This document shows positions 1 through 64,000 of a DNA stretch of 64,000 bases, one piece after another. The notes under the pieces were generated by a model that did not search any database, had not been told where the DNA came from, and worked only from the letters and a program-made list of their open reading frames with translations. A program made the translations under genes and the position numbers. This DNA is from Embleya scabrispora DSM 41855 (lineage in GTDB: Bacteria > Actinomycetota > Actinomycetes > Streptomycetales > Streptomycetaceae): the NCBI RefSeq assembly GCF_000372745.1, contig NZ_KB889687.1:1-64000 (forward strand), read 5' to 3'. Each line of letters starts with the position of its first letter. Position 1 is the stretch's first letter.

Positions 1-7
1 CCCCCCC

Positions 8-676
8 TCACCCACCCCCCAAATAAACCTGCCGATACCCACTCCACACCGCCGGCCCCAGGTCCGCCGGCACGTGTGGTGGAAGCGGCCACATCGGCCC
101 GCTCACCTCGCACAGGACCACGTGCAGACCCTCGCCCGCGTCGAACCAGCGCAGGCCCACCGCGCCGGGTGAGCGCAGCAGTTCGGCGACCGCCTCCTCG
201 TGCAGCCAACGCCCCATCGCCGCGCCCGAGCCGTGCGCGGTCAGGTGCAGCAGTTTGTCGCCGGCCGGGAAGAGCCGGCTCGCCGACACGTTGGGCCAGC
301 GGCGGATCTCCCGGCAGTCCAGGCGTGAGGAGGTGACCGCGCCGCTGAGTTCGGGCGGCAGCGGTGTACCGGTGGTGTCGTGCAGGTCGCCGCCGTCGGC
401 GGCGAGCACCCCGACGTGCTTGAGGTCGTACACGGTCAGGTAGCGCGCCGCCGGCGGCCCGGCCTCGGCCTCACCGTTGCCGAACGCCCCGCACAGCACG
501 AAGCGGCGCGCCCGCCGGAAGCCGGGCATCCGCAGCAGATCGTCGTGATGCCGATCGCACCAGGGGGAAAACGTGCCGTCGAGCGCCTCGGGCAGATCCG
601 AGCGCAGGTGCAGCAGGCCCGCGCCGATGGGGAATTCGTCCGGGTCCAGTCGCGGTATCGCGGGTTGGTCGGACAT
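8..676 (-). CDS. Conserved hypothetical protein, possible dimeric alpha/beta-barrel fold
   Basis: A 222-residue soluble protein with no signal peptide or membrane segment. The start is ATG behind a strong purine-rich ribosome binding site (GGGGGAGG, about 8 nt upstream). The N-terminal half has the rhythm of ferredoxin-like dimeric barrels: residues around 30-60 (LDGTFSPWCDRHHDDLL...GFRRARRF) and a strand reading RYLTVYDLK near residue 80 resemble the EthD/DUF4286 type. A second, similarly sized half follows. This is fold-level resemblance only and I do not assign a function. It is the last minus-strand gene at the window edge, downstream of the ankyrin gene, separated from it by 77 nt. Confidence 0.75.
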   Translation of the reverse strand: MSDQPAIPRLDPDEFPIGAGLLHLRSDLPEALDGTFSPWCDRHHDDLLRMPGFRRARRFVLCGAFGNGEAEAGPPAARYLTVYDLKHVGVLAADGGDLHDTTGTPLPPELSGAVTSSRLDCREIRRWPNVSASRLFPAGDKLLHLTAHGSGAAMGRWLHEEAVAELLRSPGAVGLRWFDAGEGLHVVLCEVSGPMWPLPPHVPADLGPAVWSGYRQVYLGGG

Positions 677-753
677 CGTTCGCGCCTCCCCCCGGGCCCT
701 CCCGCCCGGGTGTCCCTGGCGCAGGCGGGAACTGACGGAAAGTCATAATTTTG

Positions 754-1254
754 TTACCCACCGGTCGCGGAAAGCATGTCCTCTTTGCCGAACATCCGAG
801 CGGCCTCGCGCGCGCTCGGCGTGCCCGCGTCCGGATCGGCGCCCGCGGTCACGAGCGCCGCGACCACCTCGCGCTCGCTCTTGAACACGGCGCCCGCGAG
901 CGGGGTCTGTCCGCGGTCGTTGGCCCGGTCCGGGTCCGCGCCGCGGGCGAGCAACGCGCGAACCGCGTCGGCGTGTCCGTGGTAGGCGGCGAGCATCAGC
1001 AGGGTGTCGCCTCGGTCGTTGGCCAGGTTCGCCGGCAGGCCCGCGTCCACGTAACGGCCGAGCGTCTCGGCGTCACCGGTGCGCGCGGCCTCGAACAGTC
1101 GCCCGGCCAACTCCTCGATCGCCCGCTCGTCCTGTTCAGCCTGTTCGTCCTGCTCGTCCTGCTCAGCCTGTTCGGCCTGTTCGTCCCGCTCGTCCCGCTC
1201 GTCCCGCTCGTCCCGCTCGTCCTGCTGCCCCGGCTGCTGCTGCTGCTCGCTCAC
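754..1254 (-). CDS. Ankyrin-repeat protein with acidic low-complexity N-terminus
   Basis: A 166-residue protein. Residues 1-44 are almost entirely D, E, R, Q and A, arranged in three-residue periods (DER, DEQ, AEQ). From about residue 45 there are three ankyrin repeats, with typical cores such as GDTLLMLAAYHGHADAVRALLARGADPD and GQTPLAGAVFKSEREVVAALVTAGADPD. Ankyrin repeats mediate protein-protein contacts, and the partner is unknown. The GTG start has a GGAGA ribosome binding site about 9 nt upstream. The acidic segment is encoded by a 9-bp tandem repeat, so its length may vary between strains. The gene is divergent from the N-acetyltransferase across 168 nt. Confidence 0.85.
   Translation of the reverse strand: MSEQQQQPGQQDERDERDERDERDEQAEQAEQDEQDEQAEQDERAIEELAGRLFEAARTGDAETLGRYVDAGLPANLANDRGDTLLMLAAYHGHADAVRALLARGADPDRANDRGQTPLAGAVFKSEREVVAALVTAGADPDAGTPSAREAARMFGKEDMLSATGG
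1181..1225. repeat. 9-bp tandem repeat within the ankyrin gene
   Basis: Four exact copies of TCGTCCCGC followed by TCGTCCTGC. More degenerate copies extend leftward to about 1134. On the coding strand they encode repeated Glu-Arg-Asp and Glu-Gln-Asp triplets. Because the unit is a multiple of three, copy-number changes keep the frame. Confidence 0.85.
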
Positions 1255-1422
1255 GATCGATCTCCGAGAACACGACGACGTGCCGGTGTGACGGTCGAGC
1301 CGACACCGGCCCGACCGGATCCGAACCTATCGGGTGGCGCGCCGGGGCAACGGCGTCGCCGGCCGAGGCGCGCGTGTGAGAATCGGTGCCATCGTGGCCC
1401 CCGGATCCCAAGGAGACGGCTC

Positions 1423-2295
1423 GTGCGCCATCCGCACCACCTCGACCTCGACGCCTACTTCGCCCGCACCGGCTGGTCCGGCGAGCGGGCACCCACCTGG
1501 GCCACGCTGCGCTCGCTGCACCTGGCGCACGTGGTCGGCATCCCGTTCGAGAACGTCGAGGTCCTCCTGGGCGGGGTGCCCTCGCTTGAGCTCGCCGATC
1601 TGGAGGACAAGCTGGTCCGCCAGGGGCGGGGCGGCTACTGCTTCGAACACAACCTGCTCTTCGCCGCCGTGCTGGAGACGCTGGGCTTTCGGGTCACCCG
1701 GCTGGCCGCGCGGGTGCGGATGGGTACGGACACGATCCGCCCGATGACCCACATGTTGCTCTCGGTCGAGGTGCCCGGCGAGGCGCACCCCTATATCGCC
1801 GACGTCGGCTTCGGCAGCGGCGGCCTGTTGGAGCCGCTGCCGCTGCTGCCGGGCGTGGCCAGTCCGCAGGGGGCCTGGCGCTACCGGCTGGTGCGCGAGC
1901 GGGACCTGTGGCTGCTGCAGACCGTGTACGGCGAGGACGGCTGGTTCACGGTGTACTCGTTCACCCTGGAGCGCCGGGAGTCGGTCGACTTCGAGATGGC
2001 CAACTGGTACATCGCGACGCACCCGCGCTCGCCGTTCCGCAATACGCTGCGGGTGCAGTGCAGCGGCCCGCATCGGCGTGCGTACATCGACGGCCGACTG
2101 CTGACCGTGGTGCACAGCGACGGGTCCCGGGAGGAACGCGAGTTGACAAACGATCACGAGGTGCTGCGGCTCCTGGTCCGCGACTTCGGGTTGCTGCTGC
2201 CCTGGGACACGGCCTTCCCCGCGCCGTCCGAACCACCCGCGCCCGGCGAAGCGCCCCGGCGCCCCGAATCCGCCGCGCGACCCGAGGAGAGCTGA
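1423..2295 (+). CDS. nat: Arylamine N-acetyltransferase
   Basis: Transfers acetyl from acetyl-CoA to arylamines and arylhydrazines in the cytoplasm. The 290-residue length fits the family. The catalytic triad is visible: Cys73 in RGGYCFEHN, His110 in PMTHMLL and Asp127 in IADVGFG. The NAT signature FENVEVLLG lies near residue 42. The reading frame is open for several hundred bases upstream, but the real start is GTG at 1423: AAGGAG sits 7 nt before it and homology begins there (HLDLDAYFARTGW). The C-terminus ends in a Pro/Ala-rich tail. Its stop lies 3 nt before the ATG of the O-methyltransferase, so the two are translationally coupled. Confidence 0.93.
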   Translation: MRHPHHLDLDAYFARTGWSGERAPTWATLRSLHLAHVVGIPFENVEVLLGGVPSLELADLEDKLVRQGRGGYCFEHNLLFAAVLETLGFRVTRLAARVRMGTDTIRPMTHMLLSVEVPGEAHPYIADVGFGSGGLLEPLPLLPGVASPQGAWRYRLVRERDLWLLQTVYGEDGWFTVYSFTLERRESVDFEMANWYIATHPRSPFRNTLRVQCSGPHRRAYIDGRLLTVVHSDGSREERELTNDHEVLRLLVRDFGLLLPWDTAFPAPSEPPAPGEAPRRPESAARPEES

Positions 2296-2298
2296 GCC

Positions 2299-2970
2299 AT
2301 GTCCTTCGACAAGCAGGTGCAGGTCACCGCCGAGCTGTACGACTACCTCCTGGACCACTCGCTCGCGCCGGACGAGGTTCAGCGCGGCGTGATCGAACGG
2401 ACCCGGGAGATGGGCCGGTTCGCCGGATTGCAGGTGCCGGCCGAACAGGGCGCGCTGTTGACGCTGCTGGCGGGCGTGATCCGGCCCAGGGTCGCGGTCG
2501 AGGTCGGCACGTTCACCGGCTATTCGGCGCTGTGCATCGCCAAGGGCCTGGCCGAGGGCGGCCGGCTGCTGTGTTGCGACGTGTCCGAGGAGTGGACCGC
2601 GATCGCCCGCGAGGCGTGGCGCGAGGCGGGCGTGGACGACCGGATCGACCTGCGGATCGCCCCGGCCCTGGAGACGCTGGACGCGCTGCCCTCGCACCCG
2701 CACATCGACCTGGCGTTCCTGGACGCGAACAAGGACGGCTACATCTCCTATTGGGAGGCGCTGGTCCCGCGGATGCGGCCGAACGGTCTGTTGATCGTCG
2801 ACAACGTGCTCTTCAGCGGCCTGGTCCTCAAGCCGAGCGGCGACCCGACGCCGGAGGCGGTGGCCGCGTTCAACGCCCACGTCAAGGCCGACCCGAGGGT
2901 CGAACCGGTGATGCTTCCGGTCGCGGACGGCATCACCCTGGCCCGGGTGAAGGAGCTCAACGAACTGTGA
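2299..2970 (+). CDS. Class I SAM-dependent O-methyltransferase (caffeoyl-CoA OMT type)
   Basis: A 223-residue soluble methyltransferase of the cation-dependent O-methyltransferase group (Methyltransf_3). Motif I is VEVGTFTGYSALCIAKGL at residues 67-84 and binds SAM. An acidic D94 follows (CDVSEEW), and the metal/substrate segment is FLDANKDGYISYW at 140-152, with IVDNVLFSG at 166-174. These enzymes methylate catechol-type hydroxyls, and the true substrate here is unknown. Coupling to an arylamine N-acetyltransferase suggests joint modification of aromatic or xenobiotic compounds. That link is inference. Confidence 0.9.
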   Translation: MSFDKQVQVTAELYDYLLDHSLAPDEVQRGVIERTREMGRFAGLQVPAEQGALLTLLAGVIRPRVAVEVGTFTGYSALCIAKGLAEGGRLLCCDVSEEWTAIAREAWREAGVDDRIDLRIAPALETLDALPSHPHIDLAFLDANKDGYISYWEALVPRMRPNGLLIVDNVLFSGLVLKPSGDPTPEAVAAFNAHVKADPRVEPVMLPVADGITLARVKELNEL

Positions 2971-2976
2971 TCCAAG

Positions 2977-3008
2977 GGCCGGACGGGCCGTTCTCGACCC
3001 GTCCGGCC
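2977..3008. terminator. Bidirectional hairpin between convergent genes
   Basis: Perfect 11-bp inverted repeat (GGCCGGACGGG and its complement) with a 10-nt loop, lying between the O-methyltransferase stop and the convergent DUF6493 gene. There is no T-run, as is usual in high-GC actinobacteria. Confidence 0.75.
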
Positions 3009-3069
3009 GCTGTGGCTTCACCGGCCCGCCCGGCCCGCTCGGCCCGTCCGGTGGACATGCGGCGTGTAC

Positions 3070-5883
3070 TCAGCCGCGGTCGGCCAGAAGCCGGCGCAAC
3101 CGCTTCGCCTCGCCGACCGCCCGCGAACTCCCCTTCCGGTCGGCCAGCGCGTCCAGCCCCGGGATCGACCCGGCCCGCCCACCGCCGCTCGCGGCGGTCT
3201 CCGCGGCCACCGCCAGGGCGTCCGCGAGGCCGGTGTGCTTCGTACCGGCGAGCAGATCGGGCAGCAAGCCGCTCATGACGCCCCACACCGCCCGCCCCGC
3301 GCCCGCCCGGGCCGCGTCCTGCAACGAGGTGACCACCCGGGTGGTCTTCAGCCCTCGGGTACGCACCGCCTCGCCGATGTCGCGGCCCAGCGCCGCGGTG
3401 TCCCACGCGTCGCCCCGGGCCGCCAGGGTCACCACCGCGTCCACCGCGGCGGCGCGGTCCTCGGCCGTTCGGGCGCCGAGCGCGTAGGCCAGCGCGAGCG
3501 ACATGCCCGGTCCGAGTGGGCCGTGCGACTCGGCCAGGGCGGGCAGGATCTCCGCGCCTCGACAGCTCCCGTCGATCGCGCGCTGGGTACGGATCGCCAC
3601 GTGCGCGGCGAGCGCGTCCCGGTCCCGGGGCAACACCAGCGGCCAGCAGTGCAGGTCCGGCTCGGTGTTCTCGGACCGGCCACCGCCGCGCGCGGCGGCC
3701 CCCGGGTCGGCCAGGTCGTACAGGATCAGCGCGCTCTTGGGCAGCAGCTCACGATCGCCGGGGGCGACCGAGGCCAGGGGGCCGTCGAAGTGCACCCAGC
3801 CCCGGTCCCGGTTGGAGAACTCGCGGTGGATCCGGTCGAAGCGCCGCCGCCCGACGACCGCGGCCGGCGGCCCGCCGGCGGCCAGGACCGCGGCCACCCG
3901 CAGCCCGGCGGGCGAGGTGAGCCGGCCGGCCCGGGCGGCCACGACGGGATCGACGTCGGCGGGCAGCCGCAGCAGCGCCTGGTCGACGTCCCGACGCCAC
4001 GGGGTGTGTCCGGAGGCTTCCCACTGTTCCAGGCCCGCCACGAGGGCGTGGGGGTCCACGAAGCCGGTCGCGTCGGCGATCTCGGCCAGGTACGGGCCGC
4101 TGCGTGGCAGACGCAGCCGGGTGCCCACCTCGTACAGGCGCGCGAGCAGGAAGCGTTGCGCGGGTTCGAGTCGCTCGACATCGACCTTGGCGCCGGGGAT
4201 CAGCTCGTGATCGGATGCCTCGGTGCCCTTGCCGAACAGGCTGCGGAACCAGCCGGAGCGGGAACCGCCGTAGCCGGTGGCGGCGGCCACCATCGCGCCG
4301 ACCGCACCCTGCACCTGATGAATGAACCAGTGCTGGTGGATGATGTGTCCGTGCCGTTCGGTGAGCGGCAGCAGCGCGGTGTGCAACGCCTCGCGGTCGC
4401 GGGCGTGTTCGCGCAGCATCGCGGAGACGATCCGCTCCACCGCGAGCGGGTCGGTGGCCCGGCCACGCGGATCCACCCACGGGTTCGCGGTGCGGGCGAA
4501 CAACACCGCCAGTTCCTCGACCAGTTCGGCCGGCGAGGCGATCGGCGGCGGCAGCTCGCGCGGAGGTGGCGGCGCGAGCGGCGGCGCCGGATCGGGCTCG
4601 GCGGCCACGCTCTCGCCGATCAGGGCCGCCGCCTCCGGGCGCAGCGCCTCGCCCAGCAGCGGCAGTCGCGCACGCACCTCGTCGTGCACGAGGGCGGCCT
4701 GGTCCGGGGCCAACGGGCCGACCCGCTTGGCGATCAGGGTGAGTGCCCGCTCCTGGAGGTCGACCGCGGTCGACCCGAACACGGTGCAGGCACAGGCCAA
4801 CAGGGTGCCCGCGTGGTCCGGGTGGCGTTCGATCGACTGGGCGAGCCAGACGAGTTGGCTGCGGACCAACTTCTTCTCGCTCCGAAACAGCACCGACCGG
4901 CTCGCCTCGGCGAGCCGTTCCGCGTCCAACCGACCTGCCGCGTCCAGCCGGCGCAGCACCTCCTGGGCGGTCCCGGCCACCGGTGACGGTGCGTCCGGGA
5001 GCAACCGCAGGTAGGAGTCGACACGGGCGGCGAGTTCGTCGTCGGTGGGCGCCATCGCGTCGTGCATGCGCACGAACGCGCGCAGTGCGTTCGGGCGTTC
5101 GCCGCGCAGCAGGCGGGAGAGACAGCCGTCCAGGACGATGTCCCGCTCGATCACCTTCGCGTCGGCGAGTTCGGCCAGCGCGGCGCCCCAGCCGGGCGAC
5201 CCGGCCTGCTTCAGGGACTCGTGATTCTCCAGGTGTGCGCCGACTCCGGCGACCTCGAACAGCGCGGGCAGCAGGTCGGTGAAGTAGGGGTCCTCGCGCA
5301 GTCGTTCGGTGAGCGTGCGCCCGGCGGCTCCGGTGCTCTCCTGCCCCACCTTCGCCACCCAGCGGACCACGAAGCCGGTCGTGGTCGGCGTGGGCAGACC
5401 GCTGCCGCGCACCAGGGCGTCCGCCACGGCCCACTGGTTGTCCCACGGGTCCACGGGCATCTTCGCGGCGAGCCGCCGCACGATCTCCGCCGTCCAGGCC
5501 GGGTTGCGCTCGGCGAGCAGCGTGTGCACGGCCCGTTCGTCGACGTCGGTCGTGGTGGGCCGGGTCATGTCCTCGCGGGAGAGCCACTGGGCGATCCCGG
5601 CCGGGCCGCCCAGGCAGGCGATGCCGACGTAGCGCAGCGAGCGCAGGCCGCGCGAGGTGTCCCGGAGCGAGCGGACCGCCTCCTTGTACTGCGGCAGCAG
5701 CTTGCGGCGTTCGGCCTCGGTGCGTCCGGCGAACAGGGCGAGGATCGGCGCCGGGTCGCCGGCCGCCCGGTCCTGCTCGTGCAGGGCCACCTGTACCTGT
5801 GCCCAGGTGAGCGGTGCCCGGGTCGGCGGCTCGGTCCCGGCGGGACTCTCGCTCCCGGTCGTCCTCGGTTCGGTCCCGGTCAT
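3070..5883 (-). CDS. DUF6493-type large helical-repeat protein
   Basis: A 937-residue protein rich in Leu, Ala and Arg helices, without signal peptide or membrane spans. It resembles the DUF6493 proteins that accompany SWIM zinc-finger proteins in streptomycetes, and its helical repeat pattern suggests a HEAT/TPR-like scaffold. Function is unknown. Short Pro-rich linkers (APPLAPPPPRELPPP) around residues 430-450 divide it into two halves. The ATG start at 5883 overlaps the stop of the upstream SWIM gene in an ATGA, so the two are coupled and probably act together. The frame remains open upstream of this start, but that stretch is a shadow of the SWIM gene. Confidence 0.85.
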   Translation of the reverse strand: MTGTEPRTTGSESPAGTEPPTRAPLTWAQVQVALHEQDRAAGDPAPILALFAGRTEAERRKLLPQYKEAVRSLRDTSRGLRSLRYVGIACLGGPAGIAQWLSREDMTRPTTTDVDERAVHTLLAERNPAWTAEIVRRLAAKMPVDPWDNQWAVADALVRGSGLPTPTTTGFVVRWVAKVGQESTGAAGRTLTERLREDPYFTDLLPALFEVAGVGAHLENHESLKQAGSPGWGAALAELADAKVIERDIVLDGCLSRLLRGERPNALRAFVRMHDAMAPTDDELAARVDSYLRLLPDAPSPVAGTAQEVLRRLDAAGRLDAERLAEASRSVLFRSEKKLVRSQLVWLAQSIERHPDHAGTLLACACTVFGSTAVDLQERALTLIAKRVGPLAPDQAALVHDEVRARLPLLGEALRPEAAALIGESVAAEPDPAPPLAPPPPRELPPPIASPAELVEELAVLFARTANPWVDPRGRATDPLAVERIVSAMLREHARDREALHTALLPLTERHGHIIHQHWFIHQVQGAVGAMVAAATGYGGSRSGWFRSLFGKGTEASDHELIPGAKVDVERLEPAQRFLLARLYEVGTRLRLPRSGPYLAEIADATGFVDPHALVAGLEQWEASGHTPWRRDVDQALLRLPADVDPVVAARAGRLTSPAGLRVAAVLAAGGPPAAVVGRRRFDRIHREFSNRDRGWVHFDGPLASVAPGDRELLPKSALILYDLADPGAAARGGGRSENTEPDLHCWPLVLPRDRDALAAHVAIRTQRAIDGSCRGAEILPALAESHGPLGPGMSLALAYALGARTAEDRAAAVDAVVTLAARGDAWDTAALGRDIGEAVRTRGLKTTRVVTSLQDAARAGAGRAVWGVMSGLLPDLLAGTKHTGLADALAVAAETAASGGGRAGSIPGLDALADRKGSSRAVGEAKRLRRLLADRG

Positions 5884-7277
5884 CGGTTCGCCTCCTGCGC
5901 TGCGGGGGCCGTCGCGGTCGGGTCGCCGGCGGCCCGACCGCGCACGATCTGCGTGGCGAGCAGATGCTTGCAGGGCCCGCGTCCACCGCGATACTCGGCC
6001 CACCACTGGCACGTGCAACTGCCCGCCCCGGCCAGTCGCAGGCCGTAGGTCTGCTCGCCGCTGCGCACGGTCGCGCTCTCGCCGGTCCCGGTCAGCGTCA
6101 CCGCGCCCGCGGCCACCAGGGCGTGGGCGTCCCGCAGGCGCGGGTTCATTCGCTCCACGCTGCCGGTGTCGTAGGGGAGCTCGCGGTGGTAGTAGGCCGC
6201 CTCGGCGACGTCGTAGCCGATCCGGCCCCCGGTGCCCAGCCGGACCAGCGCGGCCCGCACCCGGTCGGCGCCGAGCCCGGAGCGCGCGGCCAACTCGCCC
6301 ACCTCGACCCGGGGTTCCCAGGCCAGCAGGGCCGAGATCAGGTCGGCGTCCGCGGCGCCGGAGTCGGCGGCCAGGCCGGTGAGCACGGCGCCCTCGCCGG
6401 AGAACCCCCGAGCCGGGTCCGGGGACAGGGTCAAGGTCAGCCGCATGCCCGGCAGTTCGATCTCCCACGCGGAGGACACCGCGGCGCCGCGCGCGTGCAC
6501 GGCGGGTCCGTACACCCGCAGCGCGAGTGCGTGGCGCAGCAGCCGGGTCAGCGCCCCGAGCCGGTCCGGCCCGGGCAAACACACCGCGCCGGGCAGCGGG
6601 CGGGCGGTCAGCCGCAGCGACCGCCCGGCCGGGACCGCCCACAGCGGCTGCCTGGCGCCGCGTGGCAGCGCGCGCAGGAACCGCACCGCCTCGCCCGCCG
6701 CCAGCTCGGCGCGCAGGTCGAACCCGGCCGAGATCACCTGGACTTCGGCGAAGCCGCGCAGCCAGCGCTCGGGCAGCGGAACCTTCTTCTCCACGACCGG
6801 GCCGTCGAAGGTGGTGACGGTCACGTCGTCGGGTCCGACCGCCAGGTGCAGCGGATCGGCGCCGCCGACCTTCGCGAGCGCCTCGCGCAGCGGCGCGTTG
6901 ACGTCCACGTTGGTGGTGCCGGTGCCGAACATCTCGCCGTCGATGCCGGCGGGCAGTACGTCCAGGCGGGCGTGCACGCCGCAGCACGCGGAGAACGACT
7001 CGAAGCGCAGGCGGTCGCCGTTGCCGGTCACCACCGGGTCGAGCAGGCCCGGCCGCATCGGCTGGTGGTAGCGCGCCGACGCGACGTCGGCCACCGCGAG
7101 CAGCCCGCCCGCGGCCGCCTCCGGCGCGGTCAGGAAGCCGTCGAAGAAGCGCGGGAAGGGGCTCAGGCCGTGCGAACTCAGGCCGCCGCAGGTCTGTAGG
7201 CCGAGTGAGCGTTCGCCGTCGACGGCGGCAAGGGTGGACGACCGCAGATAGGTGAAGGAGTGCACCGGGGAGGACAT
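5880..7277 (-). CDS. SWIM zinc-finger protein
   Basis: About 465 residues. The SWIM motif CxCx(n)CxH appears near the C-terminus as CTCQWW...GPCKHLLA and is a zinc-binding module used for nucleic-acid or protein contacts. The rest has no obvious enzymatic motif. I place the start at the ATG of MSSPVHSFTYL. MSTVFRM, 18 nt upstream, is an alternative, and neither has a clear ribosome binding site. Coding-frame residues before that (Arg/Thr-rich) look like noncoding leader. The gene overlaps the DUF6493 gene by 4 nt. Known relatives of this pair often sit beside MoxR ATPase and VWA genes; none is present here. Confidence 0.85.
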   Translation of the reverse strand: MSSPVHSFTYLRSSTLAAVDGERSLGLQTCGGLSSHGLSPFPRFFDGFLTAPEAAAGGLLAVADVASARYHQPMRPGLLDPVVTGNGDRLRFESFSACCGVHARLDVLPAGIDGEMFGTGTTNVDVNAPLREALAKVGGADPLHLAVGPDDVTVTTFDGPVVEKKVPLPERWLRGFAEVQVISAGFDLRAELAAGEAVRFLRALPRGARQPLWAVPAGRSLRLTARPLPGAVCLPGPDRLGALTRLLRHALALRVYGPAVHARGAAVSSAWEIELPGMRLTLTLSPDPARGFSGEGAVLTGLAADSGAADADLISALLAWEPRVEVGELAARSGLGADRVRAALVRLGTGGRIGYDVAEAAYYHRELPYDTGSVERMNPRLRDAHALVAAGAVTLTGTGESATVRSGEQTYGLRLAGAGSCTCQWWAEYRGGRGPCKHLLATQIVRGRAAGDPTATAPAAQEANR

Positions 7278-7762
7278 GCGAAAAACGGTAGACATCCCGT
7301 CCGACAGCGGGAGTCGGCCCGAGGGGGGCTTGTTCGGCCGGCGCGCTGACACGAACGGGTGAGCTTGCGCGTCGACTTCGCCGCCGACTCGGGTGCTCCG
7401 GGCGCCCGTCCGGGCGGCCTGCGTCCGCGCGCCACGGGTCACCCGCACGGGGGTGGATACGACACGAGTCACTGGTTGCGCGCGTAGCGTGCGTATTGGC
7501 CCGCTCGTTCGTCGCAAACATCCGGATTACCCGATAGTAGAGGGGGATTCGCGGTGCCGCGGCATCGATTAGGTGGTATCACCTGTGCGAGCATGGGCGG
7601 CTGGGGCCCGGGGCCCGAACATGAGCGGCGGAACCGCGGCACGTGTACGACTCGGGTGGGTGGTGGCACATCGTCAAGAGAGTGCTGTTGTAACCATGAT
7701 CCGAGGACGCGTGGCAACGCGCCGGCATACTATGCGCTGGTCCATTCAGCCGGAGGTAGCAG
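7278..7762. other. 485-nt divergent intergenic region
   Basis: Lies between the SWIM gene (leftward) and the XRE regulator (rightward), so it should hold two promoters. Short frames are open but none has a credible start with ribosome binding site. A short interrupted palindrome, AGGTG-GTAT-CACCT (7571-7584), and one CACGTGT element (7640-7646), weakly like the palindromes found downstream, are the only structures I see. Confidence 0.5.
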
Positions 7763-8629
7763 ATGCCCGCAACGCAGCCGGGGAGCGGCTCGACGGTTCG
7801 CCGTATTCTCCTCGGTTCCCAGCTTCGCCGTCTGCGCGAAGCGAAGGGGATTTCGCGGGAGGAGGCCGGATACGAGATCCGCGCCTCCGAATCCAAGATC
7901 AGTCGAATGGAACTGGGGCGCGTCAGCTTCAAGGAGCGCGACGTGGCTGATCTCCTCACCATGTACGGCGTGGGCGACGAGACCGAGCGCGCGGCGCTCC
8001 TGGGCCTCGCGGCGGAGGCCAACGCCCAGGGCTGGTGGCACAACTACAACGACATCCTGCCGAGTTGGTTCCAGGTCTACGTGGGCCTGGAGGAGGCCGC
8101 CTCGGTGATCCGCACCTACGAGGTGCAGTTCGTGCCCGGCCTGCTCCAGACCCCGGAGTACGCGCGGGCCGTGGTGATCGCCGGTCAGCCCTCCGCGTCG
8201 GCGGCGGAGGTCGACCGTCGGGTGGGTCTGCGGATGCAGCGACAGTCGATCCTGTACCGCGACAAGCCGCCCAGGTTGTGGGTCGTGCTGGACGAGGCCG
8301 CTCTGCGGCGCCCGATCGGCGGTCGGGACGTGATGCGCGATCAGGTCCGGCACCTGATCGAGATGGCCGCCCTGCCGAACGTCACCATCCAGATCATGCC
8401 GTTCCGGTTCGGCGCGCACGCGGCCGAGGGCGGCCCGTTCCTGTTGTTGCGGTTCCCGGAGAGCGACCTGCCGGACGTGGTCTACCTGGAACAGCTCACG
8501 AGCGCGCTTTATCTGGACAAACGCGACGAGGTCGACGCGTATACCGAGGTCATGGACCGGTTGAGCGTGGACGGCATGCCGCCGGACAAGAGTGTGGATC
8601 TGCTTCAGCGGATCCTGAAGGAGAACTGA
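7763..8629 (+). CDS. XRE-family regulator with DUF5753 domain (WhiJ/AbaA type)
   Basis: A 288-residue DNA-binding protein. The helix-turn-helix spans about residues 16-70 (LGSQLRRLREAKGISREEAGYEIRASESKISRMELG). The DUF5753 region follows from about 100 to 280, with its hallmark FVPGLLQTPEYARA near residue 128. GGAGG lies 8 nt before the ATG. In Streptomyces this class (WhiJ and AbaA homologues) is encoded beside a small DUF397 protein and an anti-sigma-like ATPase and influences development and antibiotic production. Here the DUF397 gene converges on it from 49 nt away. It is the most likely reader of the palindromes at 9039-10046. Confidence 0.92.
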   Translation: MPATQPGSGSTVRRILLGSQLRRLREAKGISREEAGYEIRASESKISRMELGRVSFKERDVADLLTMYGVGDETERAALLGLAAEANAQGWWHNYNDILPSWFQVYVGLEEAASVIRTYEVQFVPGLLQTPEYARAVVIAGQPSASAAEVDRRVGLRMQRQSILYRDKPPRLWVVLDEAALRRPIGGRDVMRDQVRHLIEMAALPNVTIQIMPFRFGAHAAEGGPFLLLRFPESDLPDVVYLEQLTSALYLDKRDEVDAYTEVMDRLSVDGMPPDKSVDLLQRILKEN

Positions 8630-8657
8630 CCCGGGTCGACGTGTGGACCCACCCGGG
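8630..8657. terminator. Hairpin between convergent XRE and DUF397 genes
   Basis: CCCGGGT and ACCCGGG form 7-bp arms with a 14-nt loop directly after the XRE stop. A third GACCCGGG follows at about 8664. No T-run. Confidence 0.5.
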
Positions 8658-8678
8658 CGGAGCGACCCGGGCGGGCTT

Positions 8679-8915
8679 TCACGCGAGCAGGTTGTCGAAG
8701 TCCCCGTCCTTGACCCCGAGGATGAGCGCCTCGATCTCGGCGCGCGTATAGATCAGCGCCGGCCCGTCGGGGTGGCGCGAATTGCGGACCGCGACGTCGC
8801 CGTCCGGCAGCGCAGCCATTTCCACGCAATTGCCTTGCGAGTTGCTCCGGCGACTCTTCTGCCAGGTGACCCCGTCGAGCGCGGTCGCCGATACCCCGTT
8901 GTGCGTTGCCTGCAT
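8679..8915 (-). CDS. DUF397 small protein
   Basis: A 78-residue protein with the family signature WQKSRRSNSQGNCVEMA and the C-terminal VRNSRHPDGPALIYTRAEIEALI. DUF397 proteins are encoded next to WhiJ-like XRE regulators and are thought to bind or modulate them. The start is the ATG of MQATHNG with AGGAG 7 nt upstream. The frame is open for a further 35 codons upstream, but that extension lacks homology and a ribosome binding site. Its upstream region carries one exact copy of the 12-bp palindrome. Confidence 0.9.
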   Translation of the reverse strand: MQATHNGVSATALDGVTWQKSRRSNSQGNCVEMAALPDGDVAVRNSRHPDGPALIYTRAEIEALILGVKDGDFDNLLA

Positions 8916-9038
8916 GACGCTTCTCCTGGACCTCTCGCCGAGCGACCCGACGGCGGTCGCCCGCCCCCCGGTTGCGGCACGTGTCGTTCCTTCGTCCCGG
9001 TCCGTCGCAATTTCTTCCAAAACCGGTCCGACTTACGC

Positions 9039-9067
9039 ATGCACGTGCATCTGACCATGCATATGCA
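9039..9067. promoter_or_regulatory. Paired palindromes upstream of DUF397 gene
   Basis: ATGCACGTGCAT at 9039-9050 is a perfect 12-bp palindrome. TGCATATGCA at 9058-9067 is a perfect 10-bp palindrome. Their centres are 18 bp apart. The 12-mer recurs exactly twice upstream of the ATPase gene, so it is a candidate operator of the WhiJ-type regulator. Confidence 0.6.
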
Positions 9068-9198
9068 GCGTACAACGGTGATGATAGCGCAGCCCGACTT
9101 CACTCACACGGGAGGGCTCATGCATTCCTCAAGGTTTCAAAGGAAGCGTAAAAGCTGCTTAAGCGACGGGGGACGAAACGGGCGTAAGAATGCAGAAA

Positions 9199-9220
9199 AC
9201 CCGTCGAAGGATCGACGGGT
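9199..9220. terminator. Hairpin downstream of ATPase gene
   Basis: Perfect 9-bp stem (ACCCGTCGA and its complement) with loop AGGA. It lies about 130 nt past the ATPase stop, within the low-GC pocket, and is probably that gene's terminator. Confidence 0.6.
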
Positions 9221-9352
9221 AAACGCTTCGCAACCTTAACTTGGATACCGCTGCATTCGGTTGCCGCCGGCGAATGTGAATTAGAACTCTCCGCAAAGCT
9301 GCAACGCTAAGCCTGCAACGCAATGCGGTCCATTCACTGCGGACCGTGTTTG

Positions 9353-9856
9353 TCAGGCCGGTATCTCGAACATCGCCCAGACGACCTTTCCGGTGCGCCG
9401 GCCCATACCGTCCAGCGGGAACCAGCCCCACGAATCACTGAAGCAGCCGACCAGATACAGCCCTCGGCCGGATTCCTCGTCCTCGCCACCGGCTTGGGCC
9501 TCGGGGAGGCTCTCACCGGGATCCTGAACCGCACACATCACTCGCTCACCCTTGCGCAGGAGCGCGAGTTGGATATTGTGCGCGACGTCGGCCGCATCGT
9601 CACGGCCGGCGCCGAGTCCGTGACACAGCGCGTTGGTGACGAGCTCGGACACGACCAGCGCGAGGTCGTCCTCCAGGCACGCGGCGCCCCAGCCGGCGAG
9701 CACCGACTGCGTGAAGTCCCGAGCGGCCTTGACCGACTCGCGACGGGCGGCGAGAGCTTGTATCGCGATATCGGATGTAGGGCCCATATCCCCGGCCAGA
9801 GGCTCCATCCACTGAAACGTCGACGTCCGGAACCCTGCGGGACTCGCGACGGTCAT
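9353..9856 (-). CDS. Anti-sigma-factor-like ATP-binding protein (HATPase_c)
   Basis: A 167-residue single-domain GHKL ATPase of the SpoIIAB/RsbW kind. The N-box is VSELVTNALCHG (about residues 70-81), followed by a G1-like VQDPGE and a G2 box ESGRGLYLV near residue 130. Such proteins bind sigma factors or phosphorylate anti-sigma antagonists. In streptomycetes this form (AbaA orfE-like) is found in WhiJ-type clusters, which matches the neighbours here. GGAGG lies 7 nt before the ATG. Its upstream region holds two exact ATGCACGTGCAT palindromes, implying common control with the DUF397 gene. Confidence 0.92.
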   Translation of the reverse strand: MTVASPAGFRTSTFQWMEPLAGDMGPTSDIAIQALAARRESVKAARDFTQSVLAGWGAACLEDDLALVVSELVTNALCHGLGAGRDDAADVAHNIQLALLRKGERVMCAVQDPGESLPEAQAGGEDEESGRGLYLVGCFSDSWGWFPLDGMGRRTGKVVWAMFEIPA

Positions 9857-9928
9857 CCGTGCCTCCGAGCGGGTACTGGTCCCCGGCCTGTTGGGAACGC
9901 CGCCAGAGGACTCGCCTCACAGAGCGTC

Positions 9929-9953
9929 CATGCACATGCGCGTGCACATGCAC
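9929..9953. promoter_or_regulatory. Degenerate TGCAC/GTGCA palindrome cluster
   Basis: Contains TGCAC-ATGCGC-GTGCA (9931-9946), an interrupted version of the ATGCACGTGCAT site. It lies about 80 bp upstream of the ATPase start. Confidence 0.4.
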
Positions 9954-9994
9954 ACACTTCATTATGAGGATGCCGACCCCAACTGCAAGACCGG

Positions 9995-10046
9995 ATGCAC
10001 GTGCATCGACGATTTCTGCGTCTGCACCACGCCGATGCACGTGCAT
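9995..10046. promoter_or_regulatory. Two exact ATGCACGTGCAT palindromes 40 bp apart
   Basis: Exact copies at 9995-10006 and 10035-10046, upstream of the ATPase gene. The start-to-start spacing is exactly 40 bp. Together with 9039-9050 they make three identical 12-bp sites in about 1 kb, far more than chance allows. Confidence 0.65.
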
Positions 10047-10073
10047 TTCGATCGACCAAGGGTCGCTTTACGC

Positions 10074-10116
10074 CCGGTTCTCGGACATATCAGAGAACCG
10101 GTCTTTTCCTTCTTTT
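10074..10116 (+). terminator. T-tailed hairpin in plus orientation
   Basis: Perfect 9-bp stem (CCGGTTCTC and its complement) with a 10-nt loop, followed by TCTTTTCCTTCTTTT. It looks like a classical intrinsic terminator read rightward. No plus-strand gene is recognised upstream, so it may also serve as an untailed terminator for the leftward gene that ends at 10194. Confidence 0.6.
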
Positions 10117-10193
10117 GGCCATACCTCGGGAATAATCCGGACAAGCTACGCATGCCTTGGCCGGCCGACTCCCGATCGTGCCCGTTCGAGCAC

Positions 10194-11264
10194 TCAGGCC
10201 GAGGCGCCCGACGGCTGCCGGGGGGCCTCCCGGGCCTGGTCGTCCGAGCCGTTCCCGCGGCCTGTGAACTGGATCACCAGTGCCGCGCCGGCAACCAGGA
10301 AGACCGCCAGACCCGGACCGAACAGCAGCCACGGCATGACCGAGACCTCGGTGTCCTCGTCCGGGATGCTGTCCGCGTTCTCGAAGGTGTCGATGTTCGC
10401 GCCGATGTTCTCCACCAGGGCGTTGAACTTGGCCAGGATGCGGTCGGTCTCGACCAGGCCCTTGCCGACCTTCGGGTACTGCGTGGCCAGTTCGGCGGTG
10501 AACTGCGGGGTGGGCTTCTTCAGCAGTGCGGCCATCGACGGGAGCGACTTGGTCTTCATCCCGACCGCCATCTTGCCCAGCGTGTCCAGGTCGTTGTGCG
10601 CCTGCTGGTATCCGGCGTCGGTGAAGGTGGGCCGGAAAGCGGTGAACATCTTCTCGGACGCCTTGGTCTTGCCGATCACCCCGGTGGCGAAGACGCCGAC
10701 CACCATGCCCAGACCGACCACGGCCGCCAGCGACAGACACACCGTGCTCAGCACGACCCTGTTGCCGACCAGGGAGAACAGCAGGCCGCCCGCGCCGACC
10801 ACGAGCAACACGATGCCCGGGATCAGATAGAGGTAGGTGACCGCGGTGTTGGGCGCGTCCGCCGTCGGAATGTCGTCGGCCTGGCGGAAGTTCCCGGCCT
10901 GCGCCTCCATCGTGCCCGCGAGCTTGTTGAACCGGGGCATGATCGTGGGCAGTTCCTTGAGGCCCTTGCCCACCTCGGGTGCGGTCACGCCCATCAGATT
11001 GATCAGCGCCGGCGTCTCGATCCCGGCCTGCTTCGCCAGGCCCGGCAGCGTCTCCGCCTGGAGCTGCGCGAGCATCTCGTTCATCGTGACCAGGTCGGTC
11101 CGGCTCTGGGCGATCGCGGCCGGGGTGAAGGCCGGGCGGAAGTCATTGGTCAGATCGTCGACAGCCTGCGTCTTCTTCGGCAGGCCGGCGGCCAGCGGGA
11201 AGATGATCAGGGCCGCACCCAGCAGGGCGATCAGCACCAGCGCCACGTGGCGGTATGCACGCAC
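10194..11264 (-). CDS. Internally duplicated integral membrane protein
   Basis: A 356-residue protein with a membrane span at about residues 7-27, a first extracytoplasmic-type region (about 35-135), two spans (about 145-195), a second region (about 205-300) and a final span (about 308-330). The two soluble regions are duplicates. FRPAFTPAAIAQSRTDLVTMN matches FRPTFTDAGYQQAHNDLDTLG, APEVGKGLKELPTIMPRFNKL matches YPKVGKGLVETDRILAKFNAL, and both units end in ADDIP or ADSIP. GTG start with GGGAGAA upstream. No family name recognised. It lies downstream of the divergent acyl-CoA dehydrogenase promoter region. Confidence 0.85.
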   Translation of the reverse strand: MRAYRHVALVLIALLGAALIIFPLAAGLPKKTQAVDDLTNDFRPAFTPAAIAQSRTDLVTMNEMLAQLQAETLPGLAKQAGIETPALINLMGVTAPEVGKGLKELPTIMPRFNKLAGTMEAQAGNFRQADDIPTADAPNTAVTYLYLIPGIVLLVVGAGGLLFSLVGNRVVLSTVCLSLAAVVGLGMVVGVFATGVIGKTKASEKMFTAFRPTFTDAGYQQAHNDLDTLGKMAVGMKTKSLPSMAALLKKPTPQFTAELATQYPKVGKGLVETDRILAKFNALVENIGANIDTFENADSIPDEDTEVSVMPWLLFGPGLAVFLVAGAALVIQFTGRGNGSDDQAREAPRQPSGASA

Positions 11265-11306
11265 AGCGGGTTCTCCCTTCGCTTTCCGTTATTCCTCGGA
11301 TCGTAT

Positions 11307-11327
11307 GGGTGATCACCTCGATCACCC
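11307..11327. promoter_or_regulatory. Inverted repeat in divergent promoter region
   Basis: GGGTGATC-ACCTC-GATCACCC, with perfect 8-bp arms. It lies 43 bp upstream of the duplicated membrane gene and divergent from the acyl-CoA dehydrogenase pair. Candidate operator with unknown regulator. Confidence 0.5.
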
Positions 11328-11553
11328 GGGACCCGCACGGCGGAAAGCACCTGTTCTCGTTGTTTGTCACTCGGGCAGCCGATCTTCGCAAAGCGCAACC
11401 CGCCAGTCAGCTACTGGCAAGTAATGTCATGGGATCGAGATCTCCGGCACATCGCTCTCCCGGGCGGGCGATGCCATGGATCGGTCCACCGTCAAGGGCT
11501 ACGTTTGCGCCCGCCGGCTCGTGCGAGCGGCGAGGTGTGAACGGAGGTCGCCG

Positions 11554-12573
11554 GTGGATCTTGAACCGACGGAAGATCAAAAGGCGGTACGAACCGCCTT
11601 TTCGGAGTTCTTCACGGATCGATGCCCCATTTCCGTGGTCCGCGCGGCCGAGCCGCTCGGCTTCGCGGCGGACCTGTGGCGGCGACTGGCGGCGATGGGC
11701 GCACCCGGCATGGCGCTGCCCGAAGGGGTCGGCGGCGGCGGAGCCGGCCGCTCGGACCTGACCCTGCTCCTGCACGAGGCCGGCCGGGTCCTGGCGCCGG
11801 TGCCGCTGAGCGGGCATCTGGCCGCGTCCCCGCTGCTGGTCGACACACCGTGGTGCGCCGAGGCGGCCGAGGGCACGTTGATCGTGGCACCCGCGCTGCG
11901 ACCGACCGTGGACGGGCTGGCCCGCCTGGTGCCCGGCGGCGCGGTCGCGCACGTCGTGGTGGCCCTGGACGAGGACGAACTGGTCGCCGTGCGCGGCGAA
12001 CCGCCGATGACCGCGCCGGTCAACCACGCGTGTGCGCCGCTCGCCGACCGGTACGTGCGTGACGACCGCGGTGGTCGGGTGGTGCTGGCCCGAGGTGACG
12101 AGGCGGCGCGGCGCTTCGCGATGTTGCGCCGCGAGTGGCAGTTGTATACGGCGGCCACGCTGGCCGGACTGGCCGAGCGGGCGTTGGAGCTGGCGGTGGC
12201 GTACACGCTGGAGCGCGAGCAGTTCGGCAAGCCGATCGGCGCGTTCCAGGCGGTCCAACAGGGGCTGGCCGATCTGGTCGGGCCGGTGGACGGGATCCGA
12301 CTGCTGGCCGCGCGGGCCGCGTGGTGTGCCGACGAGGGCGATCCGGCACAGGCCGGCCGGCTGGCGACGATGGCGTTTTTGGCCGCGACCGAGGTGGCCC
12401 GCGCCACGACGTATCGCGCGGTGCACTTCCACGGCGGATACGGGGTCACCCTCGAATACGACATCCAGCTCTACTTCCGCCGTGCACGGGGTTGGCCGCT
12501 GGTCCTGGGTGACCCGGACGAGGAGTACCAGCGGTTGGCCGACGACCTCTTCGGACCTGTGGGGAGCAGCTGA
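11554..12573 (+). CDS. Acyl-CoA dehydrogenase, short subunit
   Basis: A 339-residue flavoprotein of the acyl-CoA dehydrogenase superfamily, shorter than the usual 380-400. The N-terminal helical domain begins VDLEPTEDQKAVRTAF. The C-terminal domain carries the FAD/tetramer segment EREQFGKPIGAFQAVQQGLADL and HFHGGYGVTLEYDIQLYFRRA. The start is GTG with GGAGG 6 nt upstream; the frame is open further upstream but without homology. The stop overlaps the next gene (TGATG). Adjacent short/long FadE pairs in actinobacteria form alpha2-beta2 heterotetramers that act on bulky acyl-CoAs such as steroid side chains. I infer the same arrangement; the substrate is unknown. Confidence 0.88.
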   Translation: MDLEPTEDQKAVRTAFSEFFTDRCPISVVRAAEPLGFAADLWRRLAAMGAPGMALPEGVGGGGAGRSDLTLLLHEAGRVLAPVPLSGHLAASPLLVDTPWCAEAAEGTLIVAPALRPTVDGLARLVPGGAVAHVVVALDEDELVAVRGEPPMTAPVNHACAPLADRYVRDDRGGRVVLARGDEAARRFAMLRREWQLYTAATLAGLAERALELAVAYTLEREQFGKPIGAFQAVQQGLADLVGPVDGIRLLAARAAWCADEGDPAQAGRLATMAFLAATEVARATTYRAVHFHGGYGVTLEYDIQLYFRRARGWPLVLGDPDEEYQRLADDLFGPVGSS

Positions 12574-13730
12574 TGGACTTTCGACCGAAGGAGTCGGTGG
12601 AGGAGTTCCGACGTTGGATCCGGGCGTTCGTCGCGGAGCACCTGACCGAGGACATGATCGAGCGGGCCCGGCGCACCGGCACCTTCCACGACTGGGAGTT
12701 CCATCGCGCGCTCGCCGCGACCGGGGTGATCGCCGAGGGCATGGCCGGGCCCGGGCGCGGCACCGGCCGTGATCCGTTGGAGTTGTACGTCCTGTTCGAC
12801 GAACTCGGGCTGGCCGACGCACCGTTCTTCGGGCTGGCCAACACGATGCTGGTGGCGGGCATCGTCGAGCAGATCGGCAGCGCGTTCCATCTGGCCGAGG
12901 TACTGCCCCGGTTCCACCGCGGCGAGGCGATCGCGGCGCTCGGCTACAGCGAGCCGGGGTCGGGCTCGGACGTGGCCGCGGCGGCCACTCGGGCGGAGCG
13001 CGTCCTGGGCCACCCGGAGGACGAGCCGGTGTGGCTGGTGAACGGGCAGAAGATGTTCACCACGCTCGTGCACGAGGCCGGCTACGTGATCCTGCTGACC
13101 CGCACCGACCCGGACGTGGCCAAGCATCGCGGACTGACCATGTTCCTGGTGCCGATGGACCTGCCGGGCATCTCCTTCCAGCCGGTGCAAACGATGGGCG
13201 GAGACCGTACCAACATCACCTACTTCACCGACGTCCGGGTGCCCGACCGTTGGCGGCTGGGCGAGGTCGACGGCGGGTGGGGCGTGATGAAGGTGGCGCT
13301 GGCGTACGAGCGCGGTGTGTTCGGCAACATGAACCAGGGTGTGTCGCTGCTGCGGCGATTCACCCGGTGGGCGGCCGAGAGCGGGGCGATGGACGACACC
13401 TCGGTACGCAAGCGGCTGGCCAGGATCGCGATCGACAACGAGATCACCGCGCTGCTGGCGCTGCGACCGGCGCTGATCGCGAGCGCGGGCGGGTTGCCGA
13501 CGACCGAGGGCTCGATCGCGAAATTGTTCGCGAGCGAGGCGTACAACCGCGCCGCCGAGGCGTGCCTGGACATGGCCGGGCCCGAGGGGTTGCTCGGCGA
13601 GCCCGGGGACGCGTGGTTCGTCGACCATGCCGCTCGGGACGCTCCGGTGACCACGATCTACGGCGGAACCAGTGAGATCCAGCGCAACAACATCGCCGAG
13701 CACCGGTTGGGACTGCCGCGGGCTCGCTAG
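12573..13730 (+). CDS. Acyl-CoA dehydrogenase, long subunit
   Basis: A 385-residue acyl-CoA dehydrogenase. It has the FAD-binding signature ALGYSEPGSGSDVAAAATRA near residues 125-145, the middle beta-domain segment VNGQKMFTTLVHEAGYVILLTRTD, and a C-terminal GGTSEIQRNNIAEHRLGLPR. The residue before GGT in the usual catalytic YEGT motif is Tyr-Gly rather than Tyr-Glu, so the base, if present, lies elsewhere, as in isovaleryl-CoA dehydrogenase-type enzymes. It is coupled to the short subunit through a TGATG overlap. No CoA ligase or hydratase lies beside the pair. Confidence 0.9.
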   Translation: MDFRPKESVEEFRRWIRAFVAEHLTEDMIERARRTGTFHDWEFHRALAATGVIAEGMAGPGRGTGRDPLELYVLFDELGLADAPFFGLANTMLVAGIVEQIGSAFHLAEVLPRFHRGEAIAALGYSEPGSGSDVAAAATRAERVLGHPEDEPVWLVNGQKMFTTLVHEAGYVILLTRTDPDVAKHRGLTMFLVPMDLPGISFQPVQTMGGDRTNITYFTDVRVPDRWRLGEVDGGWGVMKVALAYERGVFGNMNQGVSLLRRFTRWAAESGAMDDTSVRKRLARIAIDNEITALLALRPALIASAGGLPTTEGSIAKLFASEAYNRAAEACLDMAGPEGLLGEPGDAWFVDHAARDAPVTTIYGGTSEIQRNNIAEHRLGLPRAR

Positions 13731-13874
13731 GGCGGGCGCCGGTGGTGTGGTGCCCGGCGTCCACCGATATGACGGGCTCGGATGGCGGGCGGCCGAACGG
13801 GTGGCCGGAGCGTGGGCCGCTTCATGGCAGACTTCGGCACCGTTCACACCGGTGAGCGAAACGGAGTTTCTGCC

Positions 13875-16352
13875 ATGCGGCCGCTGCACGACGAGGACCC
13901 TTCGAGCGTTGGCGCCTACCGATTGGTGGGCCGGCTCGGCGAAGGGACCACGGCTCGGACCTATCTGGGGGCCGCCCCCGACGACACACCCGTCGTCGTG
14001 CGGGTGATCCGGGCCGACCTCGGGCGTGATCCCGCCTTCCGGGCCCGTTTCGGCGACGAGGTGGACGCTGCCCGGCGGTTGCCCGGCCTGGGCACGGCGG
14101 TGATCCTGGACGCCGACACCACCGGACGTCAGCTCTGGTACGCCACCACCCACCTCCCGGGCCCGACCCTGGAGCAGACGGTGCGCCGGCACGGCCCGTT
14201 GCCCGGCCATTCGCTGCGCGTGCTCGCCGGCGAACTCGCGGCCGCGCTGGGCCGATTGCACGCGGTCGGGCTCCACCACGGCCGACTCGACCCGGGTTCG
14301 GTGCTGCTCGGCCCGGACGGGCCGTGGTTGCCCGGGCTCGGGATCGCGCACGGGTCGGCCGGCTCGTCGGTGACCGCCGACGGCGTGGTGATCGGCACCG
14401 TGCTCGACTCCCCCGGTTTCCGTTCGCCGGAGCAGGTCCGGGATCTGACGGTGGGTCCGCCGAGCGACGTGTTCTCGCTCGGGTCCGTGCTCGCGTTCGC
14501 CGCGACCGGCGTGGGCCCCTTCGATCGGGGTGGCGCGGCGGGCTCGGTGGCCGATCGGGTCGCCGAGGGTGATCCCGGACTCGGCGACGTGCCCGCGTCG
14601 TTGCGCACCCTGATCGCCGCGTGCCTGGTCAAGGACCCCGCGCACCGGCCCGCTCCGGAGGAGGTGGTCCGGGTCGCGGCCGGCACCCCGGGGCCGACCT
14701 GGCTGCCGGCGGCCGGCGCCGCGTGGGTAGCCGAACGGGTGGCCAATCCGTGGGAGCCGCCCGAGCCGATGCCCGGCAGCGAGCCGTACGCGCCGGGCAC
14801 CGTACCGGCCCCGCCGCCCGGCAGCGCGACCGCGTCCGCGCCCGCCGCCTCGGCGTCAGCCTCCGCCGCGGCGGACGCCGCACCCGCGGCGGCACCGGCA
14901 TCGGCCGAGGCGGCGACCCCGGCGGAGCCGGCCGCCGCACCCGAGCCCGCCGCGCCGCCCACACGCGCGGCGGCCTCCTCCCGCACCCGTCGGTCCGGTA
15001 CCCGGGCCAAGTCCCGCCGCGGTTTCCTGGGCGTCGCGGCCGGCGCCGCGGTGCTCGGCGGCGCGGTGGCGGCCTGGGCGCTGAGCCGAGGCGGCGACTC
15101 GCCCAAGGCCACGCCCAAGAAGCCCGTGCCGCCGCCGAGTCCGGTCGCCTCGGCCGGCCCGAGCACGCACGCCTCGGTGCAGGAACTCACCGTCTGGACC
15201 ACCGAGAACCTGGTGCCCGCCGCGCTGCTCGGCGACTTGGGCCTGGAGTTCGGGAAGAGCGGTTCCGGAGTCCGGCTGGGCAGCCGGCTCCAGTCCAGGG
15301 CCGGCTATACCCAGGCTCTGGAGCAGGCACTGCGCGCGGGCCGCGGGCCGGATGTGTTCGAGTTGGACCTGCTCGCCCTGGCCCGGTTCAACGCGGCCGA
15401 CCTGATCATGGACCTGACGCCGCATCAGAGCCGATTCGACGCCAACACCTGGTTCCCCGCCGTGCGCGCCTCGGTCACCTCCGCCGGCCGGATCATGGCG
15501 TTGCCATTGGCCGCGAACGTGCCGGTGGTGCTGTACGACAAGGGGCTGTTCCAGGCCGCACAGGTGGGCATACCCGCCGACCGGGTGACCTGGGTCGCGG
15601 ACCTGGAGAAGTTGCGCCTGGCCAACGCGAGCAACCCCGACTACCGCGCGCTGTACGTACCCGGCGGTGCGTGGCCGATCCTGGGCTCGTGCGTGTGGGA
15701 GGACGACGGCACGATCGCGGTCCAGGAGGGCGACGCGTGGCGCGGCACGCTCGACCTGCCCGGCTCGGTGGAGGGGGCCAGGTTCTTCCGTCACCTGCAG
15801 TCCTACGCGCCGGACGCGGTCGGCGTGGGCAACGACGACCCGGCGATCGTCACCCGTGTGGCCAAGGGCAACGTCGCGTCTGCGATCGCCGATTCGGCGC
15901 TGTACGACGCGGTGGTGGCGGCGAATCCGGCGCTGCGCGCGGTGCTGGGCGCGTTCGCGATCCCGGGTCGGACGGCGGGCAAGCCGGCCGCCGTCGGGGT
16001 GCGCGGCACGGTGCTCGCGGTGTCGGCCTCCAGCCTGTTCAAGGAGGCCGCGATGGAACTGCTGGCGCTGATCGCCACCGAGCGCTGGCGCTCGCGGATC
16101 GCGACCGACGGCCGACTGGTCCCGGTGCGCACCGGCCTGGACCGGGCCTTGCCGCCGGACAATCCGATGATTTCGGCCTCGATCACCGCGCTGCCGGTGG
16201 GCGGGCGGGCGTATCCGGTCGCCCCCGGCTGGTCCGAGCGCCCGCTGGTCGAGCTGTCCAAGCAGACCCTTGCCGGCACCGATCCGCTGGCCGCGGCAGC
16301 CGCCGCGAACACGATCGTGGCGCGCGAGTTCGGGGTGTCACCGCCGGCTTGA
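13875..16352 (+). CDS. Pseudokinase fused to membrane-anchored solute-binding domain
   Basis: An 825-residue fusion. Residues 14-270 follow the bacterial Ser/Thr kinase fold (GEGTTARTYLG, SPEQVRDL, PSDVFSLGSVLAFAATG), but key catalytic residues are lost. The VAIK lysine is Arg43, the HRD motif reads His-Gly-Arg at 135-137, and DFG reads Gly-Leu-Gly at 154-156. A Pro/Ala-rich linker (about 290-370) leads to a twin-arginine-like SRRGFLG and one membrane span (about 384-404). Residues 425-825 form an extracellular sugar-type solute-binding domain (AGRGPDVFELD, MALPLAANVPVVLYDKGLF). ATG start with GGAG 8 nt upstream. The neighbouring gene encodes a paralogue of the C-terminal domain; no permease is nearby. 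Likely an extracellular sensor with a cytoplasmic signalling module. Confidence 0.88.
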   Translation: MRPLHDEDPSSVGAYRLVGRLGEGTTARTYLGAAPDDTPVVVRVIRADLGRDPAFRARFGDEVDAARRLPGLGTAVILDADTTGRQLWYATTHLPGPTLEQTVRRHGPLPGHSLRVLAGELAAALGRLHAVGLHHGRLDPGSVLLGPDGPWLPGLGIAHGSAGSSVTADGVVIGTVLDSPGFRSPEQVRDLTVGPPSDVFSLGSVLAFAATGVGPFDRGGAAGSVADRVAEGDPGLGDVPASLRTLIAACLVKDPAHRPAPEEVVRVAAGTPGPTWLPAAGAAWVAERVANPWEPPEPMPGSEPYAPGTVPAPPPGSATASAPAASASASAAADAAPAAAPASAEAATPAEPAAAPEPAAPPTRAAASSRTRRSGTRAKSRRGFLGVAAGAAVLGGAVAAWALSRGGDSPKATPKKPVPPPSPVASAGPSTHASVQELTVWTTENLVPAALLGDLGLEFGKSGSGVRLGSRLQSRAGYTQALEQALRAGRGPDVFELDLLALARFNAADLIMDLTPHQSRFDANTWFPAVRASVTSAGRIMALPLAANVPVVLYDKGLFQAAQVGIPADRVTWVADLEKLRLANASNPDYRALYVPGGAWPILGSCVWEDDGTIAVQEGDAWRGTLDLPGSVEGARFFRHLQSYAPDAVGVGNDDPAIVTRVAKGNVASAIADSALYDAVVAANPALRAVLGAFAIPGRTAGKPAAVGVRGTVLAVSASSLFKEAAMELLALIATERWRSRIATDGRLVPVRTGLDRALPPDNPMISASITALPVGGRAYPVAPGWSERPLVELSKQTLAGTDPLAAAAAANTIVAREFGVSPPA

Positions 16353-16434
16353 CGGATCTCCCGATCAGCAGCGCGGGGCGCGCGCCCTAGGGTTTGCGGA
16401 ACATCCGTATCCCGCCAACCGGAGGAGCCGCACA

Positions 16435-18102
16435 GTGCCGTCGTGGAACGACGACCCGCAGGTGTCATCGGAGGATGGCGCATCGGCCTACCCGCCCCCT
16501 CGGCCCACCCATGCGCCGATGGCCGTGCCGCCGCCCCCGCAGCCCCCGCAGCCCCCGGCCGGATCGCCTCCGCAACATCCGGCCGGGCCGCCGCCGCAGC
16601 AGTACCCGGGCGGCGCGATACCGCAGTATCCGGCCGGCCCGTCGCCGCAGTATCCGAACGTGCCGCCTCCGCCCGGCTGGGGGCCAACTCCGCCGCCACC
16701 CGGCGGTGGTGGCGGTTCGTCCCGGCGCAAGGTGGTCGTGGCCGGTTCGGTCGCGGCGGTCGTCGCGGCCGGTGGCGGCGTCGCCGCGTGGTTGCTCACC
16801 CGCGGCGACGACAAGGGCGCCGCACCCACACCGACGCCGCGGCCCACCACGCCGGCGCCGGCACCCCCGGTCCCGCCCACTCCGGAGGCGCCCACCGGCG
16901 AGAGCGGCCCGTACACGCTCACGCTGTGGCTGGAGAAGCCGCTGACCCCGGGCGTCGACCAGGCCAGGACGAACGCCGACCTGGCCGCCGCGCTGGTCAA
17001 GGCGGATCCGCTCGGGACCGCCCGCACCGAGGTCCAGGAGATGATCGACAGTCGCAAGCTGGACACCGCGCTGACCGCGGGCAACGGCCCGGACATCTTC
17101 TTGGAGCAGACCTTCACCCTGGCCCGTCGGGTGCGGCGCGGGGACCTGCTCGACCTGACACCGTACGCGAGCCGGTTGAACGTGGATGCCTGGCATCCGG
17201 CGGCCCGGGCCGCATGCACGTTCGAGGGCAGGCTGTACGCGCTGCCGATGGACGTGTACGCACCGGTGGTGGTCTACGACAAGCGGCTGTGCGACCCGGC
17301 CGGATTCACCGTGCCGCGCACTCGGGACGAGTGGATCGCGCAGTTGGACAAGCTCAAGCAGCACTACGCGAGCGACCCGAAGTTCGAGGCACTGCACATG
17401 GTCGGCAAGGCGTGGCCGACGATCACCGCGTGCCTGTACCAGGACGACTGCGAGATAGCCGTGCGCGAGGGCGAGCGCTGGGCCGGACGGCTCGGCAGCC
17501 CGGCGGGCCGCGCGGGCATCACCTTCTACCGGAAGCTCCAGGCGTATTCGACCGCGCCGAAGGACGTCGAGGAGCTCAAGGACCCGGCAGGCCGGGTCAC
17601 CGCCGTGCTCGCGGGGGGCAAGGCGGCGATGATGATCCAGCCCGACTGGATCTTCCCGGAACTGATGCGCTCCTCCCCCGAGACGGCGCGCAACCTGGGT
17701 GCCTTCCCGATGCCCGGCCTCAGTGCGGACAAGCCCGGAGCGGTCGGCGTGTGGGGCGGGGTGCTGGCGGTGTCGGCGAAGACCCCGCACCCGGCGGGCG
17801 CGGTGAACATGCTGCGGGTGCTGGCCTCGGCGACCTGGCAGGAGCGGTGGGCGAACGAGAACGAGACGGTGCCGGCCCTGGCCGGCCTGACCACCACCTC
17901 GGGCAGCACGAACGTGATGCGGCCGGCCACGTTGGTCGCGCTCGGGCAGGGCCGGCCCTACCCGCAGGCGCCCGGTTGGTCGGCGGTACCGCTCAAGGAC
18001 TTCGCCGAGAACGTGTTGGCGAAGGGGCTCGACCCGAGCGCGGCCGGGCGCAGCGCGGACGCCATGATCGCTGCCACCTTCGACAAGGACACCCAGCTCT
18101 GA
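16435..18102 (+). CDS. Membrane-anchored extracellular solute-binding protein with Pro-rich cytoplasmic tail
   Basis: A 555-residue protein. Residues 1-95 are Pro/Gln/Tyr-rich with QYPAGP-type repeats. A twin-Arg segment (SSRRKVVVAG) and a single span (about 100-120) follow, then a Thr/Pro linker. From about 160 to the end it is a family-1 extracellular solute-binding domain (GNGPDIFLEQTFTLARR, LYALPMDVYAPVVVYDKRL, GGKAAMMIQPDWIF). It lacks a lipobox, so it is anchored rather than lipidated. The C-terminal domain is paralogous to that of the preceding pseudokinase fusion. GTG start with GGAGGAG 7 nt upstream; 82 nt separates the two genes. Two strong hairpins follow the stop. Confidence 0.87.
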   Translation: MPSWNDDPQVSSEDGASAYPPPRPTHAPMAVPPPPQPPQPPAGSPPQHPAGPPPQQYPGGAIPQYPAGPSPQYPNVPPPPGWGPTPPPPGGGGGSSRRKVVVAGSVAAVVAAGGGVAAWLLTRGDDKGAAPTPTPRPTTPAPAPPVPPTPEAPTGESGPYTLTLWLEKPLTPGVDQARTNADLAAALVKADPLGTARTEVQEMIDSRKLDTALTAGNGPDIFLEQTFTLARRVRRGDLLDLTPYASRLNVDAWHPAARAACTFEGRLYALPMDVYAPVVVYDKRLCDPAGFTVPRTRDEWIAQLDKLKQHYASDPKFEALHMVGKAWPTITACLYQDDCEIAVREGERWAGRLGSPAGRAGITFYRKLQAYSTAPKDVEELKDPAGRVTAVLAGGKAAMMIQPDWIFPELMRSSPETARNLGAFPMPGLSADKPGAVGVWGGVLAVSAKTPHPAGAVNMLRVLASATWQERWANENETVPALAGLTTTSGSTNVMRPATLVALGQGRPYPQAPGWSAVPLKDFAENVLAKGLDPSAAGRSADAMIAATFDKDTQL

Positions 18103-18106
18103 TCGT

Positions 18107-18141
18107 CGTGTGGGTGACCCACCGTCCGGGTCACCCACACG
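18107..18141. terminator. Strong hairpin after solute-binding gene
   Basis: Perfect 14-bp stem (CGTGTGGGTGACCC and its complement) with a 7-nt loop, 4 nt past the stop. Confidence 0.8.
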
Positions 18142-18162
18142 GCGTAAGAAATCCTCAAGCGT

Positions 18163-18192
18163 AAGCCCGCCGCGGTTCACCGCGGCGGGCTT
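18163..18192. terminator. Second hairpin, tandem with the first
   Basis: Perfect 13-bp stem (AAGCCCGCCGCGG and its complement) closed by a TTCA tetraloop. Together with 18107-18141 it insulates the flavohaemoglobin gene. Confidence 0.75.
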
Positions 18193-18320
18193 CCCGCATT
18201 ACCCACCCTCCGCGTTCGCGCGACCGCTTACCGTCGTCCCACTTCCCCTTCGGGTGGCCGGCGGTTTCCGGATTCGGCAGTACATGTCCCGCCGTCGGGT
18301 CGCTCTCCGAGCACACGAGG

Positions 18321-19496
18321 ATGCGGTCCGTCATGTCCGGAAGCCCCGATCCCTCCCGGGCCGATCTGCTCCGCGGCAGCCTCACGGCCGTCGCCCCCGC
18401 CGCGCACGATCTGGTCTCGCACTTCTACGCCCTGCTGTTCCTGCGCCGGCCCGACCTGCGCGAGCTGTTCCCACCGGCCATGGCTCTCCAGCGGGACCGA
18501 CTGCTCACCGCGCTGCTGCGGCTCGGTGCGGGCAGTGACGAACCGCACGAGCTGCGTCGCTTCCTGCGGCAGTTGGGTCGCGACCACCGCAAGTACGGCG
18601 TACTCGACGAGCACTACGAGGCGGTCGGCTCCGCGCTGACCGGCGCGCTGGCCCGCTACCTGGGCACCCGCTGGACGCCCGAACTCCAGGCGGCCTGGCT
18701 GGAGGTGTACACGTGGGCCGCGTCGGTGATGATCGAGGCCGCCGCCGACGACGCCGAGGAGGCCCCGCCCTGGTGGGACGCGGTGATCACCGGTCACGAG
18801 TCGCGCGGGCGGGACATCGCGGTGATCACCGTGCGGCCGGATCGGCCGCTGTCCTATCACCCGGGCCAGCACGTGAGCGTGGAGACGCCTTGGTGGCCCA
18901 GGGTATGGCGGCACTACTCGATCGCCAACGCACCGCGCGTGGACGGCCGGCTGGAACTGCACGTGCGCGCGGTGCCCGCGGGGTGGGTGAGCAACGCGCT
19001 GGTGCACCGGGCCCGGGTCGGCGACCACGTCCGGCTCGGGCCCGCGCGCGGTGGGCTGGTGCTGCGCGGCGAGACGCTGCGCAGCGCGCTGTGCGTCGCC
19101 TCGGGGACCGGCCTGGCGCCGATCAAGGCGCTGGTCCAGCACATGGCCCAGCGGCAGTTGGCCAACCGGGCGCACGTGTTCATCGGCGCGAAGTACGGGG
19201 TGGACCTGTACGACCTGAACGCGCTGTCCGCGATGGCGGAGGTGTATCCGTGGCTGAACGTGATCCCGGCGGTCACCCACGACCGCTCGTTCGCCGGTGA
19301 TCAGGGCGCGCTGCCCGACGTGCTGGCTCGGTACGGGCGCTGGCACGACCACGACGTGTTCGTCAGCGGGTCGGCGGCGATGGTTCGGGCCACCGCACAC
19401 CGGCTGACCGGCGAGCTGGGTGTCGCCCCGCAGCGGCTGCACACCGAGAGTCTGGACGAGATCGCCCAGGGTCCGCGGCTGCTCCAGGGCTGCTGA
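18321..19496 (+). CDS. Flavohaemoglobin (globin-FAD/NAD reductase)
   Basis: A 391-residue two-domain protein. Residues 14-145 are a globin, with proximal haem His89 in LGRDHRKYGVL and B/E-helix segments FYALLFLRRPDLRELFP. Residues 150-390 are a ferredoxin-reductase-type module with FAD motif RHYSIANAP near 201 and NAD motif CVASGTGLAPIKA. Flavohaemoglobins dioxygenate nitric oxide to nitrate. This form is somewhat shorter in the reductase part than E. coli Hmp. Two ATG codons, at 18321 and 18333, are possible starts. An FdhF/YdeP oxidoreductase follows after 89 nt, fitting a redox or nitrosative-stress context. Confidence 0.9.
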   Translation: MRSVMSGSPDPSRADLLRGSLTAVAPAAHDLVSHFYALLFLRRPDLRELFPPAMALQRDRLLTALLRLGAGSDEPHELRRFLRQLGRDHRKYGVLDEHYEAVGSALTGALARYLGTRWTPELQAAWLEVYTWAASVMIEAAADDAEEAPPWWDAVITGHESRGRDIAVITVRPDRPLSYHPGQHVSVETPWWPRVWRHYSIANAPRVDGRLELHVRAVPAGWVSNALVHRARVGDHVRLGPARGGLVLRGETLRSALCVASGTGLAPIKALVQHMAQRQLANRAHVFIGAKYGVDLYDLNALSAMAEVYPWLNVIPAVTHDRSFAGDQGALPDVLARYGRWHDHDVFVSGSAAMVRATAHRLTGELGVAPQRLHTESLDEIAQGPRLLQGC

Positions 19497-19585
19497 GCTG
19501 CGGACACTCGACCACGGGGGCGTAACGTACGGGGCACCAGGGTCGTGTCGAAGCGACCGGTTCGAACAGCAGCAGGAGCACCCGC

Positions 19586-21892
19586 ATGGTCAGCAAGCCG
19601 CCCGTGAACGACGTCGGCGACGAGGGCCTCGTGATCGGCCCGCCCAAGGAGTACGCGGCCGGGCTGCCCGCCGTCGCCTGGTCACTGCGCCATGCCGGCC
19701 GTCAGATGGGGGTCAAGCGCAGCCTGCTGACGCTGGTTCAGGTCAACCAGAAGCAGGGTTTCGACTGCCCCGGGTGCGCGTGGCCCGAGCCGAACCACCG
19801 CAGCGTCGCCGAGTTCTGCGAGAACGGCGCGAAGGCGGTCGCCGAGGAGGCCACCGTGCGCCGGGTCGGCGCGGACTTCTTCGCCGCGCACCCGGTCGCC
19901 GAGTTGGCCGACAAGTCGGACTACTGGCTGGGCCAGCAGGGCCGGCTGACCGAGCCGATGTACCTCGCCGAGGGCGCCTCGCACTACGCGCCGATCTCGT
20001 GGGAGGACGCGTTCGGGGTGGTCGCCGAGGAGTTGACGGCGCTGGACTCGCCACACCGGGCGGCGTTCTACACGTCGGGCCGCACCAGCAACGAGGCCGC
20101 GTTCGTGTACCAGTTGTTCGTGCGCGCGTTCGGCACGAACAACCTGCCGGACTGCTCCAACATGTGCCACGAGTCGAGCGGTTCGGCGCTGACCCAGACG
20201 CTCGGGGTCGGCAAGGGCAGCGTGTCGCTGGAGGACCTGTATCAGGCCGACCTGATCTTCGTGGTGGGCCAGAATCCGGGCACCAACCACCCGCGGATGT
20301 TGTCCGCGTTGGAGAAGGCCAAGCAGGCGGGCGCCTCGATCGTGGCGGTCAACCCGTTGCCCGAGGCGGGACTGCTGCGGTTCAAGAATCCGCAGAAGGT
20401 GTCCGGCATACTCGGCTCGGGCACCCGGTTGACCGACGAGTTCGCGCAGATCCGTCTGAACGGCGACCTCGCGCTGTTCCGAGCGCTGAACCGGTTGCTG
20501 CTCGAAGCCGAGGACGCCGCGCCGGGCACCGTGCTCGATCGTGCGTTCATCAACGAATACACGCACGGCTTCGAGGAGTTCGCTGCGGACGTGCGAACCA
20601 CGCCGTGGGCCGACGTGCTGGAGGCAACCGGGCTCGCGCGCGAGCAGATCGAGCGCATCCATCGCCGGGTGCTCGACTCGCCGCGGATCGTGGTGTGTTG
20701 GGCGATGGGCCTGACCCAGCACAAGAACTCGGTGCCGACCATCCGCGAGGTGGTCAACTTCCTGCTCCTGCGCGGCAATGTCGGCCGGCCGGGCGCCGGG
20801 GTGTGCCCGGTGCGCGGGCACAGCAACGTGCAGGGCGACCGCACGATGGGCATCTACGAGAAGCCCTCGGCGGCGTTCCTGGACGCGTTGGAGAAGGAGT
20901 TCGGCTTCGCCCCGCCGCGCGAGCACGGGCACGACGTGGTGGACACGATCCGAGCGATGCGCGACGGCGAGGTCGAGGTGTTCGTCGCGGTGGGCGGCAA
21001 CTTCGTCTCGGCGACACCGGACACCACGGCGACCGAGGCCGCGTTGCGGGCCACCCGGCTGACCGTCCAGGTCTCCACCAAGCTCAATCGCTCGCATGCG
21101 GTCACCGGCCGGCGGGCGCTGATCCTGCCCACGCTGGGTCGTACCGAGCAGGACCGGTTCGTCACGGTCGAGGACTCGATGAGCGCGGTGCACATGTCGC
21201 GCGGGAAGTTGCCGCCGGCCTCGCCGCACCTGCGCTCCGAGGTGGCGATCGTGTGCGGGCTCGCCGAGCGGGTGCTGGGTGCTCCGGAGCGGGGCGATCA
21301 GGGGCGGGGCGATCGGGTGTCGGTGCCCTGGCGCGACTTCGCGCGCGACTACGACCTGATCCGGGATCGCATCGAGCGGGTGATCCCGGGCTTCACCGAC
21401 TTCAATCGGCGGGTGCGCGAGCCCGGCGGCTTCGTCCTGCCGCACGGGCCGCGCGACGCGCGGACGTTCCCGACCACGACCGGCAAGGCGAACTTCTCCC
21501 GCAACGACCTCGCGGTGCTGCGGGTGCCCGCGGGCCGGCTGATCCTGCAGACGGTTCGCTCGCACGACCAGTACAACACCACGATCTACGGCTTGGACGA
21601 CCGTTATCGCGGGATCAAGCAGGGCCGTCGGGTGGTCTTCGTGAACCCGACCGACCTGGCCGAGCTCGGCATCGCGGACGGTGCGCTGGTCGACCTGGTC
21701 GGCGAATGGAGCGATGGGACCGAGCGGCGGGCGCCGTCGTTCAAGGTGGTGTCCTACGACACCGCCGCAGGCTGCTGCGCGGCCTACTTCCCCGAGACCA
21801 ACGTGCTGGTGCCGCTGGACAGCACGGCGGACGAAAGCAACACCCCGACCTCGAAGTCGATCGTGATCCGGCTGGAGCCGCGATCGAGCTGA
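19586..21892 (+). CDS. FdhF/YdeP-family molybdopterin oxidoreductase
   Basis: A 768-residue member of the DMSO-reductase superfamily related to YdeP and FdhF. Conserved segments include FDCPGCAWPEPNHR near residue 58, YTSGRTSNEAAFVYQLF, and SNMCHESSGSALTQTLGVGKG around residue 190, where the molybdenum-ligand region of the family lies. GQNPGTNHPRML and GNVGRPGAGVCPVRGHSNVQGDRTMG are also typical. Members bind bis-MGD, and their physiological substrates are poorly defined; E. coli YdeP contributes to acid resistance. AGGAG lies 8 nt before the ATG. No FdhD or dedicated electron-transfer subunit is adjacent. Confidence 0.92.
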   Translation: MVSKPPVNDVGDEGLVIGPPKEYAAGLPAVAWSLRHAGRQMGVKRSLLTLVQVNQKQGFDCPGCAWPEPNHRSVAEFCENGAKAVAEEATVRRVGADFFAAHPVAELADKSDYWLGQQGRLTEPMYLAEGASHYAPISWEDAFGVVAEELTALDSPHRAAFYTSGRTSNEAAFVYQLFVRAFGTNNLPDCSNMCHESSGSALTQTLGVGKGSVSLEDLYQADLIFVVGQNPGTNHPRMLSALEKAKQAGASIVAVNPLPEAGLLRFKNPQKVSGILGSGTRLTDEFAQIRLNGDLALFRALNRLLLEAEDAAPGTVLDRAFINEYTHGFEEFAADVRTTPWADVLEATGLAREQIERIHRRVLDSPRIVVCWAMGLTQHKNSVPTIREVVNFLLLRGNVGRPGAGVCPVRGHSNVQGDRTMGIYEKPSAAFLDALEKEFGFAPPREHGHDVVDTIRAMRDGEVEVFVAVGGNFVSATPDTTATEAALRATRLTVQVSTKLNRSHAVTGRRALILPTLGRTEQDRFVTVEDSMSAVHMSRGKLPPASPHLRSEVAIVCGLAERVLGAPERGDQGRGDRVSVPWRDFARDYDLIRDRIERVIPGFTDFNRRVREPGGFVLPHGPRDARTFPTTTGKANFSRNDLAVLRVPAGRLILQTVRSHDQYNTTIYGLDDRYRGIKQGRRVVFVNPTDLAELGIADGALVDLVGEWSDGTERRAPSFKVVSYDTAAGCCAAYFPETNVLVPLDSTADESNTPTSKSIVIRLEPRSS

Positions 21893-21915
21893 CCCGGCGG
21901 CCGGGTTCGTCGTCG

Positions 21916-21949
21916 AGCGCCGGACGGGCCGATCGGCCCGTCCGGCGCT
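21916..21949. terminator. 34-bp perfect palindrome between convergent genes
   Basis: 17-bp arms meet without a spacer (outer sequence AGCGCCGGACGGGCCGA and its complement). It lies between the FdhF/YdeP stop and the convergent flavoprotein stop and would terminate both. Confidence 0.8.
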
Positions 21950-21972
21950 GAGGACCCGTGCTCGGTGCCCGG

Positions 21973-23160
21973 CTAGCCCCGGAAGCGGGCGGCCAGTACG
22001 GCCGCCAGGCGGCGGGAGGCGAAGCCGGTGCCGTGGACGAAGCGGACCACCGGGCCGAAGGTCACCGCGGCCGGCGGGCCGGTGACGTACAGGCCCGGCA
22101 CGGTCGTCTCGAACGCCGCGTCCAGCGCGGGCAGTCCGCCGACCGTGCCGATCCGCCGCCGCACGTGCGGCGCGAGGAAGCCCAGTGCGGCCAGGTCGAC
22201 CCGGTAGCCGGTCGCCGCGAGCACATGGTCCGTGCGCACCTCGCGCTGGTATCCGGTCCGGTCCCGGAGCAACATCCGGACCCGCCCGTCCGGCTCGCGG
22301 CGGGCCCCGGTGACCGTCTGCGCGTCCCGCACCGGGACGCGCCCGTCCAACCGATCCCGCAACCACCACGCGGCCGAGGGGCCGAGGACGCGCCGGGCCA
22401 GGTCGACCCGCACACACGCGGGCAGCAGCCGGAACGCGGCCGGACCGCGCGCGGCGGCGGCGACCGACCACCCGGCGCCCAGCGGCGAGTCCGGGGTGAG
22501 CCGTCGGGCCCGATGTGGCGCGGGTGGCGCGGCGAACCGCACCCGCTCGGCCCGGCCGAAAACACGCACCCGCGCGGCGCCGCCCTCGTGCAGCAACGCC
22601 GCGCTCTCCAGCGCGGATTGGCCCGAGCCGATCACCACGATGTCCCGGTCCGCACCGAGCTCGGCCAGGTCCGCGTGCTCGGCGGGGTGCGAGACCAGGT
22701 CGGCGCCCAGGCGTTTCAGCACGGGCGGCACGTAGCGGTGTGCGGCCAGTCCGGTGGCCAGCACGACCGCGTCCACCTCGACCTCGGTGCCGTCCGCGCG
22801 GCCGAGCGCGAAGCCGTGTCCGGCCGGTTCGACACCGGTGATCCGTACCTGTTCCACGTCCGGCACGAGCCGGTCGGCGTACCAGCGGCCGTAGGTCGCG
22901 AACGTCTCCCGGGGCACCGGCTGATCACCCGTCAGCGGCCGTTCGCCCCGGGCACGTTGGTAGTCGGCCAGGTCGAATCCCGGCCTCGGCGCGGCGATTG
23001 AGGACGCGTCGGGCCGGGACTTGAGCAGCATGCCGACCGGCATATGGCGTCGCCAGCTCTCCATGGGCTCGCCGAACACGCGGGTGGTCACCCCGAGTTG
23101 GCGCAGGTGGGCGGCGAGCGAGAGGCCGTAGGGGCCCGCTCCGACGATGGCGACGGTCAT
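21973..23160 (-). CDS. FAD-dependent oxidoreductase / flavin monooxygenase-like
   Basis: A 395-residue flavoprotein with an N-terminal Rossmann FAD motif (AIVGAGPYGLSLAAHL), a second dinucleotide motif (IVVIGSGQSALESAALL, about residue 175) for NAD(P)H, and a DHVLAATGYRVDL ATG motif near 325. The segment GEPMESWRRHMPVGMLLKS is typical of single-component flavin monooxygenases of the ornithine/lysine hydroxylase type. Substrate unknown. AAGGG upstream of the ATG. It is divergent from the ATP-grasp gene across 95 nt, so the two are likely co-controlled and may modify the same amine-containing building block of the polysaccharide locus. Confidence 0.87.
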   Translation of the reverse strand: MTVAIVGAGPYGLSLAAHLRQLGVTTRVFGEPMESWRRHMPVGMLLKSRPDASSIAAPRPGFDLADYQRARGERPLTGDQPVPRETFATYGRWYADRLVPDVEQVRITGVEPAGHGFALGRADGTEVEVDAVVLATGLAAHRYVPPVLKRLGADLVSHPAEHADLAELGADRDIVVIGSGQSALESAALLHEGGAARVRVFGRAERVRFAAPPAPHRARRLTPDSPLGAGWSVAAAARGPAAFRLLPACVRVDLARRVLGPSAAWWLRDRLDGRVPVRDAQTVTGARREPDGRVRMLLRDRTGYQREVRTDHVLAATGYRVDLAALGFLAPHVRRRIGTVGGLPALDAAFETTVPGLYVTGPPAAVTFGPVVRFVHGTGFASRRLAAVLAARFRG

Positions 23161-23255
23161 GGTGTGCGCCCTTCGAGTATTCGACGTGGAATATCGGCTT
23201 ATCCGGTGAAAAGTCGGTTCTGCTGCTAGAAAGGTCCGGACGGGGAGGCAACGAC

Positions 23256-24464
23256 ATGGGTGGGCAAGGGGTCGAGCTGGATCGTTCGGTGCCGGCGCTG
23301 CTGTTCAAGGTCGGCCGCTATCCGCTGCATCAGGGTTCGGTCGGCGCGGTGCGCTCGCTCGGTCGGGCCGGCGTCGCGGTGCATGCGGTGGTCGAGGACG
23401 CGTACACCCCGACCGCGCTGTCCCGGCACCTGAGTCGGCGACACGTCTGGCCCACCACCGGCCTGGAGGACCCGGCGGAGCTGCTGGATCGGCTGCTGCG
23501 GATCGGTCGCGGGTTGCCCGCCCGCGCGGTGCTGGTGCCCACCGACGACGAGGCGGCGCTGCTCGCCGCCGGTGCGCGGGACAGGTTGGCCGAGTGTTTC
23601 CTGTTGCCCGGGGTCGAACCGGACCTGCTCGCGGAACTGGCCGACAAGCGCGGGCTCTACCGGCGTTGCCTGGCCCATGGGGTACCCACGCCGGACACCC
23701 GATTCCCGGCCGACCGGGACCGGCTCGTGGCCTGCGCAGGCGAGTTGGGCTACCCGGTCGTGGTCAAGAACCTCGCACCGTGGGATCGGCTGCGCGCCCC
23801 GGTGGTGGCCGGCACCACGCTCGTACCCGACGAGCGTGCCCTGCTCGCCCTGGTCGGCGCCCCGCGCGCGGTGGCGTTGCAGGCGTACGTGCCGCGCGAG
23901 GTGGCGCAGGACTGGATCGTGCACCTGTACGCCGCGCCGGACGGCCGATGCGCGCCGGTGTTCACCGGCCTCAAGCTCCGCTCCTGGCCACCGCACGCGG
24001 GAGTGACCACGTACGCACGGGCGTTGGCCAATCCGGGGCTGGCCCGCCGGTCGGCCCGGCTGTGTCGGGCGATCGGCTATCGCGGGCCGGCCGATCTGGA
24101 CTGGCGGCTGGACCTGCGCGACGGGCGGTACAAGCTTGTCGACTTCAATCCGCGGCTGGGCGCCCAGTTCCGCATGTTCGAGACCGAGTGCGGGCTGGAC
24201 GTGGTGCGCGCGCTGCACCTGGATCTGACCGGTCGGGCGATCCCGGCGGGCGCCCAGCGCGAGGGCCGGCGCTACGTCGCCGAGCACCTGGACGTCGCGG
24301 CGCTGCTCGCCTACCGGGGCCGGGCGGGAGCGGCCCGGCCGCCCGGCTACCCGCCGGTCCGCGGCGGCCTGGAACCGGCGTGGCCGGCCTGGGACGATCC
24401 GCTGCCCGCCGCGGCGGCCGCGGTGCGGGCGCTCGCCGTGGCGGTGCGTCGGTACGGGCGCTGA
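23256..24464 (+). CDS. ATP-grasp carboxylate-amine ligase
   Basis: A 402-residue enzyme. The preATP-grasp region (about 15-120) includes RSLGRAGVAVHAVVED. The ATP-binding core (about 130-310) has GYPVVVKNL with the ATP lysine and the metal-binding DFNPRLGAQFRMFE close to residue 305. ATP-grasp ligases join a carboxylate to an amine or thiol through an acyl-phosphate. The substrates here are unknown. GGGGAGG lies 7 nt before the ATG. Nine nt separate it from the GH16 lipoprotein gene, so the two form an operon facing the polysaccharide operon. Confidence 0.88.
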   Translation: MGGQGVELDRSVPALLFKVGRYPLHQGSVGAVRSLGRAGVAVHAVVEDAYTPTALSRHLSRRHVWPTTGLEDPAELLDRLLRIGRGLPARAVLVPTDDEAALLAAGARDRLAECFLLPGVEPDLLAELADKRGLYRRCLAHGVPTPDTRFPADRDRLVACAGELGYPVVVKNLAPWDRLRAPVVAGTTLVPDERALLALVGAPRAVALQAYVPREVAQDWIVHLYAAPDGRCAPVFTGLKLRSWPPHAGVTTYARALANPGLARRSARLCRAIGYRGPADLDWRLDLRDGRYKLVDFNPRLGAQFRMFETECGLDVVRALHLDLTGRAIPAGAQREGRRYVAEHLDVAALLAYRGRAGAARPPGYPPVRGGLEPAWPAWDDPLPAAAAAVRALAVAVRRYGR

Positions 24465-24473
24465 GGGCACGCG

Positions 24474-25409
24474 GTGACGGTGATCCGGCGGGTGCGACGC
24501 GCGGTGGCGCTGCTGCTGCCGGTCGTGCTGCTCGCGGCCTGCGGGTCCGGATCGCCCACCGGGCCCCGGCTGTTGTTCGCCGAGGACTTCACCGGTTCGA
24601 GGTTGGCCGCCGAGCGCTGGGTGACCTGCTACGACTGGAACGTGGACGGCTGCACCAACGCGGGCAACGGGGAGCAGCAGTGGTACCGGCCCGAGCAGGT
24701 CCGGGTGAGCGGGGGCCAGGCGATCCTGAGCGCGGTGCGCCGGCCCACGCGCGGCGCGAACCACGTCGTGTACCCGTGGGCGTCGGGCATGGTCTCGACC
24801 GGGCGGCCGAGTTGGTCCGGCCGCCCGCGCTTCACCTTCACCTACGGCCGGGTCGAGGCCGAGTTGCTGATGCCGCGCGCGCCGAACTCGTTCCCGGCGT
24901 TCTGGCTGATGCCCGCCTCCCGGTACACACCGCCGGAGGTGGATGTGGTCGAGCTGATCGGCGCGGACGATCGGGCCAGGTCCACGGTGCACTGGCGCGA
25001 TCCGGATGGTCGTCCGCAGGCGTGGGTGCACGAGTCGCCCGCGCGCGACTGGTCGGACCGGTTCCACCACTTCACCCTCGACTGGGCGCCGGATCGCCTG
25101 ACCTGGTGGATCGACGGCGAGCAGGTGTTCACGGTGACCGATCCGGCGCGCGTCCCGAACGAACCGATGGAGGTGCTGTTCACGCTCGCGATGGGCTATC
25201 CGGAGCCGGTGCCGGATCACGTACACGACGCCGAGCTGCGGATCCGATCGGTGCGGGTGTGGGCACCTCGAGTGCGGGTCCGCCGCCGACGGGTCGCTCA
25301 CCGGGTCACCCGGTCCGGTCCGCCACCGGATCGCGGTGTCCCTGCCAGGGATCGGGATGTCCGCGCCGGCGCGCCCGGGTCCGCCGCCAGGCCCGCCAGC
25401 CCAGCGTGA
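24474..25409 (+). CDS. Glycoside hydrolase family 16 lipoprotein
   Basis: A 311-residue exported protein. The N-terminus is a lipoprotein signal peptide (RRVRRAVALLLPVVLLAACGSG, lipobox LAAC). The GH16 beta-sandwich occupies about residues 35-265, with the catalytic ExDxxE motif present as PEVDVVELIG near residue 160. GH16 enzymes cleave beta-1,3/1,4-glucans, galactans and related polymers. Here it probably trims or releases the locus-encoded polysaccharide outside the membrane. GTG start. The final 45 or so residues are Arg/Pro-rich and overlap the deacetylase gene on the other strand, which suggests stop-codon loss. Confidence 0.87.
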   Translation: MTVIRRVRRAVALLLPVVLLAACGSGSPTGPRLLFAEDFTGSRLAAERWVTCYDWNVDGCTNAGNGEQQWYRPEQVRVSGGQAILSAVRRPTRGANHVVYPWASGMVSTGRPSWSGRPRFTFTYGRVEAELLMPRAPNSFPAFWLMPASRYTPPEVDVVELIGADDRARSTVHWRDPDGRPQAWVHESPARDWSDRFHHFTLDWAPDRLTWWIDGEQVFTVTDPARVPNEPMEVLFTLAMGYPEPVPDHVHDAELRIRSVRVWAPRVRVRRRRVAHRVTRSGPPPDRGVPARDRDVRAGAPGSAARPASPA

Positions 25410-26145
25410 GCGGCCCGTCCCGAAACGGTGCCACCCGGGTACCGGCGCCGGCCAGCCAGGCGTCCAGGCGGGTCGCGTCCGTGTTCGCGCGCACCAGCAG
25501 GCGGGAGATCCGCCACGGGTCGTCCTCGCGCGAGCTGTGCGCGTCGCGCACGGCCATCGCGGTGCGAAAGCCGGCGAGTCGCACCGCCTCGCGCACGGCC
25601 GCGTTGTTGTAGCCGAACGGATAGGCGAACGAGGTGATCGGGCGCTCCAGTTCGGCTTCCAGCCGCTCGCGCGAGTCGGTGATCTCGCGGTGCATCGGCT
25701 CGATCGGCAGGGTGTCCAACTCGCGGTGCGTACAGCCGTGCGCGCCGATGGTCAGGCCCGGCGCGTCGGCGATCCCGCGCAGGTCGTCCCAGCTGAGCAT
25801 CGCGGCGGGTGGCAGCGCCGGCCGCGGGGTGGGCCACAGCGCGTCGGTGGTGACGTAGAGGGTCACCGGCAGATTCCGCTCGACCAGTTGCGGCAGCGCG
25901 TGGCGGGCGAAGTCGGCGTAGCCGTCGTCGAAGGTGATCAGCACGCTGTGTCGGGGCAGGTCGCGCCCGCCGTGCAGGGCCTCGGTGAAACGGTCCAGAT
26001 CCACCGGGACCCGGCCGCCGGCCAGGATCCGGTCGAGGTGGCGGCCGAACTCGGCCGGGCCGACCGTGAACGGCGCGATCCACGGCGGCGGGTCGTCGCG
26101 CACGGAGTGGTACAGCAGTACCGGAACCGCGGCCTCGGATCTCAT
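25306..26145 (-). CDS. Polysaccharide deacetylase (NodB/CE4 family)
   Basis: A 279-residue enzyme with NodB homology. Motif 1 is ITFDDGYADFARHALP (catalytic and metal Asp pair near residue 73), motif 2 is IGAHGCTHRELD (HxxxH metal ligands), and the later FAYPFGYNNAAVREA is also typical. It removes N- or O-acetyl groups from surface polysaccharides. No signal peptide is evident, so it may act on intermediates inside the cell or be poorly predicted. The ATG at 26145 has AAGGGA upstream and overlaps the preceding stop in ATGA. It is the last gene of the six-gene operon. Its 3' 104 nt overlap the GH16 gene. Confidence 0.87.
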   Translation of the reverse strand: MRSEAAVPVLLYHSVRDDPPPWIAPFTVGPAEFGRHLDRILAGGRVPVDLDRFTEALHGGRDLPRHSVLITFDDGYADFARHALPQLVERNLPVTLYVTTDALWPTPRPALPPAAMLSWDDLRGIADAPGLTIGAHGCTHRELDTLPIEPMHREITDSRERLEAELERPITSFAYPFGYNNAAVREAVRLAGFRTAMAVRDAHSSREDDPWRISRLLVRANTDATRLDAWLAGAGTRVAPFRDGPLTLGWRAWRRTRARRRGHPDPWQGHRDPVADRTG

Positions 26146-26486
26146 CGGTTGTCCCTTCGTACGGCGCGGGTGTGCGCGATGGTGCGGATCAGCGCGGCGG
26201 CGGTGGTCAGCGCCGCGAGCGTGCCGAGCACGCGGGGGCCGGAGAAGGCGCCGGCGAGCAGGAACGCCTCGGCGGTCAGCGCGCACAGCGCGGCGCTGCC
26301 GGCGACCGAGGTCACCGCCGTGGCAAGGACCGTGGCGCTGTCCCCGGCGAGGGCGTAGCCGGGCCCCACCGCCAGGAACGCGACCACCACGAGCACCCGC
26401 AGCGGTTGTCCGGCGGGCAGTGCCGGCGCGCCGAACGCGAGCCAGCCGGCCGCGGCGGGCAACGCCGCGCGGATCGGGCCGGTCAC
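26142..26486 (-). CDS. Small four-span membrane protein (DUF1616-like)
   Basis: A 114-residue hydrophobic protein with about four spans (AALPAAAGWLAFG, RVLVVVAFLAVGPGYALA, ATVLATAVTSVAGSAALCAL, VLGTLAALTTAAALIRTI). The VVAFLAVGPGYAL segment resembles the start of DUF1616 proteins found in archaeal and actinobacterial glycan loci. The GTG start overlaps the stop of the large glycosyltransferase (GTGA), and its own stop overlaps the deacetylase start (ATGA). Likely an accessory of the polysaccharide membrane complex. Confidence 0.75.
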   Translation of the reverse strand: MTGPIRAALPAAAGWLAFGAPALPAGQPLRVLVVVAFLAVGPGYALAGDSATVLATAVTSVAGSAALCALTAEAFLLAGAFSGPRVLGTLAALTTAAALIRTIAHTRAVRRDNR

Positions 26487-29296
26487 CGTCGGGGGCCGCT
26501 TCGGGCCGGGGCGTCCCGCGTCCGCGCGGCCTGCGGCGGCGCGGTTCCGCTCGGCTCGGTGCTCGGGTCGATTCGGTAGATCACCGCGTCCCGATCGCGC
26601 AGGAGCAGGGTGAAGCGCGGTGCCGTGGAAAGCGTGTGGTCCATTCGTTGGAGCGCGCCGGCCGGCAGCAGGCCGGTCTGCTCGCATTCGGCCCGCTGAG
26701 CGGCGGTCAGGAACAGGTACGCGGTGTGACCGGCGTATTCGTCGGCCAGCGCGGTCAGGCCGGCGACCGGATCGTGCACGACGCCCTCACGCAGGGTCGG
26801 CGTCTCCATCGCGAACCAGCGGTGTTGTTGTCGCTCGTAGTCGGCGTAGGCGCCGGGGAAGTTGTTGGTGGCCGCGACGATCAGATCGCCGGGGGCGGAC
26901 ACGGTGGCCAGCCACTGCCGGGCGGCGATCTCGCCGTCGGCGAAGTGGTTCTGCCGCTCCTTGCCGTAATAGCCGAACACGAACCCGGTGAGCAGCAGCG
27001 CGAACACCACCGGGAGCAGCACCGCGCGCGGGCGCGGGCGGCCTCGGTCGCCGAACAGCGGTGCCAGCCACGAGGCGATCAGGAACGCCAGCGCCGGGAG
27101 CGCGAACAGGTAGACGCGGAAGATGATTTCGCCGCCGTAGGCGCCGGCCGCGAGCAGCGGCAGCGGCGCGATCGCCAGCAGCGTGGCGGGCGAGCGGCGC
27201 AACCGGGGGCAGCGGACCAGCGCGGCGGCGGCGAGCAGCACCACGCCGACGGTCAGTGCACGATCGACCCGGGCGACCAGCACCTGCCCGGGTTCGGCGG
27301 TGCCCAGATCGACCATCCCGGCGTGCGCGTTGGCCTCGAATCGGCCGAACTGTGCCCAGGAGGAGCCGAATTGGTCGAGGAGGAAGGGGCGGGCCACGGT
27401 CAGGTCCCAGGCCGGGACGGCAACGGCGACGAGCGCGAGCAGGGGCAGGGCGACCCGGCGGTGGTCACGCGAGCAGGCCAGGGCACCGACCGCGACCACA
27501 AGCATCAGCGGGGTGAGCTGATGCGCCGTCACCACCGCGAGCACGAGCGGCGTGCACAGGGCGACAGTGGCGAGCGGGCGCCGGTCGCGGTCCAGGACCA
27601 GCGCCAGGATGCTCACATACAGTACGAACGCGAAGGTCTGCGGCGCGAAGTAGTCCTGGCCGACCCACGCGGTGCCGAAGTGGATCCACACCGCCGCCCA
27701 GACGACCCGCCGGTTGCGGGTGAGGGTGCGATAAAGCAGAACCAGCGGGCCGATCAGCAGCAGGTCGAAGGCGAGCGGCGACCAGGTCGCCATGGTCAGC
27801 GCGTCGTGCACGCCGACGCCGCGGACCACCGCGGCGGCTGCGGCGAAGAAGCCCGGCCACTGGTGATACGGCGCCAACTCACCCGCGTGCGGCAGGGTTT
27901 CGCCGGTGCGCAGGAACTGGTCGACCACCTCTACGTGCTTCCACGCCCACGCGTAGCGCAGATGTTCGTACAGCACCGCGGGGGTCGCGTGCAGCATGGT
28001 CACCAACGCGCCGGTGTACAGCGCGTATCGGGGCGCCCGGGCGGCGCGGTCGAGCAGCGTCGCGGCGAAGCCCGCGGTGAGCAGGCCCAGTGCGCACCAG
28101 TACAGCACCGGCAGCACGTCCAGCAGGCCCAGACCGCCCATCCGGTCCACCGCGACCGGCATGCGCATCGCGAGCACCCACAGCAGTGCGGCGACCGGCA
28201 GCGCGAGCAGCCCGAACGCGCGGAAGGCGAGCGCCGCGGCGGTGGGCCGCGGGTCGTGGCCCAGGCCGCGCAGTCGACCGGTCGCGTAGCCGAGCGCGGT
28301 GGTGAGCACGCCCAGGGCCAGGGCGGGGATGGTGGCCTTGGGTGGCGCGGCGTCCGGCGCGAACGGCCGGACCAGGGCCCGTGGGATCGTCGAGGCCAGG
28401 TAGGAACGCTCGGAGGCGAGCGCGGTGTCGGTGCCGGTGTGCCGGCTGACCGCGGCCTTGGACAGGCCCTCGGCCCAGCAGCGGGCCCGAAAGTAGCGCC
28501 ATGTGGTGCGCGCGGCGGGGACACGGTGGCGGACCACGGCGGCGGGTTCGTAGGCGAGCGTGCCGCCGCGGTGTCGGGCCGCCGCGCGGATGCACAGTTC
28601 GGTCTCCTCGCAGCCCAGCGGGCGAACACCGACCCGGCCCAGGTCGGTGCGGAAGCCGCCGATGTCGAGCAGCACGCCGCGCCGGAAGGACATGTTGGCG
28701 CCGATCAGATTGCGTACCGGCGCGGCGTGTTCGGGCATGCCCCGGTAGGTGCAGCCGACCACCCAGTCGAATTCGGCCGGGAACCAGGCCGGGCGGCCGG
28801 TGTCCCAGTTCGGCCGGATCCGGCCGCCGACGCCGAGCACCTTCGGGTCGGTGTAACCGTCGAGCAGGCGCATGGTCCAGTCGGGTTCGGCCACCGCGTC
28901 GTCGTCGAGGAAGGCCACGATCTCGCCGTGCGCGCCCTCGACGCCGGTGTTGCGCGCCCCGGAGAGGCCGCGTCGACCGCGGTTGCGCAGCACGGTGACG
29001 TCGGTGAACTCGCGGGCCGCGCGGGAGGCGAGTTCGTGGCAGTGGTCGGCGACCAGGATCGTCTCGGCCGGTGGCTCGTCCTGGGCCCGGATCGAGGCGA
29101 GGGCCGCGCTCAGGTCGTCCCAGCGATCCATCGTGTAGGCGCAGACGATCACCGTCAGGGTGGGTCGGGGCGGCGTGTACTCCGCCGGTGGCACCGCGTG
29201 CCGGGCCGCCGCCGCCCGCGCTCGTCGGACGGCCGCCTCCTCGGCCCGGATGGCGACCCAGGCCAGGCGTCTGGTGCGTGGTGGGGTCTCCGTCAT
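26483..29296 (-). CDS. GT2 glycosyltransferase fused to polytopic membrane domain
   Basis: A 937-residue fusion. Residues about 50-290 are a GT-A family-2 transferase: TLTVIVCAYTMDRWDDLSAAL, the metal-binding AFLDDDAVAEPDW, NLIGANMSFRR, and the acceptor-side CEETELCIRAA. From about residue 330 it becomes a polytopic membrane protein with roughly a dozen hydrophobic spans and a final soluble region (about 800-920), resembling dolichyl/GT-C-type transferases or polymerases. GGGAGG precedes the ATG of MTETPPRTRR. It overlaps both neighbours by 4 nt. These activities are normally separate genes; internal Met codons around MRMPVAVDRMG could allow a second product. Confidence 0.88.
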   Translation of the reverse strand: MTETPPRTRRLAWVAIRAEEAAVRRARAAAARHAVPPAEYTPPRPTLTVIVCAYTMDRWDDLSAALASIRAQDEPPAETILVADHCHELASRAAREFTDVTVLRNRGRRGLSGARNTGVEGAHGEIVAFLDDDAVAEPDWTMRLLDGYTDPKVLGVGGRIRPNWDTGRPAWFPAEFDWVVGCTYRGMPEHAAPVRNLIGANMSFRRGVLLDIGGFRTDLGRVGVRPLGCEETELCIRAAARHRGGTLAYEPAAVVRHRVPAARTTWRYFRARCWAEGLSKAAVSRHTGTDTALASERSYLASTIPRALVRPFAPDAAPPKATIPALALGVLTTALGYATGRLRGLGHDPRPTAAALAFRAFGLLALPVAALLWVLAMRMPVAVDRMGGLGLLDVLPVLYWCALGLLTAGFAATLLDRAARAPRYALYTGALVTMLHATPAVLYEHLRYAWAWKHVEVVDQFLRTGETLPHAGELAPYHQWPGFFAAAAAVVRGVGVHDALTMATWSPLAFDLLLIGPLVLLYRTLTRNRRVVWAAVWIHFGTAWVGQDYFAPQTFAFVLYVSILALVLDRDRRPLATVALCTPLVLAVVTAHQLTPLMLVVAVGALACSRDHRRVALPLLALVAVAVPAWDLTVARPFLLDQFGSSWAQFGRFEANAHAGMVDLGTAEPGQVLVARVDRALTVGVVLLAAAALVRCPRLRRSPATLLAIAPLPLLAAGAYGGEIIFRVYLFALPALAFLIASWLAPLFGDRGRPRPRAVLLPVVFALLLTGFVFGYYGKERQNHFADGEIAARQWLATVSAPGDLIVAATNNFPGAYADYERQQHRWFAMETPTLREGVVHDPVAGLTALADEYAGHTAYLFLTAAQRAECEQTGLLPAGALQRMDHTLSTAPRFTLLLRDRDAVIYRIDPSTEPSGTAPPQAARTRDAPARSGPRR

Positions 29297-30585
29297 GCGG
29301 GCCTCCCGGGGGTGGCGGGCAGCCAGACCCGGCGGGCCGTCAGCAGCGCGAGCGCGGTCGCGGTCTGCGCGCCGAGCCACGCGACGCCGGCGCCGAGCAC
29401 GCCGAGCACGGGCAGCAGGACGACGGTCAGGGCCAGTACGGCGGTCGCGAGCCCGGCCTGGACGGCGACCACCACGCGCATCCGGCCGAGCACGCGGCAT
29501 GCGCTGATCGCGGTGGCGACCACCAGGTGTGGCAGCGCGGACAGGGCCAGCAGTTGCAGCAGCGTGGATCCGTCGCGGGCGTAGCCGGGGCCGAACACGC
29601 GCAGGACCAGGGGCGCGCCGGCGACGAGAGCGGTGATCGCGAGTGTGAGCAATGCTCCGGTATGCCACAGCACCCGGTGACAGCCCGCGGCGAGTCCGGC
29701 ACCCTCGCCGGCCGCTTCGACCAGCAGCGACGCGCCCATGTTGAGGCTGATCAGGTAGAGCGTGTTGGCCACCACCCAGGCGAGCGAAAAGTAGGCGCTC
29801 TCCCGGGCACCGGCGTGTTCCAGCACGATGATCGGCGGCAGCGTGGTCGCGGCCAGCCAGCACAGCGTGCCCAGATAGTCGGCGCCGGCGTAGCGCAGGA
29901 TGGAACGGGCGGGCAGGAAGCCGGACTCGTCCCGGGCGCGCGCGGGACGGCGGGTCGGGAGCAGTCGGGCGAACAGCCACGCGTCCACCACGACCAGGGT
30001 GCAGATCAGGGCGAGGGTCCAGGACATCAGGATCCCGAGCGTGGGCATGAGCCCGGCGAGCGCGGCGACGAGAACGATCTTGGCGACCGCGAAGCCGCTG
30101 TTCTTGCCGACCACCAGTCCCGGTCGGCGCAGCCCGGTGAGCGCGCCGTCCTGGAGCGCGAAGAGCGCGTACGCCACGGTGGTGGCCACGAAGCAGCAGC
30201 CGGCCGCCGGGTGGCGAAGGAACCCCAGGCTCGGCGCGCACACCGGGATCAGCGCCAGGAAGCCCACCACCGCGATCAGCGTGGCGCCGCACGCGGCGGC
30301 GTACGCGACCCGGATCAGCGCACGCCGGTCGTGCCCCGCCCGCGGCAGGAACCGCACGAGCACGTTGCCCAGGCCGAGTTGCCCCAGCCCGGAGAGCAGC
30401 ATCAGCGCGGACACGGCGGCATAGCCGCGGCCCACCGTCGCGTCGCCGTACCGGCGGGTGGCAAGTGCCCAGTAGCCGGCGCCGAATGCCGAGGTGACCA
30501 GCGAGCCGACGGTCAGCACATGGCCGTTGCGCAGCAGCGGGTCGGCCCCCGGGCGGCTCGGCCGGCGCAGCTGAGCCTGCGTCAC
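29293..30585 (-). CDS. Polysaccharide flippase (Wzx-like, MOP superfamily)
   Basis: A 430-residue integral membrane protein with about 12-14 spans, typical of oligosaccharide flippases. It carries lipid-linked repeat units across the membrane. The N-terminal helix pair LTVGSLVTSAFGAGYWALATRRYG and GLGNVLVRFLPRAGHDR are characteristic of actinobacterial members. The GTG start at 30585 overlaps the preceding stop (GTGA), and its own stop overlaps the next ATG (ATGA). The frame extends upstream, but that part shadows the neighbouring glycosyltransferase. With the GT2 enzymes around it, this implies a Wzx/Wzy-like assembly route. Confidence 0.87.
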   Translation of the reverse strand: MTQAQLRRPSRPGADPLLRNGHVLTVGSLVTSAFGAGYWALATRRYGDATVGRGYAAVSALMLLSGLGQLGLGNVLVRFLPRAGHDRRALIRVAYAAACGATLIAVVGFLALIPVCAPSLGFLRHPAAGCCFVATTVAYALFALQDGALTGLRRPGLVVGKNSGFAVAKIVLVAALAGLMPTLGILMSWTLALICTLVVVDAWLFARLLPTRRPARARDESGFLPARSILRYAGADYLGTLCWLAATTLPPIIVLEHAGARESAYFSLAWVVANTLYLISLNMGASLLVEAAGEGAGLAAGCHRVLWHTGALLTLAITALVAGAPLVLRVFGPGYARDGSTLLQLLALSALPHLVVATAISACRVLGRMRVVVAVQAGLATAVLALTVVLLPVLGVLGAGVAWLGAQTATALALLTARRVWLPATPGRPA

Positions 30586-31856
30586 CGGGCCCGCCCCGGT
30601 TGCTCCCAGGGCGTGTGCGCTCCGTGCATGCGCACCCGGGCGTGCAGGTAGGCGAGCGGGCCGGCGGCCAGCGCACGGCGTTCGAGCCCGGCCAGGCGGG
30701 CGGGCCAGGGGACTTCGGGGCGGCCGGGCGCGCGGGTGCGGGTCAGGGCGTGCCGGATGCCGCCGGGCACGCGGCGGGCGAGCGCGCCGAGCGTGCGTGG
30801 CTCGCGCAGCACGGCGGCGGTCAGATAGGCGCCCAGGCCGGTGCCGTAGCCGCGGACCTGGTGCGCCACCGCGGCGTGATCGGCGCGATGCCGATGCCAG
30901 ATCAGCGCGCCGGGTTCGTAGCCGATTCGGTGGCCGCGCACGATGGTGCGAAAGAACGCGAGCAGATCGTCGCCGCCGCGCGCGGGCGTGCCGACCCCGG
31001 TCGCCGGGTCGAAGCCGCCCATCGCGCGCAGCACGTCGGCACGAAAGGCCATGTTCGCGCCCGAACCGAAGCGCCCCGCGGTGAACGGGAACAGCGGATC
31101 CGCCGGCGGCGCCTGGGCGTCGTACAGCATCGGCTCGAATCCCTTGGTCAGACCCGCGTGGTGATGCAGCATCAGCTGCGCGGGGGTGCGCAGTTCGGCG
31201 GGCAGGATCAGCCCGGTGACACACGCGGGTCGGCCCGCCCGGGCGAAGCCCGCGACCAGGCCGGCGACCCAGCCGGGGTCGGCCAGGACGTCGTCGTCGG
31301 TGAAGGCGAGCAGTTCGCCGGTGGCGGCGGCGATGCCTCGGTTGTGCGCGAGCGCCAGGCCGGCGCGGGGTTCACGGAGATAGCGCACCAGGCCCGCGCA
31401 GCCGCCGCGAACCACGCTCGCGGTGCGGTTGGTGGTGGGCGCGTTGTCCACCACGATCAGCTCGATGTCGGGATAGGTCTGCCACAGCAGGGTGCGCAGG
31501 CACGCGGCGAGCAGTTCGGGTCGCTCCCGGGTCGCCACGATCACGCTGACCCGGGGCGATTTCCGGCGTCCGGGCGGTCCGGGGCTGTGGTCGGGCGGGA
31601 CGGGGGCACCGAATCGGGCGCCGGCGGCGGCGATCAGCCGATCCGGGTCGGCGTCGTGGGATTCCAGGTCGAGCAGGCCCACGGGGATGCCGTCGTGTCG
31701 GATCAGGACGAGTACGGCGCCGGTGGGGCACCCGGCCGGCCGGCCGTCGGGAGTGCTCAGCCGGGCGGCGCCGGCGGCGGTGACATCGAGCACGCGCACA
31801 TGCACCAGATCGGGCGGGGCGGCGGGTTCGGGGTTCGGGTCGGGTCGCGAGGTCAC
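30582..31856 (-). CDS. Glycosyltransferase family 2 with N-terminal extension
   Basis: A 424-residue protein. Residues 1-100 are an extension with no clear homology (LVHVRVLDVTAAGAARLSTPDGRPAG). The GT2 domain starts at about 104 (PRVSVIVATRERPELLAACLRTLL), with the DxD-like LAFTDDDVLADPGW near residue 190, FGSGANMAFRADVLRAMGGFD, and GGDDLLAFFR as the catalytic-base region. It adds a sugar to a growing glycan on the cytoplasmic face. The strong AGGAGG lies inside the upstream gene, 5 nt from the GTG start. It is joined to both neighbours by GTGA overlaps. Confidence 0.87.
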   Translation of the reverse strand: MTSRPDPNPEPAAPPDLVHVRVLDVTAAGAARLSTPDGRPAGCPTGAVLVLIRHDGIPVGLLDLESHDADPDRLIAAAGARFGAPVPPDHSPGPPGRRKSPRVSVIVATRERPELLAACLRTLLWQTYPDIELIVVDNAPTTNRTASVVRGGCAGLVRYLREPRAGLALAHNRGIAAATGELLAFTDDDVLADPGWVAGLVAGFARAGRPACVTGLILPAELRTPAQLMLHHHAGLTKGFEPMLYDAQAPPADPLFPFTAGRFGSGANMAFRADVLRAMGGFDPATGVGTPARGGDDLLAFFRTIVRGHRIGYEPGALIWHRHRADHAAVAHQVRGYGTGLGAYLTAAVLREPRTLGALARRVPGGIRHALTRTRAPGRPEVPWPARLAGLERRALAAGPLAYLHARVRMHGAHTPWEQPGRAR

Positions 31857-32662
31857 CCCTCCTCCCCTGCCCGGATCGTCCGCACGCCGCCGTGCTCGCG
31901 CAACACGGTGCGCAGCACCCGGTGTCCGTCGCGCAACGCGTTGAGATTGGATCGGCCGCTGCGGCGCGGCAGTTCGAGGCTGGGCACCTCGGCGATGCGC
32001 AGCCCGGCGCGAAGCGCGCGGACGATCATCTCGGCCTCGATCTCGAAGCCGGTCGAGCGCAGGTCGAGGTGGTCGAGGAAACACCGGCGAAACGCACAGA
32101 AGCCGTAGCACAGATCGGTGAGCCGATAGCGGTAGAGCCGGCGCACCAGCGCCATCAGCGCGTGGTTGCCGATGCTGCGCAGCGTGGTCAGGTCCAGTGA
32201 TCCGCCGCCGCCGACGAACCGGGAGCCCTTGACGAAGTCGTAGCCGTTGGTCAGGAAGTGCACGTAGTGCGGGATCTCCTGGGGCGACATGCTCCCGTCG
32301 GCGTCGATGGTGACGATGATGTCGCCGGTCGCGTGCCGGAATCCGGTCCGCAGCGCGCTGCCCTTGCCGGGCCCGGACTGCGGGATGACCCGGGCCGCGG
32401 GCAGGTAGCGGCGGGTGATCAGCGAGGTGGCGTCGGTGGAGTCGCCGTCGATCAGCAGGACCTCGTCGACGCCTTCGGGGATCTGTTGGAGCACCCAGGG
32501 CAGATTGCGGGCCTCGTTGCGGGCGGGCACGACCAGGGTGACCCGATCGCGCGGCGCCGGGCCCGGTGCCGAGTGCCCGGCGCGCAGCGGTGTACCGCCG
32601 GGCAGTTCGGCGATCCGGGGCAATGGACGTGTCGCGTGTGCCGTGTGCGTCGTGTCGTGCAT
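31853..32662 (-). CDS. GT2 glycosyltransferase, dolichol-phosphate-mannose-synthase-like
   Basis: A 269-residue transferase and first gene of the operon. The GT2 core is VTLVVPARNEARNLPWVLQQIP (about 40-60), LLIDGDSTDATSLITRR, and IIVTIDADGSMSPQEI with the DxD motif near residue 132. GFEIEAEMIVRALRAGLRIAEVP is typical of polyprenyl-phosphate sugar transferases. It lacks membrane spans. It probably makes the lipid-phosphate sugar donor used by the GT-C-like domain of the operon. The ATG of MHDTTHT is chosen because GGAGGGGG lies 8 nt upstream; the frame is open for 36 codons further. Confidence 0.88.
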   Translation of the reverse strand: MHDTTHTAHATRPLPRIAELPGGTPLRAGHSAPGPAPRDRVTLVVPARNEARNLPWVLQQIPEGVDEVLLIDGDSTDATSLITRRYLPAARVIPQSGPGKGSALRTGFRHATGDIIVTIDADGSMSPQEIPHYVHFLTNGYDFVKGSRFVGGGGSLDLTTLRSIGNHALMALVRRLYRYRLTDLCYGFCAFRRCFLDHLDLRSTGFEIEAEMIVRALRAGLRIAEVPSLELPRRSGRSNLNALRDGHRVLRTVLREHGGVRTIRAGEEG

Positions 32663-32905
32663 GACCAGGCCCCCTCCCGTCTGCCGCGCCCAGGGAGGCA
32701 CACGGCATCGGGCCGGCGAACCGGCCCGAGATCGGTGACGCCGGGTGCCGATGGCGCGACACCCGGTCATCGCTGATCGTGGTTGGACGGCGAAAGCAGG
32801 GTCAATCGGACCGAGGATGCTTTACCAAGACGTTACGGTTGGGCGTTTTTACCGTCGAATGCCAGTTCGGTGATATTTCGTGCTTCCCGGGGTGTTACGA
32901 GGCTT

Positions 32906-34228
32906 TCAGCAGGAGCAGTCGCACGAGCAACATTCGCCGCATTCACAGCAGTTGCCACAGCAGTCGCAACCGTCGCAGCAGTCCCCACAGTCGCACTTGT
33001 GGCAGCAGCCCTGCCGCTGTTGACCGGTGCACGGGTCCTCGAACGACTCCCGGCAGCACCACTGGCACGTGCAGCACAGCCCGGCCCAGATCGCGCAGGC
33101 CACGAACACGTTGTGCCCGCCGGGCGGCGGAGGCGGCGGGGTCGGACCACCGGGCGGACCCCACGGGCTGTTCGGGTCGTACGGGCTGCCGGGCGGCTGC
33201 TGGTTCGGCGGTTGCGGATAGGGCGGCTGCTGGTTGGGCCAGGAGCCCTCGGGCCGCGCGGCCAGGCGCCGTTCCGGCCGCTCGGCGTGCTTGGCGCAGC
33301 CGTTGCCGTGCTTGGCGCCCACCGAGCACGAGGGCGACTCGACCGGGAAGCCCGCGTGCCGGAAGGACCGGTCGATCGCCTCGTCTATCTCGTGCACGAG
33401 CAGCCGGTGGACGAGCACACCGTCGACGAACTCGACCTCGGCCAACGCGAGTCTGATCCCGGTCGCGGCGTCGCGGCACAACCGGTGCGCCTCGTCCGGC
33501 CCGGTCCCGGTGGCGAGCAGCGGGTTCCAGGCGCCGGCGGCACGGTCGGCATGGATGTCCTCGACCGCGTCGAGCAGGTGCGCAAGCCGCCCGAACAACC
33601 GACCCGCCTCGGCCAACGACTCCGCGTTGTCCGGGCGTTCGGCCAGCACCGCGGTGTGCGCGAACGCGGCGCCGGTGGCGGTCTCGGTGGGTTCGGTCAC
33701 GGTCAGCACGGACACACCCGGTCCGGCCAGCGCCTCGACCTCGACCTGCCGATCCACCGCCTCGACCATCACGGCCGTGTCGAAGCCGACCTCCAGCGCG
33801 GCGTCCGCACCCTGGCGGGCCCAGCGCTCGGCGACCCGGCGCGCACCACCGGCCACCGCACGCCGCTTGTACACGCCGTCACCGTCGTCGATGTGGTCGC
33901 GCATCTTCGCCGACGCGAGCACCAGGGACACCGCTCCGGCCAACCGGGCGCCCTCGCCCATCGCGACGTCGGCCCGACGCATCGCGCGCAGCGGACACGG
34001 GCCCGCCTTGCGCCGGCCGTCCGACGTGGGCCGCGCGGACTGCGCCTCGACCAGGACCGAGATGATCAGCCCGTCGTAGTTGGTGGCGACTCGGGCCGCC
34101 TGTCCGTGGTCGTCGCGCAGCGCGAGACACATGCCGCACAGGTGCGCCATCCACTCGCTCTGCAGCTTCTCCGACAGTCGGTGCCGGCACGGCCGGATGA
34201 TCCCGAACAATCCCTCGCCCCATTTCAC
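32906..34228 (-). CDS. DUF5685-family protein with cysteine-rich tail
   Basis: About 440 residues. The N-terminal domain (FGIIRPCRHRLSEKLQSEWMAHLCGMC) contains a Cys/His set resembling the CGLC motif of DUF5685 proteins, and the domain continues to about residue 310. A Pro/Gln-rich linker follows. The last 63 residues contain 24 cysteines, mostly as CC, CxC and CxxC. Function is unknown; metal or Fe-S binding is plausible. The start is uncertain: GTG at 34228 is given, GTG at 34249 and a TTG just before FGIIRP are alternatives. Divergent from the phosphatase gene. Confidence 0.82.
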   Translation of the reverse strand: MKWGEGLFGIIRPCRHRLSEKLQSEWMAHLCGMCLALRDDHGQAARVATNYDGLIISVLVEAQSARPTSDGRRKAGPCPLRAMRRADVAMGEGARLAGAVSLVLASAKMRDHIDDGDGVYKRRAVAGGARRVAERWARQGADAALEVGFDTAVMVEAVDRQVEVEALAGPGVSVLTVTEPTETATGAAFAHTAVLAERPDNAESLAEAGRLFGRLAHLLDAVEDIHADRAAGAWNPLLATGTGPDEAHRLCRDAATGIRLALAEVEFVDGVLVHRLLVHEIDEAIDRSFRHAGFPVESPSCSVGAKHGNGCAKHAERPERRLAARPEGSWPNQQPPYPQPPNQQPPGSPYDPNSPWGPPGGPTPPPPPPGGHNVFVACAIWAGLCCTCQWCCRESFEDPCTGQQRQGCCHKCDCGDCCDGCDCCGNCCECGECCSCDCSC

Positions 34229-34345
34229 TGCGCCGTTCCGGTCCCCCACGGACGGCTCAGCCTACTGATCACCCGTCACCCCCGTTCGGGATCCGCACCC
34301 GGGCCGGCCGGGGTCGACGACCGGCCCACCCATAGGATCCGCAGC

Positions 34346-34888
34346 GTGAGCGCATCGATACTGGTCGTCTGTAGCGGGAACATCTGCCGCTCCCCGCTGG
34401 TCGAGGCGATGTTGCGGCACCGGCTGGCCGGTTCGGCGCTGCCCGCCGAGGTCGGCTCCGCGGGCACCATCGACTGGAACCACCGGCCGATGGCCGACAA
34501 CAGCGCGGTGGTGCTGCACGAATACGGGATCGACCCGGGCTCGCACCGCAGCCGCAAGCTCACCGCCGACCTGCTGCGCACGGCCGACCTGGTGATCGGC
34601 ATGTCGCGCGAACACCACTGGGCGATCGACACGCTCGCCGCCGACGCGCTGCCCCGCACCTTCCTGCTCGGCGAACTCGTGCGACTGGGCGAGCGGTTCG
34701 GCCCGCGCGGCGATCTGCCGCTCGCCGACTGGGTGACCCTGGTCGACGCCCTGCGACCGGCGAACCGACTGGCCCGCCCCGCCGACGAACTCGACGATCC
34801 GATGGGCGAACCGCTCGAATCCTTCCGGGTGATGGGCGCCCGCGCGGACGAACTCACCGCGCGGTTGGTGGGGCTGCTCACCGGGTGA
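34346..34888 (+). CDS. Low-molecular-weight protein-tyrosine phosphatase
   Basis: A 180-residue phosphatase. The P-loop CX5R is VCSGNICRSP, with catalytic Cys9 and Arg15, and the general-acid Asp lies in LDDPMGEPLESF near residue 152. It hydrolyses phosphotyrosine. In actinobacteria these enzymes oppose protein-tyrosine kinases of polysaccharide loci, and this locus sits beside such a cluster, although no kinase of that kind is seen. GTG start with AGGA 8 nt upstream. The frame is open far upstream as a shadow of the DUF5685 gene, so homology decides the start. Confidence 0.9.
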   Translation: MSASILVVCSGNICRSPLVEAMLRHRLAGSALPAEVGSAGTIDWNHRPMADNSAVVLHEYGIDPGSHRSRKLTADLLRTADLVIGMSREHHWAIDTLAADALPRTFLLGELVRLGERFGPRGDLPLADWVTLVDALRPANRLARPADELDDPMGEPLESFRVMGARADELTARLVGLLTG

Positions 34889-35033
34889 CACCGTTCGGGG
34901 CGGCGAGCCGGCTCATTCGAACAAATGATCTTTCCTCGCGGTGTGGCAAGACCCCCTGGGCACACCGACCTTTTGGCTGCCTCATACACTCGCTGTCCCG
35001 TCGTGGGGATCGGCGGTACCGGGTGGGGTGGGC

Positions 35034-36761
35034 ATGCGCGACGCAGAGCACGACCGGAACTACCAGGACGACCGCGAGTACGACGACTACGGCGACGACG
35101 GCCACCACGAGCACGAGGACCGGCGCCGGAACGGCTGGGTGTTCCTCGTGCTGGCCCTGTTACTGATCGTCGGCACGGGTTACGGGGCCTACTCGTTCCT
35201 GCTGCAGGACGACCCCTCCTCGACCACGAAGGCGAACCCGACCGCGTCCGGGGCGGCGGGCGCCGCGGAGCAGAGTCCGCGCAACGCCGCGCGGCGCTTC
35301 CTGGGCGAGTGGCAGACGGGCAACTGGACGGGCGCGGGCGCGCTCACCACCGATCCGAACGCGGCGGGCGCGGCGCTGGTGGGGCTCGACGACGGGCTTC
35401 GGGTGAGCAGTCGCCGCCTCACCGCGGGCGAGGCGCAACCCGAACGGCCGGACGGCAGCGTTCTGGTGCCGTTCGAGGCACGGCTGACGCTCAAGGACGC
35501 CGGCGAATGGACGTACACCGGCACCCTGACCGTCGCCAGGGCACCGGGCCGGGGCTACCTGGTCGGCTGGGCGCCGACCGCGCTGCACCCGGAACTGACC
35601 TCGACCACCCGACTCAAGCTGATGCCCAATCAGGGCGGCGCCGGCGGCGGGGACTTGCACGCGAAGGACGGCTCGGCGCTGTCGCCGACCGAATATCCCT
35701 CGCTGGCCGCGCTCCGAACCGGCCTGGCGAGCAAGGCCCGACCCGCCGAGCAGGCCGCGTCCGGCGGCACGGTGCTGCTGGTCGACGCGGGCACGAGCGC
35801 CACGGTCAGGCAGGTCGCCACGGTCGGCGAAGTGCAGACCGCGCCGCCTGCGGACGGTGGCGTGCGGACCACACTCGACGCCAAGCTCCAGGCGGCGGCC
35901 GAGCGGGCGGTCGGAGGCGAGTCGAGGACCACCTCGCTCGCGGCGGTGCGGATCGGTACCGGCGAGATCGTCGCGCTGGCGAACAACCCGGCGAGCGGCC
36001 CGAACAACGCTTTCCTGGGCACCACTCCGCCCGGCTCGACGCTGAAGATCGTCACGGCGGCGACGCTGCTGACCAAGGGCGCGGTCGACCTGGACGACAA
36101 GGTCGGCTGTCCCGAATCGGCGAACGCGGGCGGCATGCGGTTCACCAACTCCGAGGGGCGCGCGTTCCCCGAGGGCACCTTCAAGCTCGCCTTCGCCCAG
36201 TCCTGCAACACCACGATGGCGAACCTGTCCGGCAAGCTCACCGGCGCCGACCTGGCCGGCATCGCGCACGACTGCTTCGGCATCGGCGGCGACTGGAAGA
36301 CCGGGATCGTCTCGTTCGACGGCCGAGTGCCCGTCGCGACCGACGACACCATGAAGGCCGCGAACATGATCGGTCAGGGCCAGGTGCAGATGAACCCGCT
36401 CACCATGGCCTCGGTTGTCGCCACCGCGAAGTCCGGCACGTTCCGCCAGCCGCATCTGCTCGTCGACCAGGAGGGCCTGTGGCGGGCCCCGCGTCAGCTC
36501 TCCCCCGGGGTGAGCAGCCGGTTGCGCACGCTGATGCGGTCGGTGGTCACCGAGGGCACCGCGCGCGACTCGCTCGGCGGGCTCGGCGGCGACGTGGGCG
36601 CCAAGACCGGCACCGCCGAGGTCGGCGGCGGCAAACCGAACAACGGCTGGATGGTCGCCTACCGCGGCGACATCGCGGTCGCGGTCTGGGTCGAGGGCGG
36701 CATCACCGGCGGCCGGTCGGCCGGGCCGATCGTCAAGTCGTTCCTGGGTGCGGCGGGCTGA
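35034..36761 (+). CDS. Penicillin-binding protein (transpeptidase with NTF2-like domain)
   Basis: A 575-residue class B-type penicillin-binding protein. A cytoplasmic, very acidic N-terminus (residues 2-35, Asp/Glu/Tyr/His-rich) precedes one span (about 40-62). An NTF2-like MecA N-terminal domain (about 85-195) follows, then the transpeptidase. Its motifs are all present: SxxK in GSTLKIVTA, SxN in SCNTTM and KTG in GAKTGTAEV. It cross-links peptidoglycan outside the membrane. The ATG of MRDAEHD is preferred to an upstream ATG at 34941 because homology and composition begin there. The thioesterase gene follows after 16 nt. Confidence 0.92.
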   Translation: MRDAEHDRNYQDDREYDDYGDDGHHEHEDRRRNGWVFLVLALLLIVGTGYGAYSFLLQDDPSSTTKANPTASGAAGAAEQSPRNAARRFLGEWQTGNWTGAGALTTDPNAAGAALVGLDDGLRVSSRRLTAGEAQPERPDGSVLVPFEARLTLKDAGEWTYTGTLTVARAPGRGYLVGWAPTALHPELTSTTRLKLMPNQGGAGGGDLHAKDGSALSPTEYPSLAALRTGLASKARPAEQAASGGTVLLVDAGTSATVRQVATVGEVQTAPPADGGVRTTLDAKLQAAAERAVGGESRTTSLAAVRIGTGEIVALANNPASGPNNAFLGTTPPGSTLKIVTAATLLTKGAVDLDDKVGCPESANAGGMRFTNSEGRAFPEGTFKLAFAQSCNTTMANLSGKLTGADLAGIAHDCFGIGGDWKTGIVSFDGRVPVATDDTMKAANMIGQGQVQMNPLTMASVVATAKSGTFRQPHLLVDQEGLWRAPRQLSPGVSSRLRTLMRSVVTEGTARDSLGGLGGDVGAKTGTAEVGGGKPNNGWMVAYRGDIAVAVWVEGGITGGRSAGPIVKSFLGAAG

Positions 36762-36777
36762 CCGGCCGTAGTCCATC

Positions 36778-37659
36778 ATGGGCAGCGTGAGCGAACACGA
36801 TCTTGCCGACGAGGGCCCTGGCCGGGCCGAGACCTTCCTCGACCTGCTGCGCTTGGAGCAGATCGAGGAGAACATCTTCCGGGGCTGGTGCCACGCCGGG
36901 GCGCCGCTGCGGGCCTTCGGCGGCCAAGTCGCCGCCCAGGCCCTGGTGGCGGCGGGCCGCACGGTGGTCCCGGACCGGCACGTGCACTCGTTGCACAGCT
37001 ACTTCCTGCGCCCCGGCAGCACCACGGCACCCATCGTGTACCAGGTCGACCGGGTCCGGGACGGGCGCTCGTTCGCGACCCGGCGCGTGACCGGCGTACA
37101 ACACGGCGCGGTGATCTTCACGCTGTCGGCGTCCTTCAAGGTGGCCGAGGAGACCCCGGGACACCGCCGCGCGATGCCGGACGTCCCGCTCCCGGAGGAT
37201 CTCCCGGACCCGTACGAGAAGTTGTCCGCCGAGGAGCGCGCGCACTACGAGGAGTCGCAGACCCGGCTACTGATGGACCTGCGCTTCGTTCCGGAGGACC
37301 GGTCGCCGGGCACCCACATCGTCGACGGCATCCCGCACCAGCGGGTGTGGATGCGGGCCGCCAAGCAGCTTCCGGACGACCCGCTGTTGCACGTGTGCGG
37401 GCTGACCTACATGTCCGATCTGACCCTCGCGGGCACCGCGGCCAAGCCGTACATCACCGATCCGTCGAAGCTGCAGATGGCCTCGCTCGACCACGCGGTG
37501 TGGTTCCTGCGTCCGTTCCGCGCCGACGAGTGGTTGCTGTTCGCCCAGGCGTCGCCGTCCGCCCAGGACGCGCGCGGGCTGGCGATGGGCGAGTTCTACA
37601 ACCACGACGGGGTGCTGGTGGCATCGGTGGTGCAGGAGGCGGTGATCCGCCAGCGGTAG
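36778..37659 (+). CDS. tesB: Acyl-CoA thioesterase II
   Basis: A 293-residue double-hotdog enzyme that hydrolyses acyl-CoA to fatty acid and CoA. Family hallmarks are FRGWCHAGAPLRAFGGQVAAQALVAA (residues 34-59), the first-hotdog HSLHSYFLRPGS, and the second-hotdog SLDHAVWFLRPFRADEWLLFAQASPSAQDARGLAMGEFYN. The catalytic Asp-Ser/Thr-Gln set is consistent with LDHAVWF and the later AQ segment. The start is ATG at 36778; GTG at 36787 is an alternative. Confidence 0.93.
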   Translation: MGSVSEHDLADEGPGRAETFLDLLRLEQIEENIFRGWCHAGAPLRAFGGQVAAQALVAAGRTVVPDRHVHSLHSYFLRPGSTTAPIVYQVDRVRDGRSFATRRVTGVQHGAVIFTLSASFKVAEETPGHRRAMPDVPLPEDLPDPYEKLSAEERAHYEESQTRLLMDLRFVPEDRSPGTHIVDGIPHQRVWMRAAKQLPDDPLLHVCGLTYMSDLTLAGTAAKPYITDPSKLQMASLDHAVWFLRPFRADEWLLFAQASPSAQDARGLAMGEFYNHDGVLVASVVQEAVIRQR

Positions 37660-37798
37660 CGCCCGGCGCGTGCTCCACCGCCGGCCCGGACCGCGTCGAA
37701 TCTCCGCTCGGGGCAGGGGACTTGCCCGATTTCGTGGTCCCCGCACGGTCGATTGCGGCTAGGCTCCCGGAATTCGGATCGAAGGTCGGGGGGCTACC

Positions 37799-38968
37799 GT
37801 GTCCGAGATATTCGAACAGATGCCCGCGCCGGGGATGGCGATCGCCTCGCCCGGGGTCGCGGCGCACATCGGCCGATCACGCCGGGGCGCCCTCGGCAAG
37901 CGGCTGCGGGGGCTGCTGTACGGGCTGGTGATCTCCGGCGCGCTGCTCGGATACGGGTGGGGCCGGCAGGGGGCGCCGGGCGCGGGGGCCGCAGCGGTCG
38001 TCGGGGTGGTCTTCACGATCTTTTTCGTCCTCTGGGTGCCGGCCAGGATCGCCAACCACGTGAGTGCGGGCCGGGCGGCGCATCGACTGCTGCGGGAGCA
38101 TCCGTGGGTACCGGTCCGGTTCACCTTCGCGGAAGTGGAACATCCGGACGGGTACCCGATCGAGGGCGTGCGGTTGCTCAAGGCGGACGGCGGCACGCTG
38201 CTCGACCTGGACATCCCCTGGTCCGCCGAGCTGCGGCGGCAGGTGCGCGCGTCGAACGTGACCCGGCTGTGGTGCGCGGGCGATCCGACCACCGGTGCGG
38301 TGATCGCGCTGCCCGGCGGCCTGCACGCCTTCGTGTACACCCCGGACGCCGAGCCGAGCCCGGCGCTGAGCGCGACCGCCGCCGGGCACGACGCGCGGGC
38401 GGGCGTACCCGCCGGCATCGATCCCGGCGGGCTGGTCCTGGCGCCGCGGCGCGGGGTACGCCTGCTCCGGCTGATCGCGTACAACGGGGTCGGCCTGGGC
38501 GTGCTCTCCATCGTCGGCGGTCTGACCGGGTTCGCCGGCGACGACCGGTCGCCGGTCTGGAGCTACCTGGCCCCGCCGCTGATCGCCGCAACGCCGCCGA
38601 TCCTTTTCCTGTTCATTCCGTTGACCGTGCCGCTGCTGCGGATCGACGGCACCGGCATCACCCGCACCTCCGCACGCGGGAAGATCTCCCGGCTGACCTG
38701 GGCGCAGCTGGTCGACGTGGAGTTCCGGGGAGCCGAGCTGAACGCGTACTTCCGGCCCGATGCCACGACGGACGGGTGGTACCTGTCTCCTCGGACCGGC
38801 CGTCGGAGCGGCACGCTGGTCTATCGGGAGCGCTTCGGCTTGTCCGCCACGGAACGACGGGCCCGCCGCGAGGCGATCTCGGCGGCGCTGCCGTTCTTCG
38901 CGTGGACGGTCGCGGGCGCGCAGGTGCGAATCGACCTGGGCGACGGTTCGACCGCCCCGCGGCACTGA
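37799..38968 (+). CDS. Hypothetical membrane protein with C-terminal PH-like region
   Basis: A 389-residue protein. Two spans lie at about residues 38-58 and 62-82, a soluble region (about 95-215) contains repeated beta-strands, and two more spans lie at about 228-248 and 257-283. A final soluble region (about 284-389) reads LLRIDGTGITRTSARGKISRLTWAQLVDVEFRGAELNAYF, like a bacterial PH domain. Function unknown. GTG start with a purine-rich run (GAAGGTCGGGGGG) upstream. Not obviously operonic with the thioesterase, from which 139 nt separates it. Confidence 0.8.
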   Translation: MSEIFEQMPAPGMAIASPGVAAHIGRSRRGALGKRLRGLLYGLVISGALLGYGWGRQGAPGAGAAAVVGVVFTIFFVLWVPARIANHVSAGRAAHRLLREHPWVPVRFTFAEVEHPDGYPIEGVRLLKADGGTLLDLDIPWSAELRRQVRASNVTRLWCAGDPTTGAVIALPGGLHAFVYTPDAEPSPALSATAAGHDARAGVPAGIDPGGLVLAPRRGVRLLRLIAYNGVGLGVLSIVGGLTGFAGDDRSPVWSYLAPPLIAATPPILFLFIPLTVPLLRIDGTGITRTSARGKISRLTWAQLVDVEFRGAELNAYFRPDATTDGWYLSPRTGRRSGTLVYRERFGLSATERRARREAISAALPFFAWTVAGAQVRIDLGDGSTAPRH

Positions 38969-39002
38969 CCACCGCCGCAGGCGCTTTGCTCGGACGCGCC
39001 GG

Positions 39003-39344
39003 TCACGGTGGCGGGGCGGCCTTTCGGCCCGCACCCGGTCGCGCGAGCGCGTCCACGCCGTGCCGCACGCCCGCCCGCACACCGCCGGCCGAGCCGAGTT
39101 GGCGCAGCGCGTACAGCAGTACCGCGATGTCGTCGATCAGGATCGGGTCGGGCAGCAGGTCCACCGGGCTGATCGCGTAGATCAGCGCGCCCAGGAACAC
39201 CATCCGATCGCGCGTACTTGCTTCCGGGCCGCGCACCAGCCGCCAGGTCCGCAACAATCGGCGGACCAGGACGACCACGATCACCAGCGTCACGACGAAC
39301 ACGAGCGCCGCGACGCCGATCACAATCCAGAGCCAGGTGTCCAC
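39003..39344 (-). CDS. DUF1232 (YkvA-like) small membrane protein
   Basis: A 113-residue protein with one N-terminal span (about 5-28) and the DUF1232 signature LGALIYAISPVDLLPDPILIDDIAVLLYAL at about 52-81. The family is widespread and functionally uncharacterised. The GTG start lies 18 nt past the stop of the upstream dehydrogenase gene, so it may be co-transcribed with it. Confidence 0.87.
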   Translation of the reverse strand: MDTWLWIVIGVAALVFVVTLVIVVVLVRRLLRTWRLVRGPEASTRDRMVFLGALIYAISPVDLLPDPILIDDIAVLLYALRQLGSAGGVRAGVRHGVDALARPGAGRKAAPPP

Positions 39345-39362
39345 GTCGGGACATCTGCCCCG

Positions 39363-40742
39363 TCAGCCGCCGCCCACCCAGACCGTCTTGGCGTTGCAGA
39401 ATTCCCGGATGCCCAGATGGGCGAGTTCGCGTCCGTAGCCGCTGGTCTTGATGCCGCCGAAGGGCAGCTCGGGGTGGGAGGTGACCATGCCGTTCACGAA
39501 GACCGCGCCGGCCGCCAACTCGGCCGCACAGCGCCGCTGTTCGGCGTCGTCGTCGGTCCAGGCGTTGGCGCCCAGGCCGAACGGCGTCGCGTTGGCCAGC
39601 GCGATCGCCTCGTCCAGGTCGGAGACTCGGTACAGCCCGGCGACCGGGCCGAACACCTCCTCGCGGTACATCCGCATGTCCGGGGTGAGCTCGGCGACCA
39701 CGGTCGGCGGGTAGTACCAACCGGGGCCGGGCGGGCGCTCGCCGCCGCACAGGATCCGGGCGCCCTTGGCCCGGGCGTCCTCGACCTGCTCGGTGACGTC
39801 GCGCACGCCCTGCTCCTGGGCGAGCGGACCCACGTCGGTGCCCGCTGCGGTCGGGTCGCCGACCCGGAGCGCGGCCATGTTCGCGGTGAACGCCGCGGCG
39901 AAGTCGTCGTAGACGTCGGTGTGCACGATGAAGCGCTTGGCCGCGATACAGCTCTGTCCGTTGTTCTGGGTGCGGGCCGTGGTGGCTGTTCTGGCAGCGG
40001 CCTCGATGTCGGCGGAGGGCAGCACCAGGAAGGGGTCGGAGCCGCCGAGTTCGAGCACCGTCTTCTTCAGCTCGCGGCCGGCGATCGCCGCGATCGAGCG
40101 CCCGGCACCCTCGCTGCCGGTCAGCGTGGCGGCCACCACACGCGGGTCGGAGAGCACCCGCTCGACCAGCTTCGACCCGATCAGCAGCGTTTGGAAGGCC
40201 CCTTCCGGAAAGCCGGCCCTGGTGAACAGCTCGCCGAGGTACAGCGCGGTCCGCGGCACGTTCGACGCGTGCTTGAGCAAACCGGTGTTGCCCGCCATCA
40301 GCGCGGGCGCGGCGAACCGCATCGCCTGCCACAGCGGGAAGTTCCACGGCATCACGGCCAGCACCGGACCCAGCGGCTCATACCGTACGTACGCCTTGCG
40401 GGCGCCGACCGCGTCCGCGTCGGCCCGCTCGTCGGCCAGGAAGTCCGCCGCCCGATCGGCGTAGAACCGACACAGCCGCGCGCACTTGGCCACCTCGGCC
40501 TCGGCGGCGGCGAGCGTCTTGCCCATCTCCGCCGTCATCATCGCCGCGACCTCGCCCTTCTCCGCGTCGAGCAGATCCGCGGCCCGTCGCATCGCCTTCG
40601 CGCGGACGTCGTACGCGTCCCGCCGATGGGCCCGGAACACCTCGTCGGACCGCGCGATGCGGGCCTCGATCTCCGGTTCACCGATCTCGGCGAACTCCTC
40701 GATCGTCTCCCCGGTCGCCGGGTTGACGGACGCGATGGCCAT
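39363..40742 (-). CDS. NAD(P)-dependent succinate-semialdehyde dehydrogenase (aldehyde dehydrogenase)
   Basis: A 459-residue aldehyde dehydrogenase closest to the GabD2/SSADH group. The oxyanion Asn lies in VMPWNFPLWQAMRF (about 131), general base Glu231 in ELGGSDPF and nucleophile Cys265 in NNGQSCIAAKRF. It oxidises succinate semialdehyde to succinate in 4-aminobutyrate breakdown, though the exact substrate and cofactor cannot be read from sequence. GGAGGG lies 6 nt before the ATG of MAIASVNP. No GABA transaminase is nearby; agmatine deiminase, 13 kb away, could feed putrescine/GABA metabolism. Confidence 0.9.
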   Translation of the reverse strand: MAIASVNPATGETIEEFAEIGEPEIEARIARSDEVFRAHRRDAYDVRAKAMRRAADLLDAEKGEVAAMMTAEMGKTLAAAEAEVAKCARLCRFYADRAADFLADERADADAVGARKAYVRYEPLGPVLAVMPWNFPLWQAMRFAAPALMAGNTGLLKHASNVPRTALYLGELFTRAGFPEGAFQTLLIGSKLVERVLSDPRVVAATLTGSEGAGRSIAAIAGRELKKTVLELGGSDPFLVLPSADIEAAARTATTARTQNNGQSCIAAKRFIVHTDVYDDFAAAFTANMAALRVGDPTAAGTDVGPLAQEQGVRDVTEQVEDARAKGARILCGGERPPGPGWYYPPTVVAELTPDMRMYREEVFGPVAGLYRVSDLDEAIALANATPFGLGANAWTDDDAEQRRCAAELAAGAVFVNGMVTSHPELPFGGIKTSGYGRELAHLGIREFCNAKTVWVGGG

Positions 40743-40882
40743 GGGCCCTCCAGATACGGATACGGACGGTGAGTGCGACGGACACTGACGTCGATCGCGG
40801 CACCCCGCCGACCCGTTACCCACGCCACGCCGGCTGACACAACGCCGGGCGGCTGTCGTACCCGGCTGGGATCATCCGCGCC

Positions 40883-41218
40883 ATGAAGGAACAAGCCATC
40901 CCCATCCTGCGCGTGGCCGACGCCGCCGTCTCGGTCCGCTGGTACACCCGCCTGGGCTTCGCCCAGGAGTGGGAACACCGCTTCGAACCGGGCTTCCCCG
41001 CCTTCGTGGACATCGCGCGCGGCGACGTACACCTCTTCCTCAGCGAACACACCGGCGACGCGACCCCGGACACGCTGGTCTACCTGCGGGTCGCGGACGT
41101 GGACGCGGTGGCCCGGGAATTCGGGCTGCCGGTGGAGGAGGCGCCGTGGGCTCGGGAGGTGCATCTGACGGACCCGGATGGGAATCGGCTGCGGGTGGGG
41201 ACAGCGCGGGAGGAGTGA
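40883..41218 (+). CDS. VOC-family protein (glyoxalase/bleomycin-resistance type)
   Basis: A 111-residue single vicinal-oxygen-chelate unit: IPILRVADAAVSVRWYTRLGFAQEWEHRF at the N-terminus and EVHLTDPDGNRLRVG at the C-terminus. The length and the motif FPAFVDIARGDVHLFLSEH match bleomycin-binding-type members, which act as dimers. It could sequester a drug or be a small dioxygenase or glyoxalase; no catalytic assignment is possible. Divergent from the aldehyde dehydrogenase. Confidence 0.85.
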   Translation: MKEQAIPILRVADAAVSVRWYTRLGFAQEWEHRFEPGFPAFVDIARGDVHLFLSEHTGDATPDTLVYLRVADVDAVAREFGLPVEEAPWAREVHLTDPDGNRLRVGTAREE

Positions 41219-41226
41219 GCGGGGCT

Positions 41227-41619
41227 TCAGTCGCCGGTCATGCCGATTTGCAGCTCGAGCCGACCGTCGGCGACGCGTTCGGCGAGCGGGCCGAGGTGCT
41301 CCGACTGGGCTTGGTCGATCCGTAGCCAGGTCAGGTCCGGAAGGTCCGCAAGAGGGCTCAGATCGGTCACGGGCGCGTCGCACAGACCGAGCACGCGAAG
41401 GCGGGGCAAATCTGCCAACGGAGACACGTCCGTCACCTGCGATCCATCCACATACAGACGGTTGAGGGCGGGCAGGCCGCGTAGCGGGCCCAGTTCGGCA
41501 ACCCGAGTGCGGGCGATGCCGAGTGCCGCCGGCCTCGGATACTTCGTCAGACCCGACAGGTCTGCAAACCAGCGTCGCCGGGGCCGCGACTCGCGGCGGG
41601 TCTGCACGACCAGGCTCAC
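41227..41619 (-). CDS. Leucine-rich-repeat protein fragment
   Basis: A 130-residue open frame with four internalin-like LRR units (PLRGLPALNRLYVDGSQVTDVS, PLADLPRLRVLGLCDAPVTDLS, PLADLPDLTWLRIDQAQSEHLG and a partial first unit). The first available start is the GTG at 41619. The same frame continues upstream for at least 35 codons with coding-like composition but no start codon, so the gene is probably N-terminally broken. Internalin-type repeats in actinobacteria serve protein binding; no role can be assigned. Confidence 0.6.
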   Translation of the reverse strand: MSLVVQTRRESRPRRRWFADLSGLTKYPRPAALGIARTRVAELGPLRGLPALNRLYVDGSQVTDVSPLADLPRLRVLGLCDAPVTDLSPLADLPDLTWLRIDQAQSEHLGPLAERVADGRLELQIGMTGD

Positions 41620-41855
41620 GTAGGCCGTGGTGAGTTCGTAGGTGCTGTCCTGTGGGCCGAGTTCGGTGACGCCGAACAGCCGGGCCTGATCGAGCTTGAC
41701 CCGCAGGCCGGCGCGGTGGCGTCGGTCGAAGGCGTCGTCCTGTGCAGGTCGAGGGCGCCTTCGTCGCGAAGTCGGAAGTGGAACAGGTCGTCCGACGTGG
41801 CGGGTTCGGTCGTTTGGCGGGAGCGTAGCGAGGGGTCGCCGTCGGGCTCACCCCA
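41620..41855 (-). pseudogene. Decayed 5' part of the LRR gene
   Basis: In the LRR frame the upstream codons read DDAFDRRHRAGLRVKLDQ, then GVTELGPQDSTYELTTAYV, which looks protein-like. Near 41745 the coding-like signal moves to another frame (SDDLFHFRLRDEGALDLH), which runs back to a TAA at about 41857 without any start. This suggests a frameshift and loss of the start. Confidence 0.45.
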
Positions 41856-42488
41856 TTATTCGGGCGACTTCGGGCGATCGCCGGCCAGTACGCCCCTGGC
41901 GAGTGCCGTCAGGCCGTTCTTGATGCGGTCGGGGGAGATGCCCTGTTCCCGCTGTCGCCGGTAGACCTCCGGCGCCAGCGGCGCGAGCAGCGTGTCCGCG
42001 AGTGCCTCGGGGTCCGGGCGGTCCGCGGCCAGGACGCGCACGTGCGTGAACCAGAACCCGTACGCGCCGGTGCGGTAGCGCGCGCTGCCGGTCTCCGCGC
42101 CCAGGAGCAGGTGTACGTGCCGCTCCAGCAGGTCGACCATCGCCGCGTAGAAGGCCGCCAGGCGCTCCGCCGGATCGCTCTCGTCCGGGCCCAACGGCGG
42201 TGCGCCGCGCAGGATTTCGTGTTGCAGCGCGCGCTCGTGCTCGTCCAGCAGGGCGCGCGCGATGGAGGCGCGGTCGGGATAGCGGCGATACAGCGTGCCG
42301 CGGCCGATGCCCGCGGCCTTGGCGATGTCCTCCATGGTGACCTCGGCCGGATCGCCGGCCGCGAACAGCTCCTCGGCCGCGGCCAGTACGCGAGCCCGAT
42401 TGCGCGCGGCGTCCGCGCGCTCGCGCGGCGGCCCGGTCCCGTCCGCGGTGACCGGAAGGCCGGTGAGCAAGTCGGTGCGTTTCGTCAT
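41856..42488 (-). CDS. TetR-family regulator of the azoreductase-SMR operon
   Basis: A 210-residue repressor-type protein. The helix-turn-helix is ARVLAAAEELFAAGDPAEVTMEDIAKAAGIGRGTLYRRYPDRASIARALL (about 32-82). The C-terminal ligand domain is of the usual all-helical type. It is divergent from the azoreductase, and the 99-nt intergenic region carries two related inverted repeats, so it most likely represses both directions until a quinone, dye or cationic ligand binds. ATG start. Confidence 0.9.
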   Translation of the reverse strand: MTKRTDLLTGLPVTADGTGPPRERADAARNRARVLAAAEELFAAGDPAEVTMEDIAKAAGIGRGTLYRRYPDRASIARALLDEHERALQHEILRGAPPLGPDESDPAERLAAFYAAMVDLLERHVHLLLGAETGSARYRTGAYGFWFTHVRVLAADRPDPEALADTLLAPLAPEVYRRQREQGISPDRIKNGLTALARGVLAGDRPKSPE

Positions 42489-42506
42489 GTCCCCACTCTA
42501 ACCATC

Positions 42507-42527
42507 AAGTGGACACAACGTCCACTT
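42507..42527. promoter_or_regulatory. TetR operator candidate 1
   Basis: AAGTGGAC-ACAAC-GTCCACTT: perfect 8-bp arms with a 5-nt spacer, between the divergent TetR and azoreductase genes. It is 19 bp upstream of the TetR start. Confidence 0.75.
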
Positions 42528-42550
42528 AGCCGTTACAGTCGAATCCTCAA

Positions 42551-42567
42551 CCGGACACTCTGTCCAC
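42551..42567. promoter_or_regulatory. TetR operator candidate 2
   Basis: CCGGACACTCTGTCCAC contains GGACA-CTC-TGTCC and aligns with the core of the first site (GTGGACACAACGTCCAC). It is about 20 bp before the azoreductase start. Confidence 0.65.
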
Positions 42568-42587
42568 TTATTCTCCCGGGAGCACCC

Positions 42588-43247
42588 ATGCCGCACCTCC
42601 TGCACCTCGACTCCAGCGCCCGCGCCGACTCCTTCTCCCGGACCCTGGGCGCGGCCTTCGCCGACGCGTGGCGCGCCGCGCGACCGGACGCCGAGTACAC
42701 CCACCGCGACCTCACCGCCCGCCCCGTGCCGCCGATCGACCAGGCGTGGACCGAGATCTGCGACACGATGCTGCGCGAAGGCATCACCGCGATCGCGGAC
42801 TACCCGCAGGCGGTCCGCACGCCCGAGCAGCGCAAGGCATGGGACACGGTCGAGCCGCTGTTGGCGGAACTGGTCGCCGCGGACGTCGTGTTGATCGGCG
42901 CGCCGATGTACAACTTCGGCGTGCCCGCCCAGCTCAAGAGCTGGATCGACCAGGTCACCTTCCCCAAGATGTCGCTGGCGCCGCGCCGCTTCGTGGTCGC
43001 CTCGGCGCGCGGCGGCTCGTACCTGCCGGGCACCCCGCGGGCGCCGTTCGACCACCAGACGCGCTACCTCGTCGACTTCTTCACCGGGCACTACGCGATC
43101 TCGGACGCGATCGTGCTCGGTACCGAACTGACCAACTCGCTCGTGGACCCCGGCCTCGCCGAGCGGCGGGACCAGCACCTGTCCTCGCACGCGGAGGCGC
43201 TCGGCCGCGCCGCGGAACTGGGGCGCTCACTCGTGGAGGCGTACTGA
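42588..43247 (+). CDS. azoR: FMN-dependent NADH:azoreductase / quinone reductase
   Basis: A 219-residue flavodoxin-like enzyme. The FMN phosphate loop is LDSSARADSFSRTLG, the FMN ring is held by APMYNFGVPAQLKSWIDQVTF (about 103-123), and SARGGSYLPGTPRAPFDHQTRYL is typical of AzoR. It reduces quinones and azo bonds with NAD(P)H. The start is the ATG with GGGAG 8 nt upstream; the longer open frame upstream is a shadow of TetR. The stop overlaps the SMR gene (TGATG), giving a two-gene detoxification operon. Confidence 0.93.
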   Translation: MPHLLHLDSSARADSFSRTLGAAFADAWRAARPDAEYTHRDLTARPVPPIDQAWTEICDTMLREGITAIADYPQAVRTPEQRKAWDTVEPLLAELVAADVVLIGAPMYNFGVPAQLKSWIDQVTFPKMSLAPRRFVVASARGGSYLPGTPRAPFDHQTRYLVDFFTGHYAISDAIVLGTELTNSLVDPGLAERRDQHLSSHAEALGRAAELGRSLVEAY

Positions 43248-43567
43248 TGGCCTGGTTGATCCTGCTCGGCGCGGGCCTCGTCGAGGTCGTGTGGTCGCAG
43301 AGCATCAAGCCCACCGAGGGATTCACCAAGCCGCTGCCGACGGTGATCTGCTTCCTGCTCGGTGCGACGGCCGTCTACCTGCTTTCGGTCGCGATGCGTG
43401 ATCTGCCGGTGGGTACGGCGTACGCGGCGTTCACCGGAATCGGCACCGTCGGCGCGATCACGCTGGGCGTCACGCTCCAACACGACGCGCTCGGCGCGGG
43501 CCGGATCGCGGCGCTCGCACTGATCGTGGGCGGGCTGGTGCTGGCCCGGCTGACCTCGACGGCGTGA
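43247..43567 (+). CDS. SMR-family transporter (SugE/Gdx-like)
   Basis: A 106-residue, four-span small multidrug resistance protein. The essential Glu13 is in GLVEVVWSQSIKPTEGFTK, which has the SugE/Gdx character rather than EmrE (a Trp follows the EV pair). SugE/Gdx proteins exchange guanidinium or quaternary ammonium ions for protons. It may work as a homodimer, since no partner SMR gene is adjacent. The start overlaps the azoreductase stop, so translation is coupled. Confidence 0.9.
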   Translation: MAWLILLGAGLVEVVWSQSIKPTEGFTKPLPTVICFLLGATAVYLLSVAMRDLPVGTAYAAFTGIGTVGAITLGVTLQHDALGAGRIAALALIVGGLVLARLTSTA

Positions 43568-43589
43568 GCCCCGACCCGTCGGGCGGGGC
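43568..43589. terminator. Hairpin after SMR gene
   Basis: GCCCCG/CGGGGC plus CCC/GGG stem with one bulged A and a GTC loop, directly after the stop. Confidence 0.55.
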
Positions 43590-43631
43590 CGGCACGGCAT
43601 CGTCGCCCCCGACGACCGGCAACAACGGCCC

Positions 43632-43659
43632 GACAACAAAGGACGGACAACAAAGGACG
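43632..43659. repeat. Tandem 14-bp direct repeat upstream of ABC operon
   Basis: Two perfect copies of GACAACAAAGGACG, followed by GACAGG and preceded by a weaker CAACAACGG. It lies about 110 bp before the ABC ATPase start; direct repeats of this kind can bind response regulators. Confidence 0.6.
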
Positions 43660-43771
43660 GACAGGATGCAACTTTAGTGACAGCTCTGCGCACGTTCGCG
43701 GCTATCGAGCGCACTCGCCCGAGCCGGAGGCTGAGGAGGAGTAAGGACCCCCAGTCAAGGAGCACACCCGC

Positions 43772-44608
43772 ATGTCTCCCGGAAACCGCCGGCGCCCCCC
43801 GACCACGACTCCCCCGGCGAACCGGCTCGCCGAGCCGGACGCGTACGAGCGCATCGATCACGACGATCGGGCCAAGGGCAGCGCGGCCAGTTCCCGGGCC
43901 CTGACCAAGTGCTACGGCGAGGGTGAGACCCGAGTGGTCGCGCTGGACGAGGTCGACGTGGAGATCGGCCGCGGTCGATTCACCGCGATCATGGGCCCCT
44001 CGGGGTCCGGCAAGTCCACCCTCATGCACTGCCTCGCGGGCCTGGACTCGGTCACCTCCGGGCACAGCTGGATCGGCGACACCGAGATCACCGGGCTCAA
44101 GGACAAGGACCTGACCCGGCTGCGCCGGGACAAGATCGGCTTCATCTTCCAGGCGTTCAACCTGCTCCCGACGCTGACCGCGCTGGAGAACATCACACTC
44201 CCGATGGACATCGCGGGCGTCAAGCCGGACCCGGCCTGGCTGGACACCGTGATCGACACGGTCGGTCTGCGTGACCGTCTCAAGCACCGGCCCAGCGAGC
44301 TCTCCGGCGGTCAACAGCAGCGCGTGGCGTGCGCCCGCGCGCTGGCGAGCAAGCCGCAGATCATCTTCGGCGACGAACCGACCGGCAACCTCGACTCGCG
44401 CTCCGGCGCCGAGGTGCTCGGCTTCCTCCGCAGCAGTGTGTACGACCTGGGTCAGACCATCGTGATGGTCACCCACGACCCCAACGCGGCGTCCTACGCC
44501 GACCGGGTGCTGTTCCTGGCCGACGGCAGGGTCGTGGACGAGATGTTGTCGCCGACCGCGGACACGGTGCTCGCGCGCATGCAGCGCTTCGCCCGTGCCA
44601 CGAGCTGA
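43772..44608 (+). CDS. ABC transporter ATPase (MacB/LolD type)
   Basis: A 278-residue nucleotide-binding subunit. Walker A is GPSGSGKSTLMH (about 74-85), Q-loop FIFQAFNLLPTL, signature LSGGQQQRVACARAL, Walker B IIFGDEPTGNLDS and H-loop VTHDP. The EPTGNLDS form is diagnostic of the MacB/LolD/FtsE-like family that powers FtsX-type permeases. A roughly 40-residue N-terminal extension is unusual. AAGGAG lies 9 nt upstream. First gene of a four-gene operon with permease, histidine kinase and regulator. Confidence 0.93.
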   Translation: MSPGNRRRPPTTTPPANRLAEPDAYERIDHDDRAKGSAASSRALTKCYGEGETRVVALDEVDVEIGRGRFTAIMGPSGSGKSTLMHCLAGLDSVTSGHSWIGDTEITGLKDKDLTRLRRDKIGFIFQAFNLLPTLTALENITLPMDIAGVKPDPAWLDTVIDTVGLRDRLKHRPSELSGGQQQRVACARALASKPQIIFGDEPTGNLDSRSGAEVLGFLRSSVYDLGQTIVMVTHDPNAASYADRVLFLADGRVVDEMLSPTADTVLARMQRFARATS

Positions 44609-44617
44609 GGCGCCGCC

Positions 44618-47182
44618 ATGTTGAAGGCGACGTTCCGCAGCTTCCTCGCCCACAAGGCCAGGATGGTCCTGTCCGCGCTCGCGATCCTGCTGTCGGTCGC
44701 GTTCGTGGCGGGCACCCTGATGTTCACCGACACGATCAGCAAGACCTTCCACGAGCTTTCCCGCACCGCCGCGGCCGACGTCACGGTCAAGCCCAAGTCG
44801 GAGTTTCGCGAGGACCGGCTCGGCCGCACCGGCCAGCAACCGACCGTGCCCGAGAGCACAGTGGCCGCCATGCGCACGGTGCCCGGCGTCGCCGACGCGC
44901 ATCCCGACGTCACGGTCACCAACGTGATCGTCGTCGACGGCAAGGGCAAGAAGGTCGGCCTGACCTCCGACCCCCAGGTGCAGGCCGCCGACTGGTTCCC
45001 GAACAAGCAATCCCCGGTCGAACTCGGGAAGGGCCGCGCACCACAGGGGCCGAACGAGGTCGTGCTGGACAGCGACGCGGCCGACCACAACAAGGTCAAG
45101 ATCGGCGACCGGGTGCACGTGGTCGCCGCACCGGGCGCGTTCGACCCGACCGTGGTCGGGCTGGCCGACTACAAGACCATCAACCCGGGGGTGACCCTGC
45201 TGTTCCTGGACGGCACCGCCGCCCGTGACCGGCTCCTGGGCAAGCCCGGCGTGGTCACCTCGGTGTCGCTCACCGCGCAGTCCGGCGTCGACCAGAAAGA
45301 GCTCAAGGCTCGGGTAGCCGCCAAGCTCGGCACGGGCTTCGACATCAAGACCCGGGAGGAGGAGGCCGACGCCGCCTCCGCCGACCTGGGCCAGGCGCTC
45401 AACGTGATCAAGTACGCGCTGCTCGGCTTCGCGGGCGTCTCGCTCCTGGTCGGCACGTTCCTGATCTTCAACACCTTCTCCATGCTCGTCGCCCAACGCA
45501 CCCGCGAACTGGGTCTGTTGCGCGCGATCGGAGCCAGTCGGGCCGACGTGAACCGCTCGGTACTCCTGGAGGCGCTGCTGCTCGCGGTGGTCGGATCCAC
45601 GCTGGGCCTGCTCGGCGGCCTTGCGCTCGGGCAGGGACTGTTGACACTGATGCGCACGGTCGGCGTCGACCTCAAGGGCACCCCGCTGGAGATCAAACCC
45701 GCGACGCCGATCATCGCGTACACCGTGGGTGTCCTGGTCACCGTGGTCGCCGCCTACCTGCCCGCGCGCCGGGCGGCCCTGGTGAGCCCGATGGCCGCGC
45801 TGCGCGAGGCCGGCGCCCCGCCGGCTAAGTCGCTGCGCAAACGGGCGATCGGCGGCACCGTGGTCACCGTGCTGGGCGCGATCGCGCTGGCGGTCGGCGC
45901 GTCCGCGACCAAGTTGGACCCGGCCCACGGGCTGGCCCTGGCAGGCGGCCTGATCGGCACCCTGGTCGGCTTCATCGTGCTCGGGCCGGTGCTGGCCCGG
46001 CTGGTGATCCCGTGGCTGGCCGGCACGTTCCCACGCCTGTTCGGCACGGTCGGCCGGCTCAGCCGGGAGAACGCGCTGCGCAATCCGCGCCGCACCGGCG
46101 CGACGGCCGCCGCGTTGATGATCGGCGTCGCGCTGGTGGCCTCGCTGTCGGTGGTGGCCACGTCGATGAAGGACTCGGTGGGCAAGCAGATCGACCAGCG
46201 CCTCGGCGCCGACTTCACCCTCCAGAGCAGCGGCGGGCTCAACTTCGCCCCGGAGGTGGCGGAAACGGTGCGCAAGGTGCCGGGCGTCGCCAACGTGGTG
46301 CGCCAGCGCGAGACCGAGGCGAAGGTGCTCTTCGACGGGTCGACCGAGACCATCTCGGTAACCGGCGCCGACCCGGGCATCGACGCGATGATGAAGCAGA
46401 AGTACACCGCGGGCAACGCCGCCGACGGGCTGGCGGCGGGCAGGATCGCACTGCCCGAGTCGTACGTGAAGAATCGCCGGCTCGGCGTCGGCGGCACGGT
46501 GACGCTGCGCACGCCCAACGGCAAGAGCGCGGAGCTGCGGGTCGGCGCGGTGATCGACGACGAAGGCATCGGACTGGGCAACTCGGGCGCCGGCATGGTC
46601 GGCCTGGACACGCTGAGCAAGCTGGTCCCGGAGTTGCTCGACTCGGTGGTCATGGCCAACACCGCGGACGGGTCGAAGAGTTCGCAGGTGCGAGCGGCCC
46701 TGGACACCGCGCTCAAGCCCTTCCCGCAGGTGCAACTGCGTGATCAGGCGGATTACAAGCAGACCGTGCAGGACCAGACCAACCTGATCTTGCAAATGGT
46801 CTACGGCCTGCTCGGGCTCGCGATCATCATCGCGATCCTGGGTGTGGTGAACACGCTGGCCCTGTCCGTGATCGAGCGCACGCGCGAGATCGGACTGCTC
46901 CGGGCGATCGGCATGTCGCGAGTGCAGCTGCGGCGGATGATCCGACTGGAATCGGCGGTGATCGCGGTGTTCGGCGCGGTGCTCGGCCTCGCTCTGGGGG
47001 TGGGCTGGGGTGTCTCGGCGCAGCGCATGCTGGCGTCGCAGGGCCTGGACGTGCTGACCATCCCGTGGCTGACCATCGCCGAGGTCGTCATCGGCGCGGG
47101 CGTCGTGGGCCTGCTCGCCGCCCTGCTGCCGGCCCTGCGGGCCTCGCGGATGAACGTCCTGGCCGCGATTTCCACGGAATAA
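44618..47182 (+). CDS. FtsX-like ABC permease with two large extracellular domains
   Basis: An 854-residue permease. It has one N-terminal span (about 17-37), an extracellular MacB-PCD-like domain (about 45-250), three spans with FtsX core (about 265-400, including RTRELGLLRAIGASRADVNRSVLLEAL), a further group near 410-500, a second extracellular domain (about 510-720) and the final FtsX triple span (ERTREIGLLRAIGMSRVQLRRMIRLE). This duplicated layout is common for actinobacterial exporters of lipids, lipoproteins or antimicrobial peptides. Ten nt from both neighbours in the operon. Confidence 0.93.
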   Translation: MLKATFRSFLAHKARMVLSALAILLSVAFVAGTLMFTDTISKTFHELSRTAAADVTVKPKSEFREDRLGRTGQQPTVPESTVAAMRTVPGVADAHPDVTVTNVIVVDGKGKKVGLTSDPQVQAADWFPNKQSPVELGKGRAPQGPNEVVLDSDAADHNKVKIGDRVHVVAAPGAFDPTVVGLADYKTINPGVTLLFLDGTAARDRLLGKPGVVTSVSLTAQSGVDQKELKARVAAKLGTGFDIKTREEEADAASADLGQALNVIKYALLGFAGVSLLVGTFLIFNTFSMLVAQRTRELGLLRAIGASRADVNRSVLLEALLLAVVGSTLGLLGGLALGQGLLTLMRTVGVDLKGTPLEIKPATPIIAYTVGVLVTVVAAYLPARRAALVSPMAALREAGAPPAKSLRKRAIGGTVVTVLGAIALAVGASATKLDPAHGLALAGGLIGTLVGFIVLGPVLARLVIPWLAGTFPRLFGTVGRLSRENALRNPRRTGATAAALMIGVALVASLSVVATSMKDSVGKQIDQRLGADFTLQSSGGLNFAPEVAETVRKVPGVANVVRQRETEAKVLFDGSTETISVTGADPGIDAMMKQKYTAGNAADGLAAGRIALPESYVKNRRLGVGGTVTLRTPNGKSAELRVGAVIDDEGIGLGNSGAGMVGLDTLSKLVPELLDSVVMANTADGSKSSQVRAALDTALKPFPQVQLRDQADYKQTVQDQTNLILQMVYGLLGLAIIIAILGVVNTLALSVIERTREIGLLRAIGMSRVQLRRMIRLESAVIAVFGAVLGLALGVGWGVSAQRMLASQGLDVLTIPWLTIAEVVIGAGVVGLLAALLPALRASRMNVLAAISTE

Positions 47183-47192
47183 TCACCCTTCG

Positions 47193-48434
47193 ATGATCGA
47201 CACCACCACGACCTCCGATGGTGCGCCGGCGTCCCTCGCCGGCGCACCGTCGGCGGCGGTGCCGCGGGCCGGGTCCGGGCCCGACTACCGTGGCCGGGTG
47301 AGCTTGCGCGCCTGGGCGGCGACCCGCCGTTCGTTCGGGTTCGACGTACTGGTCTCGGCGATCGCCATCGCGCTCGGGGCGGACCTGCGGATGGGTAGCC
47401 ATTGGGGCCTGGTCGACTGGCCGTATCTGCACCAGGCGAGCGCGGTGGTGGCCGGCACGCTCCTGCTGAACCGCAGGCGCGCGCCGTTCGGCTCGGGGGT
47501 GGCCATCTGTGCCGTGTCCCTCGTCCACCCCACGCAGGCACTCTTCTTCGCGGCCTATGCCGCCGGCGCCTACGTCGAGGACCGGCGGCGCGCGGGTGCC
47601 CTGATCACCGCTCTGGTGCTGACGGCTGCCCAGCCGTGGCACCATTCGGCCCCGCCGGACATCATCGGCAGCGCCGGCCTCGCACTGGTGCCGGCGCTGC
47701 TCGGCCTCTATGTCGCCGCCCGCCGCCGGTTGCGCCTGGATCGGGCCGATCGGGCGGAGCGCGAACGCGAGTTGCTCTTCGAGCAGGTGCGGATGCGGGA
47801 ACGGGCCCGGATCGCGGGCGAGATGCACGACGTGATCACCCACCGGGTCAGCCTGATGGTGCTCCAGGCGGGCGCCCTGCGCACCCGGGCCCGGGACGAG
47901 GACGTGCGCGCGAGGGCGGAGGAACTGCGCCTGGTGGGCTGCAAGGCACTGGAGGAATTGCGCGGACTGGTCGCGGTGACCCGATCGGAGCAGCAGGTGG
48001 GTTCGGTGGTGGCCGCGCCGCGCGCGGTGCTCGACGTGTCCGATCTGGTGGCCGATTCGCGCTCGGCGGGCGTGTCCGTCGAGGTGATCACCCTCGGCGA
48101 GCCGCACGCCACCTCGCCGGTGGTGGGTCGGGCCGCCTATCGGGTCGTCCAGGAAGCGCTGACCAACGTGCACAAACACGCGCCGGGCGCGTTGGTGGAC
48201 GTACGACTGCACTACGTGGGTGACGAGGTGCAGATCACCGTGCGAAACTCGGCTCCCACCCGGGCCGCCGACATCGCCCTGGGTGCCGGTGGCAGCGGTC
48301 TGCTCGGCCTGCGCAAGCGGGTCGAGTTGGTGGCCGGCACGCTGCGTACCGGCCCGCTGCCCGACGGCGGCTACGAACTGCTCGCCGTACTGCCGGCCGG
48401 CGCATCGACCACGACCACCGGAGATCCCGCATGA
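47193..48434 (+). CDS. Sensor histidine kinase (NarL-type, HisKA_3)
   Basis: A 413-residue kinase. About 35 Ala/Thr-rich residues are followed by four to five spans (about 48-175), a short coiled linker, then HisKA_3 with phospho-acceptor His212 in ARIAGEMHDVITHRVSLM and a GHKL ATPase domain (VQEALTNVHKHAPGA, GGSGLLGLRKRV). With almost no extracellular loop it resembles intramembrane-sensing kinases linked to ABC exporters of envelope stress. GTG at 47298 (VSLRAWAATRR) is an alternative start. The stop overlaps the regulator start (ATGA). Confidence 0.9.
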   Translation: MIDTTTTSDGAPASLAGAPSAAVPRAGSGPDYRGRVSLRAWAATRRSFGFDVLVSAIAIALGADLRMGSHWGLVDWPYLHQASAVVAGTLLLNRRRAPFGSGVAICAVSLVHPTQALFFAAYAAGAYVEDRRRAGALITALVLTAAQPWHHSAPPDIIGSAGLALVPALLGLYVAARRRLRLDRADRAERERELLFEQVRMRERARIAGEMHDVITHRVSLMVLQAGALRTRARDEDVRARAEELRLVGCKALEELRGLVAVTRSEQQVGSVVAAPRAVLDVSDLVADSRSAGVSVEVITLGEPHATSPVVGRAAYRVVQEALTNVHKHAPGALVDVRLHYVGDEVQITVRNSAPTRAADIALGAGGSGLLGLRKRVELVAGTLRTGPLPDGGYELLAVLPAGASTTTTGDPA

Positions 48435-49081
48435 TCCGCGTCCTGCTCGTCGACGACGAACGTATGGTGTGCGCGCACCTGCGCACGATTCTCGGCGTGG
48501 CCGACGACATCGAGGTGGTCGGCGAGGCGTACGACGGCGCGGAGGCGGTCGAGTCGGTCCTGCGCCATCGGCCCGACCTGGTGCTGATGGACCTGCACAT
48601 GCCGGGGGTGGACGGGCTGACCGCGATCGAGCAGATCGTCGACCTGCCGAACGCGCCCCGGGTGATCGTGTTGACCACGTTCGGCCTGGAGCAGTACATC
48701 CTGCGCGTATTGCACGCCGGTGCGGCCGGGTTCCTACTCAAGGACACCCCGCCGGAGGACCTGATCGGCCTGGTCCGGGTCGCCATGGACGGGCACACCG
48801 TGCTCTCCCCGGCGGTGACGCGCGACCTGGTCACCGCCTCCTCGGGGCGCAACGCGGCCCGCGAGCGCGCGGCGCTGGCCGTCGCGGCGCTGACCGAGCG
48901 CGAGATCGAGGTGCTCACCTGCATCGGCGAGGGGTTGTCCAACGCGCAGACCGCCGACCGACTGTTCCTGAGCGAGACCACCGTCAAGAGCTACGTGTCC
49001 CGCATGCTCACCAAGCTGGACTGCGCGAACCGCACCCAGGCGGGACTGCTGGCCTACGACGCGGGCTTGATCCGCCGCTGA
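48431..49081 (+). CDS. LuxR/NarL-family response regulator
   Basis: A 216-residue regulator. The receiver domain has the acidic pair in LLVDDERMV, phospho-acceptor Asp54 in LVLMDLHMPG and Lys104 in FLLKDTPPEDL. The LuxR helix-turn-helix is LTEREIEVLTCIGEGLSNAQTADRLFLSETTVKSYVSRML (about 151-190). It partners the kinase upstream through the ATGA overlap and probably controls the ABC operon, possibly through the 14-bp direct repeats ahead of it. Confidence 0.93.
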   Translation: MIRVLLVDDERMVCAHLRTILGVADDIEVVGEAYDGAEAVESVLRHRPDLVLMDLHMPGVDGLTAIEQIVDLPNAPRVIVLTTFGLEQYILRVLHAGAAGFLLKDTPPEDLIGLVRVAMDGHTVLSPAVTRDLVTASSGRNAARERAALAVAALTEREIEVLTCIGEGLSNAQTADRLFLSETTVKSYVSRMLTKLDCANRTQAGLLAYDAGLIRR

Positions 49082-49206
49082 CCCGAGCGGCCGGGCCGGC
49101 TCGGTGCGGTGAAGGCCCGGATGGACTCGGTGCGGTGGGGCCGCGTGCTCGGTAATCTCGGAGGCGTCCGGCTCCGGTCGGGGATTCGTGAACCGGAGGG
49201 GTGCGC

Positions 49207-50652
49207 ATGTCGGTGACGCTCGCGAAGGGTGGCAACTGCCCGTTGGCGGTGGCCGCCGTGCTGGTGGAGGTCGCCTCCGAGGCGCCCGTGGACGTCTCGG
49301 CGCTGCTGCTCGGCGGATCCGGAAAGGTGCGCTCGGACGCCGACTTCGTCTTCTACAACCAGCCGACCGGGCCCGGCGTGCGGCTCCGGGCGGGCGCGCC
49401 GGGCCGACCGGCCGCGGTGCAGGTGGACACCGCGGCGGTGCCGGCGGACGTACAAACGATCGTGGTGACGCTGAGCCTGGACGACGGCCCCGGCGCACCG
49501 GTCACCTTCGGCGGGACGGTGCCGCCCACCGCGACCGTGCGCGACACCTCCGGCGAGGCGCTGGTCACCTTCACCCCGCACGGGCTGGGCCGGGAGACCG
49601 CGCTGGTGATGCTGGAGTTGTACCGGCGCGGCGGCGCGTGGAAGGTGCGCGCGGTCGGCCAGGGCTACGCCAACGGACTCGCGGGCATCGCCACCGACTT
49701 CGGCGTCACCGTCGACGACGAGCCGACCCCGCCCCCCGGCCGCGCCGGCACGCAGCCGTCGGCCCGACCCCCGGGGCGGGCCGAGGCACCGCCCGTGCCC
49801 GGGGACGCGCCGCAGACCCAGGCCACGGCGCGTCCCCAGGCTCCGACGTCGGACGGCCCAGCGCCGACACCTGTCGCTCCGCTGCTGCCGCACGAACCGC
49901 CCAGGCCCACGCCGATCCCGCCGCCGGTGCCGCGTCGCGCGGCGACCGCGCAGCCCACCCCACCCCCGACGCCGGCTCCACCGCCGCCGACACCTGCGAC
50001 CCCGGCTCCTGCTCCTGCTCCGACGTCGGCGGCAACCGCGCCGCTTCCGGTCGGCGACACCCGCACCGCCGGACCGATCAACCTCGACAAGGGCCGGGTC
50101 AGCCTGCGCAAGGACCAGTCGGTCTCGCTGGTCAAGACCGGCGCACCGCCGTTGACCCGGATCCGGATGGGCCTGGGCTGGGCCCCGGCCAAGGCCGGCA
50201 GCAGCATCGACCTCGACGCGTCCTGTATCGCGTTCGACGCGCAGGGCAAAAAGGTCGTCACCGTCTGGTTCATGAAGCTGTCCGGTCTGGACGGCGCGAT
50301 CGTGCATTCCGGCGACAACCTGACCGGTGAGGGCGAGGGTGACGACGAGTCGATCGTGGTCCGGCTGGACGCGCTGCCGCCGCACGTCACCGGACTCGTG
50401 TTCACCGTGAACTCGTTCCTGGGGCAGAAGTTCACCGAAGTCTCCCGAGCCTTCTGCCGCCTGGTCGACGACACCACCGACGCCGAGTTGGTGCGCTTCG
50501 ACCTGTCCGCCACCGAGCCGCGCACGGGCGTGCTGATGTGCAAGCTGGTCCGCGAGGGTGCGGCCTGGTCGATGACGGCACTCGGCCGCTTCGCCGACGG
50601 CCGCACCGTGCGCAAGCTGGTGGACCCGGCCCGCGAGGCGCTCGGCCACTGA
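49207..50652 (+). CDS. Double-domain TerD-family protein
   Basis: A 481-residue soluble protein. Residues 1-175 are a TerD domain, a roughly 110-residue Pro/Ala/Thr linker follows, and residues about 292-475 are a second TerD domain. Only the second has the acidic calcium-binding loop HSGDNLTGEGEGDDESI; the first reads YNQPTGPGVRLRAG at that place and should not bind metal the same way. TerD proteins are linked to tellurite and stress responses and bind Ca2+. The ATG at 49207 is preferred, as GGAGGG is 6 nt upstream; a GTG at 49201 abuts it. Confidence 0.87.
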   Translation: MSVTLAKGGNCPLAVAAVLVEVASEAPVDVSALLLGGSGKVRSDADFVFYNQPTGPGVRLRAGAPGRPAAVQVDTAAVPADVQTIVVTLSLDDGPGAPVTFGGTVPPTATVRDTSGEALVTFTPHGLGRETALVMLELYRRGGAWKVRAVGQGYANGLAGIATDFGVTVDDEPTPPPGRAGTQPSARPPGRAEAPPVPGDAPQTQATARPQAPTSDGPAPTPVAPLLPHEPPRPTPIPPPVPRRAATAQPTPPPTPAPPPPTPATPAPAPAPTSAATAPLPVGDTRTAGPINLDKGRVSLRKDQSVSLVKTGAPPLTRIRMGLGWAPAKAGSSIDLDASCIAFDAQGKKVVTVWFMKLSGLDGAIVHSGDNLTGEGEGDDESIVVRLDALPPHVTGLVFTVNSFLGQKFTEVSRAFCRLVDDTTDAELVRFDLSATEPRTGVLMCKLVREGAAWSMTALGRFADGRTVRKLVDPAREALGH

Positions 50653-50681
50653 CCGCACGGCGCCGCACCGAGCCGGTGGGA

Positions 50682-51377
50682 TCACGAACAGCGCTCGCCG
50701 TACTTGACCACGCCCACGTGCACGGTGTCCGCGACGGGTTGCCCTTCGGGCGGGCGCTGGGTGCAGACGACCCAGTGCGTCTCGATCAGCACGAGCCGAC
50801 TCCCGCCCAGGTCTTCCGTCTTGACGTGCGCGTCGCCGCGCAGCGCCCGGCGGACGACGGTAACGCTGCGACCGACCAGGTTGGGCATCCGACCGTCGAC
50901 CACCTCGGGGGCGTCGGTCGGCACGGTGCCGGCCGGACACTTCTCGTCGTGCCGGACCACGCCCAGGTCGACCGGAAGTTCCTTGGCCAGCGGCCCCGGC
51001 TCGGGGTTCTGGTCGCACACCTTCCAGTTGCTGTACACGAACTGCCGGCGGCCGCGACCGCCCGCGTCGTGCGACGTGACGAATCGGTAGCCGGCCCGGC
51101 GGGCACCGTCCCACGCCTCTTGCAGGTCGACACCGACCACGTCCGGCAGCACGTTCTTCGGCACCGGTGACGGCTTGGCGCGCCGGGTCGCCGGCGCCGG
51201 ACCGGAGGGCGCCGGCCCCGTGGGCGCCGCCGCCGTGGCCGCGACCCGTGCGCCGTCGGCCGACGGCGCACGCGTGTCGTCCTTGCGTTCCCGGTGCACC
51301 AGCCCCACGATCACCAGCACCGCGACAACCGCACAGATCACCCCGAGTCGCTGTCCCGGGTTCCGCCACCACGTCAT
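50682..51377 (-). CDS. Membrane-anchored protein with two PASTA-like repeats
   Basis: A 231-residue protein with one N-terminal span (about 12-27), a Pro/Ala linker and two repeats. The first is VLPDVVGVDLQEAWDGARRAGYRF...KVCDQNPEPG and the second MPNLVGRSVTVVRRALRGDAHVK...WVVCTQRPPEGQ. Each has one cysteine before the PASTA-type Pro-rich turn, and more cysteines lie close to the repeat ends, suggesting disulfides outside the cell. PASTA modules bind muropeptides or beta-lactams. No kinase domain is attached. Confidence 0.8.
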   Translation of the reverse strand: MTWWRNPGQRLGVICAVVAVLVIVGLVHRERKDDTRAPSADGARVAATAAAPTGPAPSGPAPATRRAKPSPVPKNVLPDVVGVDLQEAWDGARRAGYRFVTSHDAGGRGRRQFVYSNWKVCDQNPEPGPLAKELPVDLGVVRHDEKCPAGTVPTDAPEVVDGRMPNLVGRSVTVVRRALRGDAHVKTEDLGGSRLVLIETHWVVCTQRPPEGQPVADTVHVGVVKYGERCS

Positions 51378-51428
51378 GTCCCCACGATGCGGCCGACGGC
51401 CACCAAACGGGAGCGATTCACCCCCTGA

Positions 51429-52127
51429 TCACCTGTTCGTGTGGTTTTCGCCCGATTCTGTAACTGCGCCCGAACCCGGGGCCGCATCGGCGGGCTCGTC
51501 CGCGCCGTCCGCGCGGTCCGCGGCCGCATCGGCGAACCCCGGTCGGCCTCCCGCCGCGAACGCCTCCCGCACCGCGAACTCGGTCGCCTGCCGCAACATC
51601 TCGGCCCGGGACGGCCCCGGCGCGCCGATCACGATCCGCGTGGCCAGCCCGTCCAGCAACGCATGCAGCCGCAGCACGTATCCGTCCGGGTCCGGATGCG
51701 GCCCGATCATCGCGCGCAGGTCCGCCATCCACGGGCCCTCGATCTCCGCGCTCGCGGCCAGTACCTCCGGGTCGGCCAGCGAACGCGTCCACACCTCCAG
51801 CCACAACGTCCACCGCGAGTCGGCCCGCTCGTCGGGCAGGTAGAGGTCGATGTAGCCGGCGAGCCGCTCGGCGAGCGGCACGTCGACGGCGGTGAGCAGC
51901 GCCCGGCGGCGCTCCGCGAAACCCGACTCGCTCCACCGCAGCGTCTCCACGAGAAGCTGCTCCTTGGACCCGAAGTAGTACGCGACGTGACCGCCACTGA
52001 TCCCGATCCGCTTGCCCAGGCCGGCCATGGTCAGTTGGGCCAGTCCGTGCTCGGCGATCGCGTCCATCGCCGCCTGGAGCACCACCTCCCTGGGCTGTTC
52101 CAGCCGCTTGCGCCGTGTCCCCGCCAT
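51429..52127 (-). CDS. TetR-family regulator
   Basis: A 232-residue regulator. The helix-turn-helix is VVLQAAMDAIAEHGLAQLTMAGLGKRIGISGGHVAYYFGSKEQLLVETL (about 15-63). The C-terminal domain resembles the BetI-like TetR_C_6 form. The tail (about 205-232) is acidic and Ala-rich. ATG start with AGGGG upstream. A palindrome (52179-52189) lies 51 bp upstream of the start, between this gene and the pterin dehydratase, and is the probable autoregulatory operator. Confidence 0.88.
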   Translation of the reverse strand: MAGTRRKRLEQPREVVLQAAMDAIAEHGLAQLTMAGLGKRIGISGGHVAYYFGSKEQLLVETLRWSESGFAERRRALLTAVDVPLAERLAGYIDLYLPDERADSRWTLWLEVWTRSLADPEVLAASAEIEGPWMADLRAMIGPHPDPDGYVLRLHALLDGLATRIVIGAPGPSRAEMLRQATEFAVREAFAAGGRPGFADAAADRADGADEPADAAPGSGAVTESGENHTNR

Positions 52128-52178
52128 GCTCAGCACCCCTGGTTCGTTCGACGGCGGACCTCGCCTGCCGCCATGTTA

Positions 52179-52189
52179 GAACGTCGTTC
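52179..52189. promoter_or_regulatory. TetR operator candidate
   Basis: GAACG-T-CGTTC, a perfect palindrome in the wider TTAGAACGTCGTTCAATA context, between divergent TetR and pterin dehydratase genes. Confidence 0.55.
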
Positions 52190-52260
52190 AATACCGCGCC
52201 CGGCGAACCGGCGCCGCCATACTTGCCAGAGGCAGTCCCACTCCGACGAGAGGATCCCCC

Positions 52261-52581
52261 GTGGCACCCCAGCCGCTCACCGACGCCGAACTGACCGAGG
52301 CCCTCGCCGACCTCCCGGGCTGGCAGGTCACCGACGGTGAACTGACCGCGACCTACAAGTGCGCCCGAGCCGACGTGCCGGCGTTCTACGCGACCGTGGC
52401 CGCCGCCGAGGACCAGGCGAACCACCACGCCCGGATCACCATCCTGTACGGCACCCTGTCGTTCGCGCTGACCACCCACGACGCGGGCAACCGAATCACC
52501 GCCACCGACGTCGAGTTCGCCACCCGCGTATCCTCCTTCGCCGCCGCCCACAGCGCCCAAAGCGTCACCGCCCGGGACTGA
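52261..52581 (+). CDS. Pterin-4a-carbinolamine dehydratase
   Basis: A 106-residue enzyme with the family motif at residues 50-82: EDQANHHARITILYGTLSFALTTHD, with the active-site His pair and Asp. It dehydrates 4a-hydroxytetrahydropterin to quinonoid dihydropterin, recycling cofactor for aromatic amino-acid hydroxylases. The GTG start follows GAGAGGA. No aromatic hydroxylase is close, so it may serve another pterin pathway. Confidence 0.92.
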   Translation: MAPQPLTDAELTEALADLPGWQVTDGELTATYKCARADVPAFYATVAAAEDQANHHARITILYGTLSFALTTHDAGNRITATDVEFATRVSSFAAAHSAQSVTARD

Positions 52582-53090
52582 CCGCCCCCAACGCCACCTC
52601 GCCGCCGCCAAGCCCCCTGACAACAACGGCAACACAGCCGCGGCGCACCACACGCACGACACCGAACCGATCCCACCGGCGCCCAGCCGCCGTCGAACCA
52701 GGCCCCGGAATCGGCGGCGACCCGGCCGGCGCGCGGCCGGGCGGCGGCAACCGGCACACACGGCGTCGCCACGCGCGGGACCGAGCCGATCCCACCCCCG
52801 CAGCGCGCCGACGGTGCTCACGCGCCCGGCGGAAAGCGCCGCGTACGGCCGCCTTGCGTCGAAGCACCCGCCCGAAAGGCCACAGCCCCTCCTTCGGGCA
52901 CCGCGGCCGGCGCGCCCCTGCCCCGAGCGTGTCCGCCCCACGGCACCCCCGCCCGCGGTCGGCCCGCCCATGCCCGGCGCACATCGGGCCGACCCCGCCC
53001 GCCCCGACCCGCCCGCCGGGCCACACACCCTTCACTCGGCGCTTCCTGGCCGTTCATCCGGGCGACCCGCGCGCCGCCTAGCCTCCGAGC
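52582..53090. other. 509-nt region without a recognisable gene
   Basis: Extremely GC-rich and open in several frames. Every translation is Arg/Pro/Ala-rich low complexity with no start, ribosome binding site or family resemblance. I see no repeat array or strong hairpin. It may be decayed coding DNA or a long untranslated region. Confidence 0.5.
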
Positions 53091-53615
53091 ATGAGCACCG
53101 ACGCACCGGCGTCCCACCCCGTCTCGGCCACCGTTCGCGGCTGGCTCCTCCCGATCGCCGGCGCCGGCTCGGCCGGTTGGCTGATCGGGACGTACGCGAT
53201 CCGCGCCGCCGCCCAGGGATCGTGCGACGACTTCGGGCAACGCGGCTGCACGGGAGACGACTTCGCCCCATCCCTGATCGGCCTGGCCGGCCTGGTGCTC
53301 CTGCTCGCCCTGGTCGCCGGCGCGGTCGCGGCCACGGCGGCCCGGCGCGGCATACCCGCGTTCACCGGCGCCCTGCTGTTCGCGGGTACCGTCGCCGTAC
53401 TGGCCGCGTTCACCGAACCGGCCTCCGACGCCGGTTGGTACGTCCCGACCGCGACCGCCGTCGCGCTGGTCGTCCTGCTCCTCACCCTCGCCGCGTTCGG
53501 CACGAGCGAACGCGGCCCGGCACCCGACGCCACCGACACCGCGAAGCCGGCCGAACCACTGCCCGCCGGACGCCCCGGACCCGACGGCGGCACACCCGCC
53601 ACCGGTCACCGCTGA
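53091..53615 (+). CDS. Hypothetical four-span membrane protein
   Basis: A 174-residue protein with spans at about residues 18-38, 60-82, 89-108 and 121-140. The first loop has two cysteines (SCDDFGQRGCTGDDF), which could form a disulfide. The C-terminus is a Pro/Ala/Gly tail. Not recognised. Convergent with agmatine deiminase, 21 nt from its stop. Confidence 0.7.
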   Translation: MSTDAPASHPVSATVRGWLLPIAGAGSAGWLIGTYAIRAAAQGSCDDFGQRGCTGDDFAPSLIGLAGLVLLLALVAGAVAATAARRGIPAFTGALLFAGTVAVLAAFTEPASDAGWYVPTATAVALVVLLLTLAAFGTSERGPAPDATDTAKPAEPLPAGRPGPDGGTPATGHR

Positions 53616-53636
53616 CCATTCACCGCCCGCTCGCCC

Positions 53637-54671
53637 TCACCCCTTCGGCTGCTGCTGGGTGATGCAGTGGATGCCGCCGCCGTTGGCGAAGATGTCGCGG
53701 GCGTCGACGAGTTCGATCGTGCGGCCGGGGAAGAGCTTGCCGAAGGTCGCGGCGTTCTCCTCGTCGCGCGGGTCGTCGAACGCGCACAGGATCACCGCGC
53801 CGTTGGCGACGTAGTGGTTGATGTAGCTGAAGTCGACCCAGTCGTCGTGCGCTTCGAGCACGGTCGGCGCCGGGATCTCGACCACTTCGAGCGCACGGCC
53901 CCGGGCGTCGGTGGAGGCGCGCAGCAGCGCCACGTTCTCCTTGCCGACCTCGTGGTCCGGGTGTGCCGGGTCGGGCTGCACGTGAGCCAGGACCAGGCCC
54001 GGGCGGGCGAACGACGCGACGATGTCGATGTGACCTCGGGTGCCGTACAGGCCGTAGTCGCGGGTCAGTCCGCGCGGCAGCCAGATCACCTTCTGCACGC
54101 CGAGGAACGCCTTCAGTTCGTCCTCGACCTGCTCCCTGGTCCACCCGGGGTTGCGGCCCTCGTCGAGTTGCACGGTCTCGGTGATCAACACCGTGCCCTC
54201 GCCGTCGACATGGATGCCGCCGCCCTCGTTGACCATCCGCGACGCGTAGCGCCGGGCGCCCGCGGTCTCGATCACGTGCTCGGCGATGTTTCGGTCGTTC
54301 TCCCAGGACGCCCACTCCTGGGCGCCCCAGCCGTTGAAGATCCAGTCGACGGCGGCCGGTTCGCCCTGCCCGCCGGTGAGGAACGTCGGGCCGATGTCTC
54401 GCATCCACGCGTCGTCGAGCGGGCGCTCCAGCACGGTGAGCGGCCGGTCGACGTAGCGCGCCACGGTGTCCGACTCGCCGATGTCGGTGATCAGCGTCAC
54501 CGGCTCGTAGCGGGCGATCGTCTCGGCCACTCGACCCCACGCGGTCCGCGCGGTGTGCAGGTCCTCCTCGGCGAAGGTCTCGTTGCGGCTGGGCCAGGCC
54601 ATCCAGGTGCGCTCGTGCGGAACCCACTCCGCGGGCATCGAAAAGCCGTCTGCGGCCGGGGTGTTCGTCAT
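53637..54671 (-). CDS. aguA: Agmatine deiminase
   Basis: A 344-residue member of the guanidino-group-modifying family. It hydrolyses agmatine to N-carbamoylputrescine and ammonia. Catalytic Cys336 sits in the terminal NGGGIHCITQQQP. Other marks are WPSRNETFAEE, DDAWMRDIGPTFL (Asp/Arg substrate contacts) and TRDYGLYGTRGHIDIVASF with its catalytic His. AAGGAA lies 8 nt before the ATG. It lies 238 nt downstream of ureC in the same direction, so it may share the urease transcript. No carbamoylputrescine amidase is present here. Confidence 0.94.
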   Translation of the reverse strand: MTNTPAADGFSMPAEWVPHERTWMAWPSRNETFAEEDLHTARTAWGRVAETIARYEPVTLITDIGESDTVARYVDRPLTVLERPLDDAWMRDIGPTFLTGGQGEPAAVDWIFNGWGAQEWASWENDRNIAEHVIETAGARRYASRMVNEGGGIHVDGEGTVLITETVQLDEGRNPGWTREQVEDELKAFLGVQKVIWLPRGLTRDYGLYGTRGHIDIVASFARPGLVLAHVQPDPAHPDHEVGKENVALLRASTDARGRALEVVEIPAPTVLEAHDDWVDFSYINHYVANGAVILCAFDDPRDEENAATFGKLFPGRTIELVDARDIFANGGGIHCITQQQPKG

Positions 54672-54838
54672 CTGGGTATTCCTTCGGACTCGAACTTGCG
54701 GCGGATCTGCCGGCGGACGACCGCAGGGTCGACCGAGGAAGACGGAAGACCCACCGCGGGGACTACGGGAGGTACCACGGGCGCACCGGCACCGGGCGGC
54801 GCCGGGGCACATCGCCAATCGGTCGGCAGCCGGGCGCA

Positions 54839-54878
54839 CCGGCACCGAGAGGTACACCGGCGCTCCGGCACCGAGAGG
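54839..54878. repeat. Direct repeat between ureC and agmatine deiminase
   Basis: CCGGCACCGAGAGG occurs at 54839-54852 and 54865-54878, with a shorter related unit (GCACCGGCACCGGGCGG) at about 54781. The spacing is 26 bp. Confidence 0.55.
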
Positions 54879-54909
54879 CGCGTGAGTGCGCGGCGGAAGC
54901 ACGCGGGCG

Positions 54910-56607
54910 CTACAGGAAGTACAGGCGGTTCAACGACACCGATTCGGCGGCCTGCGACATGACGGGTTCGCCGTCCATCGTCACCGCCCCGGTGTCCGCG
55001 GCGACCCGGACCTCCGCCAGTCGGTTGTTGTGGATCATCGCCGCCGGACCGATGCCCCGGGTGCCGCGCACGCCCACCCGTCGGCGCCGGGTCGGCATCA
55101 GGTCGCCGCCCGTGGCCGCCGCCGCCTGCGAGGTGAAGGCCACCGACAGTTCCGCCGGCGCCGCGCCGTGTGCGCCGAACTGCGGTCCCAGGACCAGCGG
55201 TTCGCAGTTGTCGGTGGACGCGTTCGGGTCGCCCACCGCGCCGTAGGCCGGGAACCCGCTCTTGAGCACGAGTTGCGGCTTGGCGCCGAACCACTGCGGG
55301 TGCCACAACACCAGGTCGGCCATCTTGCCGACTTCGATCGAGCCGACCTCGTGCGCCAGACCGTGCGCGATCGCCGGGTTGATGGTCAGCTTGGCGATGT
55401 AGCGCTTGACCCGCTCGTTGTCGTGCCGTTCGTGCTCGGCGCCGCGTTCGAGCTTCATCTTCCCGGCCATCGCGAAGGTGCGCCGCACGGTTTCGCCCGC
55501 GCGGCCCATGCCCTGCGCGTCGGAGGACGTGATCGGGATGACCCCGAGGTCGTGCAGCACATCCTCGGCGCCCATCGTGCCCGCCCGGATCCGGTCGCGG
55601 GCCATCGCGGCGTCGCCCGGCAGATCGGTCTTGAGGCCGTGTGCGGACACGATCATGCCGAAGTGCTCGCCCAGCGCATCACGGCCGAACGGCAGCGTGG
55701 GGTTGGTCGAGGAGCCGATCACGTTGGCCACTCCGGCCATCCGCATCACGTTCGGCACGTGCCCGCCGCCGCACCCCTCGATGTGGTACGCGTGGATCGT
55801 CCGCCCGTCCAGCACGGACAGCGTGTCGTCCACGGACAGACACTCGTTGAGGCCGTCGGTGTGCAACGCGACCTGTACGTCGTGGTCTTCGGCCACCCGC
55901 AGCGCGGTGTCCAGGGCCCGGGCGTGCGCGCCCATGTCCTCGTGCACCTTGAAGCCGGACGCGCCGCCCTCGATCAGCGCCTCGTCCAGCGGCCCCCGGC
56001 CCGAGGACGAACCCCGGGCCAGGAAGGCGATGTTGACCGGCCACGCGTCGAACGCGGAGAACGCGTGCCGCAGTGCCCAGGGCGAGTTCACCCCGACGCC
56101 CCACACCGGACCGAACTCCTGGCCGACGATCGTGGTCACCCCGGAGGCCAGCGACGCCTCCATGATCCGCGGCGACAGCAGGTGCACGTGCGTATCGATG
56201 GCTCCGGCGGTGGCGATCAGCCCCTCGCCGCTGACGATCGTGGTCCCGGTGCCGACCACCACCTCGACGCCGTCCTGCGTATCGGGATTGCCCGCGCGGC
56301 CGATCGAGGCGATCCGACCCTCGCGAATACCGATCGAAACCTTGCGAATGCCCTGGATCGCGTCGATCACCACGACGTTGGAGATCACCACGTCGCACGT
56401 GTCGCGGACCGTGATCGCCTTCAGGTGCAGCCCGTCCCGGGCGGTCTTGCCGAAGCCTGCCAGGAACTCGTCGCCGGGCAGCGCCGAGTCGTGCTCGATC
56501 TCGATGACCAGCCCCGAGTCGCCGAGCCGCATCCGGTCGCCGGCCCTGGGGCCGTACGTGGACGCGTAGTCGCGCGGGTCCATCACATCACCACTGCCGC
56601 CGCTCAC
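54910..56607 (-). CDS. ureC: Urease alpha subunit, atypical
   Basis: About 565 residues, near the usual 567-573. All nickel ligands are recognisable: THVH in DTHVHLLSP, the carbamylated Lys in GASGFKVHED, His in VALHTDGLNE, His in IEGCGGGHVPN and Asp in SSDAQGMGR. The mobile-flap motif of classical ureases (VCHHLD) is replaced by VSAHGL, and the glycine-rich stretch after the first metal site differs (GQEFGPVWGVG). This matches the second, divergent urease of streptomycetes. The GTG start at 56607 overlaps ureAB (GTGA); ATG at 56583 is an alternative. Confidence 0.92.
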   Translation of the reverse strand: MSGGSGDVMDPRDYASTYGPRAGDRMRLGDSGLVIEIEHDSALPGDEFLAGFGKTARDGLHLKAITVRDTCDVVISNVVVIDAIQGIRKVSIGIREGRIASIGRAGNPDTQDGVEVVVGTGTTIVSGEGLIATAGAIDTHVHLLSPRIMEASLASGVTTIVGQEFGPVWGVGVNSPWALRHAFSAFDAWPVNIAFLARGSSSGRGPLDEALIEGGASGFKVHEDMGAHARALDTALRVAEDHDVQVALHTDGLNECLSVDDTLSVLDGRTIHAYHIEGCGGGHVPNVMRMAGVANVIGSSTNPTLPFGRDALGEHFGMIVSAHGLKTDLPGDAAMARDRIRAGTMGAEDVLHDLGVIPITSSDAQGMGRAGETVRRTFAMAGKMKLERGAEHERHDNERVKRYIAKLTINPAIAHGLAHEVGSIEVGKMADLVLWHPQWFGAKPQLVLKSGFPAYGAVGDPNASTDNCEPLVLGPQFGAHGAAPAELSVAFTSQAAAATGGDLMPTRRRRVGVRGTRGIGPAAMIHNNRLAEVRVAADTGAVTMDGEPVMSQAAESVSLNRLYFL

Positions 56608-57452
56608 CGGACGCCACCTTCCTTGCCGTTCCCCGAATCCGACGCCCCGTCGGCGGCAGCCGCCGACCCACCCGGCTCCGCGCCCAGGTATCCGCACGCG
56701 TGTGCCTTGCGCAGCGCCTCCTCGAGCGCGCCGGGCGCGTCCAGCGGCCCGTCCACGAGCCCCGCGAAGCCGATCGCCACCCGCGCCCCGCCGATCGGCA
56801 CCAACCGCACCTCGACCGTCGCACCCGGGTCGAAGCGCACCGTGGAGCCGGCCGGGATGGCCAGGCGACGCCCGTACCCGATCGCCCGGTCGAAGCGCAG
56901 CCTCGGGTTGGTCTCGAAGAAGTGGAAGTGCGACGTGACGCTGATCGGCACCTCGGAGGTGTTGGTCACCGAGACCGACGCCAGGTCGGCGTCCGCGTAC
57001 GGGTCCACCGCCGGTCCGCCCGGGATCACCGCGCCCGGCGCGTCGTCGCCCAGCGAACCGGGGCCGGACACCGGTGACGCGACCGCGCCGGAGCGCGATC
57101 CGTGCCCGTGACAGTGCACCTCGCTCTCGCCCACCGGCAGGCCCTCGCCCGAGCGGAACGGATCGGTCACCACCGCCAACCGGGTCGCGTCGTCGAACAC
57201 CGCCTCGACCTTGACGTCGGCCAGCACGTCCACGACCCCCGGCAGCACGTCGGTCACGCCGAGCACCGAGCGCCCGGCGTCGATCGCGTCGGCCAGTCGG
57301 GCCCCGTCCCGGGCCGCCTCGCACACGGTGTCCGCGATCAGCGCGGCGGCCTCGGGCACGTTCAGGAGCAGCCCCCGGGCACGCCGCGCGCGGGCCAACT
57401 CGGCGGCTGTGAAGATCAGCAACCGGTCCCGCTCGGTGGGCGTCAGCCGCAT
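56604..57452 (-). CDS. ureAB: Fused urease gamma-beta subunit (UreA-UreB)
   Basis: A 282-residue fusion. Residues 1-100 are UreA (MRLTPTERDRLLIFTAAELARARRARGLLLNVPEAAALIAD) and about 150-250 are UreB (VSVTNTSEVPISVTSHFHFFETNPRLRFDRAIGYGRRLAIPAGSTVRFDPG). An enlarged linker with HCHGHG near residue 112 joins them. It assembles with UreC to hydrolyse urea to ammonia and CO2. ATG start with GGAGG immediately downstream of a 44-bp inverted repeat. UreD, UreE, UreF and UreG are absent from the window, so maturation would rely on genes elsewhere. Confidence 0.93.
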   Translation of the reverse strand: MRLTPTERDRLLIFTAAELARARRARGLLLNVPEAAALIADTVCEAARDGARLADAIDAGRSVLGVTDVLPGVVDVLADVKVEAVFDDATRLAVVTDPFRSGEGLPVGESEVHCHGHGSRSGAVASPVSGPGSLGDDAPGAVIPGGPAVDPYADADLASVSVTNTSEVPISVTSHFHFFETNPRLRFDRAIGYGRRLAIPAGSTVRFDPGATVEVRLVPIGGARVAIGFAGLVDGPLDAPGALEEALRKAHACGYLGAEPGGSAAAADGASDSGNGKEGGVR

Positions 57453-57461
57453 GCGTACCTC

Positions 57462-57505
57462 CGTATTGAATGGCGTTCAAACCGCATTGAACGCCATTCA
57501 ATACG
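57462..57505. promoter_or_regulatory. Nested 44-bp inverted repeat at the ureAB ribosome binding site
   Basis: 19-bp perfect arms (CGTATTGAATGGCGTTCAA and its complement) flank a 6-nt spacer. Each arm itself contains TTGAA-N5-TTCAA. The left end touches the ureAB Shine-Dalgarno (complement of 57458-57462). It could be a double operator or an mRNA hairpin. Confidence 0.8.
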
Positions 57506-57591
57506 ACCTGTCAACGCCCTCGCGAGGTGTCGGCCGACCCGTTCTCCGGCCGCGACGACACCCGCCGGAGCGAGCGGGTGAGGACACGTAC

Positions 57592-58209
57592 TCAGCGGGC
57601 CAGGCGCGCCGCCAGGCCGTCCAGGAGCAGCCGCAGACCGGCTTCGAAACCGCGCTCGTTCAGCGTCTTCGGGTCGCTCGCGGCCAGCGAGTCGGCGAGC
57701 GAGGGATAGTCGGCCCGGTAGTCCCCGACCGGCCGGGCGAAGCCCTCGACGTAGGTCTCGACCACCGACCCGACCACGAGGTAGTCCAGCGCCGCGGACA
57801 CCTCGGCCGCCTCGGCCGGGCTCAGCCCGATGCGAACCAGGGTGCGCGCGGTGGCGTCGTACGCGGCCAGCGCCTGCTCGGTGGACACCGGTCGGCGGGC
57901 GATCACCGGGAGCGCCTCGGGGTGGCGCAGGTAGGCCGCCCGGTAGCCTCGGGCGAACGCGGCGATGCCGACCCGCCAATCCGGGTCCTCCAGCGGCGCA
58001 CGATCGATCTCCCGGGTTATCACCACGGTGATCGCGTCGAGCAGCTCCTCCTTGGACGCCACGTGGTTGTAGAGCGAGGGCCCCCGCACGTCCAGCCGGG
58101 TGGCCAGCGCCCGCATGGTCAGCGCACCCATCCCCTTCTCGTCCACCAGCTCGACCGCGGCCCTGGCGATCAGTTCGCGGTCGAGCTTGGGGCGGCTGGG
58201 TCGACCCAT
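57592..58209 (-). CDS. TetR-family regulator of the permease-amidohydrolase operon
   Basis: A 205-residue regulator. The helix-turn-helix is ELIARAAVELVDEKGMGALTMRALATRLDVRGPSLYNHVASKEELLDAI (about 11-60), followed by a TetR_C-type helical domain. AGAGGTGA lies upstream of the ATG of MGRPSRPK; the frame is open 15 codons further but without a ribosome binding site. It is divergent from the APC permease with a near-perfect palindrome between them. It also sits just upstream of ureAB, so it may govern the whole island. Confidence 0.9.
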   Translation of the reverse strand: MGRPSRPKLDRELIARAAVELVDEKGMGALTMRALATRLDVRGPSLYNHVASKEELLDAITVVITREIDRAPLEDPDWRVGIAAFARGYRAAYLRHPEALPVIARRPVSTEQALAAYDATARTLVRIGLSPAEAAEVSAALDYLVVGSVVETYVEGFARPVGDYRADYPSLADSLAASDPKTLNERGFEAGLRLLLDGLAARLAR

Positions 58210-58320
58210 CGTGCGTTCACCTCTGTGCCGTTCGCGAGCACCGCCGTCGGTCACTCTGCGTTGCCAACCTAGCCGGAAGTCACCTCTTCCCCTACATCCG
58301 GTCGACGGTTAGGGTCCTCA

Positions 58321-58337
58321 AACTAACTAAGTAAGTT
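58321..58337. promoter_or_regulatory. TetR operator candidate for permease operon
   Basis: AACTAACTAAGTAAGTT fits AACTnACTnAGTnAGTT, palindromic except at the three n positions. It lies 26 bp before the permease ATG, where it would block transcription. Confidence 0.7.
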
Positions 58338-58362
58338 TTACCATCCCCGTTGCGAGGTCCCG

Positions 58363-59928
58363 ATGAACCACGGCACTTCTCGCCCCCCGACGCCGGTCGC
58401 GTCGGTGCCGCCCGCACCGACCGAGGGCGTCGATCACGACGCCGAACAACTCGGCGAGTTGGGGTACGAGCAGGAGCTCAAGCGCAGTCTCGGCGTACTG
58501 GGCAACCTCGCCATCGGCTTCGCGACCGTCTCCCCCGTCGTGGGCCTGTACGCCGTCGCGCAGGTGGGCACCACCATCGCCGGCCCCGCATGGGTGTGGG
58601 TGCTGCCGATCTGCCTGCTCGGCCAGGCACTGCTGATGTGCGTCTATTCCGAGCTGGCCTCGCAGTACCCGATCGCCGGCGGCGCCTACCAGTGGGCCCG
58701 CCGCCTGGTCGGCCCCACCTACGCGTGGCTCGCCGGCTGGGTGGGCATGTGCGCGGTCGTGTTCGCCAACACCACGATCGTCTACCTGGGCGCACCGTGG
58801 TTCTTCGCACTGTTCGAGGCCGAACCCACCCCGGGCCGGATCGTCGTGGTGGCGGCGATCTTCCTGGCGTGTTGCACCGCGATCAACGCGTTCGGCATCG
58901 ACGTGCTGCGCTGGGTGCTCGCGGCCGGCATCGCGGCCGAGGCGCTCGCCTCGCTCGGAGTGGGCCTGGCGCTGCTGCTGGTCTTCCGGGAGAACGGCTT
59001 CGGCATCCTCACCGACACGATGGGCGCCGAGGCGCTCTCCGGCGGTTCGACCCTGTCCGCCATGGCGGCCGCGCTCGCCGTCGGCGGCTGGGCGTTCTTC
59101 GGCTTCGACGCGTGCGTGTCCTCCTCCGAGGAGACCAAGGACGCCGCCCGGCACGTGCCCAAGGCGATCTGGTGGACCCTGATCAGCGTCGGCGGACTGG
59201 TCGTGCTCAACGCGGTCGCGGCCGAGTTGGCTCATCCCGACCCGGCGAAGGTGGTCGCCGGCGAGGACCTCGACCCGGTCACCACCGCCGTGGTGAACTC
59301 GTTCGGCTCGTGGTCGGCCAAGCCCTTCGTGGTCGTGGTGATCATCGCTTTCGTCGCCTGCGCGCTCGCCTCCCAGGCCGCCGCCGCCCGCTCGGTCTAC
59401 TCGGTCTCCCGGGACGGCGTGCTGCCCGCGTCCCGCGCGCTGCGCAAGGTGAGCCGGCGCCAGGCACCCATCGGCGCCCTGGTGATCACCGCCGCGATCA
59501 GCTGCCTGGCCCTGCTGCTCGCCCTGAACAGCGCGGCGATCGGCAGCCTGATCACCTTCGGCAGCGCCGCGATGTACCTGCAGTTCCTGCTGATCGCGCT
59601 CGCCGCGCTGATCGCCCGGCTGCGCGGCACCTGGACGCCCGGTGGCCTGGTGCGCCTCGGCCGCTGGGGCACCCCGCTGAACGTGCTCGCGGTGGCCTGG
59701 CTGGCGTTCGAGTTCGTCAACATCGCCTGGCCGCGCAAGATCCTCGCCCCGCCCGGCGCACCCGCCTACCAGGTCTGGGCCGCCGTGCTGGGCATCACCG
59801 TCGTGGTCACCAGTGGCGTGCTGTACCTGCTGCTCGCGCGCCCGCAGGACAAGGTGCGGGTGAGCGAGAGCTTCGGCGACCGAGGCACCGAAGCGCAGAC
59901 CTCCGTTCCGGTAAGGAGCAATGTATGA
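58363..59928 (+). CDS. APC-family amino-acid/amine permease
   Basis: A 521-residue transporter with about 12 spans. The N-terminal motif GVLGNLAIGFATVSPVVGLYAV is typical of the amino acid-polyamine-organocation superfamily, especially the GABA/choline/ethanolamine-type branch. SELASQYPIAGGAYQWARRLVG and FFGFDACVSSSEETKDAARHVPKAI are further hallmarks. Substrate unknown. Company with agmatine deiminase, urease and an amidohydrolase suggests an amine, amide or ureide. The stop overlaps the amidohydrolase start (ATGA). Confidence 0.92.
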   Translation: MNHGTSRPPTPVASVPPAPTEGVDHDAEQLGELGYEQELKRSLGVLGNLAIGFATVSPVVGLYAVAQVGTTIAGPAWVWVLPICLLGQALLMCVYSELASQYPIAGGAYQWARRLVGPTYAWLAGWVGMCAVVFANTTIVYLGAPWFFALFEAEPTPGRIVVVAAIFLACCTAINAFGIDVLRWVLAAGIAAEALASLGVGLALLLVFRENGFGILTDTMGAEALSGGSTLSAMAAALAVGGWAFFGFDACVSSSEETKDAARHVPKAIWWTLISVGGLVVLNAVAAELAHPDPAKVVAGEDLDPVTTAVVNSFGSWSAKPFVVVVIIAFVACALASQAAAARSVYSVSRDGVLPASRALRKVSRRQAPIGALVITAAISCLALLLALNSAAIGSLITFGSAAMYLQFLLIALAALIARLRGTWTPGGLVRLGRWGTPLNVLAVAWLAFEFVNIAWPRKILAPPGAPAYQVWAAVLGITVVVTSGVLYLLLARPQDKVRVSESFGDRGTEAQTSVPVRSNV

Positions 59929-61517
59929 GCACCGCCGACCTCGTCGTGCTGGACGCACACGTACCGACGATGGATCGGGACCGACCCGACACCGACGCGA
60001 TCGCCGCGCGGGACGGGCGGATCATCGCCCTCGGCGCCGAGGCGCGGGCGCTGATCGGGCCGCGCACCGAAGTGATCGAGGCCGACGGGGACACCGTCAC
60101 GCCCGGGCTGACCGACTGTCACCAGCACCCGGTGATGGGCGCGGACACCACGCGCGGCGCGAACCTGGTCGGCGCGGTCACCCTGGACGAGGTGTTGCGC
60201 CGGCTCGCCGAACAGGCCGCGCCGTGCCGGCCGGACGACTGGGTGATCGGATACGGCGGTGAGTACGCGGCGTTCGCCGGCCGCGCCATGCACCGCGACC
60301 TGATCGACGCCGCCGTGGGCGGGCGGCCGGCGTTCGTGTGGATGTCGGACAGCCACACCGCGCTGCTCAGCACAGCGGCCCTGCGGCTCGCCGGGCTGAC
60401 CGGGCCGCGCGAATTCGCCGACCGCAGCGAGATCGTCTGCGACGAGCGCGGCCCCACCGGCGAGTTGCACGAGATGACCGCGTGCTTCCTGGGGTATCGG
60501 GCGGTGCCGCCGATGCCGCGCGCCGAACTCCTCTCCCGGGTGGAGGCGTTGTTCGCCGAGCAGAACCGGCACGGGGTCACCGGCGTGCACATCCCGGACG
60601 ACGGGCCGCGCACCGTCGACACCCTGACCGGGTTGGCCGACGAGCGGCGGCTGAGCATGCGGGTCCACCTCGCTCCGTGGTGCCCACCCGGCGACGTGGA
60701 CGACCTCGCGCAGCGGATCAGCGAACTGCGCTCCCTGGACGGCCTGGTCCGACTCGCCGCGGTCAAGTTCTTCGCGGACGGCGCGATCGACGGCGGCGGC
60801 GCGTGGTTGCACGAGCCGGACTGCTGCGGCCAGTCGCACAGCTCGCAGTGGAAGGACTTCGACCGGTACGCCGAGGCGGTCGCCATCGCCGGCCGCGCCG
60901 GGCTGCCCGCCTGGACCCACGCGATCGGTGACCGGGCGGTGGCCCGGGCACTGGACGTGTACACCGAGCACGGCGCGCCGTTCGGCACCCGGCACCGGAT
61001 CGAGCACGCCGAGGTGCTGAGCGACGCCGACGTGCCGCGCTTCGCCGCGCTCGACGTGGTCGCCTCGATGCAGCCGACCCACATGGACTGGTCGCTGCCC
61101 GACGGCTCGGACAACTGGTCCCGGCGGGTCGGCCCGAAGCGTGCCGAACGGGCCTGGCGCTACGCCGACATCCTGGCCGCCGGCGGGCACGTCGCGCTCG
61201 GTTCGGACTGGCCGGTCGCCGCGTTCGACCCGCGGCGCACCTTGGCCGGCGCGCAACTACGGCGCCCGGCGGGCGAGATCGGCCGTGCGGCGTATGGCGC
61301 CTCGGCCGGCATCTCGGCCCGGCGGGCCCTGGCCGGGTACACCACGGAGGCGGCCTACTCGGTCGGCGAGGAGGCGGTGGCCGGCCGGATCGCGGTGGGC
61401 TGCCGCGCCGACCTGACCGTGTTCGGCGGCGACCCGCTCACCTGCCCGCCGGACGACCTGCCGGAACTGCCGGTCACCGCGACGGTCGTGGCCGGACGGG
61501 TCGTACATCGGGCCTGA
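59925..61517 (+). CDS. Metal-dependent amidohydrolase (YtcJ-like)
   Basis: A 530-residue amidohydrolase-superfamily enzyme. The first metal site is TPGLTDCHQHPVMG (HxH near residue 66), later ligands lie in WTHAIGDRAVARAL and RHRIEHAEVLSD, and the terminal Asp is in ALGSDWPVAAFDPRRT. The AVKFFADGAIDGGGAWL segment around residue 280 is typical of YtcJ/NfdA-like enzymes that hydrolyse N-substituted formamides or related amides. GTAAGGAG lies 7 nt before the ATG. Translationally coupled to the permease, so it probably hydrolyses the imported compound. Confidence 0.92.
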   Translation: MSTADLVVLDAHVPTMDRDRPDTDAIAARDGRIIALGAEARALIGPRTEVIEADGDTVTPGLTDCHQHPVMGADTTRGANLVGAVTLDEVLRRLAEQAAPCRPDDWVIGYGGEYAAFAGRAMHRDLIDAAVGGRPAFVWMSDSHTALLSTAALRLAGLTGPREFADRSEIVCDERGPTGELHEMTACFLGYRAVPPMPRAELLSRVEALFAEQNRHGVTGVHIPDDGPRTVDTLTGLADERRLSMRVHLAPWCPPGDVDDLAQRISELRSLDGLVRLAAVKFFADGAIDGGGAWLHEPDCCGQSHSSQWKDFDRYAEAVAIAGRAGLPAWTHAIGDRAVARALDVYTEHGAPFGTRHRIEHAEVLSDADVPRFAALDVVASMQPTHMDWSLPDGSDNWSRRVGPKRAERAWRYADILAAGGHVALGSDWPVAAFDPRRTLAGAQLRRPAGEIGRAAYGASAGISARRALAGYTTEAAYSVGEEAVAGRIAVGCRADLTVFGGDPLTCPPDDLPELPVTATVVAGRVVHRA

Positions 61518-61525
61518 CCGCACAA

Positions 61526-61556
61526 CCGGGACCGCGTCGACTCGGCGCGGTCCCGG
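61526..61556. terminator. Hairpin after amidohydrolase gene
   Basis: Perfect 11-bp stem (CCGGGACCGCG and its complement) with a 9-nt loop, between convergent genes. Related CGGCGCGGTCC direct repeats follow to about 61640. Confidence 0.75.
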
Positions 61557-61646
61557 CGCTGTTCCGGCGCGGTCCGGTGCCGTCCCGGTGGGTCCCGGCG
61601 CATTTCGATGGGCCCCGACGCGGTTTCGTTGCGGCCCCGCGCCGGC

Positions 61647-62306
61647 TCACTCCCCGGCCGTGCGCAGCAGTTCCGGCAGGGCGCGCATGTCGTCGAAGAG
61701 CACCGCACCCGAATCCGCCAACCGCTCCGCCGTGGTCAGCCCACCGATGTAACCGAACGCCCGCATCCCGGCCGCCCGCGCCGCACGCACGCCGTAGGGA
61801 CTGTCCTCGACCACCACGCATCGGGCCGGGTCGGCCCCCATCTCCCGGGCCGCGTGCAGGAACAGATCCGGTGCGGGCTTGCCCTCGGCGACGTCGTTCG
61901 CGCTGAACACCCGGCCTGCGAAGCGGTCGTGCAGCCCGACCAGCTTCAGGTTGCGCTCGACACCCTCGCGCGAGCTGTTCGAGGCCACGCACCAGGGCTC
62001 GGGTATCTCCGCCAACGCGGCGACGACGCCGTCCACGGCGGTCAGTTCGGCGTCGAAGGCGGCCAGGTACAGATGCCGGAACTCCGCGTGCCAGTCCGGG
62101 TCCAACGGGCGGCCCAGGCGCGCCTCGACCAGCGCCGTGTGCTGCTCGCGCGAACAGCCGACGAACCGCTCGATGATCTCGGCCTCGGTGAACGCGCAAC
62201 CCAACGCGCTCATCACCTGCGCGTCCACCCGAACCGCGATCCGCTCGCTGTCCACGAGCACGCCGTCACAATCGAAGATCACCAGATCGAACCCGGTCAG
62301 CGTCAT
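61647..62306 (-). CDS. HAD-family phosphatase (beta-phosphoglucomutase-like)
   Basis: A 219-residue haloacid-dehalogenase-type hydrolase. Motif I is VIFDCDGVLVDSE (Asp12, Asp14), motif II CVASNSSREG, motif III GKPAPDLFLHAA and motif IV VVEDSPYGVRAARAAGM. It resembles the sugar-phosphatase/beta-phosphoglucomutase subgroup with a helical cap (about 20-80). Substrate unassigned. The start is the ATG of MTLTGFDLVIF; the open frame upstream lacks homology. Confidence 0.9.
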   Translation of the reverse strand: MTLTGFDLVIFDCDGVLVDSERIAVRVDAQVMSALGCAFTEAEIIERFVGCSREQHTALVEARLGRPLDPDWHAEFRHLYLAAFDAELTAVDGVVAALAEIPEPWCVASNSSREGVERNLKLVGLHDRFAGRVFSANDVAEGKPAPDLFLHAAREMGADPARCVVVEDSPYGVRAARAAGMRAFGYIGGLTTAERLADSGAVLFDDMRALPELLRTAGE

Positions 62307-62368
62307 ACCCGGCAGCCTACGAGGCCGAGGCCCGACCGCGGGCGGCCGGTTGGCGTGCGCGGTTTCGA

Positions 62369-62869
62369 CTACCCGGCCGACGGCTGCTCCGGAAAGAACC
62401 GCGCGCTCTGGACGTAGGCCATCGCCGCGACGAACTCGGGATCCGCCAGCCGCCGTTCCACCTCCTCGGGGGTGACCTCCTCGACCCGCGACTGGATCCA
62501 CCACAGGTTGCCGAACGGGTCGCGAACCCGCCCGACCCGGTCGCCGAAGAACAGGTGGGTGACCTCGGTGACCGACGTGCCGCCGGCCGCCACCGCGCGG
62601 CGGTGCACCTCGTCGGCGTCCTCGACGTAGAGCCGCAGGAACGCGGGCGGCGCGGGGGTCGAGGGGTCGATGTCGAACATCATCACCATCGCGTCACCGA
62701 TGCGGACCTCGGCGTGTCCGACCCGGCCGTCCGCGCCGACGAACCGGGAGCCCGGCAGCTCCAGGGCGCCGAACGCGACCGTGAGGTAGTCGATCAGGGC
62801 CGCCGTGTCGTGCGACAGGATCCACGGGGTCACGGTGGTGTAGCCGTCGGGAACGGTCTTGACGGTCAT
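62369..62869 (-). CDS. VOC-family protein (PhnB/glyoxalase-like)
   Basis: A 166-residue protein that begins TVTPWILSHDTAALIDYLTVAFGALELPGSRFVGADGRVGHAEVRIGDAMVMMFD, the PhnB-like VOC form, and ends with VRDPFGNLWWIQSRVEEVTPEEVERR. Such proteins are often annotated as glyoxalase or 3-demethylubiquinone methyltransferase-like; activity is unknown. GGAGG lies 8 nt before the ATG. Divergent from the WYL regulator across 160 nt and likely under its control. Confidence 0.9.
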   Translation of the reverse strand: MTVKTVPDGYTTVTPWILSHDTAALIDYLTVAFGALELPGSRFVGADGRVGHAEVRIGDAMVMMFDIDPSTPAPPAFLRLYVEDADEVHRRAVAAGGTSVTEVTHLFFGDRVGRVRDPFGNLWWIQSRVEEVTPEEVERRLADPEFVAAMAYVQSARFFPEQPSAG

Positions 62870-63029
62870 CTCGATGCCTCCGAAGGACGAGCGGGTACAA
62901 GGCGGGGCCCGTCGAGGGGAACCCCGCCGATACGGAAGTCGGGTTGCCACGGTTGCGGCGTCCCGATGTCTTCGACGGTAGAGGCCATATAGGTCGGATC
63001 CTGTCCTGAAGGGCCGGCATCCTCGAACC

Positions 63030-64000
63030 ATGACCGCCGCCACCCCCGCCCGCCTGCTCGGCCTGCTTTCCCTGCTCCAGACTCCGCGCGAGTGGCCGGG
63101 AAGCGAGTTGTCCGCCCGCTTGGGCGTGAGCGCGCGCACCATCCGACGCGACATCGAGCGGCTGCGTGAGCTCGGCTATCCGGTCGAGGCCACCCGGGGC
63201 GCCGACGGCGGCTATCGGCTGGTCGCCGGCACCGCGATGCCGCCGCTGCTGCTCGACGACGAGGAGGCGGTGGCGATCGCGGTCGGCCTGCGGACGGCGG
63301 CCGGCGGTGCCGTGGCCGGGATCGAGGAGGCGTCCGTACGGGCGCTGGCCAAGCTCGAACAGGTGCTGCCCTCCCGGCTGCGCGGGCGGGTGCGGGCGGT
63401 CTCCGGCGCCACCGTGCCGCTGGTGCCGTCCGGCCCGACGGTGGATCCGGAGGCGCTCGCCGTGCTCGCGGGCGCGATCGCCAACCACGAGAAGGTGCGC
63501 TTCGTACACCGCGCGGCCGGCGGCGCGGAGAGTCGGCGCCTGGTCGAGCCGAACCGGCTGGTGTCCGCCGGGCGTCGCTGGTACTTCGTCGCCTGGGATG
63601 TCGACCGCGCCGACTGGCGGACCTTCCGGGTGGACCGGATGCACGAGCCGCGTCCGACCGGCGCCCGGTGCCCGGAGCGGTCCCTGCCGGATCCGGACGC
63701 CGCCGCCTACGTGGAGCGCACGCTGCACACCTCGGCGCCGGTGCATCGGGCCGACGTCACCCTGTACGCGCCGGCCGAGCACGTCGCCGCCCGACTCGGC
63801 GACGCACTGGCCGGCGATGCCGGGCCGGGCGGCCCCCGGTTGCGTGCGCTCGACGCGGGCAGTTGCCGGCTCACCGGCTACGCCGACACGCTCGACTGGC
63901 TCGCCCTTCGCCTGTCCATGCTCGGCTGCGAGTTCGAGGTGCACGAACCACCCGAGTTGCGCGAGCACCTGCGTGCACTGGGCGGCCGGGTCACCCGCGC
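63030..64000 (+). CDS. WYL-domain transcriptional regulator (partial, runs off the right edge)
   Basis: At least 323 codons with no stop before the end of the window. The N-terminal winged helix (residues 1-60, RLLGLLSLLQTPREWPGSELSARLGVSARTIRRDIERLRELGYPV) is DeoR/HTH_11 type. The WYL domain occupies about 140-205, including NRLVSAGRRWYFVAWDVDRADWRTFRVDRM, and a WCX-type C-terminal region follows. WYL regulators bind nucleic-acid-derived or other ligands. The ATG at 63030 begins MTAATPARLLG. Divergent from the VOC gene. Confidence 0.9.
   Translation, partial: MTAATPARLLGLLSLLQTPREWPGSELSARLGVSARTIRRDIERLRELGYPVEATRGADGGYRLVAGTAMPPLLLDDEEAVAIAVGLRTAAGGAVAGIEEASVRALAKLEQVLPSRLRGRVRAVSGATVPLVPSGPTVDPEALAVLAGAIANHEKVRFVHRAAGGAESRRLVEPNRLVSAGRRWYFVAWDVDRADWRTFRVDRMHEPRPTGARCPERSLPDPDAAAYVERTLHTSAPVHRADVTLYAPAEHVAARLGDALAGDAGPGGPRLRALDAGSCRLTGYADTLDWLALRLSMLGCEFEVHEPPELREHLRALGGRVTR

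Follow-up and report, generated by a model that had tools for sequence, protein, structure and literature searches.

Organization of the locus

The window, by which we mean the whole stretch of 64,000 nucleotides that was analysed, was taken from the forward strand of contig NZ_KB889687.1 of Embleya scabrispora DSM 41855, a member of the Embleya group (Streptomycetaceae) with a genome of 11.4 Mb. Two genes on its plus strand, which we call A and B, are separated by 82 bases (Table 1). Gene A encodes a kinase-fold domain, a linker, a single membrane anchor that starts at residue 382 and a solute-binding (SBP) domain that starts at about residue 435; gene B encodes an SBP domain on an anchored cytoplasmic stalk. 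The gene coordinates and the degenerate residues of A (Arg43, His-Gly-Arg and Gly-Leu-Gly) that had been proposed in a sequence-only reading of this DNA proved correct throughout, as did the motifs described there as retained, SPEQ (residue 184) and SDVFSLG (residue 197). That description did not include the retained αC glutamate, Glu62. A GGAG sequence at 13863-13866 lies upstream of the ATG of A; a further in-frame ATG at 13824 is a possible alternative start, and this stretch is also conserved in genome G004 and in Embleya hyalina (G020).

Table 1. Features of genes A and B, numbered from the first nucleotide of the window
Feature	Position	Strand	Remarks
Gene A: pseudokinase, linker, membrane anchor, solute-binding domain	13875..16352	+	825 aa; ATG start
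Protein-kinase-fold domain of A	13917..14669	+	Pfam Pkinase; AlphaFold model
Arg43 (VVVR) of A, replacing the β3 (VAIK) Lys	14001..14003	+	
Glu62 of A, the retained αC Glu	14058..14060	+	
His-Gly-Arg (HGR, aa 135-137) of A, replacing HRD	14277..14285	+	HGR in 7/7 A orthologues
Gly-Leu-Gly (GLG, aa 154-156) of A, replacing DFG	14334..14342	+	
Ala/Pro-rich cytoplasmic linker of A	14760..15017	+	21% Pro
Membrane anchor of A, with twin-arginine SRRGFL motif in front (Tat-like)	15012..15083	+	
MalE-type extracytoplasmic SBP domain of A	15177..16349	+	Pfam and AlphaFold model
Gene B: kinase-less anchored SBP	16435..18102	+	555 aa; GTG start; GGAGGAG in front
Pro-rich cytoplasmic stalk of B	16435..16728	+	98 aa; 37% Pro
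Membrane anchor of B	16729..16797	+	from aa 99; resembles type C anchor
SBP domain of B	16909..18099	+	SBP_bac_1

Domain folds of A and B

A Pfam scan of full-length A matched Pkinase at 48 bits and left the SBP part unmatched; when scanned alone, this part matched SBP_bac_8 at 47 bits. The comparison with PknB-like structures that the sequence-only reading had called for bears out its kinase-fold N-terminus: the best solved matches to the AlphaFold model of the kinase domain (pLDDT 88) are PknA (Z 27.6, rmsd 3.1 over 254 residues), which places A among PknB-like bilobal kinase folds, and PknB (Z 26.0), and by sequence the nearest match is PknB (3f61, E 6e-21). The model of the SBP domain (pLDDT 92.9) best matches MalE, CbpB and a beta-glycoside-binding protein, with Z scores of 40-42. 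One membrane span leading to a sugar-type SBP had been predicted for A and agrees with this MalE-type model; by fold the label 'sugar-type' appears sound, and any particular sugar is only a candidate ligand. A thus combines a kinase-fold and a solute-binding domain in one membrane protein.

B matches SBP_bac_1 at 82 bits, and comparison of A with the B region gave an E value of 2.5e-71 at 38% identity, as expected from the earlier description of B as a related SBP on a Pro-rich stalk. The Pfam scan found no kinase domain in B, which therefore falls outside the definition of a bifunctional kinase/SBP protein.

Conservation of the degenerate kinase motifs

A was found in all four Embleya-group and all three Yinghuangia-group genomes searched, which include those of E. 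hyalina, Yinghuangia soli, Y. seranimata and a record named Streptomyces sp. SID3343 (G031). G031 holds only the kinase part of A, at the edge of contig C1502; its SBP part was not found in that genome. We tabulated the kinase motifs of 48 rows, two of which represent the same gene of the intact type C described below. All seven A rows have HGR in place of HRD, a degenerate Gly loop (GEGxxA/S) and an intact αC Glu. The four Embleya-group rows also carry Arg at the β3 Lys position, and their DFG has become GLG, HVG, HVG or TFG, so that its Asp is replaced by Gly, His or Thr; the three Yinghuangia rows keep the β3 Lys and DLG and have lost the catalytic Asp. Among the 39 remaining kinase rows, 35 have the Lys, the HRD Asp and the DFG Asp, one (L017) is substituted, and three (L016, L018, L019) are not fully readable because of gaps or cut frames. 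Compared with type C, the six A copies that were aligned (all but that of G031) have four extra residues in common toward the end of the activation loop.

With R43, HGR and GLG, A lies outside the catalytically active PknB-like Ser/Thr kinases and within the sequence definition of a pseudokinase, which asks for the loss of at least one triad residue in a conserved fold. Because the same residues recur in the orthologues, chance is a poor explanation of the degenerate positions. An A orthologue with an intact triad, which would have marked the E. scabrispora copy as merely decayed, does not occur among the seven; the three Yinghuangia copies come closest, with Lys and DLG, and the intact paralogue is type C. 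Since HGR is present in both genera, the catalytic Asp was, most simply, lost before Embleya and Yinghuangia separated, and the losses of the β3 Lys and the DFG Asp would be a later step specific to Embleya.

In pairwise Nei-Gojobori comparisons, which are simple estimates in GC-rich DNA and of use only relative to one another, dN/dS for our copy against G004 and against E. hyalina was 0.26 and 0.27 for the A kinase domain, 0.54 and 0.44 for the A linker, 0.21 and 0.22 for the A SBP domain and 0.47 and 0.51 for the B SBP domain, which evolves faster than that of A; the corresponding values were 0.21 and 0.22 for flavohaemoglobin and 0.12 and 0.13 for molybdopterin oxidoreductase, both encoded by neighbouring genes, while the A kinase domain gave 0.24 against the G031 fragment, and G004 against E. 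hyalina gave 0.11 for the A kinase domain and 0.37 for the B SBP domain. With a kinase-domain dN/dS of about 0.26, A looks like a maintained pseudokinase and not like a case of simple decay, which is what its description as a dead but preserved kinase would lead one to expect.

Two other explanations have to be weighed against these rows. The first is decay: A would be an ordinary kinase-SBP receptor whose kinase is a relic on the way out, already gone in B. The graded loss of motifs, with Lys and DLG kept in Yinghuangia and not in Embleya, would fit such a course, and the kinase-less B would be a plausible end state; however, the frame is open in all six A copies seen whole (that of G031 is cut by its contig), HGR is identical in all seven, and the kinase domain is constrained nearly as strongly as flavohaemoglobin and more strongly than A's own linker. 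We regard decay as quite improbable.

The second is that A has kept some activity other than the standard one, such as a switch based on nucleotide binding or another type of transfer reaction. The Yinghuangia copies, with their Lys, αC Glu and DLG, lend themselves to this idea, and the accessible text of a review of bacterial pseudokinase families (PMC12599244) reports that some pseudokinases with a β3 Lys-to-Arg substitution still bind nucleotides and that SelO and SidJ display new chemistry. Yet the Embleya copies are also without the DFG Asp, each of the seven has a degenerate Gly loop, and we give this explanation a rather slim chance.

Type C proteins and the origin of B

A third type of protein, type C, combines an active-looking kinase with an SBP and was found in Y. 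seranimata and Embleya sp. NBC_00888. The Y. seranimata protein (L053:12186-15041; 952 residues) is encoded about 4.4 kb downstream of A; VAIK, HRDLKPSN and DFG are intact, the anchor behind them has SRRRF, and the SBP that follows belongs to the clade of A and B. That of NBC_00888 (L175), with VALK, HRDLKPSN and DFG, lies on a 5.7-Mb replicon and came from the plasmid collection only. Types A and C are thus alike in SBP clade, layout and a similar RRRF anchor and differ in that every kinase motif of C is intact. Kinase trees, from which 5 rows were dropped before the first and 12 before the second, united the A sequences in one clade (100/99); they did not reject a sisterhood of A and C (p 0.37 and p 0.36) and did not single out a closest active relative of A.

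In sequence, the B stalk resembles the type C linker, and the anchors of the two are likewise similar. An SBP tree of 25 rows, which included 13 of the 33 ordinary SBPs of a larger tree of 44 rows, recovered A (100/99), B (100/100) and C (97/94) as clades and set A+B+C together apart from the 13 ordinary SBPs (100/100). B grouped with C in both trees, at 96/92 with 25 rows (two of them type C) and at 95/87 with 44 rows (one type C). In the smaller tree, for which the program flagged a long branch (Y. seranimata C) and the unusual composition of some A rows, the alternatives A+C (p 0.058) and A+B (p 0.059) were each 6 log units worse; in the larger, A+B had p 0.12. The grouping of B with C is therefore favoured, not certain, and other groupings are not firmly rejected. 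Because B groups with C, we hypothesize that B is probably a former type C-like receptor with an active kinase that has lost its kinase domain. On the trees, the simplest history would begin with a kinase-SBP ancestor, from which catalysis was lost by point mutation in A and the whole kinase domain was lost in B.

Gene neighbourhood and the question of transport

B directly follows A in three Embleya genomes and lies at a contig edge in G031; at none of the three Yinghuangia loci does it adjoin A. Genes for the flavohaemoglobin and the molybdopterin oxidoreductase come next in Embleya, and both are also found downstream of A in Y. seranimata (the Yinghuangia oxidoreductase was identified by eye). 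Conservation in orthologues, which the sequence-only reading had proposed to check for both the degenerate residues and the gene pair, therefore holds for HGR and fails for the pair in Yinghuangia. The suggestion of a two-protein sensor does not extend to a general rule: given these loci and the weaker constraint on the B SBP domain, an obligate A-B sensor is unlikely, and a heterodimer of A and B in Embleya is possible. Among the matches listed from 200 genomes of the family, 391 of the order and a contig collection, the A/B/C SBP clade occurred only in the Embleya group and Yinghuangia, the rest being ordinary SBPs; since type C turned up in the plasmid collection, the clade may also occur elsewhere. 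The check for kinases around SBP loci covered flanks of about 1.5 kb at loci from the genome searches and of up to 7 kb at those from the contig collection, and may have missed a kinase separated from its SBP by an exceptionally long linker. A search of the E. scabrispora genome with A gave 38 matches (150 of 211 candidates scored), and the only ones on this contig were A and B themselves, so a partner kinase is probably encoded elsewhere in the genome.

SBPs of this fold normally belong to importers, and A and B might accordingly serve as anchored substrate capture for an unlinked sugar ABC permease, with their cytoplasmic parts as mere tethers. The genome has 126 matches to the permease domain BPD_transp_1, and among the cousin SBPs, which have a lipoprotein-like start, one in the same genome (contig C172) adjoins two permease genes. 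None of the 126 matches, however, lies on the A-B contig (C126), as the absence of a linked transporter noted from the sequence had implied. A and B also lack the lipoprotein-like start of their cousins, a tether would have no need of a conserved kinase fold, and in related proteins the kinase that is joined to an SBP has its motifs intact. Substrate capture is, in our estimation, a doubtful explanation.

A GPW-type Trp, at a position that we take to be that of W230 in MalE, is present in all four B and both C sequences and absent from all six A sequences, in which the pocket may thus be altered. We dropped a prediction of the ligand from this residue, as the Trp is also absent from 23 of the 33 ordinary SBPs.

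The membrane anchors of A and C

An RRxF[LI] motif precedes a Gly/Ala-rich segment in all six readable A anchors and in both C anchors. The best 20-residue Kyte-Doolittle window scores 1.44-1.94 in these eight rows; in 32 other kinases the median is 2.26 and the values run from 1.73 to 3.16, so that the two sets overlap. Models of the TAT type gave weak matches (E up to 1) in five of the six A and C anchors scanned, that of Y. soli A being the exception; only one match, that of NBC_00888 C to PF10399, exceeded its cut-off (25.0 against 24 bits). No TAT-type match was found in the B anchor. Two of 13 other kinase anchors in the Pfam scan (L159, L172) also matched weakly, and RR motifs stand ahead of the anchor in several other kinases as well. 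According to the accessible text of PMC5449189, low hydrophobicity and positive charge behind a span are linked to release from Sec, and Tat signals ordinarily have free N-termini, the actinobacterial Rieske signal being internal, behind two spans.

Given these features, Tat might export receptor ectodomains by way of an internal signal, an idea that we treat as a lead and not as a finding. The SBP domains of A and C might fold in the cytoplasm and be exported by Tat through an internal twin-arginine anchor, the first span of the protein, with the folded N-terminal kinase hundreds of residues ahead of it; in Embleya, kinase activity would then have been lost twice, by point mutation in A and by domain loss in B, leaving signalling by docking only. 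This full scenario we consider unlikely. If true, the placement of the Tat anchor, internal and preceded by a folded domain but by no other span, would be unlike the topologies described in the accessible part of PMC5449189.

Proposed mechanism

The A and B locus suggests a sensor that signals without phosphorylating. We hypothesize, with about an even chance of being right, that A acts as a receptor pseudokinase, passing its signal on by docking to a partner or by controlling it allosterically, and that B is a kinase-less derivative of a C-type receptor. Outside the cell, A would expose a sugar-type SBP domain whose relatives are the lipoprotein SBPs that serve ABC importers; on the cytoplasmic side it would hold a PknB-like fold that is without the residues for normal phosphotransfer and that appears, from dN/dS, to be kept by selection. 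Ligand binding outside would probably move the pseudokinase domain or alter how it pairs, and the domain could then dock to, or allosterically control, an active Ser/Thr kinase or another partner. We treat B as accessory because A occurs without a neighbouring B in Yinghuangia and because B is less constrained; speculatively, it could be a co-receptor, a ligand trap or a modulator of A. We favour the receptor-pseudokinase reading because the GlnH-GlnX-PknG system, which couples an SBP to a kinase, and MviN, which acts by docking, provide precedents in the accessible parts of their sources.

Within a single SBP clade, the proteins form a natural series, from an intact kinase (C) through a partly dead one (Yinghuangia A) and a fully dead one (Embleya A) to one from which the kinase has been removed (B). 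This series makes it a testable question whether a kinase fold that has lost the ability to phosphorylate can still carry a sugar signal across the membrane.

Comparison with known systems

Bacterial pseudokinases are, in the accessible text of PMC12599244, conserved and largely unexplored by experiment. A word search of this review for solute, substrate-binding and SBP returned none of these words, and we found no pseudokinase-SBP fusion in the literature searched, which consisted mostly of papers outside subscription. By their descriptions in the accessible text, the families it defines fit A to different degrees. ActPs1 proteins have all three catalytic residues substituted, often lack the G-helix and often carry a C-terminal PQQ domain; A has all three substituted in Embleya and not in Yinghuangia, bears an SBP sensor instead of PQQ, and has in its model a helix at 225-231 that is a putative G-helix. 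In ActPs2 the HRD Asp has become Asn and most members have an activation-loop insertion of roughly 250 residues, whereas A has Arg for the Asp and an insertion of only 4 residues relative to type C; ActPs3 is marked by a deletion in the activation loop, whereas the loop of A exceeds that of type C by 4 residues. We rejected both of these assignments. A may belong to ActPs1 or to an unlisted Act1-like group: a Nocardia Act1 protein in Table 1 of that review has a signature (VVVR, Hqrl, EIG) similar to that of A, which we take as a lead only.

MviN, an ActPs3 member, is like A a membrane-linked actinobacterial pseudokinase, and its role is docking; MviN recruits FhaA and is itself a substrate of PknB, and no SBP is named for it in the accessible text (PMC12599244). 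GlnH-GlnX-PknG, as described in the accessible parts of PMC6069109 and PMC9769921, likewise links an SBP to Ser/Thr kinase signalling, but there the task is divided among three proteins, the ligand is an amino acid and the kinase is active, whereas A unites its SBP and a dead kinase in one chain. The sugar-binding proteins MalE, GacH and the beta-glycoside-binding protein (3uor, 3k01, 7c6x) share the SBP fold over the whole A domain (Z 38-42); they are free proteins, several of them named transporter parts, whereas in A the domain shares its chain with a kinase fold, and no permease is encoded beside it.

Counterparts in layout also occur among kinase-SBP fusions with other SBP families. Three of ten kinase proteins of these genomes scanned with Pfam carry SBP_bac_5 (L154), Peripla_BP_4 (L008, in the E. 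scabrispora genome itself) or SBP_bac_3 (L159), all with intact triads, so that the joining of SBPs to kinases is an established design. In Streptomyces cadmiisoli two adjacent genes are named bifunctional serine/threonine-protein kinase/ABC transporter substrate-binding protein, one of them with Peripla_BP_6. WP_112443064.1 of this species has, like A, an N-terminal protein kinase domain followed by a solute-binding domain; by Pfam score, however, its kinase reaches 132 bits and is joined to Peripla_BP_6, against 48 bits for the degenerate kinase of A with its MalE-type SBP, and both genes of the S. cadmiisoli pair encode kinase-SBP proteins, whereas B, the neighbour of A, is without a kinase. 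Kinase-SBP fusions are therefore a known design, named as such by NCBI, and what is new here is a conserved dead version of it together with a kinase-less twin.

Genomic surroundings of the receptor genes

The pseudokinase-anchor-solute-binding gene (A) and the kinase-less anchored solute-binding gene that follows it (B) lie on a contig whose neighbouring features are collected in the table below, with two kinase-fold genes from other contigs of the genome. Genes for a flavohaemoglobin and a molybdopterin oxidoreductase are likewise found near A in Yinghuangia seranimata. The GH16-family gene, although unlinked, is a possible hint that the ligands are β-glucans. In Embleya hyalina, two contigs (C57 and C58; loci L058 and L059) each carry A and B with identical coordinates and scores; this doubling is probably an assembly duplication.

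Features around A and B and kinase-fold genes elsewhere in the same genome
Feature	Location	Remark
HTH/DUF5753, DUF397, HATPase_c_2 gene cluster	window 7763-9856	upstream of A
Membrane anchor of A	window 15012-15083	
Flavohaemoglobin + molybdopterin oxidoreductase	window 18321-21892	just downstream of B
GH16-family gene	window 24474-25409	~6 kb downstream of B; lipoprotein-like start
Kinase-fold protein L017	G000:C128:63637-64686	MAVR, HGDL, GFG replace the usual motifs
Peripla_BP_4-kinase fusion L008	G000:C115:35820-37082	kinase motifs intact

Membrane anchors

A Tat-like RRxF[LI] motif, together with low hydrophobicity, characterizes the anchors of A and of C, the receptor with an active-looking kinase (anchors in L053, L054, L055 and L175). 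Similar RR-Leu anchors occur in some other sensor kinases of the same genomes (L159, a kinase with SBP_bac_3, and L166, L172 and L004). Export of the receptor ectodomains by way of an internal Tat anchor is possible.

Other kinase-fold proteins

Beside A, the E. scabrispora genome encodes a second kinase-fold protein with substituted motifs, L017, likely another pseudokinase, and an intact-motif kinase fused to a different binding domain, L008. On a Streptomyces cadmiisoli plasmid (NZ_CP030074.1), two bifunctional kinase/solute-binding genes stand side by side, and this tandem pair resembles the arrangement from which we infer that A and B originated.
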